Shown in pieces: positions 1-64,000 of a stretch of DNA of 64,000 nt; within the stretch, counting starts at the first letter, position 1, and each line of letters begins with the position of its first letter. This DNA is from Actinomycetota bacterium (lineage in GTDB: Bacteria; Actinomycetota; CADDZG01; JAHWKV01; JAOPZY01). The notes under the pieces are model-generated. The model was not told the DNA's origin. It worked only from the letters and a program-made list of their open reading frames with translations, and ran no database searches. The position numbers were made by a program, and so were the translations under genes. The DNA is taken from NCBI GenBank assembly GCA_035765775.1, contig DASTWV010000040.1:1-64000 (forward strand), given 5' to 3'.

Positions 1-213
1 GCTCGCTCAGGCGCGTCTTGCACGGGACCGGGCGCAGAAACATCCTCCGGCGGGATGTCCTTGTGGCGGCCTAGGAGCCTCCGGATGTGACCCATCGAGG
101 GGTGAAGCCCGCTCCATGGGGCGTGATTCTGCGACGGCCTGGTAGCACCCCCGGACACTCACAGACGATCCACGGCGGACCCAGTCGGGCGCCACTGCGG
201 CACAATACGGCTC
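1..213. other. Left-edge intergenic stretch, no gene seen
   Basis: I see no convincing coding frame on either strand. The one long minus-strand frame here runs antisense into the thioesterase gene and lacks any recognisable motif. The right end carries the probable promoter of the thioesterase. The left end may hold the 3' flank of a gene outside the window. Confidence 0.5.
201..206 (+). promoter_or_regulatory. Candidate -10 box of a leaderless promoter
   Basis: CACAAT (4 of 6 to TATAAT) ends 7 bases before the ATG at 214, and no Shine-Dalgarno sequence lies between. This is the geometry of a leaderless actinobacterial transcript. No good -35 box is visible, so confidence is low. Confidence 0.3.
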
Positions 214-675
214 ATGCCTGAACCCCAGCCAACCCCCGAGACCACGGCCGAGCGCGGGGCCGTCCCCGATCAGGTGGCCCAGGCCGCCCTGCTGACCAAG
301 CTCGGCATCGAGTTCCTCGAGGCCACCGCCGAGAAGGTGGTGGCGCGCATGCCCATCGAGGGCAACACCCAGCCCCTGGGCATGCTCCACGGGGGCGCCT
401 CGGCGGCCCTCGCCGAGACGGTGGCCTCCTACGGCGGGTGGCTGGCCGCCACGCCCGGGCAGCTCGTGCTGGGCCTGGAGATCAAGTGCAACCACCTGCG
501 CCCCGCCCGGGCAGGATGGCTGACCGCCACGGGGGTGCCGGTGCACGTCGGGCGCACCACCCAGCTGTGGGAGATCCGCCTCACCAACGAGGAGGACAAA
601 CTGGTGGCCTTCGCCACCTGCACGCTGGCGGTGCGGGAGATGGACGCCCAGCCGGGCACCCCAGACGGTGGGTGA
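214..675 (+). CDS. PaaI-type hotdog-fold thioesterase
   Basis: A 153-residue protein of the hotdog thioesterase superfamily (PaaI/YbgC/MenI type), which hydrolyses acyl- or aryl-CoA thioesters in the cytoplasm. The family core is visible: the helix motif with MLHGGASAALAE (about residues 65-76), the long hydrophobic helix after it, then the strand pairs ending in FATCTLAV. The length is typical. It starts with ATG just after a -10-like hexamer without a ribosome-binding site. Its stop overlaps the GTG start of the following PLP decarboxylase by 8 bases, so the two are probably co-translated. The substrate cannot be read from sequence; a link with decarboxylase products is only a guess from position. 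Confidence 0.85.
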   Translation: MPEPQPTPETTAERGAVPDQVAQAALLTKLGIEFLEATAEKVVARMPIEGNTQPLGMLHGGASAALAETVASYGGWLAATPGQLVLGLEIKCNHLRPARAGWLTATGVPVHVGRTTQLWEIRLTNEEDKLVAFATCTLAVREMDAQPGTPDGG

Positions 676-2104
676 CCTCTGCGAGGACCCGGGCGGCTAC
701 CTGGCGCCGGCGGTGGAGTGGGTCGACCACTACCTCGGCGGCATCCGGGAGCTGCCGGTGGCCCACCAGGTGGCCCCCGGCGACATCACCCGGGCGCTGC
801 CCGAGGAGGCCCCAGCCCTCGGCGAGGACCTCCGGGCGGCGCTTGAGGATCTCGACCGGATCCTGCTGCCCGGGGTCACCCACTGGAACCATCCTCGCTT
901 CTTCGGGTACTTCGGGATCACGGGGTCGCTGCCCGGCGTGGCGGGCGAGCTGCTGGCCGCCGCCCTCAACTCCAACGCCATGCTGTGGCGCACCGGGCCG
1001 GCGGCAACCGAGCTCGAGGGCGTCGCCACCCGGTGGCTCAGCCGCCTGCTGGGCCTACCCGACTGGTTCGGCGTGATCCAGGACACCGCCTCCAGCGCCA
1101 CCTTCACCGCCCTGGCCGCCGCCCGCCACCGGGTGGACCCCGAGGTGCGCCGCCGGGGCCTGGCCGGCCGGCCGCCGATGGCCGTGTACTGCTCGGAGCT
1201 GGCGCATTCCTCGGTGGACAAGGCGGTGCTGGGCCTCGGGATCGGCACCGACCAGGTCCGCCACATCGCCGCCGACGGCGCGTTCCGGATGGACCCGGCG
1301 GCGCTGGAGGCGGCCATCGAGGCAGACGTCGGTACGGGTGTCCGGCCGATGGCGGTGGTGGCGACCGTCGGCACCACGGCGGTCACCAGCGTGGACCCCA
1401 TCCCGCAGATTGTCGACGTCTGTGCCCGTCACGGGCTGTGGCTGCACATCGACGGCGCCTACGGGGCGGCGGCGGGAGCCGTGCCCGAGCTCCGCTGGGT
1501 GCTCGAGGGGGCCAGCGGGGCGGACTCCCTGGTGGTGAACCCGCACAAGTGGCTCTTCGTGCCGGTGGACTGCAGCGTGCTGTACCTGGCGGACCCGGAG
1601 GCGGCCCGGGCGTCCTTGTCGGTGGTGCCCGACTACCTGGCCGCCCCCGAGGACGCCCCCAACCTCATGGACTATGGCCTCCCGCTGGGCCGGCGCTTCC
1701 GGGCGCTGAAGCTGTGGCTGGTGCTGCGTTGCCTGGGGACGACCGGCATCCGGGCCGCTCTGCGGGAGCATGTGCGGCTGGCCGGGCTGCTGGCGGGCTG
1801 GGTGGAGGCGGAGCCCGGGTTCGACCTCGCCGCCCCGGTCCCGTTGTCGGTGGTGAACTTCTGGCCGCCGCCCTCCTACCCGGGCGGTGCCGAGGCCCTC
1901 GCCACGGCGGTGAACGCCAACGGCTTCTACGTCACCACCGCCCGGGTGCACGGCCGCCCGGCACTCCACGTGGCCGTCGGCAACCTCGGCACCACCGAGG
2001 ACGACGTCCGGGCGCTCTGGGCGCTGATCACCCAGCTCGTCAGGGAGCCGGCGGTGAGCCCGGCTGGTTCGGTGGGGGCACCTGGAACCAGCGCTGGTAG
2101 ATGA
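668..2104 (+). CDS. Group II PLP-dependent amino acid decarboxylase
   Basis: A 478-residue pyridoxal-phosphate enzyme of the aromatic-L-amino-acid/glutamate/histidine decarboxylase family. Visible landmarks are H180 in AHSSVDK (ring-stacking histidine), D262 in HIDGAYG (pyridine nitrogen partner) and the Schiff-base lysine K294 in NPHKWLF. The N-terminal part with PRFFGYF matches aromatic amino acid decarboxylases best, so Trp, Tyr, Phe or DOPA are likelier substrates than Glu. The GTG start overlaps the thioesterase stop by 8 bases. The C-terminal ~20 residues are Pro/Gly/Ala-rich and overlap, tail to tail, the last 65 bases of the opposing solute-binding protein gene. Substrate assignment is inference. 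Confidence 0.9.
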   Translation: MGDLCEDPGGYLAPAVEWVDHYLGGIRELPVAHQVAPGDITRALPEEAPALGEDLRAALEDLDRILLPGVTHWNHPRFFGYFGITGSLPGVAGELLAAALNSNAMLWRTGPAATELEGVATRWLSRLLGLPDWFGVIQDTASSATFTALAAARHRVDPEVRRRGLAGRPPMAVYCSELAHSSVDKAVLGLGIGTDQVRHIAADGAFRMDPAALEAAIEADVGTGVRPMAVVATVGTTAVTSVDPIPQIVDVCARHGLWLHIDGAYGAAAGAVPELRWVLEGASGADSLVVNPHKWLFVPVDCSVLYLADPEAARASLSVVPDYLAAPEDAPNLMDYGLPLGRRFRALKLWLVLRCLGTTGIRAALREHVRLAGLLAGWVEAEPGFDLAAPVPLSVVNFWPPPSYPGGAEALATAVNANGFYVTTARVHGRPALHVAVGNLGTTEDDVRALWALITQLVREPAVSPAGSVGAPGTSAGR

Positions 2105-2990
2105 GCGCGTAGATCCCGTCGGTGACCATGTCGGCCAGGATGCGGTTGAGCGTGGCCCGCAGGTTGGGGTTGGTCTTGGCCACGGCGATGCCGTAGACCT
2201 CGCTGGTGCGGTAGATGGCCACCATCTGCAGACCGATCACCGCCTGCACCAGGCGCCGCGAGGTGGGGACGTCGGTCAGCACCGCCCCGATCCGGCCCAC
2301 CGACAGGTCGGTGAACGCCTGCGAGATGTCGGTGTAGTCCTTGATGGCGAACCCCCCGTCGGGCGGCGGGTGGGCCCCGGAGAGCGCCTGGGCGCAGGTC
2401 TGCCCGTAGCTGCCCTTCAGGACCCCGACCGTCTTGCCGGCCAGCGACTTCACACCGGCGAAGCCCCGGGACTGGTCCACGCCGACGGTGAGGGCCAGGT
2501 CCTCGGTGAAATACGGGCTGGTGAAGTCGACCGCGGCACTCGCCTGCCGGGAGATCGGGATCGCCGATATGGCCACGTCGGTCTTGCCGTGGGCGACGTC
2601 GGCCAGGAGGGTGGCCTCGGTCTCGGGCTGGACCTCGGGCCGCAGCCCCAGCCGGCGGGCCACTTCGGCGATGAGGTCGATGTCGAAGCCGACGGGGACG
2701 GTCGCGCCCGCGCCCCCGTTGAGGGACTCGAACGGAGCCGTCCCGGGGATCGTCCCCACCAGCAGGATGCCGGACTGGGCGACGGTGTAGTCGCCCGAGT
2801 TGGACGCCGGGCTGCTGGCGGCCGGACTGGCGTGAGCCGGCGGGGCCACGCAGGCCGCCTGGACCGACGCCGGGGCCGAGGTGGGGTTGGGCGGCGTCGC
2901 GACGGTGGGGGCAGGCTCCTCGCACGCAGCCGCCGACAGCACCCCGACCACCAGGAGTGCAGCGAGCGCCAGCCTGCCCACGGAGCGCAA
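2040..2990 (-). CDS. ABC transporter solute-binding lipoprotein, amino-acid type (family 3)
   Basis: A periplasmic binding protein of the SBP_bac_3 type used by polar amino acid ABC importers. It shows the family blocks: PFESLN near the start of lobe 1, GFDIDLIAEVARRLGL, the DVAISAIPIS stretch, the DFTSPYF block and GKTVGVLKGSYG. The proposed TTG start at 2990 gives a two-arginine n-region, a hydrophobic core and a lipobox-like AAAC followed by EEP, so the product is probably a lipoprotein. An ATG at 3059 is also in frame but adds an unusually long leader; neither has a clear Shine-Dalgarno. No permease or ATPase gene is adjacent, so partners must be elsewhere. Its 3' end overlaps the convergent decarboxylase gene by 65 bases. 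Confidence 0.8.
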   Translation of the reverse strand: MRSVGRLALAALLVVGVLSAAACEEPAPTVATPPNPTSAPASVQAACVAPPAHASPAASSPASNSGDYTVAQSGILLVGTIPGTAPFESLNGGAGATVPVGFDIDLIAEVARRLGLRPEVQPETEATLLADVAHGKTDVAISAIPISRQASAAVDFTSPYFTEDLALTVGVDQSRGFAGVKSLAGKTVGVLKGSYGQTCAQALSGAHPPPDGGFAIKDYTDISQAFTDLSVGRIGAVLTDVPTSRRLVQAVIGLQMVAIYRTSEVYGIAVAKTNPNLRATLNRILADMVTDGIYALIYQRWFQVPPPNQPGSPPAP

Positions 2991-3049
2991 GGGAGTCGAA
3001 GCCGGGCAGGAGCTAGTGCGCGAAAAGGACCAGAAACTGGCAAAACCTG

Positions 3050-3078
3050 TTGACACCATTGGAAGGTACCAGGAGAAT
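3050..3078 (+). promoter_or_regulatory. Sigma-70-like promoter of the cupredoxin repeat gene
   Basis: TTGACA at 3050-3055, a 17-base spacer and GAGAAT at 3073-3078 (4 of 6 to consensus). The -35 match is perfect, which is rare in this GC-rich window. It would give a leader of about 60 bases before the ATG at 3148. Confidence 0.55.
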
Positions 3079-3100
3079 GCTGCGGCGGCACACGGAACGT

Positions 3101-3132
3101 AGGCGGAAGAAGAATTGAGGCGGAAGAAGAAT
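3101..3132 (+). repeat. Tandem 15-base direct repeat in a 5' leader
   Basis: AGGCGGAAGAAGAAT occurs at 3101-3115 and again at 3118-3132 (period 17), just before the ribosome-binding site of the cupredoxin repeat gene. The purine-rich copies look like duplicated leader sequence; a role in translation is speculative. Confidence 0.7.
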
Positions 3133-3147
3133 CGACAAGGGGGGCAC

Positions 3148-5205
3148 ATGGGCGAACGTCGTACGCGTCAACGGTTCATTGCGGGTCTGAGCAGTCTCTT
3201 CGTGGTCGGCGGGCTCCTCGGAGTGGGCGTCGCGCTCACCGTGGCCCCGGTCGCCGCCCATGCGGCCACCGCCAGCGCCGCGCTCACCATCGGGGTTGAC
3301 AATGTCACGCCGTCGCCCTGCACCGAGGCTCCCACCGGCACACTGCCCCCGGTGTGCCACAACTTCACCTACGACGACTATTTCCCGAACGGCGTCACCA
3401 CGCCGACCCTCACCGTCCACTCCGGTGACGTGGTCGGGTTCGCCATGAGCGGTGGGTCGCAGGACGCACTCCACACCGTCACCTTCGAGAAGACGGGCGA
3501 GGTCCCCACCCAGACCCTGGCCGCCTACCCGCTGGCAGTGCCCGACCCGGTCACCGGCACCGATGCCGGAGACGACCCCGGGCAGCTGCAGTTCAACCCG
3601 TCCCTCTTCTCCCCCACGAGCCTGACGTGTGGCTCGTCGGCGGCAAACCCGTGCGTATACGACGGTACCAGCGATTTGAACTCAGGTGCCCTGCTCCCCG
3701 GGACGCCACCCACCTACGTCGAGGTGAGCGCCACCGTGGGGACGGCCGTCCACTTCATGTGCCTGATCCACCCGGGCATGCAGGGTGTGCTGAATGTGGT
3801 AGCCACCTCGACGGCCACCACGACGCAGGCTGACGCCAACGCCTGGTCTACCGCCACCTACACCACCGAGACCGCCGAAGCCCTCGCCCGGGAGAACGCG
3901 CTGGAGACCGCAGGCGCATCCCACACCACCGACAGCCACGGCGTCAGCAACTGGAACGTCACCGCGGGTGCCGACGGGCTCGCCTCCGACGGGTCGCCGG
4001 ATCCTTTCGTCCAGTTGTTGGAGATGCTGCCCAGTGTGGTGAACATCAAGCCGGGCGACACCGTCACCTGGAATTCGCCCAGCAACTTCGAGCCGCACAC
4101 CGTCACGTTCCCGCACAGCGAGGGGCTGACCCTCGGCAGCAAGTACGACTTCGCCCCGCAGGTCTGCGAAACCTCGACCGGCGACGTGCCGGCTGCCGGG
4201 CCGCCGCCCACCTTTGGGTGCGCCGGGCCTCCGTTCAGTCCTTCCGGGTTCGAGGTGCACCTCAACCTGGCACCGCTGGGCGGGCACAGCATCACCACCA
4301 CCGTCACGCAGTCCACCTCGGGCGCCATCTCGTCGTTCCCGCTCGGGCCGGGTGCGCCGGTGACCTCCACCACGTACTCGTTCCCGAACCAGAACTCATT
4401 CAGCTACCAGTGCACGATCCACGACAACATGTACGGCGTGATCAACGTCATCGGCAGCCCGGGGTACCGTGAGCTGGGCGCCGATGGCGGGATCTTCAAC
4501 TTCGGCTCGAGCAGCTTCCAGGGCTCGGCCGGCAGCATCAAGCTGAACAAGCCGGTGGTCGGCGGCGCCGCCACGCCCGACGGCGGTGGCTACTGGGAAG
4601 TGGCCTCCGACGGCGGCGTGTTCACCTACGGCGACGCCAAGTTCTACGGCTCAACCGGCAGCATCAAGCTGAACTCGCCCATTGTCGGTATGGCGGCCAC
4701 GCCCGACGGCGGCGGCTACTGGCTCTTCGCCGCTGACGGCGGGGTGTTCAACTACGGCGACGCCGGGTTCTTCGGCTCCGCCGGCAGCATCAAGCTCAAC
4801 AAGCCGGTGGTGGCCGGCATGGCCAGCCCCGACGGCCTGGGCTACCTGATGGTGGCGTCGGACGGCGGCGTGTTCACCTACGGCAACTCCCAGTTCCTCG
4901 GATCGACCGGCAGCATCAAGCTCAACAAGCCGGTGGTGGGCATCGCCGGGACACCCAGCGGCGGCGGCTACTTCCTGGTGGCCTCCGACGGTGGCATCTT
5001 CAACTACGGCGACGCCCTGTTCTTCGGCTCGACCGGCAGCATCAAGCTCAACAAGCCGATCGTCGGGCTCACCACCAGCATCGACGCCAAGGGCTACAAC
5101 CTCGTGGCGTCCGACGGCGGGGTGTTCAACTACGGGGACACCTCCTTCGTCGGTGGCATGGGCGGGTCGCACCTCAACAGCCCCATCGTGGCGCTGACCC
5201 GCTGA
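3148..5205 (+). CDS. Secreted protein with two cupredoxin domains and six 42-residue repeats
   Basis: A 685-residue exported protein. An arginine-rich n-region and hydrophobic core end in AHA (signal peptide, about residues 1-35). Two plastocyanin-like domains follow. Each has an HTVTF histidine (H109; H317) and a C-x2-H-x2-M cluster (C205/H208/M211; C422/H425/M428), as in type-1 copper centres. From residue 444 to the end are six near-perfect 42-residue repeats of the form DGG-[IV]-F-x-[YF]-G, F-x-GS, GSIKLN-x-PVVG, probably a beta-propeller or beta-solenoid surface module. The ATG at 3148 is chosen because AAGGGGGG precedes it; an in-frame TTG at 3115 lacks that site. It stands alone between a strong promoter and a strong terminator. 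Electron transfer or copper storage at the cell surface is inferred. Confidence 0.85.
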   Translation: MGERRTRQRFIAGLSSLFVVGGLLGVGVALTVAPVAAHAATASAALTIGVDNVTPSPCTEAPTGTLPPVCHNFTYDDYFPNGVTTPTLTVHSGDVVGFAMSGGSQDALHTVTFEKTGEVPTQTLAAYPLAVPDPVTGTDAGDDPGQLQFNPSLFSPTSLTCGSSAANPCVYDGTSDLNSGALLPGTPPTYVEVSATVGTAVHFMCLIHPGMQGVLNVVATSTATTTQADANAWSTATYTTETAEALARENALETAGASHTTDSHGVSNWNVTAGADGLASDGSPDPFVQLLEMLPSVVNIKPGDTVTWNSPSNFEPHTVTFPHSEGLTLGSKYDFAPQVCETSTGDVPAAGPPPTFGCAGPPFSPSGFEVHLNLAPLGGHSITTTVTQSTSGAISSFPLGPGAPVTSTTYSFPNQNSFSYQCTIHDNMYGVINVIGSPGYRELGADGGIFNFGSSSFQGSAGSIKLNKPVVGGAATPDGGGYWEVASDGGVFTYGDAKFYGSTGSIKLNSPIVGMAATPDGGGYWLFAADGGVFNYGDAGFFGSAGSIKLNKPVVAGMASPDGLGYLMVASDGGVFTYGNSQFLGSTGSIKLNKPVVGIAGTPSGGGYFLVASDGGIFNYGDALFFGSTGSIKLNKPIVGLTTSIDAKGYNLVASDGGVFNYGDTSFVGGMGGSHLNSPIVALTR
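4477..5202 (+). repeat. Six 126-bp coding repeats
   Basis: Units begin at 4477, 4603, 4729, 4855, 4981 and 5107, an exact 126-bp period; the last is truncated. The most conserved DNA is the block encoding GSIKLNKPVVG. DNA-level similarity suggests recent duplication or ongoing homogenisation, and copy number could vary between strains. Confidence 0.9.
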
Positions 5206-5233
5206 GCTTCGCTGCACCGCACGACCGAAGCGC

Positions 5234-5263
5234 ACGGGGGGGCGGGGAAACCCGCCCCCCCGT
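5234..5263 (+). terminator. Strong hairpin terminator
   Basis: A perfect 13-bp GC stem (arms 5234-5246 and 5251-5263) closes a GAAA tetraloop right after the cupredoxin repeat gene. There is no clean U-tract, as is common in high-GC Actinomycetota. Confidence 0.85.
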
Positions 5264-5296
5264 CGTTGCACCCGGCCCGGTACTGTGAAGGCACCC

Positions 5297-6604
5297 ATGG
5301 AGCTCTACAACACCCTGTCGCGCCGCCTGGAACCGCTGCCGCCCGCCCCGGGACCGGTGCGCATGTACTTCTGCGGACCGACGGTCTACCGGAGCATCCA
5401 CGTCGGTAACGCCCGGCCGTTCGTCATCTCCGCATGGCTCCGGCGCTGGCTGGCCGCCATCGGCTACGACGTGAGGCTGGTCCAGAACATCACCGACGTC
5501 AACGACAAGATCTACCAGGCCGCCCGCGCCCAGAAGATCGCCAGCGTCGACCTGGCCGCCACGGCGGCGCAGGCATACATCGACGACACCAGCGCCCTCG
5601 GCCTCGGGCGCCCCGACGTGGAGCCCCGGGCCACCGAGACGATTGCCGAGCAGATCGCCCTCATCCAGGACCTGTCCGACCGAGGCCTGGCCTACGCCGC
5701 CGACGGCGACGTCTACTTCCGGGTGGGGCGCTACCCGGCGTACGGCGAGCTCTCCGGCCAGCGCCCCGACCAGGTGCAGGAGCAGGAGCCCAACACGCGC
5801 AAGGAGGACCCCCGGGACTTCGCCCTGTGGAAGGGCCGCAAGCCCGACGAGGACACCTGGTGGCCCTCACCCTGGGGCGATGGGCGGCCGGGGTGGCACA
5901 TCGAGTGCTCGGCCATGGCGGAGGCGTTCCTGGGGCCGGCGTTCGAGATCCACGGTGGGGGCCTCGACCTGATCTTCCCGCACCACGAGAACGAGCTGGC
6001 CCAGTCCCGGGGGGCGGGGCGGGACTTCGCCAAGATCTGGATGCACAACGGGATGCTCGAGATGTCGGGCGCCGACATGCACAAGTCGCTGGGCAACGAC
6101 GTCTCCCTGCACAACGCCCTGGCCACCTGGGGGCCGGAGACGCTCCTGGTGTTCTTCCTCTCCGCCCACTGGCACAGCTCGATCGACTTCTCCGACGACG
6201 CCCTGAAAGCCGCCCGGGCGCGGGCCGCCGGGTTCCGGGACGCCTTCGCCGGGGGCGGCGCCTCGGCCCGGGAGGCCCCGGACGGGACCTGGGAGGAGCT
6301 GGTGGCGGTGCTGGACGACAACTTCAACACCCCGGAGGCCCTGGCCCTGTTCCACCGCTGGCGTTCGGCGGGCTACCTGGCACCGCTCCGCCGGGCGTTG
6401 GAGATTTTCGGCCTGAGGTCGCTCACGTCGTCTCGCGACGTGCCCGGGGAGGTGGTCGCCCTGGCAGAGGCCCGGCAGGCCGCCCGGGCGAAGCGGGACT
6501 GGGCGGAGTCTGACCGCCTACGGGCGGAGCTGGCGGCGGCGGGCTGGGAAGCCCGGGACACGGCCGAGGGGTTCACGCTGGTCCCGCTGGTCACCGCCAC
6601 CTAG
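5297..6604 (+). CDS. cysS: Cysteinyl-tRNA synthetase-like protein with degenerate HIGH/KMSKS motifs
   Basis: A 435-residue class I synthetase of the CysRS family, which charges tRNA-Cys. Zinc-site positions are present: C26 in FCGPTVY, the cysteine of HIECSAM, and H/E of FPHHENE. The two ATP-binding signatures are altered: HVGN (35-38) stands where HIGH is expected, and DMHKS (260-264) where KMSKS is expected, losing the first lysine while keeping the second (K263). It is not obviously MshC, whose motifs differ. ATG 5297 is preferred over GTG 5285 because GAAGG lies 5 bases upstream. It may be a divergent functional CysRS or a paralog with another role; a second cysS elsewhere would favour the latter. 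Confidence 0.8.
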   Translation: MELYNTLSRRLEPLPPAPGPVRMYFCGPTVYRSIHVGNARPFVISAWLRRWLAAIGYDVRLVQNITDVNDKIYQAARAQKIASVDLAATAAQAYIDDTSALGLGRPDVEPRATETIAEQIALIQDLSDRGLAYAADGDVYFRVGRYPAYGELSGQRPDQVQEQEPNTRKEDPRDFALWKGRKPDEDTWWPSPWGDGRPGWHIECSAMAEAFLGPAFEIHGGGLDLIFPHHENELAQSRGAGRDFAKIWMHNGMLEMSGADMHKSLGNDVSLHNALATWGPETLLVFFLSAHWHSSIDFSDDALKAARARAAGFRDAFAGGGASAREAPDGTWEELVAVLDDNFNTPEALALFHRWRSAGYLAPLRRALEIFGLRSLTSSRDVPGEVVALAEARQAARAKRDWAESDRLRAELAAAGWEARDTAEGFTLVPLVTAT

Positions 6605-6624
6605 AGCTGGGTACCGCCACCGGC

Positions 6625-6641
6625 CGGAGATCCCTTCTCCG
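6625..6641. terminator. Short hairpin between convergent genes
   Basis: CGGAGA and TCTCCG (6 bp, 5-base loop) lie between the convergent cysS-like and pdtaR-like genes. Weak, but the position suits a bidirectional terminator. Confidence 0.35.
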
Positions 6642-7232
6642 TCAGCTGGGCAGCCGGCCGTTCCACACGTCGCCGTCCAGGAGCCGTTCGGCGACCTTCG
6701 CCATCGGCATCCCCCGCTCCATCGAGATCCGCTGGATCAGGCGGAAGGCGTCCTCCTCGGACAGCCCGTGGCGGTCCCGCAGCACGCCCTTGGCCCGCTC
6801 CACCAGCTTGCGGGTCTCCAGGCGCTCGGTGAGGTTCTTCGACTCGTTGGCCAGTGCCCGGGCCTCGGTCCAGCGTTGCACGGCAACCTCAATGGCCGGC
6901 ACCAGGTCGGCTTTGTCGAACGGCTTCACCAGGTAGGCCATCACGCCGGCCCGCGTGGCGCGGGCCACCTTGTCCCGGTGGCTGAAGGCGGTGAGGATCA
7001 GGACGGCGGCCAACTCCTGCTCGACGATGGTCTCGGCGGCGGACAGGCCGTCGGTCTTGGGCATGACGATGTCCAGGATCACCAGGTCGGGGCGCAGCTG
7101 CTCGGCGAGCTTGATGGCGTCGTCGCCGTCGGCAGCCTCGCCGACCACCTCGTAGCCCTCCTCGACCAGCATCTCCCGCAGGTCCATGCGGATGATGGCC
7201 TCGTCCTCGGCGATGACGATGCGGGCGCTCAC
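6642..7232 (-). CDS. pdtaR: ANTAR-domain response regulator (PdtaR-like antiterminator)
   Basis: A 196-residue regulator: receiver domain (1-125) with acidic pocket E9-D10, phosphoacceptor D54 in ILDIVMP and the conserved lysine of YLVKPF, followed by an ANTAR RNA-binding domain (about 135-190) containing RKLVERAKGVL and the EEDAF-RLIQRISM helix. Architecture and sequence match mycobacterial PdtaR (Rv1626), which binds paired hairpins in mRNA leaders to prevent termination. Its usual kinase PdtaS is not in this window. The start overlaps the stop of an upstream coiled-coil gene by 4 bases, so that protein may be a functional partner. Confidence 0.9.
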   Translation of the reverse strand: MSARIVIAEDEAIIRMDLREMLVEEGYEVVGEAADGDDAIKLAEQLRPDLVILDIVMPKTDGLSAAETIVEQELAAVLILTAFSHRDKVARATRAGVMAYLVKPFDKADLVPAIEVAVQRWTEARALANESKNLTERLETRKLVERAKGVLRDRHGLSEEDAFRLIQRISMERGMPMAKVAERLLDGDVWNGRLPS

Positions 7233-7573
7233 GGCCGCCGTCCTCTCCCGCGGCCCGACGGGGCCGTCTGGTGAGCGTCCAGCTCCTCGACCCCTTCGAA
7301 CAGGCGCTCCAGCAGCGCGTCGCGCTCGGCGGCCAGGGAGGCGATGTCCGCCCGGGTGCGAGACTCGTGCTTGCGCAGGCGCTCGAGGTCGTCCCGGGCC
7401 TCCCGGAACTCACGGTCCGCCAGCGGGGTGCCCGCGACCACCATCCGGGTCTGGGCCTCGTCCACGACGCCGGATTGGAAGGCCACCTGCTCGCCGGCCA
7501 CGACCAGCTCCTGCTTGGCCCGGGCCAGGCGGCCGGCAAGCTCGTCGAGTTGGTCGTGAATGGTCATGGGCAT
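7229..7573 (-). CDS. Small coiled-coil protein of unknown function
   Basis: A 114-residue protein that I do not recognise. It is Glu/Arg/Leu-rich, with long heptad-like helices over residues 5-100 and a basic RGRGRR tail. No membrane segment or cysteine motif is visible. It overlaps pdtaR by 4 bases and clearly shares its transcript. ATG codons at 7573 and 7567 are both possible; GGGA sits closer to optimal spacing for the second. A scaffold or partner for the ANTAR regulator is one idea, from position only. Confidence 0.7.
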   Translation of the reverse strand: MPMTIHDQLDELAGRLARAKQELVVAGEQVAFQSGVVDEAQTRMVVAGTPLADREFREARDDLERLRKHESRTRADIASLAAERDALLERLFEGVEELDAHQTAPSGRGRGRRP

Positions 7574-7601
7574 GGTCCCGCGGTCGTTCGGATAGGCCCG
7601 G

Positions 7602-7620
7602 CTCCCACAGGGTGTGGGAG
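7602..7620. terminator. 8-bp hairpin between tsaC and the coiled-coil gene
   Basis: CTCCCACA and TGTGGGAG form a perfect stem with a GGG loop. On the minus strand it lies 3' of tsaC and 5' of the coiled-coil/pdtaR pair, so it could end tsaC transcription or act as a leader hairpin. ANTAR proteins bind paired hairpins, and only one strong hairpin is seen here. Confidence 0.5.
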
Positions 7621-7663
7621 ATTGGTGCGGGAGATTATCGCGTGCTCGTCGGGTCGTTCGCCG

Positions 7664-8278
7664 TCAAGCCAGCGCCGACAGGACCTCGACTCCCGGGAGG
7701 GCGCCCTCCCGCAGGACCACGGGCTGCCCGCCCACCAGCGACACCACCGTGGAGCCCAGGCCCCCGGGCGCCGGCCCACCATCGAGGTAGACCGCAACCG
7801 CCTCGCCGAAGACGGCCACGATGGCACCGATCTCCCCCGGGGTCGGCGCCCCGGACCGGTTGGCCGAGGTGGTCGCCAGCGGCCCGGTCCGTTCCAGGAG
7901 CGTGCGGGTCGCCGCCAGGGCGGGCACCCGCAGGCCGATGGTTGCCTCGTCACCGCCGAGCGGCGCGGCGAGCCCCGGCCGGCGGGGCACAACCATGGTG
8001 AGCGCCCCGGGCCACCAGGCGGCAGCCAGGGCGTCAGCGGCCGGCGAGAACACACCCAGCAACCCCGCATCCCGCGCCGAGGCCACCAGCACCGGCAGCG
8101 CCAGGTCAGGCGGGCGGCCCTTCGCCACGAACAGCGCCTTGAGGGCGTCGGTGCGGTCCAGGCGGCCCGCGATGCCGTAGATCGTGTCGGTGGGCAGGAC
8201 CACCAAGCCTCCCGCCGCGAGGGCCCGGGCGGCTGCCTCGTGCGCCTCGGGGGTTTGGGCAGGCAGAATGGGGGTCAC
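7664..8278 (-). CDS. tsaC: Threonylcarbamoyl-AMP synthase (Sua5/YrdC/TsaC family)
   Basis: A 204-residue YrdC-domain protein that makes threonylcarbamoyl-AMP from threonine, bicarbonate and ATP for the t6A37 modification of ANN-decoding tRNAs. Family motifs: PTDTIYGIAG near residue 29, KGRPPDLALPVLV with the K-x-R pair, TTSANRSGAP and the STVVSL strand near the C-terminus. The length fits a single-domain TsaC without the Sua5 extension. The GTG start lies 11 bases from the divergent NDH-2 start and has no evident Shine-Dalgarno. Confidence 0.9.
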   Translation of the reverse strand: MTPILPAQTPEAHEAAARALAAGGLVVLPTDTIYGIAGRLDRTDALKALFVAKGRPPDLALPVLVASARDAGLLGVFSPAADALAAAWWPGALTMVVPRRPGLAAPLGGDEATIGLRVPALAATRTLLERTGPLATTSANRSGAPTPGEIGAIVAVFGEAVAVYLDGGPAPGGLGSTVVSLVGGQPVVLREGALPGVEVLSALA

Positions 8279-8289
8279 AGGAGGAAGGG

Positions 8290-9582
8290 ATGATCGCGGA
8301 ATTGAGCAAGCGGCCGAGGGTGCTGATCGTCGGCGGGGGGTTCGGCGGGCTGTCGGCCGCCCGCGGGCTGAAGGAGGCCCCGGTGGACATCACGGTGATC
8401 GACCGGCGCAATCATCACCTGTTCCAGCCCCTCCTCTACCAGGTCGCCACCGCCCAGCTGACCGCCAGCGACATCGCCCAGCCCATCCGCCAGGTGCTGC
8501 ACAACCAGGCGAGCACCGACGTGATCCTGGGGGAGGTCGCCGCCATCGACGTCGGGAGCCGCACCCTCAAGCTCACCGACGGCACCGCCCTGGGCTACGA
8601 CTACCTTATCGTCGCCGCCGGGGCGGGCCACACCTACTTCGGGCACGACGAGTGGGAGGCCTACGCCCCCAGCATGAAGAACATCGACGACGCCCTGGTG
8701 GTGCGGCGCCGGCTCTTGTACGCCTTCGAGGCCGCCGAGCGGGAGGCCGACGCCGATGCCCAGCGGGCGTGGCTGACCTTCGTGATCGTCGGCGGCGGCC
8801 CCACCGGCGTGGAGCTGGCCGGCTCCCTGGCCGAGATGGCCCGCCACACCCTCACCGGCGAGTTCCGCCACATCGACCCGGCATCGGCCACGATCATCCT
8901 CATCGAGGGCCTCGACCGGCTGCTGCCGACCTTCCCCGAGAAGCTCTCCGCCCGGGCGCGCAAGGACCTGGAGGGCCTGGGGGTCGAGGTGCGGACCGGG
9001 ACCCTGGTGCGCGACATCGACGACCGGGGGGTGACGGTGGACGGGCACCACATGGCCGCCCACACCGTGCTCTGGGCCGCCGGGGTGCGGGCGTCGCCCC
9101 TGGGCGAGGCGCTCGGGGCGCCGCTCGACAAATCCGGGCGGGTGCTGGTCGAGCCCGACCTCTCCATCCCCGGCCACCCCGAGGTGTTCGTCGTCGGCGA
9201 CCTGGCGGCCGTGCTCCAGGACGGGGAGGTGGTGCCCGGGGTCGCCCAGGGTGCCCTGCAGGGCGGCAAGCACGCCGCCGAGACCATCATCGGCCGGCTC
9301 GAGGGGTGGGGGCCGAAACCCTTCCACTACAAGGACAAGGGCATGCTGGCCACTATCGGCCGGGCCGACGCGGTGGCGGACCTGCCCGGCGTCAGGCTCT
9401 CCGGGCTCCCCGCCTGGCTGGTGTGGGCCGGGGTGCACATCTACTTCCTGATCGGCTTCCGCAACCGTTTCGCCGTCATGGCCTCGTGGAGCTGGGCATT
9501 CCTGACCGGCGACCGGCACGCCCGCCTCATCACCGGCCCCCCGCCCCGGCCCCCCGGGAAAGACCCGAGCCCGCAGGCCTGA
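8290..9582 (+). CDS. ndh: Type II NADH:quinone oxidoreductase (NDH-2)
   Basis: A 430-residue FAD-dependent pyridine nucleotide-disulphide oxidoreductase. Two Rossmann motifs are clear: VLIVGGGFGGL (FAD, from residue 10) and FVIVGGGPTGVELAG (NADH, about 160-175). The FVVGDLAAV block binds the flavin ribityl chain. The hydrophobic C-terminal part (LPAWLVWAGVHIYFLIGFRNRF) is the membrane-attaching segment typical of NDH-2, which feeds electrons from NADH to quinone without pumping protons. A strong AGGAGGAAGGG site precedes the ATG. Its promoter must lie inside the divergent tsaC gene. Confidence 0.9.
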   Translation: MIAELSKRPRVLIVGGGFGGLSAARGLKEAPVDITVIDRRNHHLFQPLLYQVATAQLTASDIAQPIRQVLHNQASTDVILGEVAAIDVGSRTLKLTDGTALGYDYLIVAAGAGHTYFGHDEWEAYAPSMKNIDDALVVRRRLLYAFEAAEREADADAQRAWLTFVIVGGGPTGVELAGSLAEMARHTLTGEFRHIDPASATIILIEGLDRLLPTFPEKLSARARKDLEGLGVEVRTGTLVRDIDDRGVTVDGHHMAAHTVLWAAGVRASPLGEALGAPLDKSGRVLVEPDLSIPGHPEVFVVGDLAAVLQDGEVVPGVAQGALQGGKHAAETIIGRLEGWGPKPFHYKDKGMLATIGRADAVADLPGVRLSGLPAWLVWAGVHIYFLIGFRNRFAVMASWSWAFLTGDRHARLITGPPPRPPGKDPSPQA

Positions 9583-9626
9583 GCGGCCGGCACCGGGACC
9601 GCCGGAAACGGTGGCATCATGTCCCC

Positions 9627-11012
9627 ATGAGCCGCTTGCGGCTTCTGGTGCGAGTGGGGGCCGGCGCTGCCGGTGGGCTCCTGGTGGCGGTCGCCACGCT
9701 GGCGTTCCTCCTCGGGAACCCGGCGGCCGGAGCGGCCAGCACCAAGCCGGTCCTGACGCTCAACCTGACCGGGGTCGTCGACCCCTTCATGGCGACCTAC
9801 ATCGAGCGGGGCATCGCCGCCGCCGAGGCCGGCCACGACCCGGCGGTCCTCATCACCATCGACACCCCGGGCGGGCTCGACTCTTCGATGCGGGGCATCG
9901 TGCACGCCATCCTGGGAAGCTCGGTGCCGGTCGTCTGCTACACGCCGCCGGGGGCCCGGGCCGCCTCGGCGGGCACCTTCGTCATGGAGGCCTGCCCGAT
10001 CAACGGGATGGCGCCCGGCAGTGAGATCGGTGCCGCCCACCCGGTGGGGATCTCGGGCGCCATCGAGACCGCCAAGGTGGTCAACGACGCCGCCGCCTTC
10101 ATCGCCGGCCTCGCCTCCCGGCAGGGCCGCAACGCCACCTGGGCGACCGGTGCGGTGCGGAACTCGACCAGTCTCGACGCCGCCGGGGCGCTGACCCGCA
10201 ACGTCGTCGACTTCGTCGCCCCGAGCGCGACGGCGATGCTGGCTGACGCCGGCCGCTGCACCGCCGGGGCCGGGACCCCCACCACGGGAGCGGACCGCAG
10301 CGCCGCCTACCGCGTCCCGACGTGCGGCGCCCCCACACAGGCCTTCGGCCCGACGGTCGGCGAGCGCCTCTTCCACGCCGTCGCCGACCCCAGCATCGCC
10401 TTCATCCTGCTGGACATCGGCCTGGTGGCCCTCATCGTCTGGGCCTTCCACCCCGGGTTCCACCCCCCGCTTGCCGTCGGCGTGGTCAGCCTCGCTCTCG
10501 GGCTGGCCATCCTCCAGACCCTCCCGGTGCGGCTGGCCGGTGTCTTCCTGCTGGTGGTGGCCGCCGTGCTCCTGGTGCTGGACATCAAGGCGAAGGTGCA
10601 CGGCATCCTCACCACCGGCGGGGTCGTCGTGCTGGTCCTCGGTGGGCTGCTGCTGTTCAACCCCTCGGTGCCGAGCGCCCGGGTCTCCCCACTGCTGCTC
10701 TACCCGCTCCCGGTGGCCATCGGCGTCATGACCTTCTTCCTGCTCCGGGCTCTGGCCGCCGCCAAGCAGGAGCCGCTGCACGCCGGCGTCGGCGCCCTGC
10801 CCGGGACCATGGCGGTCGCCGAGACCGCGCTCACCCCCCTGGGCCGGGTGCGCCTGCGGGGCGAGTCCTGGGCGGCGGAGTCGGTGGGCGGCGAGGTGGC
10901 GGCGGGCACACCGGTTCGGATAGTACGTGCCCGAGGCCTGACTCTGGAGGTCTTCCCCGAGCCCGCCGCCGATATGGGAACCGGCTTGGGGTCCGCAACG
11001 AAAGGGGCGTAG
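9627..11012 (+). CDS. nfeD: NfeD-family membrane serine protease
   Basis: A 461-residue long-form NfeD protein. Residues 1-36 form a signal or anchor. A ClpP-like protease domain follows with the nucleophile S114 in RAASAGTFV and the catalytic lysine K150 in ETAKVV, matching the Ser-Lys dyad known for archaeal 1510-N. The IDTPGG and APGSEIGAAHPVG loops are typical. Four or five membrane segments (about 255-375) and a small OB-fold domain (about 390-450) complete the architecture. The slipin gene starts 3 bases after the stop; NfeD and slipin are known partners, with slipin a substrate of the protease. Confidence 0.9.
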   Translation: MSRLRLLVRVGAGAAGGLLVAVATLAFLLGNPAAGAASTKPVLTLNLTGVVDPFMATYIERGIAAAEAGHDPAVLITIDTPGGLDSSMRGIVHAILGSSVPVVCYTPPGARAASAGTFVMEACPINGMAPGSEIGAAHPVGISGAIETAKVVNDAAAFIAGLASRQGRNATWATGAVRNSTSLDAAGALTRNVVDFVAPSATAMLADAGRCTAGAGTPTTGADRSAAYRVPTCGAPTQAFGPTVGERLFHAVADPSIAFILLDIGLVALIVWAFHPGFHPPLAVGVVSLALGLAILQTLPVRLAGVFLLVVAAVLLVLDIKAKVHGILTTGGVVVLVLGGLLLFNPSVPSARVSPLLLYPLPVAIGVMTFFLLRALAAAKQEPLHAGVGALPGTMAVAETALTPLGRVRLRGESWAAESVGGEVAAGTPVRIVRARGLTLEVFPEPAADMGTGLGSATKGA

Positions 11013-11015
11013 CCG

Positions 11016-11903
11016 ATGGAAGCGCTGATCGCGATTGCGGTGGTGGTGGTCGTCGTGCTGATCATCATCGCCAAGGCCATCCGGGTGGTGAAGGAGTACC
11101 AGCGGGTCGTGCTGTTCCGCCTGGGCCGGGCCATCGGCCTGCGGGGGCCGGGGCTGGTGTTCATTACGCCGGTGGTCGACCGGGCGGTGATGGTGGACCT
11201 CCGGGAGCAGTACCTGGAGATCCCCAAGCAGACGGCGATCACCGAGGACAACGCCGCCATCAACATCGACTTCATCATCTTCTACAAGGTGGTGGACGCC
11301 GAGATGTCGGTGCTGCAGGTGCAGAACTTCGCCGGGGCGGCGCTGAACATCGCTGCCACCACCCTGCGCAGCGTCGTGGGCGACATGACCCTGGACGAGG
11401 TCCTCTCCAAGCGGGACCAGATGAACCAGGTGCTGCAGGTGAAGCTGGACGAGGTCACCGAGCGCTGGGGCGTCAAGGTGGGCAACGTCGAGGTGCGGGA
11501 GATCGTGCCCCCGCCCCCGGTGCTGGATGCCATGACCCGGCAGATGTCGGCCGAGCGCACCCGGCGGGCCGTGGTCACCGAGGCCGAGGGGTCGAAGCAG
11601 TCGCAGATCACCGTCGCCGAGGGCCAGAAGCAGGCAGCGATCCTGTCCGCCGAGGGCGACCGCCAGGCCGCCATCCTGCGGGCCGAGGGATTCTCCCTGG
11701 CCCTGGGCAAGATCTTCGAGGTGGCCCGAGGCCTGGATGCCAACACCATGAGCCTGCAGTACCTCGACGCCCTGAAGCAGATCGGCGCCTCGCCCTCCAC
11801 CAAGTTCGTGGTGCCGATGGAGCTGGCCGGGCTGCTGAGCTCGGTGACCGGCTTGACCGGCAAGGCGTTCGGCAACGGGGGGCCGCCCGCACCCCACGAC
11901 TAG
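11016..11903 (+). CDS. SPFH/stomatin-like protein (slipin)
   Basis: A 295-residue SPFH-domain protein with one N-terminal membrane segment (about 5-22), the stomatin core (EYQRVVLFRLGR, GPGLVFITPVVD, and IDFIIFYKVVD), and a long Glu/Ala/Gln coiled coil with repeated 'AEGxxQAAIL' units (about 190-235) that drives oligomer formation. It lies 3 bases downstream of nfeD, the classic NfeD-slipin operon, and probably scaffolds a membrane microdomain with the protease. The C-terminal half contains the hydrophobic region where slipins are cut. Confidence 0.92.
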   Translation: MEALIAIAVVVVVVLIIIAKAIRVVKEYQRVVLFRLGRAIGLRGPGLVFITPVVDRAVMVDLREQYLEIPKQTAITEDNAAINIDFIIFYKVVDAEMSVLQVQNFAGAALNIAATTLRSVVGDMTLDEVLSKRDQMNQVLQVKLDEVTERWGVKVGNVEVREIVPPPPVLDAMTRQMSAERTRRAVVTEAEGSKQSQITVAEGQKQAAILSAEGDRQAAILRAEGFSLALGKIFEVARGLDANTMSLQYLDALKQIGASPSTKFVVPMELAGLLSSVTGLTGKAFGNGGPPAPHD

Positions 11904-11969
11904 GGATTTCTACTAGTCCCGACCTGGTCCCTTTGCACTATGGAGGCCACCGGTCGGCCCGCCGATAGA

Positions 11970-11998
11970 AGGGAAGGGAGGACCTTTTCCCGTTCCCT
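11970..11998 (+). promoter_or_regulatory. Leader hairpin upstream of the diguanylate cyclase
   Basis: AGGGAAGGGA (11970-11979) pairs with 11988-11998, a 10-bp stem with one bulged G, just before the GGAGG ribosome-binding site of the cyclase gene. It could end slipin transcription or modulate translation. I find no c-di-GMP riboswitch core here. Confidence 0.4.
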
Positions 11999-12009
11999 GG
12001 AGGTTGCCG

Positions 12010-13788
12010 GTGTCACGGTTGTCGCTGAAGGCGCGGGCCCTGATCGTGCTCGGCGCTGTGCTCATCCCGGCGTTCCTCGCCATCGCCGCGGTGCAGGCCG
12101 GGCCGAAGTCCCTCCTGCTCCAGTACGGGGCCCACGTCACCGCCAGCCTGGCGGCCAAGGACCTCGACGCCCACCTGGGCGACGCCCACCTCCTCGCCGC
12201 CGAGCTCCTGGATGCCGCCAGCGGAGCGGAGACCCAGCAGCTCACCACCCAGCTGCTCAACCAGGCGGTGCCGGCAGTGGATCTCGGCCTGCAGACCATG
12301 CGGGGCCTGCAGGACGACGACCCGGCCGCACAGCAGTCGGCCCTGAACACCATTGCCGGCGCATGGCTCCGGTTCAAGACCCTCTGGGCGACGCAGGGTC
12401 TGGCGCCCCTGACCGACGCCGCCCGGGCGCCGGAGCTGGACCAATTGGATGCCCTCTTCACCCCGATGGAGGCCGGCTCCGAGTCACTGGCCGAGGCCGA
12501 GACCACCCAGGCGCAGACCGCCTACCACCGGGCACTGCGCAATTACCAGTCCACGGTGTGGGTGATGCGGGGCCTCCTGCTGGCCGGCCTTGCGCTGAGC
12601 GCAGCGGTGATGCTCTGGCTGGTCCGGGGCATCCTGCCGCGGACCGCGGCCTACGCCCGCTTCGCCGAGCGCATGGCCGACGGCGACTACAGCGAAGCCC
12701 CGGAGGTCAAGGGCAACGATGAGATCGGGCGCCTCGGCCACACCCTCGCCGCCATGGCGGCCCGGCAGCGCACCGCCGGGGAGTACGAGGCCACCCAGCT
12801 CGAGTTCGGCGACAACCTGCAGATGACCGAGAACGAGGAGGAGGCCCACGACCTCCTGAAGCGCCATCTGGAGCGGTCGATCCCGGCCAGCACGGTGACG
12901 GTCCTCAACCGCAACAACAGCGCCGACCGGCTGGAGGCCAAGACCGACGTGCCCGCCGGCTCGCCGCTGCGCACCTCGCTGCAGGGGGCGGAGCCCCGCT
13001 CGTGCCTGGCCATCCGCCTCAGCCGGCGCCACACCGAGGGCGGGGCCGCTCCCCTGCTCCCGTGCTCGGTGTGCTCGGGCTGCCCGGGCATGTCGGCGTG
13101 CACCCCGCTGCTGGTGGGCGGCGAGGTGATCGGCTCGGTGCTGGTCAACGGCCCCCAGCCGCTGGCCGAGGAGCAGGACCGCCGGATCCGGGAGACGGTG
13201 ACCCAGTCCGCCCCGGTGCTGGCCAACCTGCGCAACCTGGCCATCGCCCAGCTCCGGGCGGCCACCGACGCCCTCACCGGGCTCGCCAACCGCCGGGCGG
13301 TGGACGACACCCTGAAGCGGATGGTGGCCCAGTCCTCCCGCACCCTGACGCCGCTGAGCGCCCTCCTGTTCGACCTCGACCTCTTCAAGCAGCTCAACGA
13401 CACCTACGGCCATGGCCACGGCGACGAGGTCCTGGCCGCCGTCGGCGCCGCCCTGCGGGCGACGCTGCGGGACAGCGACTTCGCCGGCCGCTACGGCGGC
13501 GAGGAGTTCCTCGTCCTGCTCCCGGCCACCGGCGTCGACGGTGCGGCCGTGCTGGCGGACAAGATCCGGGAGGCGGTGGCGGAGATCTTCGTGCCGAGCG
13601 TGGAGCGGGCGATCACGATCAGCGTCGGGGTCGCCACGATCCCGGACCACGCCGCCGACGCCGACTCGCTCCTGCGCTCCGCCGACCGGGCCCTGTACGC
13701 CGCCAAGAGCGGGGGCCGCAACCGGGTGGAGGTAGCCATCCCCGGGGGCCACGCCCGGGAGGAGGAGCGAGCGCACCCGGCGGCGTAG
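12010..13788 (+). CDS. Membrane diguanylate cyclase with cysteine-rich sensor domain
   Basis: A 592-residue GGDEF protein making c-di-GMP. Order: membrane segment (8-28), a helical extracytoplasmic domain (about 30-180), second membrane segment (183-203), HAMP (205-255), a GAF-like domain (about 265-410) and GGDEF (420-580). The active site is GGEEF (496-500), and the product-inhibition I-site RDSD (487-490) sits five residues before it, so it should be an active, feedback-controlled cyclase. The GAF-like part holds a cysteine cluster (C352, C355, C358, C364, with C332 nearby) that could bind a metal, Fe-S cluster or haem, or sense redox. GTG 12010 is chosen because GGAGG lies 6 bases upstream. 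Confidence 0.9.
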   Translation: MSRLSLKARALIVLGAVLIPAFLAIAAVQAGPKSLLLQYGAHVTASLAAKDLDAHLGDAHLLAAELLDAASGAETQQLTTQLLNQAVPAVDLGLQTMRGLQDDDPAAQQSALNTIAGAWLRFKTLWATQGLAPLTDAARAPELDQLDALFTPMEAGSESLAEAETTQAQTAYHRALRNYQSTVWVMRGLLLAGLALSAAVMLWLVRGILPRTAAYARFAERMADGDYSEAPEVKGNDEIGRLGHTLAAMAARQRTAGEYEATQLEFGDNLQMTENEEEAHDLLKRHLERSIPASTVTVLNRNNSADRLEAKTDVPAGSPLRTSLQGAEPRSCLAIRLSRRHTEGGAAPLLPCSVCSGCPGMSACTPLLVGGEVIGSVLVNGPQPLAEEQDRRIRETVTQSAPVLANLRNLAIAQLRAATDALTGLANRRAVDDTLKRMVAQSSRTLTPLSALLFDLDLFKQLNDTYGHGHGDEVLAAVGAALRATLRDSDFAGRYGGEEFLVLLPATGVDGAAVLADKIREAVAEIFVPSVERAITISVGVATIPDHAADADSLLRSADRALYAAKSGGRNRVEVAIPGGHAREEERAHPAA

Positions 13789-13803
13789 AGCCTGTGCGGA
13801 GTG

Positions 13804-13836
13804 CGGTGGCCCCACGGTGGCCCCACGGTGGCCCCG
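13804..13836. repeat. Three tandem copies of an 11-base unit
   Basis: CGGTGGCCCCA is repeated at 13804, 13815 and 13826 (last copy ends in G) in the intergenic stretch between the cyclase gene and tRNA-Leu. It is a small minisatellite with no evident function. Confidence 0.8.
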
Positions 13837-13930
13837 GCGTTGGCCCCCGCGGGCATAGTTGGCGGCGTGGTACAGCCAGGGGATGTACTACTCCACCAAC
13901 CATCTCCGGACCGTCCCCGAACTGGGCTCG

Positions 13931-14014
13931 TGCCGGGGACGGGATTCGAACCCGCATGGGCTTGCGCCCAGATGGGTTTGAGCCATCCGCCTCAGACCGT
14001 TGGGCTACCCCGGC
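13931..14014 (-). tRNA. tRNA-Leu (anticodon CAA)
   Basis: The 84-base minus-strand sequence folds as a class II tRNA: acceptor stem GCCGGGG/CCCCGGC, D-arm with a GCC/GGC stem, anticodon stem GATGG/CCATC with loop CTCAAAC (anticodon CAA, reading UUG), a long variable arm TGGGC-GCAA-GCCCA, T-arm GCGGG-TTCGAAT-CCCGT and discriminator A. The 3' CCA is not encoded. Confidence 0.97.
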
Positions 14015-14105
14015 CCTCCGAGTGTACCGGGCACCGCCGCCCGCCCGCACTACCCCGTCGGTAGCCCCTTCGCGCTAGTCCGCACGGGCTACGTGACATT
14101 CGCCA

Positions 14106-14134
14106 TTGGGCGCCTCGTGGGGGAGCCCGATATA
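14106..14134 (+). promoter_or_regulatory. Candidate leaderless promoter of the ABC exporter
   Basis: TTGGGC (14106-14111), 17-base spacer, GATATA (14129-14134), then six bases to the ATG at 14141. No Shine-Dalgarno is present, consistent with a leaderless transcript. Confidence 0.4.
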
Positions 14135-14140
14135 CCTTGC

Positions 14141-14848
14141 ATGGAACCCCTCGCCAAAGCCGAACGGCTCAGCAGGTGGATCGATGCCGGCGGCAAGCGC
14201 CACCCGATCCTCGAGGACCTCAACTTCGTGATTCCCCGAGGGAGCCTCTTCGTCATCAACGGGCCCTCGGGCAGCGGCAAGTCCACCTTGCTGAACCTGC
14301 TCACCGGCGTTGACCGCCCCAGCAGCGGCGGCATCCTGTTCTCGCACGAGCGCATGCCCGACAAGGGCGAGAACGCCCTGGCGCAGTGGCGGGGCCGCAC
14401 CTTCGGGATCGTGTTCCAGTCCTTCCAGCTCATCCCCACGCTGTCCGCCCTCGACAACGTCATCCTGGCCCTCGAGCTGGGCAAGGGTCACTTCCTGCGC
14501 AAGCACTGGGCCTCCCGGGCGCTGGAGTGCCTGGCCCAGTTCGACGTCGCCGACCTGGCCCACCGCCTGCCGAGGCAGATGTCCGGCGGCCAGCAGCAGC
14601 GGGTGGCCATCGCCCGGGCCATGGCCAACGACCCCCCGATCGTCGTCGCCGACGAGCCCACCGGCAACCTCGACACCACCGCCGCCAGCGGCGTGATCGA
14701 GGCCCTGCGGGGCCTGGTCGCCCGGGGCAAGACCGTGGTGCTCGTCACCCACGACGCCGACATCGCCCGCCGGGGTACCGCCGGGATCGATCTGATGGAC
14801 GGCCGGATCGTCGGCCGCAGGCTCGCACCCGCCTTCGTCGCCGCGTAA
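14141..14848 (+). CDS. ABC transporter ATP-binding protein (LolD/MacB type)
   Basis: A 235-residue ATPase with Walker A GPSGSGKST, Q-loop FGIVFQSFQLIPTLSA, signature MSGGQQQR, Walker B VVADEPTGNLD and switch histidine VTHD. The 'FQLIPTLSALDNV' and 'DEPTGNLD' blocks place it in the MacB/LolD/FtsE group, which powers FtsX-like permeases by mechanotransmission rather than classical import. The ATG at 14141 has no ribosome-binding site but follows a -10-like hexamer by 6 bases. The permease gene starts 37 bases downstream, so the two form one exporter. Confidence 0.9.
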   Translation: MEPLAKAERLSRWIDAGGKRHPILEDLNFVIPRGSLFVINGPSGSGKSTLLNLLTGVDRPSSGGILFSHERMPDKGENALAQWRGRTFGIVFQSFQLIPTLSALDNVILALELGKGHFLRKHWASRALECLAQFDVADLAHRLPRQMSGGQQQRVAIARAMANDPPIVVADEPTGNLDTTAASGVIEALRGLVARGKTVVLVTHDADIARRGTAGIDLMDGRIVGRRLAPAFVAA

Positions 14849-14885
14849 CCACCGCCACCGAACCCAGAAGGGGGGCCGGACCACG

Positions 14886-17258
14886 ATGCGGTTCTCGGCC
14901 CCCGGCTACTCGGCCCGTCGCTTCTCCGCCCTGGCGCGGAAGTCGCTGGCGGACGTCGCCCAGCGCCCGGCCCGCTCCAGCCTGGTGGTGCTCGGCATCG
15001 CCGTCGGGGTGGCCGGCCTGTGCGCCATCAACCTCTCGTCCCGGGCCATCGTGGGGGCGCAGGCCGCCCTGGTGAACTCGGGCCACACCGCCGACGTGCA
15101 GGTCGTCACCACCGGCACCAACCCCGCCCTGGCGGGCGCCCTGCAAGCGGTGCCCAACGTCAAGGCCGCCGAGCTGGCCACCGTGTACCAGGGCCTGTGG
15201 GAGATCTCGGCCGCACCCGGCCAGGTCAACCTGCAGATCACCGCCTACCCCAACCCCGCCCACATCGCCGTCCAGCCCTTCGAGCTCACCAGCGGGCACC
15301 TGCCCGGGCCGGGCCAGATCGTCATGGACTCGACCGACCGCGGCTATCAGGGCTTCACGCTGGGCGACACCGTGGACCTGCGCACTGCCAGCGGCGACGT
15401 CCTGCTCACCGTCGTCGGCACCGCCCGGGCGATGGGCCAGGGCAGCGCCTCGCTGGTCGGCACCGCCCGGGGCTACATGTCGACCGCCGGCCTCGCCGCC
15501 ATCAGCGGGCTCACCAAGCCCAACCTCGCCCTCATCGAGGTGACCAACGAGAGTCAGGCCCAAGACACCGCGAAAGCGGCCGAGGCCGTGCTGCGCAAGG
15601 GCGGGAGCACGGTGGTCGGCACCGTCTTGGGCTCGGGCGGCGTGGCGAGCAGCGAGGTCCGGGGCCTCTACCTCGTCCTCGACACCCTGTCGGCCGCCGC
15701 CCTCCTGCTGGCTGCGCTCCTCATCCTCAACACCATCACCGCCCTGGTGGCCGAGCAGCAGCCTTCGATGGGCATCATGAAGGCGCTGGGCGGGACCCGC
15801 AACGCCGTGGTGCGGGGCTACCTGACCACCGTGTCGATCTACGCGCTCGCCGGGACCACCCTCGGCCTCCTCGCCGGCGTGCTCGGGGGCCACTGGCTGA
15901 CCGGGGTGCTGGCCAACGCCATCGTGCTCGACACCGGGCGGCTCCCCCTCGATCTCGGCGTCCTCGCCCTGAGCGCCGCCCTCGGCCTGGTGGTGCCGGT
16001 GCTGGCGGCGATGGGGCCGATCTGGTGGGGCACGAAGGTCACGGTGCGGGAGGCCCTGGGCGGCCAGCGCTCCGGCGCCCGCGAGCTGGCCCTGCCGGCA
16101 TGGCTCTCCCGGGTCGCCGCCCTGCCCCGCACGATGTGGCTCGGCCTGGCGGGCGCCTTCCGGCGGCCGGTGCGGGCGGCACTCACCCTGGCTGCGCTCG
16201 CCTGCGCGGCGACCACCTTCCTGGCGATCCAGACCACCAGCTACTCGTTCAACCGGTTCCTCGACAATCTGTCGGGGCAGTTCCACGCCGACATCTACGC
16301 CCAGACCGCCCAGCCCCGCTCGGCCGCCTCGCTGAATGACACCCTGAAGGCCCTCCCGAACGTCGCCGCCACCGAGCCGTTCAACGAGTCGGCGGCCAGC
16401 TCGTCGTGGGGCAACGTCATCCTCGAGGGGACCGCCCCCACCCCCGCCCTCTACCAGCTCCAGGTGGTGGCCGGCCACTGGGTGGCGCCCGGGCAGGCCA
16501 ACCAGCTGCTGGTGAACGAGGAGCTCCTCGCCCGGACGGGCGTGCAGGTGGGCGGGACGATCACGCTGGCCACCGCCACGCGCAGCCAGAGCTGGACGGT
16601 CGTCGGCGTGGTCCACGACGTCAACACCGGCCTGGGGACCGCCGGGGTGGCGGTGACCACCCTGGACAACTTCGATGCCTTCGAGGGCCTTTCCCCCGGC
16701 TCGACCATGGGCCTCATGGTGCGCACCACCACCCATGGCGCCGCCGCCGTCGGCGCCGCGGCCAACCAGGTGGAGGACGCCCTCCTGAAACAGGGCCTCA
16801 GCGCCTCGGTACGCACCGCGGCGGAGAACCTGCAGCGCACCCGGGACGAGTTCGGTGTCCTCAGCCTGCTCCTCAAGTCGGTGGCGGCCATCGTGGCGCT
16901 GATCGGCATCCTCGGGCTGTCCAGCACGCTGGCGACCTCGGTGCTCGAGCGCCGCCGGGAGATGGGCACGCTGCGGGCGCTGGGGGCCAGCAGCCAGAAG
17001 GTCGCCTCGGTGTTCGTGGTCGAGGCGCTGTCCCTCGCCGGGATCGCCGTGCTGGTGGCCACCGCCCTCGGCATCCCGCTGGCCTACGCCTTCGTCCACC
17101 TGATCGACAACGCAGTGGTGAACTTCGGCTTCGCCTTCAACCCCGCCATCCTGGTGGCGATGGCGGTGTTCACCATCGGCGTCTCGCTGGTCGCCGCCGT
17201 GGTGCCCGCCTACGGGGCCGGCCGGCTGGCGGTGGCCGACTGCCTGCGCTACGAGTAG
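14886..17258 (+). CDS. FtsX-like ABC permease (two FtsX modules)
   Basis: A 790-residue permease with an N-terminal membrane helix followed by a large extracytoplasmic domain, a three-helix FtsX module (about 260-390), a second N-terminal-type helix with another extracytoplasmic domain, and a second three-helix FtsX module (about 660-785). That gives about eight membrane segments and two MacB-like periplasmic domains. This layout suits lipid, lipoprotein or peptide extrusion across the envelope. AGAAGGGGGG lies before the ATG. The partner ATPase is immediately upstream; a hairpin terminator follows. The substrate is unknown. Confidence 0.88.
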   Translation: MRFSAPGYSARRFSALARKSLADVAQRPARSSLVVLGIAVGVAGLCAINLSSRAIVGAQAALVNSGHTADVQVVTTGTNPALAGALQAVPNVKAAELATVYQGLWEISAAPGQVNLQITAYPNPAHIAVQPFELTSGHLPGPGQIVMDSTDRGYQGFTLGDTVDLRTASGDVLLTVVGTARAMGQGSASLVGTARGYMSTAGLAAISGLTKPNLALIEVTNESQAQDTAKAAEAVLRKGGSTVVGTVLGSGGVASSEVRGLYLVLDTLSAAALLLAALLILNTITALVAEQQPSMGIMKALGGTRNAVVRGYLTTVSIYALAGTTLGLLAGVLGGHWLTGVLANAIVLDTGRLPLDLGVLALSAALGLVVPVLAAMGPIWWGTKVTVREALGGQRSGARELALPAWLSRVAALPRTMWLGLAGAFRRPVRAALTLAALACAATTFLAIQTTSYSFNRFLDNLSGQFHADIYAQTAQPRSAASLNDTLKALPNVAATEPFNESAASSSWGNVILEGTAPTPALYQLQVVAGHWVAPGQANQLLVNEELLARTGVQVGGTITLATATRSQSWTVVGVVHDVNTGLGTAGVAVTTLDNFDAFEGLSPGSTMGLMVRTTTHGAAAVGAAANQVEDALLKQGLSASVRTAAENLQRTRDEFGVLSLLLKSVAAIVALIGILGLSSTLATSVLERRREMGTLRALGASSQKVASVFVVEALSLAGIAVLVATALGIPLAYAFVHLIDNAVVNFGFAFNPAILVAMAVFTIGVSLVAAVVPAYGAGRLAVADCLRYE

Positions 17259-17317
17259 GGCGCCCTCGATCTGCGCACGATTTAGCTCCTTAGCGAGGTT
17301 AGACTTCTAAGTAAGCA

Positions 17318-17346
17318 ACAAAAGCCGTGCTGCGCACGGCTTTTGT
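17318..17346. terminator. 12-bp hairpin terminator
   Basis: ACAAAAGCCGTG and CACGGCTTTTGT form a perfect 12-bp stem around CTGCG, with A-tract and T-tract built into the arms. It follows the ABC exporter and would work in both directions. The flanking 17280-17315 stretch is unusually AT-rich for the window. Confidence 0.85.
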
Positions 17347-17446
17347 GCCCCACCTCGCCCAGTGCCCCAGCTGCGGGCGCACGCACTCGATGCAGCAGGA
17401 GACCGGCCCGTTTGCAGCCTGTCGCCCCGGGGGACATGATCGGGGT

Positions 17447-18847
17447 ATGAGCCTCGTCGCCGAGCGCACCATCCCGGGCCGGGTCGCCGCTCTCCGGGCC
17501 ACCTTCGACTCCGGCCGCACCCGGCCCATCGACTGGCGCAAGGCGCAGCTCAAGGGCTTCCGCCGGCTGCTGACCGAGGGCGAGGCCGAGCTGGCCGCCG
17601 CCATGGGGTCCGACCTCGGCAAGGCCCCCGCCGAGGCCTGGATGACCGAAACCCGATTCGTCGACAGGGAGGTGGGCTACACGCTCTCCCACCTCCACGG
17701 GTGGATGTCGCCCGAGCACGTGCACGTCCCGGTGGTGCTGCAGCCCGGCCGGGCGAAGGTGGTGCCCGAGCCCCTCGGCGTCGCGCTGGTCATCGCCCCG
17801 TGGAACTACCCGGTCCAGCTGCTGGTGCTGCCGATGGCGTCGGCAGTCGCCGCCGGCAACTGCGTGGTGGGCAAGCCTTCCGAACTGGCCCCGGCCACCT
17901 CGGAGACGATCGCCCGCCTGGTGCCGAAGTACCTCGACACCGACGCCGTCGCCATCGTCGAGGGCGGGGCCGAGGCGGCGACCGAGCTGCTCGCCCAGCG
18001 CTTCGACCACATCCTGTACACCGGCAGCGCCCGGGTGGGGCGCATCGTGCTGGAGGCGGCCATCCCCAACCTGACCCCGGTGACGCTGGAGCTGGGCGGC
18101 AAGTGCCCGGCCATCGTGGACAAGGACGCCGCCCTGGGCGTCGTCGCCCGCCGGCTGGCCTACGGCAAGTGGCTGAACGCCGGGCAGACCTGCGTGGCCC
18201 CGGACTACGTGCTGGTGCACGAGGACATGGAGCAGGCCCTGGTGGCCAAGCTCACCGAGCTGCTGCACGACTTCTACGGCGACGACCCCAAAGCCAGCCC
18301 GGACTACGGGCGCATCGTGAGCGACGCCCACTTCGCCCGCCTGACCGGGCTGCTGCAGGCGGGCGGGTTCGCCGAGACGGTCACCGGGGGCCTCGCCACC
18401 GCCGATCCGGCGACGCGGTACCTCGCCCCGACCATCGTCCGGCGGGTGGCCACCGACGCCGCCCTCATGGGCGAGGAGATCTTCGGCCCCATCCTCCCCA
18501 TCATCCCGGTGGCCAGCATGGACGAGGCGGTGGCCTTTGTGAACGCCCGGCCCAAGCCGCTGGCGCTCTACGTGTTCACCAGCCACGGCTCCGTGGCAGA
18601 TGACATCCTGGACCGGACGTCCTCGGGCAGCGCGTGCGTGAACACGTGCACGGTGCAGCTGGCCGTGCCCGGGCTGCCGTTCGGCGGGGTCGGGGCGAGC
18701 GGCTCGGGCGCCTACCACGGCCGGACCGGGTTCGACACCTTCAGCCACCGCAAGGCGGTGCTCTCCAAGCCTGCCCTGCCCGAACCGCCGCTGCAGTACC
18801 CGCCCTACACCAACACCCGCCAGGGCGTGCTGCGCAAGATCTACTGA
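17447..18847 (+). CDS. Aldehyde dehydrogenase family protein
   Basis: A 466-residue NAD(P)-dependent aldehyde dehydrogenase. Visible: the APWNYPVQLL loop with the catalytic asparagine, the GKPSELAPATS cofactor lysine, FTGSA-like YTGSARVG, the glutamate in LELGGKCP and the nucleophilic cysteine in NAGQTCVAPDYV. The C-terminal FGGVGASGSG-YHG motif and lack of a long N-terminal arm resemble the class 3 fatty/coniferyl aldehyde dehydrogenase group. ATG 17447 is chosen over an upstream in-frame start that would add a cysteine-containing tail overlapping the terminator. It is flanked by non-coding DNA on both sides and looks monocistronic. Confidence 0.9.
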   Translation: MSLVAERTIPGRVAALRATFDSGRTRPIDWRKAQLKGFRRLLTEGEAELAAAMGSDLGKAPAEAWMTETRFVDREVGYTLSHLHGWMSPEHVHVPVVLQPGRAKVVPEPLGVALVIAPWNYPVQLLVLPMASAVAAGNCVVGKPSELAPATSETIARLVPKYLDTDAVAIVEGGAEAATELLAQRFDHILYTGSARVGRIVLEAAIPNLTPVTLELGGKCPAIVDKDAALGVVARRLAYGKWLNAGQTCVAPDYVLVHEDMEQALVAKLTELLHDFYGDDPKASPDYGRIVSDAHFARLTGLLQAGGFAETVTGGLATADPATRYLAPTIVRRVATDAALMGEEIFGPILPIIPVASMDEAVAFVNARPKPLALYVFTSHGSVADDILDRTSSGSACVNTCTVQLAVPGLPFGGVGASGSGAYHGRTGFDTFSHRKAVLSKPALPEPPLQYPPYTNTRQGVLRKIY

Positions 18848-18966
18848 CGGGCCTTCGATTACACCGGACCGCGGCCCCGGCTCACCGGCACGGAGTTCTG
18901 TGGACTTTTTTCCGCCAAAAAGACGGCAAAAACGTCCCCAGAACTTTGGCCGAAACGGACTGATCC

Positions 18967-19185
18967 CTAGTAGGTCTCTCCCTGCAGGCCCGTGACGTAG
19001 CGGTGGAAGGCCAGGTGGTCGCTCACGAACTCCCGCTCCTCGCCCGAGGCGGCCTCCCGCACCACCACGCGGTCGGCGGTGCCGGCCGGCCCCTCGACGT
19101 CCTCCTCGACGCTCGCCACTTCCCACCCGGCCTCGACCAGCCCGCGCAGTTCCTCCAGGATCGGGTCGTCTCCCCAACCAGCCAC
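18967..19185 (-). CDS. Small acidic protein downstream of trpA
   Basis: A 72-residue acidic protein (start MAGWGDDP) that I do not recognise. It has no membrane segment and reads as a single small alpha/beta domain with a WEVASVEED strand and a C-terminal HRYVTGL helix. The GTG start is preceded by a strong AGGAGGGAGG site, and it lies 36 bases after trpA, so it is probably the last gene of the trp transcript. A link to tryptophan metabolism is positional only. Confidence 0.7.
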   Translation of the reverse strand: MAGWGDDPILEELRGLVEAGWEVASVEEDVEGPAGTADRVVVREAASGEEREFVSDHLAFHRYVTGLQGETY

Positions 19186-19221
19186 GTTGCCCCTCCCTCC
19201 TCTACCGTTCGACGAGTGACC

Positions 19222-20034
19222 TCAGTGCAGTTGGTCCAGCGCCCGGCGGATCTCCCGGGCGAGGGCCGAGACCCCGGCGGCGTCGTCGGCCAGCACCCGC
19301 TTCACCAGCGCGCTGCCCACGATGACCCCGTCGGCCAGGCGGGCGGCCGCGGACGCACTGGCCCCGCTCGAGATCCCCACCCCGAGGAGCACGGGCAGCC
19401 GGGTGTGCGGCCGGATGCGCACCACCAGGCCCATCGCCGCCGAGGAGAGCGCCTCCTGCTCGCCGGTCACCCCCAGGCGCGAGACCGCATAGATGAAGCC
19501 GGAGGAGCCCCGGGCCAGCATGGCGGCCCGCTCCAGGCTCGTCGTCGGGGCGATGAGCTGCACGAGAGCCATGCCCCGGGGCGCCAGCGCCTCCCGCAGC
19601 TCGGCGGACTCCTCGAAGGGCAGGTCGGGGACGATCATGCCCGAGGCACCCGCCTGGCGCAGGGACTCGGCAAAGTGCTCGGCCCCCAGGGCGTGCACCG
19701 GGTTGTAGTAGGTCATGGCCACCAGCGGGACCTCGGCGTAGCGCCGGGCATTGCGGATCAGCTCGAAGCTGCGCTCGATGCTGATCCCGCTCTGGAGCGC
19801 CTGGGTGGAGGCCGCCTGAATCACCGGGCCGTCCATGACCGGGTCGGAGAAGGGCACCCCCACCTCGATGGCGTCGGCGATGCCCGACAGCTCGGCGATG
19901 AGGTCGACGAAGCGCTGCGGGGTCGGCAGCCCGGCGGTCAGGTACGGCACGAAGAGCTTGCGCCCACCTGATCGGGCGGACTGGAGGCGCTCCTCGAGCT
20001 CGGTAGCCCGGGCGGCGGGCGGGCGGGCCCCCAC
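19222..20034 (-). CDS. trpA: Tryptophan synthase alpha subunit
   Basis: A 270-residue TIM-barrel protein that cleaves indole-3-glycerol phosphate to indole and glyceraldehyde 3-phosphate. Catalytic E57 (IEVGVPFSDP) and D68 (VMDGPVIQ) are present, as is the phosphate-binding LGVGISSG loop. Its GTG start directly abuts the trpB stop codon (TAG-GTG, no gap), implying translational coupling and balanced alpha/beta production. Confidence 0.96.
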   Translation of the reverse strand: MGARPPAARATELEERLQSARSGGRKLFVPYLTAGLPTPQRFVDLIAELSGIADAIEVGVPFSDPVMDGPVIQAASTQALQSGISIERSFELIRNARRYAEVPLVAMTYYNPVHALGAEHFAESLRQAGASGMIVPDLPFEESAELREALAPRGMALVQLIAPTTSLERAAMLARGSSGFIYAVSRLGVTGEQEALSSAAMGLVVRIRPHTRLPVLLGVGISSGASASAAARLADGVIVGSALVKRVLADDAAGVSALAREIRRALDQLH

Positions 20035-21249
20035 CTACGAGGAGGGCGCCAGGCCCAGCGTCCGGGCGACCACCTCGACATCCTTGTCGCCCCGGCCCGA
20101 GAGGTTGACCAGCACGTTGGCACCCCGGCCCATCTCGCGGGCCAGGTCCACGGCCCGGGCAACGGCGTGCGCCGACTCCAGGGCCGGGATGATCCCCTCG
20201 GTGCGGGCCAGCAGCTGGAAGGCGGCCAAAGCCTCGCGGTCGTCCGCCGCCAGGTAGCGCACCCGGCCCGAGTCCTTCAGCCAGGAGTGCTCGGGACCGA
20301 CCCCCGGGTAGTCCAGCCCCGCCGAGATCGAGTGCGCCTCCTGGATCTGGCCGGCGGCGTCCTGCAGCACGTAGGAGCGGGCGCCGTGCAGCACGCCCGG
20401 CCCCCCCTTGGACAAGGTGGCGGCGTGCCGGGCGGTGCCCAGGCCCTCCCCGGCGGCCTCGACGCCGTACAGGCGCACCTCGTCGTCGACGAAGCCCCGG
20501 AAGATGCCGATGGCGTTGGAGCCCCCGCCCACGCAGGCCACCACAGCATCCGGCAGCGCCCCGGTGACCTGGAGGAACTGGCCCTTGGCCTCGTCACCGA
20601 TCACCCGCTGGAAGTCGGCGACCAGGGCCGGGAACGGGTGCGGGCCGACCACCGAGCCGATGACGTAGTGGGTGGTCTCGACGTTCTCCACCCAGTCCCG
20701 GAAGGCCTCGTTGATGGCGTCTTTCAGCGTCTGCGAGCCGGCCGCTACCGGGCGCACCTCGGCGCCCAGCAACCGCATCCGGGCGACGTTCAACGCCTGG
20801 CGCCGGGTGTCCTCGACGCCCATGTAGACCACTGCCGGGATCCCGAACCAGGCCGCCGCGGTGGCGGTGGCGACCCCGTGCTGGCCGGCCCCGGTCTCGG
20901 CGATCACCCGGCGCTTGCCCATCCGTTGGGCCAGCAGGAGCTGGCCGAGGGTGTTGTTGATCTTGTGGGCGCCGGTGAAAGCGGCGTCCTCCCGCTTCAG
21001 CCACAGCTCGGCACCGCCCACCTCCTTGGTCAGGCGGCGGGCGTGGTAGAGCGGCGTCGGCCGGCCGGCGACCTCGCGGAGCAGCGAGTGGAACTCGTCC
21101 TGGAACCCCGGGTCGTGCATCGCCTCGAGGCGGGCCTTGTCCAGCTCCTCCAGAGCGCCGACCAGCACCTCGGGGGCGTAGCGCCCGCCGTAGGGGCCGA
21201 ACCACCCGCGGGCGTCGGGCAGTGCGTCGGAGGTGGAAGTGGGAGCCAT
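20035..21249 (-). CDS. trpB: Tryptophan synthase beta subunit
   Basis: A 404-residue PLP enzyme that joins indole and serine. The cofactor lysine is K96 in GAHKINN; other landmarks are [24 protein letters not shown] and the GGGSNAIG phosphate loop. It reads as the standard TrpB1 type, which pairs with TrpA. ATG 21249 gives the usual N-terminus ([11 protein letters not shown]). trpC ends 14 bases upstream and trpA follows without gap. Confidence 0.97.
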
Positions 21250-21263
21250 GGGTGGTTGGGAGT

Positions 21264-22106
21264 TTAGCGGTCGGACGAAACGGGCTCGGGCTCGAGGTCC
21301 TCGTCGGTCTCCGGGTCGGGCTCCTCCCGGCCGAGCAACGTGGCGGTGGCGGCCGCCGGGTCCGGAGCCCGCATCAGCGTCTCGCCCACCAGCATGGCGT
21401 CCACGTCGGCCTCCTCCAGGGCGGTCACGTCGGCCCGGGTGGCGATCCCGCTCTCGGCCACCACGACCACATCCGGGGGGATCCGCGGCCGCATCCGGAT
21501 GGCGAGCCCGGTATCCACCGCGAACGTGCGCAGGTCGCGCTGGTTGACCCCGACGATGGCGGGCTCGACGGCGAAGGCGGCGTCCAGCTCCCACTCGTCG
21601 TGGATCTCGACGAGGGCGGCCAGGCCATAGTCCCGGGCGGCGGCAGCCAACTCGGCATAGCGCCCGGGGTCCCGGAGGGCGGCGACGATCAGCAGGATGG
21701 CGTCGGCGCCCGCCAGCCGGGCCTCGACCACCTGGTACGGCTCGAGGACGAAGTCCTTGCGGATGGCCGGGAGGGCGGTGACCCGGCGGGCGGCCTGCAG
21801 GTCGGCCAGGGAACCGGAGAAGAAGTCGGGCTCGGTGAGCACCGACAGCGCCCGGGCGCCGCCCCGCTCGTACGCCCGGGCGGTGCGCTGCGGCGTGGCG
21901 TCGGCCCGGATGGCGCCCTTGGAGGGGGAGCGGCGCTTGAACTCGGCGATCAGGGAAATGCCTTCCGCCCGCAGAGCACCCGTGAAGTCCCGGGGCGACC
22001 CGACCTCCCGGACGTCGCGCTCCAGGTCGCCCAGCGAGCGGCGGGCCTGGGCGTCCACCAATCGGCGCCGGGTAGCGTCGAGGATGCGGTCGAGGTAGGT
22101 GTCCAT
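21264..22106 (-). CDS. trpC: Indole-3-glycerol phosphate synthase
   Basis: A 280-residue barrel enzyme closing the indole ring from carboxyphenylamino-deoxyribulose phosphate. Catalytic E55 and K57 are in [25 protein letters not shown] and AESGI follow the family pattern. The usual INNR is changed to VNQR. The last ~25 residues are an acidic, proline-rich tail not needed for the fold. It begins the trpC-B-A block; the genes for anthranilate phosphoribosyltransferase and the glutaminase subunit are not in the window. Confidence 0.95.
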
Positions 22107-22240
22107 GGCGGTCCGCGGACCCTACCACCGGCCTGGGGCAGGGCCGGGGCCGGCCGGCTACTGCTGGACCAGCATCACCGCCGAGCCCCCGAGCACCACC
22201 GCCCGGTCGAGCGCCTCCTGGAGGTCATTCGGTAGCCGGC
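22107..22240 (-). other. Gap between yjbQ and trpC
   Basis: No gene of normal size. A short open stretch directly after the yjbQ stop has coding-like composition and ends SAVMLVQQ, but its start would lie inside yjbQ, so I do not call it. The trpC promoter or leader may lie here; no attenuator hairpin or Trp-rich leader peptide was seen. Confidence 0.4.
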
Positions 22241-22690
22241 TCAGAACCCGAAGACGTGCAGCACCACGTCCCGGGTGCGGGCCCCGTCCAGCTCCACCAG
22301 CATCAGGCGCTGCCAGCGCCCCAGCAGCGGCCGCCCGGCTCCCACCGGGATGGTGTGCGAGGCGCCCCCCATGAGCATGTGGGCGATATGACTGTGCCCG
22401 TTCACCGGCTCCTCCCAGTCCCCCACGTTCTGGTACCGGCGGGTGAGGTCGTCGTGGGCGTAGTAGCTGTCGGTGGGTGCCAGGGCGTCCAGGCGCTTGC
22501 GGAAGTCCTCCAGCAGCCCGTCCTCGAACTCCCCCAGCACCAGGGTGCAGGTGGTGTGGGCACAGAAGGCCACGGCGCAGCCCTCCGTCACGCCGGAATC
22601 CTTGACCGCCCGCTCGAGGTCCTCGGTGACGTCCACGACGTCGAGGCGGCCTGCTGGCGTGACCTGGAGTGTCGTCGTTGCTGATCTCAC
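22241..22690 (-). CDS. yjbQ: YjbQ family protein (UPF0047)
   Basis: A 149-residue YjbQ/UPF0047 protein. The family's conserved histidine/cysteine region is clear: AFCAHTTCTLVL, the YYAHDD-Y-NVGDW stretch, NGHSHIAHMLMG and the GRWQRLMLVELDG C-terminal block. Some members complement thiamine-phosphate synthase mutants weakly; the true role is unsettled. The GTG at 22690 is chosen because GGAGG lies 9 bases upstream. It overlaps the histidine kinase stop by 4 bases, so it belongs to the two-component operon. Confidence 0.9.
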   Translation of the reverse strand: MRSATTTLQVTPAGRLDVVDVTEDLERAVKDSGVTEGCAVAFCAHTTCTLVLGEFEDGLLEDFRKRLDALAPTDSYYAHDDLTRRYQNVGDWEEPVNGHSHIAHMLMGGASHTIPVGAGRPLLGRWQRLMLVELDGARTRDVVLHVFGF

Positions 22691-24162
22691 TGCAGTAGCC
22701 CTCCTTGCACATGCGTCAGTGGGGGCTCGACAAGCGAGCCGGAACCCATCCCGGGACCCATCGAGGATCCCGAGTCCCACGCTGGAACTACGAACCGGAA
22801 CGTCGCCCCGCCCTGCTGCCCGTGCTCCGCCCAGATGCGGCCGCCGTGGGCCTCCACCACCGAACGGGCAATGGCCAGCCCGATGCCCGTGCCCCCGTCG
22901 CTGCGCGCCCGGGAGCCGTCCACCCGGTAGAACCGCTCGAACACCCGGGCCAGGTGCTCGTCGGGGATGCCCGCCCCCAGGTCCTCCACCGACACCGAGC
23001 ACGCCCCATTCTCGACGTGAGCGCCCACGGTGACCGTCCCGCCGGCCGGGCTGAACCGGAAAGCGTTATCCAATAGGTTGTAGAGCACCTGGTGCAAACG
23101 CTCCCGGTCCGCCCGCAGCGGCGGCAGGCCGGGCTCCACCTCGTTGTGCACCGCCACCGCCCGCTCGGCCCGGGCCACGCCCACCTCGGCAGCCACCTGG
23201 TCCACCAGCGGGGAGAGGCGCACGGGCTCCAGCTCGAGGGGGACGTCGCCCGACTCCAGCCGGGAGAGATCGAGAAGCTGGTCCACCAGGCGGGCAAGGC
23301 GCTCGCACTGGCCGAGCATCAGGGCCAGCACGGCCATGTTGGGCTCCTCGACGCCGTCCAGCAGGTTCTCCAGGTGGGCCTGCAGGGCCGAGATCGGCGT
23401 CTTCAGCTCGTGGCTGACATTGCCCACCAGCTCCCGGCGCATGCGCTCGACGCCCTCCAGCTGCGACGCCATGCGGTTGAAGGCCTCGGCCAGCTGGCCG
23501 ACCTCGTCCCGGGAGCGGGCGGTGACCCGGTCCCGGTAGTCGCCCCGGGCCATCCGGCGGGCGGCGGCGGCCATCTCGCGCAGCGGCGTGGTCATGCCCC
23601 GGGCGAGGAAGCGGGCGCTCAGCAGGGCGAGGGCGGCGGCGGCGATCCCGGCCGCCAGCAGCTGCCACCAGAACCCGCGGAGCAACTCGGCGGTGGCCGA
23701 CACCGCCCCGGTGGCGGCGCTGACCGGGGTGCCGACGTAGACCGCCCCGGTGACCGCACCGGCGCGCACGACGGGCACGCCGACGTAGGCGACCCCGCCC
23801 ACGGTCCCGCTGTCCACCACGCCGTCCAGCGCCTTGGTGACCGACGCAGGCAGGGGCATCGACGACTGCAGCACGTGGCCGGCATCGTCCACCACCAGCG
23901 CGAAGCGGCCAGCCCGGGCAGCGGCGGCGCTCAGCGATGCCGAGGGCGCCCCGGCGGGGCTGAACGCCTGGGCGGCCAGGCCGCGGGCGTCGGTCAGGGA
24001 CTGGCGGAACACCAGCTCGCGCTCCGAGTCCCGCAGGGCGAAGCCCACCAGCAGGTAGAGGGTGACCACGGTGACCGCGACCGCGAAGACGGTGATGGAG
24101 CCGAGCTTGGCCCGGATGGTGGGGAGGCGGTCGAGGGGCCGGAACTCTCCGAGGCGCCTCAC
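22687..24162 (-). CDS. Two-component sensor histidine kinase
   Basis: A 491-residue membrane kinase with two membrane helices (about 20-45 and 165-190) flanking a ~120-residue sensor domain, HAMP (190-245), the H-box NVSHELKTPISALQ, and an HATPase domain with N-box LLDNAFRFSP, DLGAGIPDEHLARVFERF and the GGTGIGLAI lid. It overlaps the response regulator by 4 bases upstream and yjbQ by 4 bases downstream. The signal is unknown; the sensor domain is short and mostly helical/PAS-like by eye. Confidence 0.94.
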   Translation of the reverse strand: MRRLGEFRPLDRLPTIRAKLGSITVFAVAVTVVTLYLLVGFALRDSERELVFRQSLTDARGLAAQAFSPAGAPSASLSAAAARAGRFALVVDDAGHVLQSSMPLPASVTKALDGVVDSGTVGGVAYVGVPVVRAGAVTGAVYVGTPVSAATGAVSATAELLRGFWWQLLAAGIAAAALALLSARFLARGMTTPLREMAAAARRMARGDYRDRVTARSRDEVGQLAEAFNRMASQLEGVERMRRELVGNVSHELKTPISALQAHLENLLDGVEEPNMAVLALMLGQCERLARLVDQLLDLSRLESGDVPLELEPVRLSPLVDQVAAEVGVARAERAVAVHNEVEPGLPPLRADRERLHQVLYNLLDNAFRFSPAGGTVTVGAHVENGACSVSVEDLGAGIPDEHLARVFERFYRVDGSRARSDGGTGIGLAIARSVVEAHGGRIWAEHGQQGGATFRFVVPAWDSGSSMGPGMGSGSLVEPPLTHVQGGLLQ

Positions 24163-24893
24163 GGCGCGGGCTCACAGAAGGCGTAGCCCACCCAGTGCAC
24201 GGTGCGGATGTAACGGGGCTCGGCGGAGTCCTCCCCCAGCTTGCGCCGGATGCGGGCGACATGGCTGTCCACCACCCGGCCCCCGGCGTGGTCCCGGTAG
24301 CCCCAGACCCGCTCCATCAGCTGCTCCCGGGCGAAGACGACGCCGGGTACCTGGGCCAGCGCCAGCAGGATCTCGAACTCCAGGGGCGTGAGGGGGATCT
24401 CGCTGCCGTCGCGCACGACCCGGCGGCGGGAGGCGTCGATGGTCAGATCGAAGCGCTGCAGGATGTCCACCGCGGCGACTGCCCCGCGGGCCTCCACCCG
24501 CTCCATCCGGCGCAGGATGGCGCGCACCCGGGCGGCGAGCTCGCGCAGGGAGAACGGCTTGGTCAGGTAGTCGTCCGCCCCGACGGCGAACCCGGCGATC
24601 ATGTCGGTCTCCTGGGTGCGGGCGGTGAGCATCAGCACCGGCACCCAGTCCCGCTTCTGGATCTCCCGGCACACCTCGAGGCCGTCCATGCCCGGCAGCA
24701 TCAGGTCGAGGATCACCAGGTCGGGGGCCTCGGCGTCGATCTCCGCCAGAGCGGTCAGCCCGTCGCCGGCCACCCGCACCACGTACCCCTCGCTCACCAA
24801 CCGGGCGCGCACGGCGTCCACCAGCGCCTCCTCGTCGTCCACCACCAGGATGCTGCGCGCGGGCACGGCCCGGAGGGCCTGAGCAGGCTTCAT
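24159..24893 (-). CDS. OmpR/PhoB-family response regulator
   Basis: A 244-residue regulator: receiver domain with the DDEE pocket, phosphoacceptor aspartate in VILDLMLPGMDG, T in LTART and K in LTKPFS; then a winged-helix DNA-binding domain with PLTPLEFEILLALA, the VWGYRD turn and the recognition helix VDSHVARIRRKL ending in IRTVHWVGYAF. It is the first gene of the regulator-kinase-yjbQ operon, inserted between trpE and trpC. Target genes are unknown; the adjacent trp genes are a positional candidate. Confidence 0.95.
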   Translation of the reverse strand: MKPAQALRAVPARSILVVDDEEALVDAVRARLVSEGYVVRVAGDGLTALAEIDAEAPDLVILDLMLPGMDGLEVCREIQKRDWVPVLMLTARTQETDMIAGFAVGADDYLTKPFSLRELAARVRAILRRMERVEARGAVAAVDILQRFDLTIDASRRRVVRDGSEIPLTPLEFEILLALAQVPGVVFAREQLMERVWGYRDHAGGRVVDSHVARIRRKLGEDSAEPRYIRTVHWVGYAFCEPAP

Positions 24894-24957
24894 ATCCCCA
24901 CGATCCTACGGTGAATCAGAGCCTTGACTCCCGCCCCGGTGTTGAGAAGGTGTGAAG

Positions 24958-25009
24958 GCTTTGTTGCAAAGCGTGCTCGCCCGTTGCGCGCTCAGCGGGC
25001 AACGCGGGC
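24958..25009 (-). terminator. Tandem hairpins after trpE
   Basis: On the minus strand, a stem with a 2-base bulge (24979-24987 pairing with 24999-25009) is followed by a perfect 6-bp hairpin (24958-24963 with 24967-24972, loop TTG). They sit between trpE plus a possible micro-ORF and the response regulator, so they probably end the nadA-hisI-trpE transcript. Confidence 0.5.
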
Positions 25010-25018
25010 AGTACCGCA

Positions 25019-25135
25019 TCAGAGGAAAGCCAGCCCGGGCAGGGCGAGCAGGCACTTCATGGTCCCGCCCACCTGGGAGTCACACCCCAGGTCGGCCACG
25101 CCCACCGGTTCGCCGACCAGCCCGTCCCGTGCCAC
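25019..25135 (-). CDS. Possible 38-residue peptide after trpE
   Basis: A GTG start with AGGAG five bases upstream opens a 38-codon frame whose third positions are strongly G/C, as in real genes here. The peptide has a GCDSQVGGTMKC segment and a hydrophobic end (CLLALPGLAFL). It lies 58 bases after trpE on the same strand and before the hairpins. I do not recognise it; it does not resemble the TrpM peptide of Streptomyces trp operons. It may be chance. Confidence 0.3.
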   Translation of the reverse strand: MARDGLVGEPVGVADLGCDSQVGGTMKCLLALPGLAFL

Positions 25136-25193
25136 CGGTACTCCTGAAGGCGGGGGGCCGCCACCCCGGCCCGGACCTGTGGTCGGCCGCCAC

Positions 25194-26675
25194 CTACGCC
25201 GGATCGGCCTGCCGCAGCCGTCCGGCGATCTGGGCCGCGGTCAGGAGGGCCTTCGCCTTGTTCACCGACTCCCACCACTCCTTGCCCGGGTCCGAGTCGG
25301 CCACGATGCCCCCACCCGCCTGGATGTGGAACTGCCCCCCGGCGATGTAGGCGGTGCGCAGGGCAATGCAGGTGTCGAGGTTGCCGGAGAAGTCGAAGTA
25401 GCCCACCACGCCGGCGTAGGGCCCCCGGCGGGTGGGCTCCAGCTCGTCGATGATCTCCATCGCCCGGATCTTGGGCGCCCCGGACACCGTCCCGGCGGGG
25501 AACGAGGCGTAGAGGGCGTCCAGGGCGCTGCAGCCGTCCCGTAGCTCGCCGCCCACCTGGGAGACCAGGTGCATGATGTGGCTGTAGCGCTCGACCACCA
25601 TCAGTTCCTCCACCCGCACGCTCCCCCACCGGCTGACCCGGCCGACATCGTTGCGGGCGAGGTCGACCAGCATGATGTGCTCGGCCCGCTCCTTCTCGTC
25701 GGCCACCAGCTCGGCGGCCAGGGCGGCGTCCTCCTCCTCGGTGGCACCCCGGGGCCGGGAGCCGGCGATCGGCCGCTGGGTGATGTGGCCGCCCGCCACC
25801 TTGATCAGCGGCTCGGGTGAGGACCCGATCACCGTGATCTCGGGGTGGCGCAGGTAGAACATGTAGGGGCTGGGGTTGACGAGGCGCAGGACCCGGTAGA
25901 TCTCGAACGGGTCGGCGTCCAGCGGCGCCGAGAAGCGCTGGGCGATCACCACCTGGAAGATGTCGCCCGCCATGATGTACTCCTTGGCCGCCTCGACCGC
26001 GGCCTCGAACTGCTCCCGGGCCATGCTCGACCCGGGCAGCGCCACCTCCACCGGCGTCAGCGCCCGGGGGGCGTAGGCCAGCGGCGTGCCCAGCGCAGCC
26101 ACCAGGGCCTCGATGCGCTCCACCGCCCGGTCGTAGGCGCCGGGGCCGTCGCCGGCGACGACGTTGGAGACCACTGCCACCCGCTGGCGGAGGTGGTCGA
26201 AGGCCAGCAGGCTGCGGGGGAACATGAGCATCAGCTCCGGGGTGCCCACCTCGTCCACGGTGGTCTGGGGCAGCTCCTCCAGGTAGCGCACCACGTCGTA
26301 GCCCAGGTACCCCACCGCCCCGGCGTGCAGGGGCGGCAGCCCAGACAGCGCCGGGGAGGAGTAGGACTCCAGCACGGCCCGGAGCACCTCCAGGGGGGTC
26401 CCTTCGACAGACACCGGGGGCATCCCCTCCCAGTCCACCGAACCATCCCGGGAGGTCATCACCAGGAACGGGTCCACCCCGATGAAGCTATAGCGGCCCC
26501 AGCGCTCGCCACCCTCCACCGACTCCAGCAGGAAGGCGTGCGGCTGCTCGCCCAGCTTCATGAACGCCGAGACCGGCGTCTCCAGGTCGGCGATCACCTC
26601 CCGCCACACCGGGACGACGGGGAACTCACCGGCGAGCCGATCGAACTCGTCGCGGGCGGGCCGGTACTCGGGCAC
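25194..26675 (-). CDS. trpE: Anthranilate synthase component I
   Basis: A 493-residue chorismate-utilising enzyme, the committed step of tryptophan synthesis. The N-terminal tryptophan feedback motif LLES (49-52) is intact, so allosteric inhibition is expected. The catalytic half has PSPYMFYL, GSSPEPLI, RPIAGSRPRG, LVDLARNDVGRV and FPAGTVSGAPKIRAME. GTG 26675 starts 5 bases after the hisI stop. The glutaminase partner TrpG is not in the window. trpE is separated from trpC-B-A by a two-component operon, unlike the compact actinobacterial layout. Confidence 0.96.
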   Translation of the reverse strand: MPEYRPARDEFDRLAGEFPVVPVWREVIADLETPVSAFMKLGEQPHAFLLESVEGGERWGRYSFIGVDPFLVMTSRDGSVDWEGMPPVSVEGTPLEVLRAVLESYSSPALSGLPPLHAGAVGYLGYDVVRYLEELPQTTVDEVGTPELMLMFPRSLLAFDHLRQRVAVVSNVVAGDGPGAYDRAVERIEALVAALGTPLAYAPRALTPVEVALPGSSMAREQFEAAVEAAKEYIMAGDIFQVVIAQRFSAPLDADPFEIYRVLRLVNPSPYMFYLRHPEITVIGSSPEPLIKVAGGHITQRPIAGSRPRGATEEEDAALAAELVADEKERAEHIMLVDLARNDVGRVSRWGSVRVEELMVVERYSHIMHLVSQVGGELRDGCSALDALYASFPAGTVSGAPKIRAMEIIDELEPTRRGPYAGVVGYFDFSGNLDTCIALRTAYIAGGQFHIQAGGGIVADSDPGKEWWESVNKAKALLTAAQIAGRLRQADPA

Positions 26676-26680
26676 GGCCT

Positions 26681-27022
26681 TTACGTGAAGGCGCGGTAGA
26701 AGCAGGTGCGCTCGCCGGTATGACAGGCGGGGCCGTCGGCGTTGACCTTCATCACCAGGGCGTCGCCGTCGCAGTCGTACAACGCCTCGACGACGTGCTG
26801 GAAGTTGCCCGACGTGGCCCCCTTGTTCCAGAATTCCTGGCGGCTGCGGCTCCAGAACCACGTGGTGCCCTGCTCGAGGGTGCGGCGCAGCGACTCCTCG
26901 TTCATCCACGCCATCATCAGGACCTCGCCGGTGGTGGCGTCCTGGACGATGGCGGGCACCAGGCCCTTGTCGTCGAACTTGATCATGCTGAGGTCAGTGT
27001 TTTTCGTTTCCACGACAGTCAT
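26681..27022 (-). CDS. hisI: Phosphoribosyl-AMP cyclohydrolase
   Basis: A 113-residue single-domain HisI that opens the purine ring of phosphoribosyl-AMP in histidine synthesis. The metal-binding block [11 protein letters not shown] (83-93) with C84, plus C100 and C107 ([11 protein letters not shown]), and the [12 protein letters not shown] active-site stretch are all present. The ATG overlaps the nadA stop (ATGA). The HisE domain is not fused, and hisE is not seen nearby. Confidence 0.95.
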
Positions 27023-27996
27023 CCGATCGCGATCATGCGCTCGATCGCCCGGCGGGCCCGGTCGGCGACGGCGGGTTCCACCGTCACCTCGTGGACGCCC
27101 AGGCGCAGGCACTCGAGCAGGTTTTCCGGGGTGATCATCTTCATGTAGCGGCAGAAGGCCGCTTCATTGGCGGCAATGTACTGCCGGCCAGGCGCCACCC
27201 GCTCGAGCCGGTGGATCAGCCCGGTCTCGGTGGCGACGATCACCCGCCGGGCGTCGGTGGCGGCGGCCCGGCGCAGCATGCCGGCGGTGCTCAGCACGTG
27301 GGTCCGCTCCCGGGGCAGGGCGCCGGTGGAGTTGAGGTACAGGGCGTGCGAGGCGCAGCCGCACTCCGGGTGGATGTGCAACTCGGCGTCGGGGTACTCG
27401 GCCAGGCGGGCATCGAGGTCGGCGGGCTCGATGCCGGCGTGCACGTGGCACTCCCCCATCCAGATCTCGAGCTTGCGCCCGGTCTCCCGCTCGACGTGGG
27501 CGCCCAGGAACATGTCGGGCAGGAAGAGGACCTCCCGGGCGGGGTCGATCGCCTGCACCACCTGGACGGCGTTCGCCGAGGTGCAGCAGTAGTCCGACTC
27601 CGCCTTCACCTCGGCCGAGGTGTTCACGTAGGCCACCACGACGGCGCCCGGGTGCTCGGCCTTCCAGGCCCGGAGCTGGTCGGCGGTGATGGTCTCCGCC
27701 AGCGAGCAGCCCGCCCCGGGGTCGGGGATGAGGACGGTGCGGTCGGGCGAGAGGACCTTGGCGGTCTCCGCCATGAAGTGCACGCCGCAGAAGACGATGA
27801 CCCGGGCACCGGTGGCCGCCGCCTGGCGGGAGAGCTCCAGCGAGTCGCCCACATAGTCGGCCACTTCCTGGATCCAGGGAGCCTGGTAGGTGTGCGCCAG
27901 GATGACCGCATCCCGCGCCGCCGCCCGGGCACGGACCTCGCGCGCCCAGTCCCGGTAGTCCCGTGCCGAGATCTCGGCGGTTGCGGTGCTGGCCAT
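27019..27996 (-). CDS. nadA: Quinolinate synthase
   Basis: A 325-residue [4Fe-4S] enzyme that condenses iminoaspartate with dihydroxyacetone phosphate to quinolinate. Probable cluster ligands are C97 (GAGCSLA), C183 (GECHVH) and C282 (AAFCRYMKM). [20 protein letters not shown] is the substrate loop. It is divergent from nadC across a 40-base gap and is the first gene of nadA-hisI-trpE. nadB (L-aspartate oxidase) is not in the window. Confidence 0.93.
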
Positions 27997-28036
27997 GAGC
28001 TATAAGTACAGCTTTCCACAAACGGAGACCGGACCG

Positions 28037-28939
28037 ATGCCCGCAGCCCACGTCCCCCCATCCGCCGACCAGCAGGAGCTGGAGGAGCTCGCCCGCCGGG
28101 CGCTCGCCGAGGACCTCGGCCAGGCGGGCGACGTCACCTCCAAGCGCATCGTGCGGGCCGAGCTGCCCGGCCGGGCGCGGATCCTCGCCAAGTCATCCGG
28201 CATCCTGGCGGGCACGGCCATGGCGGCGGCGGTTTTCAAGGCGGTGGACCCCGCCCTGGCGGTGGACTGGAAACTGGCCGACGGGGCATTGTTAGAGCCA
28301 GATGCGACCGTGGCCGAGCTGGCCGGGCGGGCGCGGGCGATCCTCGCCGGGGAGCGGGTGGCCCTGAACTTCCTGCAGCACCTGTCGGGAGTCGCCACCC
28401 TGACCGCGGCGTTCGTGGCAGCCGCCCAGCCCCACGGCGTGAAGATCCTGTGCACCCGCAAGACCGTCCCCGGGCTGCGCCGGCTGGAGCGGGACGCGGT
28501 TGCCGCCGGCGGGGGCACCAAGCACCGGGCCGGGCTCTACGACGCCATCCTCATCAAGACCAGCCACATCAAGCTGGCCGGCGGGATCGGCGAGGCGGTC
28601 CGGCGGGCCCGGGCCAACCCCCCGATGCCGGTCGAGGTGGAGGTGCGCACCGCCGAGGAGCTGGAGGAGGCGCTGGCGGCCAAGGCCGAGTGGGTGCTGC
28701 TGGACAACGCCGGCCCGGCGGAGATTGCCGCGGCCGTGGCCCGGACCCGGGGCGTGGCCTCGCTCGAGATCTCGGGCGGCGTCAGCCTCGCCACCGTGGG
28801 AGCCATAGCGGCACTCCACCCGGACGCGATCTCCGTCGGGGCACTGACCCATTCGGCTCCGGCGGTCGACCTGGCGCTGCACATCGCAGGACCCGTGGGT
28901 GCGGGGCCCCGGGGCGCGGTCCCTGCCCGCGGCGCCTGA
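28037..28939 (+). CDS. nadC: Nicotinate-nucleotide pyrophosphorylase (quinolinate phosphoribosyltransferase)
   Basis: A 300-residue enzyme that turns quinolinate and PRPP into nicotinate mononucleotide. It has the EDLGQAGDVTS N-terminus, ALNFLQHLSGVAT, TRKTVPGLR, the GGGTKHRAGLYDAILIK block and EVEVRT. ATG 28037 has GGAG nine bases upstream. The 40-base intergenic region shared with nadA contains TATAAG at 28001 and an imperfect AGCT-flanked dyad (27999-28014), a possible shared operator, but it does not match the NrtR or NiaR consensus I know. Confidence 0.93.
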   Translation: MPAAHVPPSADQQELEELARRALAEDLGQAGDVTSKRIVRAELPGRARILAKSSGILAGTAMAAAVFKAVDPALAVDWKLADGALLEPDATVAELAGRARAILAGERVALNFLQHLSGVATLTAAFVAAAQPHGVKILCTRKTVPGLRRLERDAVAAGGGTKHRAGLYDAILIKTSHIKLAGGIGEAVRRARANPPMPVEVEVRTAEELEEALAAKAEWVLLDNAGPAEIAAAVARTRGVASLEISGGVSLATVGAIAALHPDAISVGALTHSAPAVDLALHIAGPVGAGPRGAVPARGA

Positions 28940-29002
28940 GGCGGGTACGCCAGAGGCGTCCCTGGTCCGAGCGCCGGAGCGCCATCCCGTCGGCGGGCAC
29001 GG

Positions 29003-30199
29003 CTACTCGGCCTCCTCGGGGGGCGTTGCACGGCTCCGGGAGCCCCGGCCGACCAGCAGGGCGGCACCCCCGAAGACCAGGCAGGCCAGGGCCGAGAACA
29101 CCAGCGGCACGAGGTCGAGCCCGGTGAAGGGCAGGGCGGGCGGCGAGGTCTTGGCGTGCTGCACGCCGAGGACCTGTTCGGGGGCAACCACCACGGGTTC
29201 GGCCGGCGGAGCCACCACCGGTTCCGCCTGCGTGGTGAGCACGGGCGGCGGCGGGGTCGGGCAGGGCAGCGAGCTGATCTGGTCGCCCTGGGTGCCCGAC
29301 ACGCCATACAGGTTGCCCATGGCGTCGGCGGTCAGGTAGCCCACCGAGGGCACCCCCTGGCTGCCGATGTCCGAGGTCGCCCCGGTCACCATGTTGACCG
29401 TCGCCAGATGCGGGTCGGTGTCCCCCCGGCTGATGGTGGCGTACATGACGCTGTCCACCACCGCGATGCCCCGGACCTCGCCCCGGCCCCCGTCCCGGGC
29501 GACCGTGACGTAGTCCATACCGGTCCCGAAGGCGTTGTGCACCACGGCGCCGGTCGCCGGGTCGATCTGCACCAGGAGACTGGTGTTGTCGCCGGCCGCC
29601 ACCACGCCGTAGAGCGTGTTGCCGGCCAGGTCGAACCCGAGGGCGGCGAGGGCATCGGCTTCCACCGGTCCGGCGGCGCCGTCGATGTGGCCGAACCAGT
29701 CCTTGGTGGGCGTCAGCGTGCCGCTGGTGCGGTCGACCACCTCGAGCTGGTCGCCGACCGAGACGAACAGGGTGTCGGTGGCGGTGTCGAGCGCCATGGC
29801 GTCGATGGTGAAGTCGCCGACTGCGCCGATCGGCGTCTGGCTGGTGGTCGGGTTGCACGCGAACGAGCTGAAGCCCATGAGCAGGAAGCCGTGGTGGTCG
29901 GCGGCCAGGAAGCACTTCCCCGCCCCGGCGCCCTGGCATACCACGCCGTCGTAGTCCTCGCCCTCGACGTTGCCCCCGGGCAGGGCCACGGCGGCGGTCA
30001 CCGCGCCGGTGGTCTTGGAGATCTGCAGGAAGGCCTGCTCCATCGGGCCCCCGGCGGCCTGCGCCGGGGCGGCGGCGAGGAGAAGCGGTCCGGCGCCCAG
30101 GGCGAGGAAGAAGCCGGCAGCGGCGGCGGTACCCACCCAACGTGGGATCCCCCCGGCACCCACCGCCCGCCCCGACAGCAACCCTTCGAACCTGCGCAC
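29003..30199 (-). CDS. LPXTG-anchored surface protein, propeller-like
   Basis: About 398 residues. A signal peptide (to about residue 51, ending AQA) precedes a beta-rich domain with repeated units such as 'DTATDTLFVSVGD', 'DLAGNTLYGVV' and 'VVDSVMYATISRGD', which look like a seven-bladed propeller of the quinoprotein or NHL kind. A proline-rich stalk leads to the sortase signal LPFTG (356-360), a hydrophobic segment and a basic tail (GRGSRSR). It is thus probably displayed on the cell wall by a sortase encoded elsewhere. GTG 30199 is chosen because AGGGGG lies ~7 bases upstream; ATG 30223 is an alternative. Ligand or enzymatic role unknown. Confidence 0.75.
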   Translation of the reverse strand: MRRFEGLLSGRAVGAGGIPRWVGTAAAAGFFLALGAGPLLLAAAPAQAAGGPMEQAFLQISKTTGAVTAAVALPGGNVEGEDYDGVVCQGAGAGKCFLAADHHGFLLMGFSSFACNPTTSQTPIGAVGDFTIDAMALDTATDTLFVSVGDQLEVVDRTSGTLTPTKDWFGHIDGAAGPVEADALAALGFDLAGNTLYGVVAAGDNTSLLVQIDPATGAVVHNAFGTGMDYVTVARDGGRGEVRGIAVVDSVMYATISRGDTDPHLATVNMVTGATSDIGSQGVPSVGYLTADAMGNLYGVSGTQGDQISSLPCPTPPPPVLTTQAEPVVAPPAEPVVVAPEQVLGVQHAKTSPPALPFTGLDLVPLVFSALACLVFGGAALLVGRGSRSRATPPEEAE

Positions 30200-30337
30200 C
30201 GGACCCACCCCCTGACCCTGCATCGGGCCACAGCCACGGCATGCCCGCCCCCAGGCCGCCCCCTGCTGCTTCCCCTTCGTTTGATCACTCACCGTGGTCG
30301 GATGACCACAATCCAATCATCGGAGGGGCGGGGAGGT

Positions 30338-30349
30338 AACTAAATAGTT
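30338..30349. promoter_or_regulatory. 12-bp inverted repeat upstream of the LPXTG gene
   Basis: AACTA-AA-TAGTT, perfect arms, in a locally AT-rich patch 139 bases upstream of the LPXTG gene start. A possible operator; regulator unknown. Confidence 0.35.
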
Positions 30350-30370
30350 CTGAGGAATCCCTCACCGAAT

Positions 30371-30384
30371 GTGCGCTGGCGCAC
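30371..30384. terminator. Small hairpin after the SDR gene
   Basis: GTGCG-CTGG-CGCAC lies 28 bases beyond the SDR stop codon on the minus strand. It is a short stem, but its position fits the end of the his-SDR transcript. Confidence 0.35.
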
Positions 30385-30411
30385 GGTGCTCCTGTGCTGC
30401 ATCACCAGGCT

Positions 30412-31188
30412 CTAGCGCCGGGTCTCCTGCATGCCCCGGGCGATCTGGGTCACCCACTTGCGCGGGCCCAGCCGCACGCCGAAGGCGAGCACCTTGTTGC
30501 GCAGGCCGGGAATCACCACGGGGCGGCCCGCCTGCATGGCGGCGTAGCCCGCCTCGGCCACGGCCCGGGCGCCCATCTTGGGCCCCCGGAACAGCTTGGT
30601 GCCCGCCGTCCCCGCCCGGGCGGAGAAACCGGTCACCGTCGGCCCCGGGCACAGGGCGGTGGCGGTGACCCCGGAGCCCGCCAGCTCGTTGGCCAGGGCC
30701 TCGGTGAACGACAGCACGTAGGCCTTGGAGGCGTAGTACACCGCCATCAGCGGACCGGGCTGGAAGCCGGCGGTGGAGGCGACATTGAGGATGGCGCCCC
30801 GGCCCCGGGCCCGCATGCCGTCGAGGAACAGCCGGGTGAGCACGGTCAGGGCGACAACGTTGAGCTCCAGCATCCCGGCCTGCTCGGCGGCGCCCAGCTC
30901 GGCGACGGCCCCTTTGAGCCCGAAGCCGGCGTTGTTGATGAGCAGATCCACCTCGAGGCCCTTCGCCTCGACCACCTTCAGCACGGTCTCGGGGGCCCCG
31001 TGCTCGGCGAGGTCGAGCGGGATGACGGTGACGCCGACGCCGTGATCGTGGGCGAGCCGCTCGCCCAGCTCGGTCAGCCGGTCGCCGCTGCGAGCGACCA
31101 GGACCAGGTCCCGGTGATCCCGGGCGCACAGCTCGGCGAACTCCTTGCCGATGCCGCTGGAGGCTCCGGTGATCAGCGCTGCCGCCAT
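30412..31188 (-). CDS. Short-chain dehydrogenase/reductase
   Basis: A 258-residue classical SDR: TGASSGIG cofactor loop (8-15), NNAG (85-88), catalytic S138, Y151 and K155 (YYASK). The VARSGDRL segment with an arginine after the second strand suggests NADP preference. It resembles the DltE/YqjQ-like subgroup, but the substrate cannot be told. It follows hisF by 49 bases on the same strand and could be read through from the his operon, although nothing links it to histidine. Confidence 0.88.
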   Translation of the reverse strand: MAAALITGASSGIGKEFAELCARDHRDLVLVARSGDRLTELGERLAHDHGVGVTVIPLDLAEHGAPETVLKVVEAKGLEVDLLINNAGFGLKGAVAELGAAEQAGMLELNVVALTVLTRLFLDGMRARGRGAILNVASTAGFQPGPLMAVYYASKAYVLSFTEALANELAGSGVTATALCPGPTVTGFSARAGTAGTKLFRGPKMGARAVAEAGYAAMQAGRPVVIPGLRNKVLAFGVRLGPRKWVTQIARGMQETRR

Positions 31189-31200
31189 ACCGCCATTAGA

Positions 31201-31222
31201 CCTCAGCCGCGCCTCAGCCGCG
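31201..31222. repeat. 11-base tandem repeat, two copies
   Basis: CCTCAGCCGCG at 31201 and 31212 between hisF and the SDR gene, followed by a small CGCCA/TGGCG dyad at 31221-31231. Probably neutral. Confidence 0.6.
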
Positions 31223-31237
31223 CCATTGGCGGCATCT

Positions 31238-31999
31238 TCAGCGGCGCACAGCGATCCCGTCGGCGGCCATGTGGTCCTTCACCTCGGCCACCCGGAGCTG
31301 GCCGAAGTGGAACAGCGAGGCGGCCAGGACGGCGTCGGCGCCTCCGGACAGGACGGCGTCCGAGAAGTGCTGCAGGGTCCCCGCCCCGCCCGAGGCGACC
31401 AGCGGGATGGTGATCCCGGCGTTGACCGCCGCCAGCAGCTCGAGGTCGTAGCCGTCCTTGGTCCCGTCCCGGTCCATGGACGTCAGGAGGATCTCGCCCG
31501 CCCCCAGCGCCTGCGCCCGGGCGGCCCACTCGACGGCGTCCCGGCCGGTCCCCCGCCGGCCCCCGTGGGTGAAGACCTCCCAGCCGCTCCCGCCCGCCCG
31601 CCGGCGGGCGTCGATGGCCACGACGATGCACTGGGCGCCGAACTCCTCGGCCCCCTCCGAGATCAGCTCGGGGCGCTCGACGGCGGCGGTGTTGATCGAC
31701 ACCTTGTCCGCCCCGGCCCGCAGCAGGCGGCGGACATCGTCGATTCCCCGGGCACCGCCGCCCACGGTGAGCGGGATGAAGACGCTCTCGGCGGTGGCGT
31801 GGGCCACCTCCAGCATGGTCTCCCGGCCCTCGTGCGACGCCGTGATGTCCAGGAACACCACCTCGTCGGCGCCCTCCCGGTCATAGAAGGCGGCCAGCTC
31901 GACGGGGTCGCCGGCGTCCACCAGGTCGACGAACTGCACGCCCTTCACCACCCGCCCGGCGTGCACGTCCAGGCACGGGATGACCCGCTTGGCCAGCAC
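31238..31999 (-). CDS. hisF: Imidazole glycerol phosphate synthase, cyclase subunit
   Basis: A 253-residue TIM barrel that uses ammonia from HisH to form imidazole glycerol phosphate and AICAR. The acid/base aspartates sit exactly at D11 ([13 protein letters not shown]) and D130 (VAIDARR), as in the Thermotoga enzyme. Phosphate loops VGGGARG and ASGGAGT are intact. The GTG start is 4 bases past the hisA stop. It is the last his gene of the run. Confidence 0.96.
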
Positions 32000-32003
32000 C
32001 GGC

Positions 32004-32732
32004 TCAGGCGCCCTTGGCGGCGGCCGCCAGGGCGTCGGCCAGCGTGACCGCCCCGGAGTACAGGGCCTTGCCCACCACGACGCCCTCCAGCCGGGGGTGG
32101 CCGAGGCCCACCAGGGCCTCGATGTCGCCCACCCCGGAGACCCCGCCCGAGGCGATGACCCCCATCCCGGCGTCGAGGACCTCCCGGGTGGCGTCCAGGT
32201 TGGGCCCCTCCAGCGTGCCATCCCGGCCGATGTCGGTGAACAGCACCCGGGGCGCCCCCGCCCGGGCGAGCCGGCCGAGCACCTCCCCGGTGGACAGCGC
32301 CGAGGACGACTGCCACCCGGCCACCTGCACGGTGCCGCCACGAGCATCCATCGCCGCCACCACCCCGTCGCCGTAGCGGCCGAGGGCAGCGTCCAGGAAC
32401 TCCTCGTCGATGGCCCGGGTACCGACGCACACCCGGGCGGCCCCGGCATCCAGCCACCGGCCGATGGCCTCCACCGAGCGGATCCCGCCCGCCACCTCCA
32501 CCGGGATGTCCACCGACCGGAGAATCTGCTCGATCACCGCCGCGTTGGCTGGCTGGCCGCGGATCGCCCCGTCCAGGTCGACGACGTGCAGGAAGGTGGC
32601 GCCCCCGTCCTGCCAGGAACGGGCGGTGGCCACCGGATCCTCGCCGTACACCGTGGCGGCAGCGGGATCGCCCCGGAGCAGGCGCACCACCCGGCCCCCG
32701 GACAGGTCGATGGCAACGAAGATCGTGAACAC
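32004..32732 (-). CDS. hisA: Phosphoribosyl isomerase A (HisA, possibly bifunctional PriA)
   Basis: A 242-residue barrel isomerising ProFAR in histidine synthesis; catalytic D9 ([12 protein letters not shown]) and D129 (AAMDARGG) are present. In many Actinomycetota this enzyme (PriA) also does the TrpF reaction. No trpF gene is seen next to the trp genes in this window, and the protein keeps an arginine-rich first loop and a GW pair after the second aspartate, so dual function is plausible but inferred. GTG start. Confidence 0.93.
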
Positions 32733-32750
32733 TCTCGGTCCCCGGCCCAG

Positions 32751-33347
32751 CTAGGCCGGGCAGATCGCCCCGAGGGCCGCCCGGAGCAGCGCGAGCCCGT
32801 CGTGGCTGGACTTCTCGGGGTGGAACTGCACGCCCACCACGTTGCCGGCGATCACCGCCGAGGCGAAGGGCTGGGCGTAGGTGGTGACCGCGGCGGGCTC
32901 GCCCGCAGGGACACAGGCGTAGGAGTGGACGAAGTAGAAATGCTTGCCCTCAAAGGGTTGCAGGAAACCGGTCGTGGACGACACGGTGTTCCAGCCCATG
33001 TGCGGGACCTTCACGTCGCCCCGTAGGCGCACCACCGACCCAGCCACGATGCCGAGGCCGGCGGTGTCGCCCTCCTCAGAGTGGTCGAGGAACATCTGCA
33101 TCCCCATACAGATGCCGAGCAGCGGCCGGCCCGCCCCCGCCCAGTCCTTCACGAAGGCGTCGAGGCCGCCGTGGCGCAGGTTCGCCATCCCGGCGGCGAA
33201 GTTGCCCACACCGGGCAGGACCACGAGGTCGGCCCCGCCCAGGGTGTCGGGGTCGGGCGACACGAAGCTCTGCGCGCCCACCTTTTCCAGGGCCTTGGCG
33301 ACGCTGGCCAGATTGCCCATGCGGTAGTCGACGATCCCGGCTCTCAT
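32751..33347 (-). CDS. hisH: Imidazole glycerol phosphate synthase, glutaminase subunit
   Basis: A 198-residue class I glutamine amidotransferase supplying ammonia to HisF. Triad: C80 (GICMGMQ), H176 and E178 (FHPEKS). The oxyanion strand is LPGVGNF. Placed between hisB and hisA, in the usual actinobacterial order. Confidence 0.95.
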   Translation of the reverse strand: MRAGIVDYRMGNLASVAKALEKVGAQSFVSPDPDTLGGADLVVLPGVGNFAAGMANLRHGGLDAFVKDWAGAGRPLLGICMGMQMFLDHSEEGDTAGLGIVAGSVVRLRGDVKVPHMGWNTVSSTTGFLQPFEGKHFYFVHSYACVPAGEPAAVTTYAQPFASAVIAGNVVGVQFHPEKSSHDGLALLRAALGAICPA

Positions 33348-33372
33348 CTGGCGCTCCGCCAAGGCTCCGCTC

Positions 33373-33984
33373 TCACAACACCCCCTTGGTCGAGGGGACG
33401 GCACCGGCCGCCCGGGGGTCGATCTCCACCGCGATCGCCAGCGCCTTGGCCACCGCCTTGAAGACCCCCTCGACAATGTGGTGCGGGTTGCGCCCGGCCA
33501 GCAGCCGCACGTGCAGCGTGATACCGCCGGTGCGGGTGAGGGCCATGAAGAACTCCTCGGTGAGGTCGGGGTCGTAGTTGCCGATCTGCTCGGTGGGCAC
33601 CGGGGCGTCATAGGCCAGCAGCGGGCGCCCGGAGAGGTCGATCGCCACCAGGATCAGCGCCTCCTCCATCGGCACCGCCGCCCAGCCATAGCGCCGGATG
33701 CCCCGCTTGTCGCCCAGCGCCTGGGCCAGGGCCGTGCCGAGCGCGATGCCCACATCCTCCACCGTGTGGTGGGAGTCGACGTGCAGGTCGCCCTCGGCGT
33801 GGACGGTGAGGTCCAGGCGGGCGTGGCGGCCGAGCTGGTCCAGCATGTGGTCGAAGAAGCCCACCCCGGTCTCGACGGTGGTCTCCCCGCTGCCGTCGAG
33901 GTTCAGCTGCACGGAGATCTTCGTCTCCCGGGTGACCCGGTCGACCGATGCGGTGCGGGGCTCGGGCGGTCCGGTGTCGCTCAC
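33373..33984 (-). CDS. hisB: Imidazoleglycerol-phosphate dehydratase
   Basis: A 203-residue monofunctional dehydratase with the repeated metal-binding histidine motifs FFDHMLDQLGRH, DSHHTVEDVG and NPHHIVEGVFKA, characteristic of the 24-mer di-Mn enzyme. No histidinol phosphatase domain is fused. GTG start overlaps the hisC stop by 4 bases (GTGA). Confidence 0.96.
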   Translation of the reverse strand: MSDTGPPEPRTASVDRVTRETKISVQLNLDGSGETTVETGVGFFDHMLDQLGRHARLDLTVHAEGDLHVDSHHTVEDVGIALGTALAQALGDKRGIRRYGWAAVPMEEALILVAIDLSGRPLLAYDAPVPTEQIGNYDPDLTEEFFMALTRTGGITLHVRLLAGRNPHHIVEGVFKAVAKALAIAVEIDPRAAGAVPSTKGVL

Positions 33985-35063
33985 CGGAGGGCCTCGGACA
34001 GCGCCTGCAGGAAGCGCTCGTCCTGCTCGGCGGTGCCCACCGACACCCGCAGGCAGCCCTCGCACCCCTGGGTGGAGGAGAAGTCCCGGACCAGCACGCC
34101 CCGGTCCAGCAGGCGCTGCCACACCGTGGCGGCCTCCACCGCGTCGCAGCGGAACAGGATGAAGTTGGCCCGGCTGGGGAAGGCGGTGATGCCCCGGGTG
34201 GTGGACAGCTCGTCCCACAGGCGCCCCCGCTCGTGGCGCATGGTGACCACCGTCGACTCCAGCTCCTCGGCGTGCTCGAGGGCGGTCAGGGCGGCGGCCT
34301 GGGTCAGGCTGGACAGGTGGTAGGGCAGCCGCACCTTCAGCACCTCCTGGATCACGGGCGCCTGGGCGATCAGGTAGCCGATCCGGGCGCCCGCCATGCG
34401 GAACGCCTTCGAGAAGGTGCGGGCCACCACCAGGTGCTCGTGGTCCTCCACCAGCCGCCAGGCCGACTCGCCGGCGAACTCGGCATAGGCCTCGTCCAGC
34501 ACCACCAGCCCGGAGGCCGCCGCGGCGATCGCCTCGATGTCCTCCTCGGGGATCAGGGTCCCCGACGGGTTGTTGGGCGAGCACAGGAACACGATGTCGG
34601 GGCGGTTGACCCGGATCGCCTCCAGGGAGGTCTCAAGGTCCATCGTGAAGTCGGCGTTGCGCCGGGCCCGGATCAGCCGGGTGCCGGTCACCCGGGTGAT
34701 GCGCCCGTGCATGTCGTAGGTGGGCTCGAAGGTCATCGCCTTGCGCTCCGCCCCGCCGAAGGCCAGCACCAGCTGCTGGATGATCTCGTTGGAGCCGTTG
34801 GCCACCCAGACCTGCTCGGTCAGCGTGCCGACATGGGCGGCGAGGGCCTCGCGCAGGTCCCGGAAATCCCGGTCCGGGTACCGGTTGAGCCCCAGGGCGC
34901 CCACCCGGCGGGCGAGGTCCTCCATCACCGCCGCTGGGGCCGGGTAGGGGCTCTCGTTGGTGTTCAGGCGCACGGCGACGTCCAGCTGCGGTGCCCCGTA
35001 GGGCACCAGGTCGGCGAGGTCGGGGCGCGAGGCCAGGCGCTCGGCCAGCTCCCGGTCGCTCAC
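33981..35063 (-). CDS. hisC: Histidinol-phosphate aminotransferase
   Basis: A 360-residue fold-type I PLP enzyme. Cofactor lysine K219 is in RTFSKAFRMAG; NESPYP near the N-terminus, the SPNNPSG loop, the DEAYAEF strand and the C-terminal RVSVGT arginine complete the family pattern. GTG start overlaps hisD's stop (GTGA). Confidence 0.95.
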   Translation of the reverse strand: MSDRELAERLASRPDLADLVPYGAPQLDVAVRLNTNESPYPAPAAVMEDLARRVGALGLNRYPDRDFRDLREALAAHVGTLTEQVWVANGSNEIIQQLVLAFGGAERKAMTFEPTYDMHGRITRVTGTRLIRARRNADFTMDLETSLEAIRVNRPDIVFLCSPNNPSGTLIPEEDIEAIAAAASGLVVLDEAYAEFAGESAWRLVEDHEHLVVARTFSKAFRMAGARIGYLIAQAPVIQEVLKVRLPYHLSSLTQAAALTALEHAEELESTVVTMRHERGRLWDELSTTRGITAFPSRANFILFRCDAVEAATVWQRLLDRGVLVRDFSSTQGCEGCLRVSVGTAEQDERFLQALSEALR

Positions 35064-36376
35064 TGCAGCTCCCCTTGGGCCTCGGTGGCCCCTTGGACCC
35101 CGTCGGCCCCGGCGCCGGAGAAGCGGGCCTCGACGGCGCGGGCGTGGTTGGGCAGCCGCTCGGCGGTGGCGAAGACATTCAGGTGGCCGCGGGCAGCGCT
35201 CAACGCCGCCTCGTTGCCGACGATGAGGGCGCTGGCCCGCTGGAAGTGGGCGGTGCGCAGGCCGGAGGCGAAACGGGCCGACGCCGCGGTGGGTAGGACA
35301 TGGTTGCTCCCCGCCAGGTAGTCGCCCAGCGACACCGGCGCCCACGGCCCGACGAAGATCGCCCCGGCGTTGCGCAGGGTCAGGGCGGCCTCCTCGGCGC
35401 CCTCGAAGAGCAGCTCGATGTGCTCGGGGGCGAAGCGCTCGGCGGCCTCGATGCCTTGGGCCTGGTCGGCCACCAGCACCGCGCAGCACCCGTCGTCCAG
35501 GATGCCCAGCAGCTCGCGGCTGGCCCCGATGCGCGTGACCACTGCGTCGAGGGCCGCCTCCACCCGGGCGGGGAGGTCGGGGTCCCACGTGATCAGCGGG
35601 AAAGCGCCCAGCGGGCCGTGCTCGGCCTGGGCCACCAGGTCGGCGGCGATGATGTCCGAGTCCTGCCCGGGGCCGGCCACGATGGCGATCTCGCTCGGCC
35701 CGGCCACCGAGTCGATGGCGATGGTGCCCGAGACCTCCCGCTTGGCGAGGGCGACGTACAGGTTGCCCGGCCCCACGATCACCTCGACCGCCGGGATCGA
35801 CTCGGTGCCGTAGGCCATGGCGGCCACCGCCTGCGCCCCGCCCACCTTGTAGACCTCGGTGACGCCGGCCAGGTGGGCAGCCGCCAGGGTGGGGGCGGGC
35901 ACCGAACCGTCGGCGGCGGGCGGCGTGCAGAGCGCCACCTCGGGCACCCCGGCGACGGCGGCGGGCACGGCGGACATCAGCACCGACGAGGGGTACGCCG
36001 CCCGGCCCCCGGGCACGTAGATGCCCGCCCGGGCCAGCGGCTGGATGGTCTCCCCCAGCAGCGCCCCACCGATGGTGGCCTGCCAGGGCGTGAGCGCCTG
36101 GTGTTCGGCGAAGGCCCGGATGCGGTCGGCGGCCTCCTGCATGGCGGCCATGAGGTCCGCCGGGGCATCGGCGGCGGCTGCCTTGATCTCCGCCTCCGGC
36201 ACCCGGAGGGACTCCAGGCGGGCACCGTCGAAGCGTTCGGTGAACTCGAGCACGGCGGCGTCGCCCCGCTCCCGGACGGCGTCCATGATGGCGCGCACGG
36301 CCTCCACCGGCTCGGCACCGGCAGGCGGGCGGGGGATGGGGGCCGAGGGGTCGGCCCGGAGATCGATGCGCCGCAT
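35060..36376 (-). CDS. hisD: Histidinol dehydrogenase
   Basis: A 438-residue zinc enzyme performing the two last oxidations to histidine. Motifs: YVPGGRAAYPSSVLM, VGPGNLYVALAKR, the AGPSEIA loop, QAEHGP, RFAPEHIE and SNHVLPT, which together hold the zinc and catalytic Glu/His residues. ATG 36376 matches the usual RRIDLR beginning; in-frame extension upstream would run through the leader hairpin. It leads the his operon. Confidence 0.96.
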   Translation of the reverse strand: MRRIDLRADPSAPIPRPPAGAEPVEAVRAIMDAVRERGDAAVLEFTERFDGARLESLRVPEAEIKAAAADAPADLMAAMQEAADRIRAFAEHQALTPWQATIGGALLGETIQPLARAGIYVPGGRAAYPSSVLMSAVPAAVAGVPEVALCTPPAADGSVPAPTLAAAHLAGVTEVYKVGGAQAVAAMAYGTESIPAVEVIVGPGNLYVALAKREVSGTIAIDSVAGPSEIAIVAGPGQDSDIIAADLVAQAEHGPLGAFPLITWDPDLPARVEAALDAVVTRIGASRELLGILDDGCCAVLVADQAQGIEAAERFAPEHIELLFEGAEEAALTLRNAGAIFVGPWAPVSLGDYLAGSNHVLPTAASARFASGLRTAHFQRASALIVGNEAALSAARGHLNVFATAERLPNHARAVEARFSGAGADGVQGATEAQGELQ

Positions 36377-36453
36377 GGAGGCCTGAAGTGTACCCGTGAC
36401 CGTGAGGGCGACCGATACGCCCGCACGGGAGCGGAGCGGGAGGCGGAGCAACT

Positions 36454-36492
36454 GGGGGACATCCGTCCCGCTGCGTGGGACGAAAGTCCCCC
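36454..36492 (-). promoter_or_regulatory. Two-tier hairpin upstream of hisD
   Basis: Outer stem of 7 bp (36454-36460 with 36486-36492) and inner stem of 6 bp (36464-36469 with 36477-36482), separated by a symmetric 3x3 internal loop and capped by a 7-base loop. It ends 78 bases before the hisD start. It could terminate the zinc-ribbon gene or be a his leader element. No histidine-rich leader peptide or T-box core is visible. Confidence 0.55.
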
Positions 36493-36560
36493 TCTTCCGA
36501 TGAGCTCCTTCGGCCCCACCCGTTCTCGGCTTGAACCGCCGCCGAGCGGGCACCTGCGGG

Positions 36561-36794
36561 CTACACGCCGGGCGCGATCTCGCCGCACGCCCGGCAGACC
36601 ACCGAGCCCAGCATCATGGACAGCCGGCTGCTGCCGCATTTCTGGCAGTGGTCCGAGCGTTGGTGCCAGGCCGGGTCGGCAGCCTGGCACTCCGGGCAGA
36701 GCAGCACCTGCTCCCCGCCGGTGACGAGGCGGGCCCAGGGCGACTTTCCCTTGGCGGGATCGGTCTGGTTCTTGCCGCATTGCACGCAGGGCAT
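36561..36794 (-). CDS. Small double zinc-ribbon protein
   Basis: A 77-residue protein with four CxxC knuckles (CVQC near the start, CPEC, CQKC, CRAC), enough for two zinc ribbons. There is no enzymatic domain. A TACGCT hexamer lies 6 bases before the ATG, so leaderless expression is possible. It sits between dnaE and the his operon on the same strand. Nucleic-acid or protein binding is the usual role of such ribbons; the actual target is unknown. Confidence 0.8.
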   Translation of the reverse strand: MPCVQCGKNQTDPAKGKSPWARLVTGGEQVLLCPECQAADPAWHQRSDHCQKCGSSRLSMMLGSVVCRACGEIAPGV

Positions 36795-36816
36795 GCGTCC
36801 AGCGTACCGGTGGGGC

Positions 36817-39800
36817 TCAGACCAGCAGTGCCTCCGACCCCAGCACGCTGCGGATCTCGGCGTACAGCCCGTTGCGCTGCTCGACGCAGAAGTCGCCGCC
36901 CAGGCGCAGCACGGTCACCTTGTCCCGGCCCCCCAGGTGCAGCAGCACCGGCGACGGCCCCGGGTGCGCCGCCAGCACGCCCTTCAGGACCTCGATGCGG
37001 TCCGGGGTGCAGTCGGCCACCGACATCTTGATCCGGAGCGGGCTGTTGGCCGCCGATAAGTCCACCGACGAGACCCGGAGGACGATCAGCTTCTGGGCGT
37101 CGTCCCGGGCGTCCACCCGGCCCTTGAACAGCAGCGGGCGGTCCACCACCAGCAGTTCCTCGGGGGTCTCGTTGACCGCCGAGGGGAACAGCACGACCTC
37201 GATGGAGCCCTTCATGTCTTCGAGGGTGCCCACCATCATCAGCTCGCCCTTCTTGGTGAACTTGCGGTCGAGCTTGGAGAGGATGCCGCCCACCACCTTG
37301 ATGGTGCCGTCGGGAACGTCGGCCAGGTCGGCGATCTCGGCGTCGGCCTGGTAGCGCAGAGCGGATGCCAGCCCGGACAGCGGGTGCTGGGAGACGTAGA
37401 ACCCGAGCATCTCCTTCTCGGCCGCCAGCAGTTCATTGCTCGGGAGGCTGCCGGGCACCAGCACCTCCTCGAGCGAGATGTAGACCACCGGGCCGGTGTC
37501 GCCCTCGGGCGGCGGGTCCCCCCCACCGAACAGCGAGAACTGCCCGGCATCCTCCGAGCGCCGGTTGGCCATGGTGGACTCCACCGCCCGCTGGGCCTGC
37601 TCCGAGAGGCACAGCCCACCCTTGGGGTCCCGGGCGAGGAGGGCGGAGCGCTCGACCCCCAGGTGGTCGAAGGCCCCCGCCTGGGCCAGGGACTCGATGA
37701 CCTTCTTGTTCAGCACCGTGGTGGGCACCCGCTTGCAGAAGTCGTGGAAGGTCCGGAACCCGCCCACCGAGGCCCGGGCGCCGACGATCGCCTCGGCCAC
37801 CGACTCCCCCACGTTGCGGATCGCCGAGAGGCCGAAGAGAATCTCGGAGCCCTTGGGGGTGAAGTCGAGCTGCGAGGAGTTGACGTCGGGCGGCAGCACG
37901 GTGATGCCGAGGTTGAGGCACTCCCCCAGGTAGGCCCGCATCCGGTCGGTGTTGGCCTTCACCGAGGTCAGCAGTGCCGCCATGTACTCCACCGGGTAGT
38001 GCGACTTCAGCCAGGCGGTCTGGTAGGCGACGATGGCGTACCCGTTGGCGTGCGCCCGGTTGAACGAGTAGCCGGCGAAGGGCAGGATCAGCTCCCAGAG
38101 CTGGTCGGTCTGGCTGGCGGTCAGCCCGGAGGCCTGGCAGCCGGTGGCGAAGCGGGCCTTGGCCTGCATCATCACCTCGGTCTTCTTCTTGCCGATGGCG
38201 TAGCGCACCATGTCGGCTTCCTCGGGGGCGAAGCCGCCGACCACCTGCAGGATCTCGGTGACCTGTTCCTGGTAGACGATGACCCCGTAGGTGTCGTACA
38301 GCACCTGTTCCAGCTTCGGGTGCAGGTAGGTCACCGATGACCGGTCGTGCTTCGAGCGGACGTAGCGGGGGATCTCGTCCATGGGCCCCGGGCGGTAGAG
38401 GGCGATGAGGGCGGCGATCTCTTCGAAGCGGTCCGGGTGGAGCTGGCGCAGCAGCCGGGTCATGCCACCGGATTCCATCTGGAAGATGCCGGGCGAGCTG
38501 CCCCGCTGCAGGAGCTCGTAGACCAGGGGGTCGTCGAGCGGCGCCCCATCAACGTCGGCGATCTCGCCTTTGTTGGCCTTGATGTGGGCGAGGCCGTCCT
38601 CGATCACGGTCAGGTTGCGCAGGCCGAGGAAGTCCATCTTCAACAGGCCGAGCTGCTCGACGACCTGCTGCTCGTACTGGGTGACGACTTCGGCGTCGGT
38701 GCGCTGCAGGGGCACATGGCCGACCAGTGCCTCCCGGCCGATCACCACCCCGGCGGCGTGGATCGAGTGCTGCCGGCGCAGGCCCTCGAGCTTGCGGGCG
38801 GCGTCGATCACCTGCCGGGAGATCTGGTCCTCCTCGTAGGTCTTCCGCAGGTCGCCGGCGTTGGCGTAGGCATCGTTGCGGCCGGTGGAGCGGGGCCACT
38901 CCATCGCCGAGTCGAAACAGGCGGCGAACGGCGGGTCCTTGCCCAGGATGGCCGGCGGGTACATCTTGGCCAGCCGGTCGCCTACCGAGTAGGGCAGCCC
39001 GAGCACCCGGGCGGCGTCCCGCATGGCCTGGCGGGCCTTGATGGTGGAGAAGGTGATGATCTGGGCGACCCGGTCCTCGCCGTAGCGCTCGGTGACGTAG
39101 CGGATGACCTCGCCCCGCCGGCGCTCGTCGAAGTCGATGTCGATGTCGGGCATCTGCTTGCGGCCGGGGTTGAGGAAGCGCTCGAAGCCCAGGTTGAACC
39201 GGATGGGGTCCAGCTCGGTGATGCCGAGGGCGTAGGCCACCAGCGACCCGCCCGCCGAGCCCCGGCCCGGCCCCACCCGGATGCCGTGGCGCTTGGCCCA
39301 GGAGACGAAGTCGGCCACGATGAGGAAGTAACCGGGGAAACCCATCTGCTCGATGACGTTCAGCTCGTGGCGCATCCGGTCGGTGATCTGGGGCGTCACG
39401 TCTGCGTAGCGCCGCCGGACCCCGGCCTCGGTCTCCTTGTAGAGGAAGGAGGCCAGGGTTTCGCCCTCGGGGACCTCGAAGTCCGGCACCAGGGCGTTGT
39501 GCAGCGGGATCTCCATGGCGCACCGCTCGGCCACCATGAGGGTGTTCTCGACCGCCTCCGGGTACTCCGGGAAGGCGGCGTCCATCTCCGCCCGGTTCTT
39601 CAGGTAGAACTGGTCGGTGTCGAAGCGCAGGCGCTGGGTATCGCTCAACTCCTTGCCGGTCTGGATGCACAGCAGGACGTCGTGGGCGCCGGCGTCGTCC
39701 TTGTGGGTGTAGTGCGAGTCGTTGGTGGCCACCAGCGGGATGTGCATCTCCCGCCCGATGGCGGCCAGCTGCTCGTTGAGCGGCGGCTGCTGGGCGAGGC

Positions 39801-40338
39801 CCTGGTACTGGATCTCGAGGAAGTAGCGGTCGCCGAAGATCTCCCGGTACTCGGCCACCACCCGGCGGGCGTCGTCCGGCTTGCCGGCCACCAGGTTCTT
39901 CTGCACCTCGCCCGACAGGCAGCCGGACAGGACGATGACCCCCTCGGAGTGCGCCCCGAGCAGCTCCCGGTCCATCCGGGGCCGCCGCGAGCGGGGGTCG
40001 TAGCCCTCCAGGAAGGCCAGCGAGGACAGCTTCATGAGGTTGCGGTAGCCCGTGAGGTTGGCGGACAGCATGGTCAGGTGGTGGTAGGCGGTCTCCCGGT
40101 GAGCGGGCCGGTCGAAGCGGCTCTTGGGGGCCACGTAGGCCTCGACGCCGATGATGGGCTTGACCCCGGTGGCCCGGCCCTCGAGGTAGAACGGGATGGC
40201 CCCGTACATCACGCCGTGGTCGGTGAGCCCCAGCGCCGGCATGCCCATCTCCTTGGCCCGGGCGAACATCTGGGGGATGCGGCTGGCCCCGTCCAGCATC
40301 GAATACTCGGAATGGGAATGCAGATGGACAAAGCTCAC
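36817..40338 (-). CDS. dnaE: DNA polymerase III alpha subunit
   Basis: A 1173-residue replicative C-family polymerase of the DnaE1 type. N-terminal PHP domain begins HLHSHSEYSMLDG with metal-ligand histidines retained, so metal-dependent proofreading is possible as in mycobacterial DnaE1. Catalytic aspartates are D398 and D400 (PDIDIDFD) and D569 (KMDFLGL). The beta-clamp motif QFSLF (933-937) lies in the tail, preceding the OB domain (about 1000-1080). Length is normal. Confidence 0.97.
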   Translation of the reverse strand: MSFVHLHSHSEYSMLDGASRIPQMFARAKEMGMPALGLTDHGVMYGAIPFYLEGRATGVKPIIGVEAYVAPKSRFDRPAHRETAYHHLTMLSANLTGYRNLMKLSSLAFLEGYDPRSRRPRMDRELLGAHSEGVIVLSGCLSGEVQKNLVAGKPDDARRVVAEYREIFGDRYFLEIQYQGLAQQPPLNEQLAAIGREMHIPLVATNDSHYTHKDDAGAHDVLLCIQTGKELSDTQRLRFDTDQFYLKNRAEMDAAFPEYPEAVENTLMVAERCAMEIPLHNALVPDFEVPEGETLASFLYKETEAGVRRRYADVTPQITDRMRHELNVIEQMGFPGYFLIVADFVSWAKRHGIRVGPGRGSAGGSLVAYALGITELDPIRFNLGFERFLNPGRKQMPDIDIDFDERRRGEVIRYVTERYGEDRVAQIITFSTIKARQAMRDAARVLGLPYSVGDRLAKMYPPAILGKDPPFAACFDSAMEWPRSTGRNDAYANAGDLRKTYEEDQISRQVIDAARKLEGLRRQHSIHAAGVVIGREALVGHVPLQRTDAEVVTQYEQQVVEQLGLLKMDFLGLRNLTVIEDGLAHIKANKGEIADVDGAPLDDPLVYELLQRGSSPGIFQMESGGMTRLLRQLHPDRFEEIAALIALYRPGPMDEIPRYVRSKHDRSSVTYLHPKLEQVLYDTYGVIVYQEQVTEILQVVGGFAPEEADMVRYAIGKKKTEVMMQAKARFATGCQASGLTASQTDQLWELILPFAGYSFNRAHANGYAIVAYQTAWLKSHYPVEYMAALLTSVKANTDRMRAYLGECLNLGITVLPPDVNSSQLDFTPKGSEILFGLSAIRNVGESVAEAIVGARASVGGFRTFHDFCKRVPTTVLNKKVIESLAQAGAFDHLGVERSALLARDPKGGLCLSEQAQRAVESTMANRRSEDAGQFSLFGGGDPPPEGDTGPVVYISLEEVLVPGSLPSNELLAAEKEMLGFYVSQHPLSGLASALRYQADAEIADLADVPDGTIKVVGGILSKLDRKFTKKGELMMVGTLEDMKGSIEVVLFPSAVNETPEELLVVDRPLLFKGRVDARDDAQKLIVLRVSSVDLSAANSPLRIKMSVADCTPDRIEVLKGVLAAHPGPSPVLLHLGGRDKVTVLRLGGDFCVEQRNGLYAEIRSVLGSEALLV

Positions 40339-40422
40339 GCGGCGACCTTTCTCCTCCGGCGCTCCGCCGAGGCTCCGCTTGACCCGGCCCTCCCTATGAG
40401 GGGGGCCCGAGAGCGGGAAAAC

Positions 40423-40436
40423 TTACACTGATGTAA
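40423..40436. promoter_or_regulatory. TTACA-N4-TGTAA palindrome upstream of dnaE
   Basis: A perfect 5+5 inverted repeat 85 bases upstream of the dnaE ATG. It is not the actinobacterial LexA box (GAAC-N4-GTTC). It could be an operator for dnaE, or relate to the neighbouring antitoxin promoter. Confidence 0.4.
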
Positions 40437-40499
40437 CTCGAACGGCCGGATTCTAGACCCCGCGCCGCCCGCCTTCAAGGGGCCCTGCGATTTGCTGGC

Positions 40500-40515
40500 G
40501 TATCATTGATGATAC
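40500..40515 (+). promoter_or_regulatory. Antitoxin operator palindrome
   Basis: GTATCAT-TG-ATGATAC, perfect 7-bp arms, ending 9 bases before the antitoxin ATG. This is the expected position of an autoregulatory HTH operator. Half-site ATGATA recurs in front of the toxin operon at 41885-41890. Confidence 0.7.
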
Positions 40516-40524
40516 GGTGACAGC

Positions 40525-40881
40525 ATGAGAGGCGGCCCGGTGGGTGAAGCAACGGGAGCGGAGCGGTATTTCGCCGGACGGATGCTCGACCCTGCCTACG
40601 CGTCTGCCTATGAAGAGGCCCGAGCCCGGGTCTCCTTCATCGACGGCCTCATGGGTGAACTGGACCGTGAACGGCGCCGGAGCAATCTGAGCAAAGCCGA
40701 GCTCGCCCGCCGGGCCGGGCTCCGCCCCGAAGCGGTGCGCCGGATTTTCTCGAAGACACCTGCCAACCCGACCCTGGCGACGATCTATGCCCTGGCGAAG
40801 GCGTTGGACTCGGAACTGAAGCTAGTGACCCCCAAGCCGACCGTCGACCCATCTACGGAAGAACCGATCGACGTTTACTGA
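40525..40881 (+). CDS. XRE-family HTH antitoxin (HigA-like)
   Basis: A 118-residue protein with a Cro/C1-type HTH at residues 54-93 (LSKAELARRAGLRPEAVRRI, then PTLATIYALAKAL). The N-terminal part has DPAYASAYEEARA, as in HigA/PezA-like antitoxins paired with RelE/Gp49-type toxins. A perfect palindrome just upstream suggests autorepression. Unusually, the probable toxin gene is on the opposite strand, convergent, with the two stop regions overlapping by 29 bases. Antitoxin function is inferred from domain and context. Confidence 0.8.
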   Translation: MRGGPVGEATGAERYFAGRMLDPAYASAYEEARARVSFIDGLMGELDRERRRSNLSKAELARRAGLRPEAVRRIFSKTPANPTLATIYALAKALDSELKLVTPKPTVDPSTEEPIDVY

Positions 40882-41275
40882 ACTCGGTGGCCAGCTGGCG
40901 AATTCTCCTGTATTCACGCTGGCTAGCCGCCTCTCGACGGCGCTTCTGCAGTCCGCCGAGAACGATGATGGAAGAACCTCCGAGGTCGGCGGCGTCGCGC
41001 TCAAGAATGCAGAAGAGTCGGAAGTTCGTATCCCCAGCGCCAATGCGGATCTCGTAGAGGCCCGCCATATCGCCATGCATGGCCTCCCATTTGCCGCCAC
41101 CCGAGAAGCTCGGGGGCGGGGCCTGTGCCACAGCATCCAGGACGGCATGGAATTCGGCGGCGACCTTGCGGGGCAATGCGTCAAGGAAAGCCCGTGCCGG
41201 CACAGATTGGGCAGCATCGTCGGCGACATGCCGCCGAAAGAAATGGATTCGCCAGGACGGGGTGGTGCTAGGCAC
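40853..41275 (-). CDS. RelE/HigB (Gp49-like) toxin
   Basis: A 140-residue protein of the phage-derived Gp49/HigB branch of the RelE superfamily. Core: KWEAMHGDMAGLYEIRI (about 65-81), NFRLFCILE, then SIIVLGGLQKR with basic residues that in relatives act on ribosome-bound mRNA. The ~45-residue N-terminal region is longer than in minimal HigB. GTG start 5 bases after a 196-codon gene, so the two are co-transcribed. Toxin activity is inferred. Confidence 0.78.
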   Translation of the reverse strand: MPSTTPSWRIHFFRRHVADDAAQSVPARAFLDALPRKVAAEFHAVLDAVAQAPPPSFSGGGKWEAMHGDMAGLYEIRIGAGDTNFRLFCILERDAADLGGSSIIVLGGLQKRRREAASQREYRRIRQLATEFSKRRSVLP

Positions 41276-41280
41276 TCTAA

Positions 41281-41871
41281 TCAGCCCTCATCGTCAATGG
41301 CAAGGCTTCGAAGAAACTGGCACATTCTCTCAATATCCGAAAGCGGAACGCGGGCGGGCAATTGTAGATACGCAACATCCCCGGCCTTGAGCGGGAAGGG
41401 ATAGGTGAGCAGTCTTAGGGTGGACGGTGAGCGATCCGCCGGCTCGAAATCATGGGCGACACCAACTTCCTGGCTAATCTCGGTCGGCTTGTTGCTCGCC
41501 GATCGTTTGCTGGTCGAACGTCGCACACCTGCGTTTCTTGGCTTCAGGCCAGTAGGATTAGATAAATAATCGATGTACATCGACATAGAGTCTCGGAAGC
41601 GTTGGCCATACGTTCGGAGGCTTTCAGGCTTGTAACGTCCGCCTTTCGCGTTAGCGAACCGCTGTACCTGCTGTTCGACGTCGATCGAGAGCAGATCCGT
41701 ACTCAGCCAGTCGTCTCCTTCGAGCGAGAGGACCGCCTGGGACGCCGAACGCCAAGCATCTGCCGTCCGCCCCGGCATGAGACCTTTCTCCTTCACGTAC
41801 GTGAGGAATTCAATCAGACCTGCGGCCTGGCCAGACATGATGTCATCCACGGGCTCCTCCATCTCTCTCAT
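41281..41871 (-). CDS. Unknown protein co-transcribed with the toxin
   Basis: A 196-residue protein. The N-terminal half (LIEFLTYVKEKGLMP, then YKPESLRTYGQRFRDSM) is helical and recalls the SAM-like core-binding domain of tyrosine recombinases, but no catalytic domain follows. The C-terminal half ends in YPFPLKAGDVAYLQLPARVP-type sequence, then ERMCQFLRSLA, a beta-plus-helix module I have seen at the ends of various accessory proteins. It could be a DNA-binding third component of the toxin-antitoxin locus. Codon use is less GC-biased than the flanks. Function unknown. Confidence 0.75.
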   Translation of the reverse strand: MREMEEPVDDIMSGQAAGLIEFLTYVKEKGLMPGRTADAWRSASQAVLSLEGDDWLSTDLLSIDVEQQVQRFANAKGGRYKPESLRTYGQRFRDSMSMYIDYLSNPTGLKPRNAGVRRSTSKRSASNKPTEISQEVGVAHDFEPADRSPSTLRLLTYPFPLKAGDVAYLQLPARVPLSDIERMCQFLRSLAIDDEG

Positions 41872-41885
41872 TCTACCGCCAAGAA

Positions 41886-41905
41886 TGATATCACAGACAA
41901 TCTGT
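41886..41905. promoter_or_regulatory. Overlapping dyads in the toxin-operon promoter
   Basis: TGATATCA (41886-41893) and ACAGA-CAA-TCTGT (41893-41905) lie 15-35 bases upstream of the 196-residue gene start. The first, with the preceding A, contains the ATGATA half-site of the antitoxin operator, so the antitoxin may also repress here. Confidence 0.45.
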
Positions 41906-41998
41906 CATCTAACTGGAGCAATACGTCGTCAGGGGGCGCGAGACGTGCCGCCTAAGGATGGGGCGGGGATCCGGGGAGCGGCTGCGTAGAATGCCCCG

Positions 41999-43084
41999 AT
42001 GACCGATGCGCCGGAACCTGGGAACACCTCCTCCGGGCCGGCATCCCCCAGCCCGGCCCCCAAACCGGCAGCCCAAGCCCACAAGCCCGCCCCGAAGCCC
42101 CGCAAGCCGGGCAGCGGGCAGCACCGCAAGAAGGTGGTCGAGGATCCCGCCATCGCCGAGCGGGCCGCCGCGGCCAAGGCCGCTGCCCTCGCCCGGCGCC
42201 AGGCCGAGGCTGAGACCGCCGCCAAGGCCCGGGCGGCCGCCCTCCGCCGGGCCAAGCGGCGCCGGGCGGGCTGGGTGAGCGGCGTGGCGATCGCCGTCGT
42301 CCTGATCGCCGTGGCGGTGCTGGTGGTGATCCGGGTCTCCCACAAGCCCTCCGACCCCTTCGGCAAGGGGACCTCGGCTGCCGACCCGACCGTCGTCTCG
42401 CAGATCACCTCCATCCCCAAGGGCGTCCTCGACCAGGTGGCTGACGGCGGCATCACGCCCCAGTTCAACCTCCCGGCGGGCAAGCCGGCCGCCCTGACCC
42501 TCAGCAACCTGCCCCGGGTCGTGTATGTCGGCGCCCTCTACTGCCCGTTCTGCGCCACCGAGCGTTGGCCGATGATCGGCGCCCTGGCGCGCTTCGGCTC
42601 TTTCACCGGACTCAAGTTCCAGGTCTCGGCCAGCGCCGGGGAGGCGTTCAAGGACATCCACACCTTCGACTTCTCGGGGGTGACCTACACCAGCCAGTAC
42701 CTGGCCTTCACACCCAAGGAGACCGAGGACCGGGCGCACAAGACCATCGCCCAGATGGACTCCACCGAGGCGCTGCTGTTCTCGACCTACGACTCGCCGC
42801 CGACGCTGCCCCAGGGCTCGAGCGCGACGACCATCCCGTTCATCGACCTGGGCAACAAGTGGGTGCTCAGCGGGGCCAGCTTCCCGGCCAACCTGGTGGT
42901 GGGCAAGTCCTGGCGGCAACTGGCGAGCGCGGCGGCAACCGGTTCGGGCGTCGGCCAGCAGATCGACGGCACCATCAACTGGCTGACCGCCGCCCTGTGC
43001 ACCCTCACCCAGGGGCAACCGGCGTCGGTGTGCTCCGATCCGATGGTGACCACCCTCCAGGCCCGGCTGCCGGTCGGTGGCTGA
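41999..43084 (+). CDS. DUF929-family membrane protein with thioredoxin-like CPFC
   Basis: A 361-residue protein: a Pro/Ala/Lys/Arg-rich cytoplasmic N-terminus (1-87), one membrane helix (about 88-113) and an extracytoplasmic domain of the DUF929 type. The domain carries C182-P-F-C185 in VGALYCPFCATERWP, followed by cis-loop-like TTIPFIDLG (about residue 280), i.e. a thioredoxin-like fold. The gene overlaps the VKOR gene by 8 bases; together they look like a DsbA/DsbB-equivalent disulfide-forming pair. Confidence 0.85.
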   Translation: MTDAPEPGNTSSGPASPSPAPKPAAQAHKPAPKPRKPGSGQHRKKVVEDPAIAERAAAAKAAALARRQAEAETAAKARAAALRRAKRRRAGWVSGVAIAVVLIAVAVLVVIRVSHKPSDPFGKGTSAADPTVVSQITSIPKGVLDQVADGGITPQFNLPAGKPAALTLSNLPRVVYVGALYCPFCATERWPMIGALARFGSFTGLKFQVSASAGEAFKDIHTFDFSGVTYTSQYLAFTPKETEDRAHKTIAQMDSTEALLFSTYDSPPTLPQGSSATTIPFIDLGNKWVLSGASFPANLVVGKSWRQLASAAATGSGVGQQIDGTINWLTAALCTLTQGQPASVCSDPMVTTLQARLPVGG

Positions 43085-43553
43085 GGAGGGCCGGCCACAG
43101 GTCAGTGTCCCGCGGTGGATCCTGGTCGGCGCCCCGGTCCTGTGCCTCGCCGGGCTGGGGGCGGCCGGGTACCTGACCCTCGCCCATTACACGACGGCGG
43201 TGCCGCTCGCCTGCCCCGAGACCGGGATCATCAACTGCACGGCGGTGACGACCAGCCCGCAGTCGGCCATCCTCGGCGTCCCGGTGGCCCTCCTGGGACT
43301 CCTGTACTTCCTCGCCGTGACCCCGCTGCACGCCCCGACCGCCTGGCGGAGCCCCTCGGCCGGGATCCGGGCGGCCCGGGTCGGTGCAGCGGTTGCCGGC
43401 ATCCTCATGGTGCTCTACCTGGTCTACACGGAGCTGTTCACCCTAGACACCATCTGCCTGTGGTGCACCGCGGTGCACGTCATTACCTTCCTATTGTTCG
43501 CAGTCACGCTCATCGGCACCACCCAAAGCCTCTCGGAGCCTGCCAGCGCATGA
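43077..43553 (+). CDS. Vitamin K epoxide reductase (VKOR) family protein
   Basis: A 158-residue four-helix membrane protein that re-oxidises a periplasmic thiol oxidase using quinone. Loop cysteines C46 and C54 and active-site C127-L-W-C130 are present. Unlike many actinobacterial VKORs it has no fused thioredoxin domain; the overlapping DUF929 gene probably supplies it. GTG start. Confidence 0.92.
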   Translation: MAEEGRPQVSVPRWILVGAPVLCLAGLGAAGYLTLAHYTTAVPLACPETGIINCTAVTTSPQSAILGVPVALLGLLYFLAVTPLHAPTAWRSPSAGIRAARVGAAVAGILMVLYLVYTELFTLDTICLWCTAVHVITFLLFAVTLIGTTQSLSEPASA

Positions 43554-43582
43554 GGAAAATCGTGACTAGCGAGACTCCCCCG

Positions 43583-43611
43583 TTGAGCCTGCCTCGCCCG
43601 ATGCCGATAAA
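43583..43611 (+). promoter_or_regulatory. Leaderless promoter of the 202-residue membrane protein
   Basis: TTGAGC (43583-43588), 17-base spacer, GATAAA (43606-43611), then exactly six bases to the ATG at 43618. Both boxes match 4 of 6. No Shine-Dalgarno. The clearest leaderless promoter in the window. Confidence 0.6.
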
Positions 43612-43617
43612 CAGTCC

Positions 43618-44226
43618 ATGCCCTCATCTTGGGTCCCGGACGATGGCGCTGCCGAGGACGTGCTCGACCGCATCGCCGCGCCTACCCCCGCCTGGCGGCG
43701 ACGCCTTGCGGGGGCCGTCGGCGATGTGGTCGCGCTGCTGTCGTTCTGGCTCCTGGCCGGCCTGGGACTCCCGACCGCACTGGCGTTGCTCACGGCCGGG
43801 GCAGGGTGCACCGGAGCTGTCGGCGGCATCGCGCTTGCCGCCGGCCGCTACCGGCGCCGGCGGAGCTTGAAGCCGGGCGAGCTGGCGACGGCGTTCGCCT
43901 GGCTGGACCCCGCCGAGCTCCAGGGGGTGTCGGACCAGGCGGACATTGCGGAGCCGGACGATCCGCTGACCGGCTCGCTCTCGGTGCGCTGGGACGCCCT
44001 GGCCTGGGTGCCGAGCCCCCGCTCGGTGGCCCGGGGGGCGCCGGAGCTGGCCTGGGACTGGGAGCTGATCGCCCGGATCGAGAAGGCCCGCTGGACCTAC
44101 GCCGTCCCCCGCCACGCCCTGGCCGTGCGCCTGCGCGACGGGCGCGACGTCGTGTTCCTGGTGCGGGACCCGGGGGCGGCCGAGGACCGGATCGCCGCGG
44201 CCGGAGTCCCGGTCGGCTCCGTCTGA
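43618..44226 (+). CDS. Membrane protein, first of two paralogs
   Basis: A 202-residue protein with two adjacent membrane helices (about 38-75) and a cytoplasmic beta-rich domain. The latter carries LKPGELATAF, AELQGVSDQADIAE, GSLSVRWDALAWVPS, APELAWDWELIARIE and VRLRDGRDVVFLV. The pattern of a substrate-like 'G-L-S-V' strand followed by 'W..I..I' and 'V.L..G..V.FLV' suggests a PH-like/GRAM-like fold. The next gene encodes a clear paralog. No function is known to me. Confidence 0.8.
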   Translation: MPSSWVPDDGAAEDVLDRIAAPTPAWRRRLAGAVGDVVALLSFWLLAGLGLPTALALLTAGAGCTGAVGGIALAAGRYRRRRSLKPGELATAFAWLDPAELQGVSDQADIAEPDDPLTGSLSVRWDALAWVPSPRSVARGAPELAWDWELIARIEKARWTYAVPRHALAVRLRDGRDVVFLVRDPGAAEDRIAAAGVPVGSV

Positions 44227-44237
44227 CCGTTTGTTCG

Positions 44238-44254
44238 GGGCCGTTATCCGGCCC
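44238..44254 (+). terminator. Small hairpin between the paralogs
   Basis: GGGCCG-TTATC-CGGCCC followed by TTT. A weak terminator or a boundary between the two paralogous genes. Confidence 0.4.
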
Positions 44255-44313
44255 TTTCACCGTCCCCCGATCCATCCCTTTATCCGGGGCCCGCTCCTGC
44301 CGATGACTAACCC

Positions 44314-44883
44314 ATGACGGGTGCGGGCTCGGCTGCCCGGGACGCGCTGGATCGGATCCGCTCCTCGAGCGCACGCCAGACCCGGCTGTTCGCCCTCGGG
44401 GTGGTGGTGGCCACCCAGTTCGCCTTCGCCTGGCGGTTTGCCCGGCTGAGCCCCGGGGGAGCTCTCCTGTACGTGGGCGGCCTGTGGGCGGCGGTGCTGC
44501 TGGCCGACCAGGCGATCCGCAGCCGGCGCCGCCGGCGCCTCGCCGTGCTGGAGCCGGGCGAGCTGGCCTCGGCCCCCGCCAACCTCCGCTCCGCCGAGCT
44601 CCAGCGGTTGCTGCCCGACGTGGCGGCGGACCCCCACGAGTACACCCTGTTCGGCACGCTGTCGGTGCGCCCCGAGGGCCTGGCGTGGGTGCCCCTGGTG
44701 GTGGGGACCCCAGAGCTGGCATGGCGGTGGGACGAGATCGGCCGGGTGGACTGGGCCCGCTACACCTGGGTGCCGGCCAAGGACGCGTTTGCCGTCGTCC
44801 TCCGGTCCGGCGCGGACGTGGTGTTCCTGCTGGACGACGCCCGGGCGGTGCAGCGGGCGGCCCGGCCGTTCGTCGTGGCGTAA
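44314..44883 (+). CDS. Membrane protein, second of two paralogs
   Basis: A 189-residue protein with two membrane helices (about 25-65) and the same cytoplasmic domain as its upstream neighbour: LEPGELASAP, AELQRLLPDVAAD, GTLSVRPEGLAWVPL, TPELAWRWDEIGRVD and VVLRSGADVVFLLD. The shared blocks lie in the same order and spacing, so a tandem duplication is clear, though divergence is large. Role unknown; a PH-like membrane-associated domain is a guess. Confidence 0.8.
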   Translation: MTGAGSAARDALDRIRSSSARQTRLFALGVVVATQFAFAWRFARLSPGGALLYVGGLWAAVLLADQAIRSRRRRRLAVLEPGELASAPANLRSAELQRLLPDVAADPHEYTLFGTLSVRPEGLAWVPLVVGTPELAWRWDEIGRVDWARYTWVPAKDAFAVVLRSGADVVFLLDDARAVQRAARPFVVA

Positions 44884-44928
44884 GCCGTTGCCCGACGGGC
44901 GTCCAAGCCCCCGCTAGGCCGTGGCGGA

Positions 44929-44950
44929 TGAGAACGGTTCTTGTTATCAT
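44929..44950 (+). promoter_or_regulatory. Zur-box-like dyad overlapping a leaderless promoter
   Basis: TGAGAACGGTTCTTG (44929-44943) has perfect AGAAC/GTTCT arms around a central G, with length and shape like the actinobacterial Zur box. It directly abuts TATCAT (44945-44950), which ends 6 bases before the zinc-binding protein ATG. Zur binding here would block the promoter when zinc is high. Confidence 0.6.
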
Positions 44951-44956
44951 TCCGGC

Positions 44957-45904
44957 ATGCGCACCTGGGTGCCCCTCGGCCTCCTCATCGCCCTGCTGGC
45001 GGCGGCCTGCGGCAGCGCCGCCACCCCGGCGACCGCCGACGGCGGCACCACGGCGGGCGCCCCGGGCGCCCCGGGTGCCCCGCCCACCGTGCTCAGCGTC
45101 GTGGCGGCGGAGAACTTCTGGGGCAGCCTGGTCAGCCAGCTCGCCGGGAGGGCCGGGCACGTGACCTCGATTGTGAGCGATCCCAACGCCGACCCGCACA
45201 GCTACGAGTCCAGCGCCGCCGACGCCCGGGCCTTCGCCACCGCCGACTATGTCGTCGAGAACGGCGCCGGCTACGACGCCTGGGCGGACCGGCTCCTGTC
45301 GGGCAACCCCAGCCCGCACCGGAAGGTGCTCAACGTCGCCACCCTGCTGGGGCGCAAGCCGGGCGACAACCCCCATTTCTGGTACGACCCCGCTGCGGTG
45401 CCGGCGGTCATCGCCCGGATGGAGGCCGACCTCGTGGCCCTCGCCCCCCGCGACGCCGCCTACCTGGCGGCCCAGCAGCACGCCCTGACCCGGGCATTCG
45501 CCCCCGAGCGGGCGACGCTCAGTGAGATCAAGTCTCAGTTTGCCGGGACCCCCATCGCAGCCACCGAGAGCATCGTCGTCCCGCTGGCCACCGCCCTGGG
45601 CCTCGACGTCGTGTCGCCGCCCCAGTTCATGAACGCGGTCTCGGAGGGCAACGACCCGCCGGCCCCCTCGGTCACCACCTTCCAGCAGCAGGTGACCGGG
45701 AGGCAGGGCCGGGTGCTCGTCTACAACCAGCAGACCGCCACCCAGGTCACCACCACGATCAAGAACCTCGCCGGGCGCACCGGCATCCCGCTCGTCGCGG
45801 TCACCGAGACCATCCAACCGCCGGGAACGCCGTTCCAGGTGTGGTTCGGCAAGGAGCTGTCCGCCCTGGAGGGTGGCCTGCAGAAGGCGAGCCCGGCGCC
45901 GTGA
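44957..45904 (+). CDS. znuA: Zinc ABC transporter solute-binding lipoprotein (ZnuA-like)
   Basis: A 315-residue cluster A-I metal-binding lipoprotein. The signal ends in LLAAACGS (lipidated cysteine at 18). Metal ligands are likely H81 (DPNADPHSYE), H140 (NPHFWYDP) and E204 (ATESIVVP); the expected fourth acidic ligand near the C-terminus is not obvious (NQQTAT region). A Glu third ligand is also seen in Mn-type proteins, so Mn is possible, but the Zur gene in the same operon and the histidine-rich tail of the ATPase favour zinc. Apparently leaderless. Its stop overlaps the ATPase start (GTGA). Confidence 0.88.
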   Translation: MRTWVPLGLLIALLAAACGSAATPATADGGTTAGAPGAPGAPPTVLSVVAAENFWGSLVSQLAGRAGHVTSIVSDPNADPHSYESSAADARAFATADYVVENGAGYDAWADRLLSGNPSPHRKVLNVATLLGRKPGDNPHFWYDPAAVPAVIARMEADLVALAPRDAAYLAAQQHALTRAFAPERATLSEIKSQFAGTPIAATESIVVPLATALGLDVVSPPQFMNAVSEGNDPPAPSVTTFQQQVTGRQGRVLVYNQQTATQVTTTIKNLAGRTGIPLVAVTETIQPPGTPFQVWFGKELSALEGGLQKASPAP

Positions 45905-46764
45905 CCGTCGTCTCCGCCCGGGACCTGGCTGCCGCGTACGGCCGCCGCACGGTGTGGGAGGGCGCCACCTTCGACCTCGAGCCCGGCGCCTTTGTCGGGG
46001 TGCTCGGCCCCAATGGGGCCGGCAAATCCACACTGTTCCGCTTGCTGCTCGGCCTGCTGCGCCCGGCGCACGGCTCCCTGACGGTGCTGGGCGAGGTCCC
46101 CCACCGGGGCGATCCCGCCATCGGCTACGTGCCGCAGCGCCGGCCGGTGGACGCCGAGGTCCGCCTCCGGGGCAGCGAGTTCGTCAAGCTGGGCCTTACC
46201 GGGCACCGCTGGGGCATCGGCGGCCCCCGGAGCCGGCGGGAGGCGGCCGCCGAGGTCGCCGGCGCCCTCGCCACCGCCGGGGCCACCGCCTACGGCGACC
46301 GGGCGATGGGGTCGCTGTCGGGCGGCGAGCTGCAGCGCCTGACCCTGGCCCAGGCGATCGCCAGCCACCCGAAGCTGCTGCTGCTCGACGAGCCCTTCTC
46401 CAACCTCGACCTGCGCAACCAGGTGGCCGGGGCGCAGCTGTTCGCCCGCCTCGCCGCCGAGCGCGGGATCGCCGTGCTGCTCATCGCCCACGACGTCAAC
46501 CCGTTGCTGCCGCTGCTCGACCAGGTGATGTACGTCGCCCGGGGCCAGATCACCCTCGGGCCGCCCGACGAGGTGATCACCTCCGCCCGCCTCTCCGCCC
46601 TGTACGAGACCCAGGTCGAAGTCCTGCGGGACAGCCGGGGCCGGCTGTTCGTGGTGGGCCTCGAGGAGGAGGCGTCGCACCCGCATGCCCACGACGACGA
46701 CTGCCACGAGCACGGCGCCGGCCACCCGACGGGCGCTCAGGAAGGGTCGCTGGAGCTGTGCTGA
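45901..46764 (+). CDS. znuC: Zinc ABC transporter ATPase with histidine-rich tail (ZnuC-like)
   Basis: A 287-residue ATPase: Walker A GPNGAGKST (36-44), LSGGELQR (139-146), Walker B LLLLDEP (159-165), IAHD. After the domain comes an unusual tail (about 258-275) with six histidines, a cysteine and several Asp/Glu (SHPHAHDDDCHEHGAGH), which could bind zinc and sense cytoplasmic levels to gate uptake. The GTG start overlaps znuA's stop by 4 bases. Confidence 0.93.
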   Translation: MTVVSARDLAAAYGRRTVWEGATFDLEPGAFVGVLGPNGAGKSTLFRLLLGLLRPAHGSLTVLGEVPHRGDPAIGYVPQRRPVDAEVRLRGSEFVKLGLTGHRWGIGGPRSRREAAAEVAGALATAGATAYGDRAMGSLSGGELQRLTLAQAIASHPKLLLLDEPFSNLDLRNQVAGAQLFARLAAERGIAVLLIAHDVNPLLPLLDQVMYVARGQITLGPPDEVITSARLSALYETQVEVLRDSRGRLFVVGLEEEASHPHAHDDDCHEHGAGHPTGAQEGSLELC

Positions 46765-47645
46765 CCGCCGGGCTCACCGCCGTGGTCTCCCCGCACCCAG
46801 GCTGGAACGTCGTCGCCGACCTCCGGGACCTGCTCAGCTACCCCTTCATGCGCCACGCCTTCGTGGCCGGGACGATCGTGGCGGTGGTAGCCGGCGTGGT
46901 GGGGTACGTGGTCGTGCTGCGCCAGTCGGCGTTCGCCGCCCACGCGCTGTCCGAGATCGGCTTCGCCGGGGCATCGGGGGCGGTGGCCTACGGGCTGAAC
47001 CCGGTCGCCGGCCTGCTGGCGATGAGCCTGGTGGGGGCGGGGGCGATCGGCGTGCTGGGCAAGCGCCTGCGGGGCCGGGACGCGGCCATCGGCATCGTGC
47101 TGGCGTTCTCCGTCGGGCTCGGCTCCTACTTCCTCACCATCTACAAGGGCAACGCCAGCGGGGCCTTCGCCCTGCTGTTCGGGGAGATCCTGGGCATCAG
47201 CGTGGGCGACATCTGGATCATCGCCGTGGCCGGGGCGGTGGTGCTCCTGGCACTGGCCGCGGTGTACCGCCCGCTGCTGTTCGCCTCGCTGGACGAGGAC
47301 GTCGCCGAAGCCCGGGGCGTGCCCGTCCGGGCGCTCTCGGTCATCTTCCTGCTCGTGCTGGCGGTGGCGGTCACCGCGGCCGTGCAGGTGGTGGGGGTGC
47401 TGCTGATCTTCGGGCTCCTGGTCACCCCGGGGGCCATCGCCGAGCGGGTCACCCGGACCCCGGCCGCCGGGATGGCCCTGTGCGTCGGGCTGTCGCTGGC
47501 GTTCATCTGGGCCGGCCTGGCGGTGACCTACTACAGCAGCTTCCCGGTCGGGTTCCTGGTGACCGCCCTGGCGTTCGCCGCCTACCTGGTGGTGCGCATC
47601 GGCGGAGCGCTGCGCTCGAGCCCTATGCTGGTGAGCAGCCCGTGA
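46758..47645 (+). CDS. znuB: Zinc ABC transporter permease (ZnuB-like)
   Basis: A 295-residue ABC-3 family permease with 8-9 membrane helices (VVGYVVVLRQSAFAAHALSE, then helices to LVVRIGG). The cytoplasmic coupling segment FASLDEDVAEARGVPV is diagnostic of the ZnuB/MntB family. GTG 46758 overlaps the ATPase stop by 7 bases; GGAG lies just upstream. Histidines and acidic residues in helix 1-2 and 5 suit a divalent metal pore. Confidence 0.93.
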   Translation: MLTAGLTAVVSPHPGWNVVADLRDLLSYPFMRHAFVAGTIVAVVAGVVGYVVVLRQSAFAAHALSEIGFAGASGAVAYGLNPVAGLLAMSLVGAGAIGVLGKRLRGRDAAIGIVLAFSVGLGSYFLTIYKGNASGAFALLFGEILGISVGDIWIIAVAGAVVLLALAAVYRPLLFASLDEDVAEARGVPVRALSVIFLLVLAVAVTAAVQVVGVLLIFGLLVTPGAIAERVTRTPAAGMALCVGLSLAFIWAGLAVTYYSSFPVGFLVTALAFAAYLVVRIGGALRSSPMLVSSP

Positions 47646-48085
47646 TCCAGCCGCCCCAAGCCCTGCACGACGCCGTGGCCCTCCGCCTGGCCCGCCTGGA
47701 CCAGCGCTACACCCGCCCGCGGCAGGCCCTGGTGGACACCCTCGCCGGGGCCGGACGGCCCCTCACCATCCCGGAGGTCCTGGCCGCCTGCCCCGAGCTC
47801 CCGCAGAGCAGCGCCTACCGCAACATGACCGCGCTGATCGAGGCGGGCATCGTCCGGCGGGTGGCCGGCACCGACGACCACGGCCGCTTCGAGCTGGCCG
47901 AGGAGCTGTCCGGCCACCACCACCACCTGGTGTGCGCCACCTGCGGCAAGGTGGACGACGTCGCCCCCAGCCCCCGCCTGGAGCGGGCGCTGGCCGAGGC
48001 GGCCCGGGCGGCGGCCGAGGAGCAGGGGTACGCGGTTACCGACCACCGCTTCGATCTCGTGGGGGTCTGCCCCGCCTGCCGCTAG
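47642..48085 (+). CDS. zur: Fur-family zinc uptake regulator (Zur)
   Basis: A 147-residue Fur-family repressor: winged helix (15-80) with the PQSSAYRNMTALIEAGIV recognition helix, then the dimer domain starting HHHH (92-95). Structural zinc site C98/C101 and C143/C146. Being last in the zinc transporter operon, with a Zur-like box at the operon's promoter, it should be an autoregulated zinc sensor. GTGA overlap with znuB. Confidence 0.93.
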   Translation: MIQPPQALHDAVALRLARLDQRYTRPRQALVDTLAGAGRPLTIPEVLAACPELPQSSAYRNMTALIEAGIVRRVAGTDDHGRFELAEELSGHHHHLVCATCGKVDDVAPSPRLERALAEAARAAAEEQGYAVTDHRFDLVGVCPACR

Positions 48086-48114
48086 GCGCATGGGCGCACC
48101 CGCACCCGGGCGCG

Positions 48115-48142
48115 GCGGGGGCCGGGTCGCCCCGGCCCCCGC
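48115..48142. terminator. 12-bp bidirectional terminator
   Basis: GCGGGGGCCGGG / CCCGGCCCCCGC with a TCGC loop, perfect, between the convergent zur and sedolisin genes. Confidence 0.85.
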
Positions 48143-48160
48143 GTCACTGCCAGTTCGGTG

Positions 48161-49396
48161 CTAGAAGGCGCCCGTCCCGTTCGGCGTGCCGAGCCCGGTC
48201 GGGCCGTCCCAGCCGGCGCCGGCGGTGCACAGGGCGTTGCCGCAGCTGCCGTTGGTCCCGCTGGTGACGTCGTTGAGGTTGGCGGACGTGCCGTGCAGGT
48301 AGGGGTACGAGCTGTTGGTCACCGAGGCGGTGTTGCCCGCCAGGGCGTACACGCCGGCGACGAGCGGCGAAGCCAGGCTCGTCCCGCCCACGAGGATCCA
48401 GCCGCCGTAGCCGTAGGTGTCGTACACCGCCGCCCCGGTGTTTGGGTTGGCATCGGCGGAGACGTCGGCGGTCGCCCGCATGGCGCACACCGCGGTCAGG
48501 GTGCTCACCGCCGCCTGCCAGGTCGGCTGGGATTCGCCCTTGCTGCACCCGCTGCCGCCGCTGTTCCAGGCCGACTCGACCCAGCCCCGGGCGTTGGTCG
48601 ACGTCTGGAGGGTCGTGCCGCCGACCGCAGTGACGTAGGGCGAGGACGACGGGTACTCGATCTGGAAGCCGGTGTCGCCGGTGCTGGCCGTGATGGCCAC
48701 GCCGGGGTGGTTGTAGTACGAGTCATAGGCCGACTCCCCGGCACCGTCGTTGCCGCCGTAGCTGTTGGAGATCGACTTGGCGCCCAGGCTGGCAGCGGTG
48801 TTCTCCGCGTTGCCCAGGTCGGTGAAGGACGCCGAGTAGGCCTCGACGAGGACGAGGCTGCACTTCGGGCACACCGCCGACGCGGCATCCAGGTCGAGCG
48901 ACTCCTCGAGCCCCCAGCCGCTGTTGCCGGACGGGCCCCGCCCGAACCGGGTCATCTTGACCTTCTTGAAGCAGCCGTTGGCCGTCGTGCACGGCGGCAA
49001 GCCTTCCGTCGAGCGGTAGGTGGCCAGGTTGGACTCGGCGTAGGGGTTGTCGTAGGCGTCCACCAGAGCGATCGTGCCGCCGTTGGTGGCCGCCGCCGCC
49101 GTCAGGTTGTACGCCGACTGGAACTGCGTGGGGCCGTAGCCCACGGGGTTGGCGTTGGTCAGCGGCGCTCCGTGGCCATCCACGATGACCCGGGCGGTGC
49201 AACTTGCCTCTCCCGGACCCGGGTCGCTGCACACCCGGGCGCTGGCCAGGCCGGCCAACCCGGGGGGGAGGATCGGGGCGGGGGTCGATGACGGGGGCTG
49301 GGCACCAGCAAACGGGGCGAACAGCAGTGTACCAACCAGCGTAGCTGTTGCCCCGATAACGATCAGGGTGGCCGGCCGGAAGCGATGCGTCTTCAT
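48161..49396 (-). CDS. Secreted sedolisin-family (S53-like) protease
   Basis: A 411-residue exported serine-carboxyl peptidase. Signal peptide to about residue 32. Catalytic E164 and D168 (GLEESLDLD), oxyanion D241 (ASTGDTGF) and nucleophile S340 (VGGTSLASP) all match the sedolisin pattern; the C-terminal NDVTSG and GWDGPTGLGTP form the calcium site. The usual ~170-residue activation pro-domain is absent; only ~55 residues precede the catalytic domain, as in short secreted actinobacterial S53 members. GAAGGAGG lies ~10 bases before the ATG. Probably scavenges peptides outside the cell, at acidic pH if like its family. Confidence 0.9.
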   Translation of the reverse strand: MKTHRFRPATLIVIGATATLVGTLLFAPFAGAQPPSSTPAPILPPGLAGLASARVCSDPGPGEASCTARVIVDGHGAPLTNANPVGYGPTQFQSAYNLTAAAATNGGTIALVDAYDNPYAESNLATYRSTEGLPPCTTANGCFKKVKMTRFGRGPSGNSGWGLEESLDLDAASAVCPKCSLVLVEAYSASFTDLGNAENTAASLGAKSISNSYGGNDGAGESAYDSYYNHPGVAITASTGDTGFQIEYPSSSPYVTAVGGTTLQTSTNARGWVESAWNSGGSGCSKGESQPTWQAAVSTLTAVCAMRATADVSADANPNTGAAVYDTYGYGGWILVGGTSLASPLVAGVYALAGNTASVTNSSYPYLHGTSANLNDVTSGTNGSCGNALCTAGAGWDGPTGLGTPNGTGAF

Positions 49397-49482
49397 CGGG
49401 ATGCTGCCTCCTTCTGGCGAGTGCGATGCGACCGATTAAGCGTTCGACCCGACAGCATGGCTGCCGGCCACATGAGCACTCC

Positions 49483-50400
49483 TTAATTCGGCACGCTCCG
49501 GAGGTCACTTAAGGCCCTTCTTAGATCCTCGGGGAGAGGATCGATCGCCTCGATCCGGATCCCGGTCACCGGGTGTACGAACTCTAGGCGGAGGGCGTGG
49601 AGGAAGGGCCGGTGCAGCCCGAGGGCGCGGGCAAGCCCGGCCGCGGCCCGGCCATAGGTCGTGTCGCCGACGACCGGGTGCTGGATGTGCGCCAGGTGCA
49701 CCCGGATCTGGTGCGTGCGGCCGGTATGCAGGTGGACCTCGAGGAGCGAGGCGGGCGCCGGCCGCTCGAAGCGCTCCGAGACCGTGAACTCGGTCACCGC
49801 TTCCCGGCCCCCAGGCGCCACCGCCATCCTGGTCCGGTCACGCTGCGACCGGCCCACCGGGGCTTCGATGCGCCCGGCCGGCATCCCGAAGACCCCGGCG
49901 ACGAGGGCCTGGTACGTGCGGGCGATCTTGCGGGCCTGCATGGCGGCAACCAGGCCCCGGTAGGCGTCGTCGGTCTTCGCCACCACCAGCAAGCCGGAGG
50001 TGTCCTTGTCGAGGCGGTGCACGATGCCCGGCCGGCTCCCCCCCGCCGCCGGGGCCAGCGCCATGACCCGGGCGAGAGCGTCCACCAGCGTGGGCCCCCG
50101 GGTGCCGGGGGCGGGGTGCACGACGACCCCGGCGGGCTTGGCGACGATGGCCAGGTGGTCGTCCTCGACCACGATCCGGTACTCGGCGTCGGGTCCCTCG
50201 ACGGTGCGCTCAGGCAGCGCCTCAGCCTCGATCACCTCACCGGCCACCAGGCGGTGGGACTTCGCCGCCGGGCCCCCTTCCCGCGTCACCCTGCCCGCCT
50301 CGACCATGTCCTGCACCTCCCTGCGGGACCACCCGCCGGCACCGGCCAGCCAGGCGTCCAGGCGGGCTCCGGCGGCATCGTCGGGCACCACGAAGCGCAC
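49483..50400 (-). CDS. rluD: RluD-type 23S rRNA pseudouridine synthase
   Basis: A 305-residue enzyme with an N-terminal S4 RNA-binding domain (1-70) and a RluA-family catalytic domain; the catalytic aspartate is in GIVHRLDKDTSGLLV, followed by ARTYQALV and the HTGRTHQIRVHLA block. Probably modifies the 23S rRNA helix 69 loop. It starts 4 bases after the lspA stop, a pairing (lspA-rluD) common across bacteria. Confidence 0.93.
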   Translation of the reverse strand: MRFVVPDDAAGARLDAWLAGAGGWSRREVQDMVEAGRVTREGGPAAKSHRLVAGEVIEAEALPERTVEGPDAEYRIVVEDDHLAIVAKPAGVVVHPAPGTRGPTLVDALARVMALAPAAGGSRPGIVHRLDKDTSGLLVVAKTDDAYRGLVAAMQARKIARTYQALVAGVFGMPAGRIEAPVGRSQRDRTRMAVAPGGREAVTEFTVSERFERPAPASLLEVHLHTGRTHQIRVHLAHIQHPVVGDTTYGRAAAGLARALGLHRPFLHALRLEFVHPVTGIRIEAIDPLPEDLRRALSDLRSVPN

Positions 50401-50404
50401 GGCC

Positions 50405-50881
50405 CTACCGCCGCCGGAGCTCGAGGAGCAGCAGCAAGCCGACCCCCACCACGATGGAGCTGTCGGCCAGGTTGAACGTGGGCCAGTAGCGGAAGTGAAT
50501 GAAGTCCACCACCCGGCCCTGCAGGTGCCCGGGGGCCCGGACCACCCGGTCGATGAGGTTGCCGAGCCCCCCGCCGGCCACCAGCCCCAGCGGGACCGGC
50601 GCCTGGGAACTGCGCAGCCCGAGGACCAGGACCGCCCCGACGATCAGCGCGGTGAGGGCCAGGAACAGCACCGGCGAGTTCGGGAACAAGCCGAAGGCAC
50701 CGCCCGGGTTGCGGGTGAGCTGGAGGTCCAGGAGGGTGCCGAGGATGCGCATCGGGCGCCCGGAGGCCAGGAGGCGAACGGCAAGCGCCTTGCTTATCTG
50801 GTCATAGGCCACCGTGAGGGCGACCATGCCAGCCAGCAGCGCTCTTGGGCGGGCTACCGGCGCTCCTCGGCCTTCTTGCAC
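50405..50881 (-). CDS. lspA: Lipoprotein signal peptidase
   Basis: Signal peptidase II cuts prolipoproteins before the lipidated cysteine. Four membrane helices are seen, with DQISK in helix 1, LTRNPGGAFGLF, the first catalytic aspartate in GGGLGNLIDRV and the second in NLADSSI. The GTG at 50881 gives 158 residues, the normal length with a basic N-terminus, but overlaps the TraR/DksA gene by 28 bases; ATG 50827 gives 140 residues with a clipped first helix. I prefer the longer form. At least two lipoprotein substrates (2040 and 44957) are in this window. Confidence 0.88.
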   Translation of the reverse strand: MQEGRGAPVARPRALLAGMVALTVAYDQISKALAVRLLASGRPMRILGTLLDLQLTRNPGGAFGLFPNSPVLFLALTALIVGAVLVLGLRSSQAPVPLGLVAGGGLGNLIDRVVRAPGHLQGRVVDFIHFRYWPTFNLADSSIVVGVGLLLLLELRRR

Positions 50882-51642
50882 TTCAGGCACAGCGTGACAT
50901 GGGGCAGCGCTTTCAGCCGGGGGCCCTCGATGGGCTTGCCGCACGACTCGCAGATGCCGTACGTGCCGTCGTCGATCTTGTGGAGGGCACGGTCGATCTT
51001 CGAGCGCAGGTCGGAGACATTGTTGGCGATCGACAGATCCTTCTCCCGCTCGAAGGTGAACGACCCGGAGTCGGCGAAGTCCTCGTCGTAGCTCACCTCG
51101 CCCGAGATCTCGGACTGCGAGGAGTTGAACGTGACCTCCTCGATCTCGGTCAGCTGGCGCTGGAGTTCTTCGCGCTGCTGGACCAGGGCCCCCCGGATCC
51201 CGGCCAGCGTCTCGGCGTCGAACGCCGTGCGGGCGACGGGGACGGAGGCGGCCGCAGCCGGCTTGGGGGCCGCAGGCGTCGCCTTGGCGGTGGGCTTGGG
51301 CGAGGCTTGTGCGGCCGCGGGCTTGGGAGCCGGCTTGGCCGCAGCGGGCTTGGGGGTGGGTTTGGAAACCGGCTTGGCCGCCGCGGCCTTCGCCGTTGCC
51401 TTGGGAGCGGCCTTGGCGGCGGGCTTGGCGGGCTGATTCACGGCGGCAGGCTTCGCAGCCGCCTTGGCCGCCGGTTTGGGAGCAGGCTTCGCAGCCGCCT
51501 TGGCCGCCGGTTTCCGGGCCGGCTTTGCTGCCCCCTTGGCCGCCGGTTTCGGGGCCGGTTTGGCGGCGGCGGGCGCGGCCTTCCGGGGAGCGACCTTCGG
51601 CTCCCCGTCCGGCAGTTCGGGCTTGCTGACTTTGCTTGGCAT
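50854..51642 (-). CDS. TraR/DksA-family zinc finger with histone H1-like tail
   Basis: A 262-residue protein with two parts. Residues 1-135 are low complexity, dozens of Lys-Pro-Ala/Ala-Lys repeats like a histone H1 C-terminus or mycobacterial HupB tail. Residues 140-262 are a TraR/DksA domain: coiled coil (ALVQQREELQRQLTEIEE, EREKDL) and C4 zinc finger C231/C234/C252/C255. DksA-type proteins enter the RNA polymerase secondary channel; here the basic tail could bind DNA or acidic partners. In contrast with E. coli DksA there is no DxxDxA tip visible. It precedes lspA on the same strand. Confidence 0.85.
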   Translation of the reverse strand: MPSKVSKPELPDGEPKVAPRKAAPAAAKPAPKPAAKGAAKPARKPAAKAAAKPAPKPAAKAAAKPAAVNQPAKPAAKAAPKATAKAAAAKPVSKPTPKPAAAKPAPKPAAAQASPKPTAKATPAAPKPAAAASVPVARTAFDAETLAGIRGALVQQREELQRQLTEIEEVTFNSSQSEISGEVSYDEDFADSGSFTFEREKDLSIANNVSDLRSKIDRALHKIDDGTYGICESCGKPIEGPRLKALPHVTLCLKCKKAEERR

Positions 51643-51675
51643 GACCGCCCACAGGAAGCACTAAAGCGGATGAAT

Positions 51676-51694
51676 GAAACGTTTCTGCAGCAGA
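51676..51694. promoter_or_regulatory. Palindromes upstream of the TraR/DksA gene
   Basis: GAAACGTTTC (51676-51685) overlaps TCTGC-A-GCAGA (51684-51694), in the 86-base gap upstream of the gene. Candidate operator; regulator unknown. Confidence 0.35.
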
Positions 51695-51728
51695 AGGATG
51701 CGGGGGGAAAATTCGGCGAACCATACCA

Positions 51729-52055
51729 CTATGGCTGCGGCCAGTCAAGACCGGAGTCAACGCTGGCGCCGAGGGCGGCGGCGGCCTCCTCCGGGCTCCG
51801 TCCGAGCACGTGCACCCGCTTGTTGCGGCTCTGCGAACCGGACAGCAGCGTGGCCGACGACCGGGGGACGCCCAGCCGCTCGGCCAGAAGCTCGAGGAGG
51901 GCGTCGTTGGCCTTGCCGCCCTCGGGCGGCGCCTTCACCTTCACCTTGACCGCGCCGGCGTGCATCCCGATGACGGCGGTCCGCACCGCGCCGGGCTGGC
52001 AGAACACGGCCACCACGACGCCGTCCGCGACTGCCTGGAAAGGGGAAGCCCGCAC
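51729..52055 (-). CDS. DUF167/YggU family protein
   Basis: A 108-residue conserved protein of unknown function: MHAGAVKVKVKAPPEGGKAN, the helix ALLELLAERLGVP and the SRNKRVHV strand are the family's signature. GTG start, 23 bases from the divergent ileS. Confidence 0.9.
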   Translation of the reverse strand: MRASPFQAVADGVVVAVFCQPGAVRTAVIGMHAGAVKVKVKAPPEGGKANDALLELLAERLGVPRSSATLLSGSQSRNKRVHVLGRSPEEAAAALGASVDSGLDWPQP

Positions 52056-52063
52056 AGCCCCTT

Positions 52064-52069
52064 TATAGT
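52064..52069 (+). promoter_or_regulatory. -10 box just upstream of ileS
   Basis: TATAGT (5 of 6) ends 9 bases before the ileS ATG, so the transcript would have at most a 2-3 base leader. No T-box leader fits in the 23-base gap, unlike many actinobacterial ileS genes. Confidence 0.45.
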
Positions 52070-52078
52070 GGGCGGACC

Positions 52079-55234
<3,156 letters not shown>

Positions 55235-55252
55235 CGAGTCCCCGCAGAGAAT

Positions 55253-55271
55253 CGGCACTCCCTTTGTGCCG
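55253..55271 (+). terminator. Hairpin after ileS
   Basis: CGGCAC-TCCCTTT-GTGCCG, 6-bp stem, 18 bases after the ileS stop, in the 115-base gap before the convergent ZIP gene. Confidence 0.5.
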
Positions 55272-55349
55272 TCGCCGTTTCGAGTGGGTAGGCCCCAGGT
55301 TCGGCCACCGCCAGGTCGAGCTTGCCCACGGTTGGGGCACGGCCTCCGC

Positions 55350-56000
55350 TCAGGCGAAGTGCACGACGCCCATCAAGGTGATGCCGGTGGCCACCGCCAG
55401 CAGGCTCCCCGCCAGGGCGCCCTGGCGCCCCTTCCAGCTCACGATCGCCAGGTAGGCCAGGCCCCCGGCCCCGAAGGCCAGCCCGGCCCCCAGCTCGGGA
55501 GGCGAGACCAGGTGCAGGGCGTACTTCACCACCAGGAACCCGGCCACCACCAGCACCCACGACGCCACCGCCCGGACCACCGCCTGGCGGTTGGTGAGGC
55601 CCTCCCGGCGCAGCACCGCGACCAGGGCGGTCGCCTCGGGGATCAGGTGGGCCACCAGCCCGGCCGAGAGCAGCACGCCGAGGGCCACGCTCACCCCGTA
55701 CCCGGTGGCGGTTACCACCCCTTCCAGGAACGAGTGCAGCCACATGCCCAGCGTCGAGGCCCACGAGGCGCCTTGATGGCCCAGCGCGTCGAGGCCCTGG
55801 TGGATGGCCACGAAGAACCCCAGCCCGGCGAGCGCCCAGATGATGGTGGCCGGCACGCCGGCCCGGGTGCGGGCGTAGGGCAGCACCTCGAAGGCCGCCG
55901 CCCCGGCAAAGATGCCGGCCGACAGCGGCACCACCCACAGGCGCCACGAGGGCAGCGCCACCTCGGTACCGGCGGTCTGTTCGATCGGCAGTTCCAGCAT
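55350..56000 (-). CDS. ZIP-family metal transporter-like membrane protein
   Basis: A 216-residue protein with about seven membrane helices. Two ZIP-like metal-site helices are visible: HSFLEG (89-94) in the fourth helix and HLIPEA (118-123) in the next, corresponding to HNxxEG and HNxxEG/A in ZIP transporters. The asparagine after each histidine is replaced (S90 and L119), so the metal choice may differ from zinc. It is divergent from a copper-related gene cluster, suggesting a metal-homeostasis locus. Confidence 0.8.
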   Translation of the reverse strand: MLELPIEQTAGTEVALPSWRLWVVPLSAGIFAGAAAFEVLPYARTRAGVPATIIWALAGLGFFVAIHQGLDALGHQGASWASTLGMWLHSFLEGVVTATGYGVSVALGVLLSAGLVAHLIPEATALVAVLRREGLTNRQAVVRAVASWVLVVAGFLVVKYALHLVSPPELGAGLAFGAGGLAYLAIVSWKGRQGALAGSLLAVATGITLMGVVHFA

Positions 56001-56055
56001 AGATAGATCCTCGCAGATCCACGAAACCTAATCCCCGGACATAGACTTAAAAGCG

Positions 56056-56664
56056 GTGACACGGTTCCCGTATTCCACGCAGTCCCATCCAGGGATGCGC
56101 GCGGCCCGGAGCCTCTCGGTGGCGGTGGCGGGCCTGTTCGTCGGCCACCTGCTCGTCTACCGCCTCATCGCCCCTAACGCCATCCAGCGGGCCGTGCTGC
56201 TGGCCAGCACCGGGCACGCCTACCTGCCCCCGGCCGTCGCCGGCGGCGCGGCCTTGGCAGGCATCGGCGCCATCGCCAGCTTCCTGCTCGCCTTCCGTCG
56301 GGGCCGGGCCGCCATCCGGGGGCGCTCGCCGCTGCTCTGGGCCCTGGTCCTTCCGGCCGTCGCCCAGGCGGGGGCCTTCGTGGTCCTGGAGGTCGCCGAG
56401 CGCCTCCTGTCCGGTGTCCCCCTGGGCGGGCTGTTCCTCATCCTGCCGGTGGGCATCGCGCTGCAGCTGGCCGTGGGTGCCCTCGGGGGGCTGCTCCTCT
56501 TCGGGATCGACCTCGCCGGGGAAGGCGCCGGGCAGCTGGGAGTCCGGGGCCGGCCGGCCGCCACCCCTCCCCGCACCACTGCAGTGGTGCCCGCCCCGGA
56601 GGCGCCCGCGGTGGCCCCCCGGGTCGAGGCATTCGGCATCCGGGGGCCGCCGCGGGCGGCGTAG
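56056..56664 (+). CDS. Four-helix membrane protein of the copper cluster
   Basis: A 202-residue protein with four membrane helices (about 20-40, 55-80, 92-110, 122-150) and a Pro/Ala-rich cytoplasmic tail. I do not recognise a family. Its helix pairs and position upstream of a CopC/CopD locus suggest an accessory membrane component. TAGACT at 56042-56047 is 8 bases before the GTG, a possible leaderless start. Confidence 0.7.
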   Translation: MTRFPYSTQSHPGMRAARSLSVAVAGLFVGHLLVYRLIAPNAIQRAVLLASTGHAYLPPAVAGGAALAGIGAIASFLLAFRRGRAAIRGRSPLLWALVLPAVAQAGAFVVLEVAERLLSGVPLGGLFLILPVGIALQLAVGALGGLLLFGIDLAGEGAGQLGVRGRPAATPPRTTAVVPAPEAPAVAPRVEAFGIRGPPRAA

Positions 56665-56711
56665 GTCGCCAGCTCCTCACCTCCAGATCCCTCTCCAGAA
56701 AGGAACCGTCT

Positions 56712-57413
56712 GTGCGACGTATGCGTCTGTGCGCGGGCGCGCTCACCCTGGGCTTCGTGGCCTCGCTCGCCGCCGCCTTCAGCGTGCTGGGCGCCGCCCC
56801 GGCGCTCGCCCACACCACCCAGAACGCCGGCCCCTACGCCATCACCTTCGGCTGGATGACCGAGCCGTGCTACGTCGGCGAGCCCAACGCCGTCCAGGTC
56901 TTCGTCCATCAGGGCAGCCCCACCGGGGCCGCGGTGTCCAGCAACGTCACCCTGACGGTGACCGTCGCGGCCGGTGGGGTCACCGGCACGGCACAACCGC
57001 TGGCCGCCGCCTTCGATCCGGACACCGGGCTGGGCGACCCGGCGGAGTACGACGCCCCGCTCATCCCCGAGGCCCCGGGGACCTACACCTTCACCGTCGC
57101 CGGTGAGGTGAACTCGACGAAGGTGAGCGTCTCGGCCTCCTCGGGCGACTCCACCTTTGACTCGGCGAACGACCCCAGCAAGATCGAGTTCCCGTCGCCG
57201 GTCCAGGGCCCGGCCACGCTGGGCAACGCCATCACCAACCTGCAGGCCGCCCTGGCGACCGAGACCGCCGCCGCCAACGCCGCCAAGGCCTCGGCGGACG
57301 CGGCCAGAAAGACTGCGAGCACGGCCCGGACCCTGGCCATCGTGGCCATCGCGGTGGCGGTGGTGCTGGGCTTCGGGAGCTTCGGCGTCGGGAGGCGGAG
57401 GAGAGGAGCCTGA
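56712..57413 (+). CDS. Secreted N-terminal-histidine protein next to CopC-CopD
   Basis: A 233-residue exported protein. Signal cleavage after PALA would leave HTTQNAGPY as the N-terminus, an exposed histidine like those of CopC. A ~130-residue immunoglobulin-like beta domain (ITFGWMTEP, NAVQVFVHQG, EAPGTYTFTVAG) follows, resembling YtkA-like/FixH-type domains, then a coiled segment and a C-terminal membrane helix (about 205-225) with a basic end. GTG 56712 has AAAGGA eight bases upstream. It shares one base with the copCD start, so they are co-translated. Copper binding is inferred. Confidence 0.78.
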   Translation: MRRMRLCAGALTLGFVASLAAAFSVLGAAPALAHTTQNAGPYAITFGWMTEPCYVGEPNAVQVFVHQGSPTGAAVSSNVTLTVTVAAGGVTGTAQPLAAAFDPDTGLGDPAEYDAPLIPEAPGTYTFTVAGEVNSTKVSVSASSGDSTFDSANDPSKIEFPSPVQGPATLGNAITNLQAALATETAAANAAKASADAARKTASTARTLAIVAIAVAVVLGFGSFGVGRRRRGA

Positions 57414-59464
57414 TGATGCGCCGCCGCATCCGTGCTGGACTGAACCTCGCCTTCGCCCTCGCCGTTGGCCTGGTGGCGGTCGTCGGGCCCGGGGCCTGGG
57501 TCGGCGCGTCGGCGCACGCCCTGCCCGTCACCACCAGCCCCGCCAACGGGGCCACGCTGCAGACCCCGCCCACCGAGATCGAGATCACGTACAGCGAAAC
57601 GCCCGACCTGGCCCACTCCCTGATCCAGGTGCTGGACACCTCCGGGAAGCAGTGGGCCAGCGGCCATCCCGCCCGGGTCCCGGGCCAGCCGGCGTCCGCC
57701 GTGGCGCTCCCGATCCCCGGCACCCTGCCCAAGGGGGACTACACGGTGACCTGGAAAACGATCTCCACCGTGGACGGCCACCTGGCGACCGGGTCCTTCA
57801 GCTTCGGCGTCGGCGAGGCCCCCCCCACCAGCACCGCCGGGTCCGGGCCCTCGGTCAGATCCCCGGGCCCGTCCGAGGTCGCCGCCGTGGCCCGCTGGCT
57901 GTACCTGGCCGGGCTGATCGGCCTGCTGGGCCTGGCGTTCACCGAGCTGGTGACGCTGGGCGGGCGGTCCGCCAGCCAGCCGCCCCGCCGGCTCCAGCGG
58001 CTGTTGCTGGCGTCCTGGGCGCTGGCGCTCATCGGGGCCGTGGGCATCCTGCAGGCCTCCCGGGCTGGCGCCCAGCTGGGCCTGGCCGACACGCTGTCCA
58101 GCAGCATCGGTCACGCCTTCCTGCTGCGCGCCGCGCCCTTGGTGGTGGTCGCCATCGGGCTGGTCCTGCTCCTGCGGCCCGGCGCCGCGCGCCGCACCGG
58201 GCTGCTCGCTGTCGCCGCCGGCACGCTCGCCTCGATGCTGGCCGACGTGGTCAAGGGCCACGCCGACGCCCGGTCCACCTGGATCTGGTTCCGGGTGGGC
58301 ACCCAGTGGGTGCACTTCATCGCCGCCGGGATCTGGATCGGCGGCCTGGCCGGGCTGCTCCTGTGCCTCGGTCCCCTGGGCGAGGGCAACCGGGCGGGCC
58401 CGGCGAAGCGCTTCTCGTTCTTCGCCGGGATCAGCATTGTGGCCGTCGGGATCACTGGCACCCTGCGGGCCATCGACGAGGTCGGGAGCTGGAAGGGCCT
58501 GTTCCACACCAGCTTCGGGCAGGTGATCATCGTCAAGGTGGTGCTGTTCGGGGGCCTGGCCGCCCTGGGAGCGCTGAACCGCTACCGCAACGTGGGCCGG
58601 GTGGACGCCCATCCCGGCGGCTTGCGGGCGGCGGGGCGGGTGGAGCTGATGACCATGGCGGCCGTCCTGGCCGCCACCAGCCTGCTGCAGAACCTGGCTC
58701 CCTCCACCTCGGTGCTGGCGGCGCAGCACGCAGCGCAACTCGCCGCCCAGGTCACCAGCCTGCCGCCGATCACCGCCAGCGCCTCCGATTTCGCCGAGAC
58801 CTACAAGCTCGGGCTGAGCATCAGCCCGGGTGGGGCCGGCTTCGACACCTACACGGTCACCATACGGAACTTCCTGACCCAGGCCCCCGAGGACGCCCAG
58901 AAGGTGTCGATCGGCTTCACCGCCGCCAACAACCCGGCGGTGGGGCCGTCCAACCTCGACCTCACCCGCAGCAAGCTCGGCACCTATACCGGCAAGGGGG
59001 CCAACATGGGCATCCTGGGGCCGTGGAACCTGACGATCACAGTGGAGAACGGGCCGACGAAATCCGTGCAGGTGCCGGTCACGGTGGTCACCGAGTCACC
59101 CGACCAGCCGGTGAAGTCGCAGGCGTTCAAGGGGTCGCCCACCGTCTACAACATCAGCCTGCCCGACGGCAGCATCCTGCAGATCTACATCGACCCGCTC
59201 AACCTGGGGGTGGCCGAGTTCCACGCCACCTTCCTCAATGCGGCGGCAACCACCGAGACCCAGATGCAGCCGGCGATCTGGGCCACTGCCCAGAAGGTGC
59301 CGGGCGGGCCGGTGGGCCCCCTCCTCACCTACCGCGACCTGGACGGCATCGGGCACTTCGTGGCCGACGCCAGGGTGCCCAAGGGCACCTACTTGTTCAA
59401 CGTGGTGGGGACGACGGTGACCGGAACGGCACTGGGCGGGTCGCTGGTGCTGCCGGTGACGTAG
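57413..59464 (+). CDS. CopC-CopD fusion with C-terminal beta domain
   Basis: A 683-residue protein. Signal peptide (to A34); CopC domain (35-135) whose mature N-terminal H35 together with D121 and H123 (TVDGHLATG) forms a Cu(II) site; CopD domain with eight membrane helices (about 155-445) and HFIAAGIWIGG; then an extracytoplasmic YtkA-like beta domain (about 480-683). The CopC-CopD fusion is common in Actinomycetota and linked to copper import or delivery. The added C-terminal domain resembles the preceding secreted protein's fold. It begins within TGATGATG overlapping the upstream stop. Confidence 0.9.
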   Translation: MMRRRIRAGLNLAFALAVGLVAVVGPGAWVGASAHALPVTTSPANGATLQTPPTEIEITYSETPDLAHSLIQVLDTSGKQWASGHPARVPGQPASAVALPIPGTLPKGDYTVTWKTISTVDGHLATGSFSFGVGEAPPTSTAGSGPSVRSPGPSEVAAVARWLYLAGLIGLLGLAFTELVTLGGRSASQPPRRLQRLLLASWALALIGAVGILQASRAGAQLGLADTLSSSIGHAFLLRAAPLVVVAIGLVLLLRPGAARRTGLLAVAAGTLASMLADVVKGHADARSTWIWFRVGTQWVHFIAAGIWIGGLAGLLLCLGPLGEGNRAGPAKRFSFFAGISIVAVGITGTLRAIDEVGSWKGLFHTSFGQVIIVKVVLFGGLAALGALNRYRNVGRVDAHPGGLRAAGRVELMTMAAVLAATSLLQNLAPSTSVLAAQHAAQLAAQVTSLPPITASASDFAETYKLGLSISPGGAGFDTYTVTIRNFLTQAPEDAQKVSIGFTAANNPAVGPSNLDLTRSKLGTYTGKGANMGILGPWNLTITVENGPTKSVQVPVTVVTESPDQPVKSQAFKGSPTVYNISLPDGSILQIYIDPLNLGVAEFHATFLNAAATTETQMQPAIWATAQKVPGGPVGPLLTYRDLDGIGHFVADARVPKGTYLFNVVGTTVTGTALGGSLVLPVT

Positions 59465-59513
59465 CCGCCGCCGTCGGCCACCCCGGCCGGACCGCGCCCG
59501 GGCTCCGGGGCCG

Positions 59514-60248
59514 TCACCGGGAGGCGTGCCCCCGGCGGCGGGTGAGCGCGACGGCGGCGATCGCCACCAGCACCAGGAACGCCCCGCCGATGCCCAGCAC
59601 GGTCGCCGAGCCCCCGCCCGCCACCGCCGATGGCGCCGCGGCCACGACGAACACCCCGAGGCCCGTGGTACTGGCGAACAGCTGGTCGGAGCTGGCCGGG
59701 GTGGAGCTCAACCCGGTCCAGACGGCACCGTCCCGGCGGTAGACCGTCGTCGCCAGCGCGGCATAGCTCAACACCACGGTGGCGGTCACCGATGCGGGGA
59801 GGGGCTCACCCGACGGCTGGTAGGCGGCCGCGATCTGGTAGGCGTTGGAGTCGTAGGTAAGCCCGGACGGCGGGGGCCCCACCGTGGCGGGATCGAGCGG
59901 GGTCATGGTGATGCTCACCCCGGTCTGCCCGGCCGCCGCCGGTACGGAGCCCGCTTCGAGGAGCACTTGGCACTGGCCCTCGGGGGTGTTCACCGAGCCT
60001 CCGGAGATGGGCAGCGCCATCGAGGCCGCCTGCGGGAGGACGTTGTTGCCCGCCCGGGCGGGCGGCGGGTGGACCCACTGGTAGGGCGGCGGGGCGCCCG
60101 CACCGTCATCCAGGATGGGGAACCCGGGGAGCAGGTGCAGGGCGAACGTGGCCGCCGCCACCAGGAGGTAGGCGGCAGCGACGGCCAGGCCGGCGGTACC
60201 TGGGCGCCGGACGGCCCGGCACCCCGCCGCGACGGCCGGGCCCCTCAC
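59514..60248 (-). CDS. Membrane-anchored protein, paralog C of a three-gene family
   Basis: A 244-residue protein with an N-terminal membrane helix (about 18-38), an extracytoplasmic beta-rich domain and a C-terminal helix (about 215-236) ending in basic residues. Family blocks: PPPYQWVHPPPARAGNN, NTPEGQCQV, AGQTGVSITMTPLDP, YDSNAYQIAAAYQPSGEP and a final strand YRRDGAVWTGL. I do not recognise the family. GTG start overlaps paralog B by 4 bases. It is the last gene of the operon, convergent with copCD. Confidence 0.82.
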   Translation of the reverse strand: MRGPAVAAGCRAVRRPGTAGLAVAAAYLLVAAATFALHLLPGFPILDDGAGAPPPYQWVHPPPARAGNNVLPQAASMALPISGGSVNTPEGQCQVLLEAGSVPAAAGQTGVSITMTPLDPATVGPPPSGLTYDSNAYQIAAAYQPSGEPLPASVTATVVLSYAALATTVYRRDGAVWTGLSSTPASSDQLFASTTGLGVFVVAAAPSAVAGGGSATVLGIGGAFLVLVAIAAVALTRRRGHASR

Positions 60249-60976
60249 GCTGGGAGTGGCCCCCCGGACCTGGAGCGCCGCCGGAGCACCGCTGGGGCGG
60301 CCGCCGCCATCAGGGCCAGGCCGGCGGTGGCGTACGCCCACGCCGGGACCCGGCCGGGCCGGGAGGGCGGGACGCCGGTGGTCACCGCGGCGAACAGCCC
60401 GAAGCGGGTGGTCTGGGCGGCGACGGCCAGCGAGGCGGACTCCAGGATGGTGGGCACCTCCTGCCATCCCGAGGCACCGTACAGGAGCACCTGGGTGGCG
60501 TCCACCGGGTACCGGAACACGATGTCCGCTGCCTGCGCCGCCGTCGCCGTGACCCCCGAGGGCTGGTAGGCGGCATCGACCCGGTAGGCGTTGCCCTGGA
60601 TCAGGACGCCGGGGGGAAGGGCCGGGGCGTCAGCCGCCCCGAGGGGCCGGATGCGGAACTCGACGCCGGTCTGGCCCGGCGAGGGGGCGAACGCCCCGTC
60701 GGGCAGCGATATCTGCACCTGGCCGTCGGCCGTCTCCAGCGTGGTGGACGCCGTGCCCGAGGGGGTCAGCGGCACCGCCAGCACCGCCGAGCTGGGAGCC
60801 TTGTTGATCCCCCGCAGCTCCGGCGGCGGGTTCACCCAGCGGTAGGCGGCGGGCGGGGCCAGGCCGTCGAACAGCGGGATGCCGGCCAGGAGACCGGCGG
60901 CGACCGACAGCACCGCGGCGGCGGGCACTGCCACGGCCAGCCCGGCGCCGACCAGCCAGGCGCGGGGCGTCCTCAT
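60245..60976 (-). CDS. Membrane-anchored protein, paralog B
   Basis: A 243-residue relative of the two flanking genes: N-terminal helix (8-32), PPAAYRWVNPPPELRGINK, ETADGQVQISLP, PGQTGVEFRIRPLG, QGNAYRVDAAYQPSG and YGASGWQEVP, then a C-terminal helix with an arginine-rich end. It is the most diverged copy (lacks the cysteine of GQCQV seen in A and C). It starts 10 bases after paralog A. Function unknown; two-end anchoring suggests a structural or signal-relay role at the outer membrane face. Confidence 0.82.
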   Translation of the reverse strand: MRTPRAWLVGAGLAVAVPAAAVLSVAAGLLAGIPLFDGLAPPAAYRWVNPPPELRGINKAPSSAVLAVPLTPSGTASTTLETADGQVQISLPDGAFAPSPGQTGVEFRIRPLGAADAPALPPGVLIQGNAYRVDAAYQPSGVTATAAQAADIVFRYPVDATQVLLYGASGWQEVPTILESASLAVAAQTTRFGLFAAVTTGVPPSRPGRVPAWAYATAGLALMAAAAPAVLRRRSRSGGPLPA

Positions 60977-60986
60977 GCACCCGGGG

Positions 60987-61733
60987 TCATCGCCGGGAGA
61001 AGCGCTTCACCAGCACGAAGCCTACCGCAGCAATGATCAGCCCGAACGGCACGATAATCTCGATGGCTGTGAGAACTCCGGACCCCGACGACGAACTCCC
61101 GCCGGTGCCGTTGCCGCCCCCACCGAGGACCGCGGTGGCGAACGTCCCCAGCGAGCTGATGCCGGCGAAGAGCTCGTTGCTGGTGGTCTGGGGCGTCGAG
61201 GGCAGCGAGTTCCACGAGCTCCCGGTCCACTGGATGACGCGGTCGGCGTTGGTGGCATAGGCCATCACGATGGTGGCGCTGAGCGAGGTGATCGCCTGGC
61301 CGGACGGTTCGTAGGCGGCGCTCACCTGGTAAGCATTGGAGTCGTAGACGAACCCGCCCGGCGGCGGGGGCCCGACGGTGCTGGGGTCGATCGGCGTCAT
61401 CGTGATCTTCACCGACGTCTGGCCCGGCGCCAGCGGCACCGAGTTGGCGTCCAAGACCACCTGGCACTGCCCGTCGGGGGTGGTGACCGACCCGCCCGTG
61501 TCGCCCGGGCCGATGTCGATGCTCTGGGTGGCTCCCTGGGGGGGCTTGTTGTTCGACGCCCGGGCCGGTGGGGGCTTCACCCACTGGTAGGGCGGGGGCG
61601 GCTGCAACCCGTCGAGGACCGGGGCGCGGGGCACCCAGCGGAGCGCGAACGAGCCCAGGGCGACGAGGAGGTAGGCCCCGGCGATCGCCAGGCCCACCGC
61701 CAGCGGCTTGACCCGCCCGCCCCCGGTGCTCAC
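60987..61733 (-). CDS. Membrane-anchored protein, paralog A
   Basis: A 248-residue protein of the same new family: N-terminal helix (about 10-30), PPPPYQWVKPPPARASNN, TTPDGQCQVVLD, PGQTSVKITMTPIDP, YDSNAYQVSAAYEPSG, IQWTGSSWNSLP, a Gly/Ser linker and a C-terminal helix. Closest to paralog C. GTG start overlaps the solute-binding protein stop by 4 bases, so it is tightly linked to it. Confidence 0.82.
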   Translation of the reverse strand: MSTGGGRVKPLAVGLAIAGAYLLVALGSFALRWVPRAPVLDGLQPPPPYQWVKPPPARASNNKPPQGATQSIDIGPGDTGGSVTTPDGQCQVVLDANSVPLAPGQTSVKITMTPIDPSTVGPPPPGGFVYDSNAYQVSAAYEPSGQAITSLSATIVMAYATNADRVIQWTGSSWNSLPSTPQTTSNELFAGISSLGTFATAVLGGGGNGTGGSSSSGSGVLTAIEIIVPFGLIIAAVGFVLVKRFSRR

Positions 61734-63025
61734 GCCGCCGAGCTGACCGGCAGGAGGTGGATCGGGGCGGTGGCGTAGGCGGGCGGGTAGACGACCGCCC
61801 GGGTGTTGGGCGCCGTCCATTCCCAGATCACGCTCAGCGCCCGGACGTTCTCCCCGGCGCTCGCCGTCCCCCGGGTGCCGAACTGCAGCCCGCTGCCGTT
61901 GGGCAGCGCCCCCATCGGCAGGTTCATCGCCTGGGCCGCCGCCGCAATCCCCGCCGGCGTCATGGCCCGGGCCGCGGGCAGGACGTCGTGGAACAGCGCC
62001 CAGGCGCCGGCGAAGCCGGTCAGGGCGGCGGCGCTCATCGAGCCCCCCCAACGCTGGGCGTACTGGCTCTTCGCCCACGACAGGGCCTGGGCCGCCGCCG
62101 GCGTCAGGTTCGAGGTCTTGAGCACATCGGCGTCGGGCTTGTCGGAGGCGAACAGGCCCACCGCCTCGGAACCGAGGGCGGCGCCGAACTGCGGCAGGCA
62201 GTAGCTGGAGCTGGTGCCGATGTTGACCAGCAGCGGTACGTGCTGGGCCAGGATCTGTTGGCGGAGCGACTCGGCATCGTTCAAGTAGGACGAGACGAAC
62301 AGCACGTCGGTGTGCGCCTGGGCGATCGACGCCGCCATCTGGGCGTAGTTGGCGGTATTGAGGTCGTAGGGAAGGGTGGCGCCCAGGAGGAGCCCCAGCT
62401 TGTGGATCTCGTCCAGGGCGCCCTGGCCCACCTCGGAGCCGTAGTCGTCATTCACGTAGGCGACGCTGTAGGTGAGCGGCCGGGCGGGGAGCTGGGTGCG
62501 CAGCTCGGAGTTGATGAAGTCGATCGCCGCGCTCCCCAGGACGGTGCCCGCCGGCGGGAACCGGAAGACCCGGGTGCCGAGGTACGGGGCGGCGGTCTCG
62601 GTGGACATCTCACCGAGGTCGCCCACGGCGCCGGTCTCCCAGAACACGCCGCCCTTGTCGTAGGTCTGCACCGCCGCCGGGTAGGCGATGGTGCTGCCGT
62701 AGCTCCCGACGACCACCTTGGCCCCACCCGCCATCAGGGAATCCACTGAGCCGGGGGCGGCGTCGGCCGAGTCGGTCTCCTTCAGGCGGAGGTCGATCTG
62801 CTGGCCGTGCACCCCGCCCTGCGAGTTGGCCAGCGCGGCGGCGAGCTGGACGCCGCGGTACTCCTCCACGCCCCCCGGGCCTTGGCCCCCGTTGGTGGGA
62901 TAGACCGCACCGACGATGAACGGGTTGCCCCGGGTGGCCGCCCAGGCGATGGCCCCGGCCACGACCAGCAGGGCCACAACGCCCGCCACGATGAGTCTCG
63001 ACCTGCCGGACAGCACGCTTGTCAC
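61730..63025 (-). CDS. Membrane-anchored Leu/Ile/Val-type solute-binding protein
   Basis: A 431-residue type I periplasmic-binding fold protein (Peripla_BP_6). A single N-terminal helix (about 10-30) without lipobox cysteine anchors it. Core: NPFIVGAVYPTNGGQGPGG, GVQLAAALANSQGGVHGQ, VVVGSYGSTIAYP, YVNDDYGSEVGQGALDEI and DVLFVSSYLNDA. No permease or ATPase gene is near, so it may sense rather than import, like receptor-type family members. GTG overlaps the CPBP gene stop by 4 bases. Confidence 0.88.
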   Translation of the reverse strand: MTSVLSGRSRLIVAGVVALLVVAGAIAWAATRGNPFIVGAVYPTNGGQGPGGVEEYRGVQLAAALANSQGGVHGQQIDLRLKETDSADAAPGSVDSLMAGGAKVVVGSYGSTIAYPAAVQTYDKGGVFWETGAVGDLGEMSTETAAPYLGTRVFRFPPAGTVLGSAAIDFINSELRTQLPARPLTYSVAYVNDDYGSEVGQGALDEIHKLGLLLGATLPYDLNTANYAQMAASIAQAHTDVLFVSSYLNDAESLRQQILAQHVPLLVNIGTSSSYCLPQFGAALGSEAVGLFASDKPDADVLKTSNLTPAAAQALSWAKSQYAQRWGGSMSAAALTGFAGAWALFHDVLPAARAMTPAGIAAAAQAMNLPMGALPNGSGLQFGTRGTASAGENVRALSVIWEWTAPNTRAVVYPPAYATAPIHLLPVSSAA

Positions 63026-63642
63026 GCGATCACCCCTTCTGCAATCAGGTTCGCCACCACATGGGTCAGTCCCGAGGCCGACCACCCCCCGGTGATCCAC
63101 CGCTGCCAGCCGAGCAGTGCCCCGGCGGCAGCGTCGATCGGGAGCACCGCGAGACCGTAGACCGGGACGTGCACCGCCGCGAACGCCAGCGCCGATCCGC
63201 AGACTGCCACCGCCGGACCCCCCGCACCAAAACACACCGCCAGCCAGCCGAACACCAGCCGGCGGAAGAACAGCTCCTCAGCGACCGCCGCCACCACACT
63301 GGCCGTCACGGCCGCCACCCCGGCATGGGGCACCAGCACCCCGGCGGGCGGGCCGATGCCCAGCATCGAGGGCAGCCGGCCGGCGAGCAGGAGTGCCCCC
63401 ACTCCCAACGCCACCGCCCCCAACCAGGTGCCCGCCGAGGGCCGGGAGGAGCCTGGCCGGGCGGCAGCGGCGGAAACTTCCCGCGGGCCCGACGGGAGCG
63501 GCGCGATCAGCCCCACGGCCCCCACCCCGACGGTCACGAGGACCGCCCATCTCGACGGCTGCCGGGTGGCGAGGGCGGCGAGCCCGAGGCCGATGGCCAG
63601 CGGCGTCGCCACCCGTGCCGGGTCGGCGGCGCGCAGCCTCAC
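63022..63642 (-). CDS. CPBP-family intramembrane metalloprotease
   Basis: A 206-residue membrane protein with six or so helices and the three CPBP/Abi motifs: E122-E123-x3-R127 (EELFFRR), F154-x3-H158 (FAAVH) and H194-x3-N198 (HVVAN). These supply the glutamate base and metal ligands of Rce1-type proteases. GTG start overlaps the upstream gene by 4 bases. In this operon it could process one of the anchored proteins; that is inference. Confidence 0.88.
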   Translation of the reverse strand: MRLRAADPARVATPLAIGLGLAALATRQPSRWAVLVTVGVGAVGLIAPLPSGPREVSAAAARPGSSRPSAGTWLGAVALGVGALLLAGRLPSMLGIGPPAGVLVPHAGVAAVTASVVAAVAEELFFRRLVFGWLAVCFGAGGPAVAVCGSALAFAAVHVPVYGLAVLPIDAAAGALLGWQRWITGGWSASGLTHVVANLIAEGVIA

Positions 63643-64000
63643 TGATCCGTGAAGTCGACGGTCTTCAGGTCCCTCGGGCTGAACGACTGGTGGTTGTTGG
63701 CCACGAACTCGGCCGTCAGGAGGTGATGGCCGGTGTGGGTCACCTGCATGTCATAGGTGAGCCCGCTGGTCATCGACACGATCTCGCCGTCGAGGCTGAG
63801 GTGGATGTGGCCGTGCGTGGGATCGACCCCGGACACGGTCCCGGGCGGGACCAGGGTGGCCCCCACCAGGGTCAGCACCACGTGGACAGTCGTGCCGGTG
63901 ACCGTGCTGCCGGAGAGGGGCTGCACGATGGTGATCTGGGCCGGGGAGGCCGGGTTCGGGGAGCCCTCGGGCGATGGGCTGCCGGAGGACCCGCCGCCCG
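63639..64000 (-). CDS. Partial: secreted beta-domain protein, 5' end outside the window
   Basis: The frame stays open to the window edge, so the start is missing. The visible C-terminal part begins with a Gly/Ser/Pro linker (SSGSPSGEGSPNPASPAQ) and then a ~100-residue immunoglobulin-like domain with IVQPLSGSTVTGTTVHVVL, HGHIHLSLDGEIV and THTGHHLLTAEFVANNH. The histidine pattern and layout recall DUF4399/YtkA-like extracytoplasmic domains. It probably leads the operon that runs down to 59514. A GTG at 63926 would give only 95 residues and is unlikely to be the true start. Confidence 0.7.
   Translation of the reverse strand, partial: GGGSSGSPSPEGSPNPASPAQITIVQPLSGSTVTGTTVHVVLTLVGATLVPPGTVSGVDPTHGHIHLSLDGEIVSMTSGLTYDMQVTHTGHHLLTAEFVANNHQSFSPRDLKTVDFTDQ

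Follow-up and report, generated by a model that had tools for sequence, protein, structure and literature searches.

The closest described system is DdbA of Streptomyces, the gene for which we take to be SCO2075. Excerpts of PMC9043899, which cites Aldridge et al. 2013, describe DdbA as an N-terminal DNA-binding, histone H1-like domain joined to a C-terminal DksA part; passages in PMC11942623 equate the protein with SCO2075 and state that compaction and the stress resistance of spores are affected when ddbA is deleted, and a passage in PMC11229371 lists DdbA among the enhancers of compaction in spores. The gene number, given by one secondary source, is not fully secure: PMC9739823 cites the same 2013 paper in discussing another DksA-like protein, SCO6164. 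The DdbA of Chlamydia is described as small, basic and controlled by an sRNA, and is apparently just a namesake; the literature searched held no tailed DksA other than DdbA.

The window, by which we mean the whole analysed stretch of 64,000 nucleotides from an Actinomycetota bacterium, encodes a relative of this known design in an uncultured lineage, and the idea itself is not new. The protein has a basic, H1-like N-terminal part and a C-terminal DksA part, as DdbA does, and its gene occupies the same place as loci of genus g39, which is probably Streptomyces, to judge from its genomes of 5.5-11.3 Mb and from gene place; the comparison by place and tree was made with these loci and not with SCO2075 itself. 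We regard the gene as probably the positional and architectural counterpart of DdbA, with a basic tail that would act on DNA and a DksA-type half that would act on RNA polymerase. The reading frame, which opens with ATG, runs exactly where the first-pass annotation had placed it (Table 1), and the tail of about 135 KPA-type residues described there ahead of a C4 zinc-finger DksA domain is present: Lys, Ala and Pro make up 110 of residues 1-137 (80%), and the Pfam family PF01258 (zf-dskA_traR) matches residues 226-261 (E 7e-13; 48.7 bits against a cut-off of 24.9). Because DdbA was already known in Streptomyces, the hypothesis of that annotation had been published before, and it is met here once more in a distant relative. 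New here are the reach of the tail into uncultured actinobacterial branches, its coming and going, its variation in length within one genus, and the similar tail on the HU protein that this genome encodes.

Table 1. Coordinates of the tailed gene, its parts and its neighbours in the window
Feature	Position	Strand	Basis
Tailed TraR/DksA-family protein (DdbA-like) CDS, 262 aa	50854..51642	-	Open reading frame, PF01258, composition
N-terminal tail rich in Lys, Ala and Pro, residues 1-137 (predicted to be disordered)	51232..51642	-	Composition, shuffles, model coil with pLDDT 50-68
Two-helix coiled coil, residues 143-225 (predicted)	50968..51216	-	Predicted helices 143-180 and 189-225; Foldseek DksA matches
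Coiled-coil tip, residues 186-193 (predicted)	51064..51087	-	Profile alignment with 1tjl
C4 zinc finger, residues 226-261 (C231, C234, C252, C255)	50860..50967	-	PF01258
Promoter-like site TTGACT-17-TATGGT, TG before the second hexamer	51720..51748	-	Consensus match only
lspA, next gene downstream, 26 bases past the stop	50405..50827	-	TIGR00077 over cut-off; PF01252 on a longer frame
RluA-family pseudouridine synthase (RluD-like)	49483..50400	-	TIGR00005 over cut-off; PF00849, PF01479
DUF167/YggU gene, upstream	51729..52055	-	PF02594
ileS, divergent upstream neighbour	52079..55234	+	TIGR00392 over cut-off

In the tail itself we counted 53 Ala, 31 Pro, 26 Lys, 2 Arg and 3 acidic residues, with Phe, Trp, Tyr and His absent; the acidic residues all fall before residue 15, leaving none across residues 15-137, and the net charge is +25 against -6 for the rest of the protein. 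Shuffling the nucleotides of the tail's 411 bases 5000 times gave at most 66 Lys, Ala and Pro residues and never 110, and a six-frame scan of the window found 88 such residues, with 22 Lys, in its best 100-residue stretch, the next best elsewhere holding 51 and 10. Imperfect repeats run through the DNA of the tail, the clearest being a 36-bp unit present 3.1 times at 51445-51555 with 88% matches. Five PF01258 matches were found in the genome (95.8% complete), and no comparable tail was seen in the open reading frame listings for the other four proteins. A tail-only protein search of the genome, in which 150 of 676 candidates were scored, returned the query alone and missed the tail of the HU protein described below, and is therefore uninformative about the number of such tails in the genome.

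Residues 143-261 form a predicted coiled coil and C4 zinc finger that match DksA structures. The AlphaFold2 model, which was built on 39 aligned sequences, has the two helices listed in Table 1, then the zinc-finger region and one last helix, with the tail as coil; pLDDT is 92-97 in the blocks of the domain, except for residues 171-200 around the tip (60-79), and is at least 90 at 87 of the 262 residues. The top Foldseek matches were the DksA structures 4ijj (E 3e-7) and 1tjl and the DksA-RNA polymerase complexes 7khi and 5vsw, the DksA matches having 26-30% identity and TM-scores of 0.62-0.70 by target length, and sequence profiles matched 6ptg, 1tjl and 4ijj. In the profile alignment D188, D191 and G193 fall on tip positions of 1tjl, which we take to be D71, D74 and A76 of E. 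coli DksA, and the acidic pair is kept; across the 39 aligned sequences G193 is invariant and A190 is at least 90% conserved. The four zinc cysteines are all present, and prediction and alignment together point to a coiled coil with an acidic tip and a DksA fold. Some relatives (L018, L054, L058, L060 and L107) have another residue at the fourth cysteine of the zinc finger, with LCIKDAQAQ where LCLKCKK stands otherwise, and L018 has lost the third as well; the pattern resembles that of DksA2-type proteins, whose zinc fingers are degenerate.

The gene order in the window is ileS, divergent, and then the DUF167 gene, the tailed gene, lspA and the RluA-family synthase gene on one strand, with the tailed gene and lspA forming a probable operon. 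Domain matches, paralogues included, were found in 37 of 41 genomes (the window's own and 40 relatives) and in 271 of the 396 genomes of a phylum-wide draw at 90% completeness or more. The gene place was analysed in 117 loci (the window, L050-L124, L156 and L158-L197, ten duplicates among them), a sample chosen from best hits and hence not random, and in 111 of these, window included, lspA lay downstream on the same strand; ileS was upstream of the lspA-linked loci in divergent (66/111) or co-oriented (26/111) position, and an rluD match followed in 101. All seven g39 loci of the set were linked to lspA. The nearest named relatives are uncultured Actinomycetota, such as isolate RYN_267 (75% identity); a contig scan with one peptide pattern returned 55 loci, none of them titled Streptomyces, and could hardly have found that genus, because the g39 sequences are without the pattern. 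Two further reading frames were observed nearby. One, of 411 residues at 48161-49396 (minus strand), has an apparent signal peptide and by eye the look of a sedolisin-type (S53) protease, with no match in Pfam and NCBIfam searches; the other, a FUR-family regulator at 47702-48052 (plus strand), is the end of a 466-residue frame at 46685-48085 (PF01475, residues 340-456), in which the true start of the regulator is probably internal.

The first-pass annotation had proposed comparing the tail across Actinomycetota, and we did so with a rule that scores a locus as tailed when at least 6 Lys fall within 40 residues, short-tailed loci such as L116, L117 and L118, with 3-4 Lys, thereby counting as untailed. 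Tails were found in 33 of the 111 lspA-linked loci (window included) and in 29 of the 98 left for the tree after removal of ten duplicates, L067 (contig end), L095 (broken frame) and L185 (domain piece of fewer than 75 residues). The other 69 rows are untailed, so the domain manages without a tail in many lineages. On the 98-row tree, which is built from few columns and weakly supported at many forks, the tail changed at least 9 times (bootstrap 8-10), with 5 changes forced by well-supported branches, against 25.3 in shuffles, and we therefore consider the tail inherited and not scattered. Close to the window, family-mate L050 and order-mate L051 are tailed and order-mates L069, L086 and L092 are untailed; farther off, the lspA-linked gene of Nonomuraea gerenzanensis (11.85-Mb record) is tailless by the Lys rule, and thus the tail is not universal in Actinomycetes. 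That record, classed as a plasmid, was the best hit of a plasmid search that yielded no named Streptomyces locus. Composition drifts from Lys/Pro/Ala in the window to more Thr/Ser in many class-mates and AKKAAP-like repeats in L119 and L120. In each of the 29 tailed rows, the window among them, Lys accounts for 12-34% of the basic stretch although the shares of Pro, Ala and Thr/Ser vary widely, so that charge is preserved and sequence is not.

Within genus g39, where G418 (one of 41 genomes) gave a weak match only, domain identity to the query is 78-100% across 30 loci, and the N-terminal extension measures 127-362 residues in the 27 of these loci whose start was recognised by motif, the other three being without a recognised start. 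This range agrees with the first-pass idea that tail length changes through repeats; the variation itself is established across species of the genus, and slippage is a plausible cause of it. At one locus, recorded as both L027 and L095, the frame is broken between the Lys-rich tail and the DksA domain, by either an assembly error or a real shift.

The genome has a single PF00216 (HU) match (L155; G000:C24:79750-80016, plus strand), and this protein too has a Lys-rich tail, ending in 98 C-terminal residues of Lys/Ala/Pro type, 27 of them Lys, of similar make-up to the DksA tail. According to the HupS paper (PMC11229371), Lys-rich domains are found chiefly in DNA-binding proteins, and DNA binding by HupS was about 2-fold lower when the protein was acetylated. 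Over 39 tree rows, DksA and HU tails were both present in 13, the DksA tail alone in 8, the HU tail alone in 3 and neither in 15 (Fisher p 0.008), a coincidence above expectation when kinship is left uncorrected; no association is claimed, because the tree holds only 3 independent pairs and the test on them is not significant. Excluded from the comparison were the genomes that lack a PF00216 match (7 of 30 in one set and 5 of 30 in another), G108 and G037 (where the domain match is untailed, HU has no Lys tail and the locus is outside the tree rows), six genomes with no lspA-linked locus in hand (G336, G059, G069, G089, G212 and G236), and G163 and G438, each of which has a second HU. A tailed HU is present in four of the six (G336, G059, G069 and G089), and this speaks against a strict link; the last three of these are without a domain match in the phylum-wide draw. 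Eight class-mates of family f3 have a DksA tail and no HU tail, and two f54 genomes and G345 have short DksA tails and a tailed HU. No PF00216 match was found in G002, G003 and G005, genomes of the same order (genus g3) that are 94-97% complete and carry a tailless DksA-like gene.

Two alternatives concern the limits and the identity of the protein. Were translation to begin downstream of the tail, the tail would never be made; we hold this to be very improbable. In-frame ATG, GTG or TTG codons occur in the frame at residues 1, 68 (GTG) and 183 (GTG) only. The codon at 68 is a possible start for a half-tailed protein, in which half of the tail would still be kept, whereas a start at 183, between two predicted helices, would leave out the coiled coil's first helix; since no such codon stands between them, initiation without the tail is unlikely. 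The rare start CTG is found at residues 10, 146, 153, 164 and later, those at 146, 153 and 164 being the candidates. Against late initiation stand also the promoter-like site 78-106 bases upstream of the ATG (one in the region, shuffle mean 0.0) and the Lys-rich tail carried in frame by 28 deduplicated relatives; the in-frame upstream stop and the ATG are six codons apart. As to identity, NCBIfam scores fall below cut-off for all seven families matched, among them the best, YteA TIGR02890 (98.8 bits; cut-off 134.4), and the DksA equivalogs NF033459 (DksA_like, the second best; 66.1 against 105) and TIGR02420 (56.4 against 115.5), and for this reason the protein is, judged by sequence, a DksA/TraR superfamily member and not a DksA equivalog. 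The domain might belong to a YteA-type branch that does not share the action of DksA on RNA polymerase. The rank of YteA and the invariant Gly at the position of DksA A76 would suit this, the kept acidic pair and the DksA-like predicted fold would not, and NCBIfam does not decide between the two because every match is below cut-off; we give a YteA-type role a slim chance.

Other alternatives accept the tail and dispute its function. It may be a tolerated low-complexity expansion of Ala, Pro and Lys codons in a high-GC genome, with only the DksA-like domain mattering, and the repeated DNA units, the range of 127-362 residues inside g39, the 69 of 98 rows without a tail and the tailless order-mates inside the tailed group (L069, L086 and L092) speak for such an expansion. 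We nevertheless think it unlikely, given the 123 positions without an acidic residue, the Lys share held at 12-34% while other shares differ, the similar tail on HU, and the 9 tail changes on the tree against 25.3 in shuffles. Binding to a non-chromosomal polyanion (RNA, ribosomes or polyphosphate), or the formation of condensates, is in our judgement quite unlikely: composition by itself cannot tell polyanions apart, and two neighbours, the RluA-family gene and ileS, have products that act on RNA, though linkage to lspA is more constant, but the N-terminal part of DdbA is called DNA-binding in PMC9043899, a secondary source, and a parallel HU tail exists in the same genome.

If the gene is the counterpart of DdbA, as we prefer, its C-terminal DksA-type coiled coil and C4 zinc finger would enter the RNA polymerase secondary channel and alter initiation, probably jointly with (p)ppGpp, a plausible partner because the same genome encodes a RelA_SpoT protein. 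The basic, H1-like tail of 137 residues, predicted to be disordered, would hold DNA or another polyanion without sequence preference, and would keep the protein on the nucleoid and aid compaction. Two observations count against this reading: many lineages go without the tail, and the domain scores below the DksA equivalog cut-offs. The coupling of nucleoid state to transcription put forward in the first-pass annotation fits the two-part architecture and what papers citing the DdbA work say. The reading frame, its composition, its fold prediction, its place beside lspA and the presence and recurrence of the tail in relatives are established directly; binding of DNA and of RNA polymerase by the window protein, and the coupling, are suggested by homology and composition. 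We suggest tentatively, and with more doubt than confidence, that the tailed DksA is an old actinobacterial device and not a speciality of Streptomyces sporulation, one that existed before the window's order, its class-mates and the probable-Streptomyces group diverged, has been lost repeatedly, and with the HU tail couples compaction to transcription in uncultured lineages. If such coupling is real outside Streptomyces, compaction of the chromosome and RNA polymerase would be linked by one protein in much of Actinomycetota, and orthologues with and without the tail, paired by nature at the same gene place, offer a ready comparison for tail function. Specialists in Streptomyces nucleoid proteins will find the result ordinary, with some use as a map of the tail outside that genus.

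Among known systems, CarD of Myxococcus is alike in principle, with an RNA polymerase-binding part and a basic DNA-binding part. CarD joins an RNA polymerase-binding domain to an HMGA/H1-like DNA-binding domain, and its polymerase-binding fold, CarD_CdnL, is unrelated to that of DksA. HU proteins of the HupB/HupS type, one of which is encoded in the same genome, share a Lys-rich tail of similar composition and differ in having HU as the folded part and the tail at the C terminus. With E. coli DksA the window protein shares the coiled coil, the C4 zinc finger, the acidic tip pair and the predicted fold; it differs in falling below the DksA equivalog cut-offs, and E. coli DksA is not known to have such a basic tail. 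The probable Streptomyces loci of g39 have the same arrangement, a tailed gene before lspA and rluD with ileS upstream, and C-terminal domains about 35-44% identical to that of the window. Their N-terminal extensions differ in closing with a linker of the AVRPGEDPW type and in their acidic residues, 6-33 per extension over the 27 loci whose start was recognised; the tail of the window protein is of purer Lys/Ala/Pro. Closest in design is DdbA of Streptomyces coelicolor, in which, as in the window protein, an N-terminal H1-like part is fused to a C-terminal DksA part.
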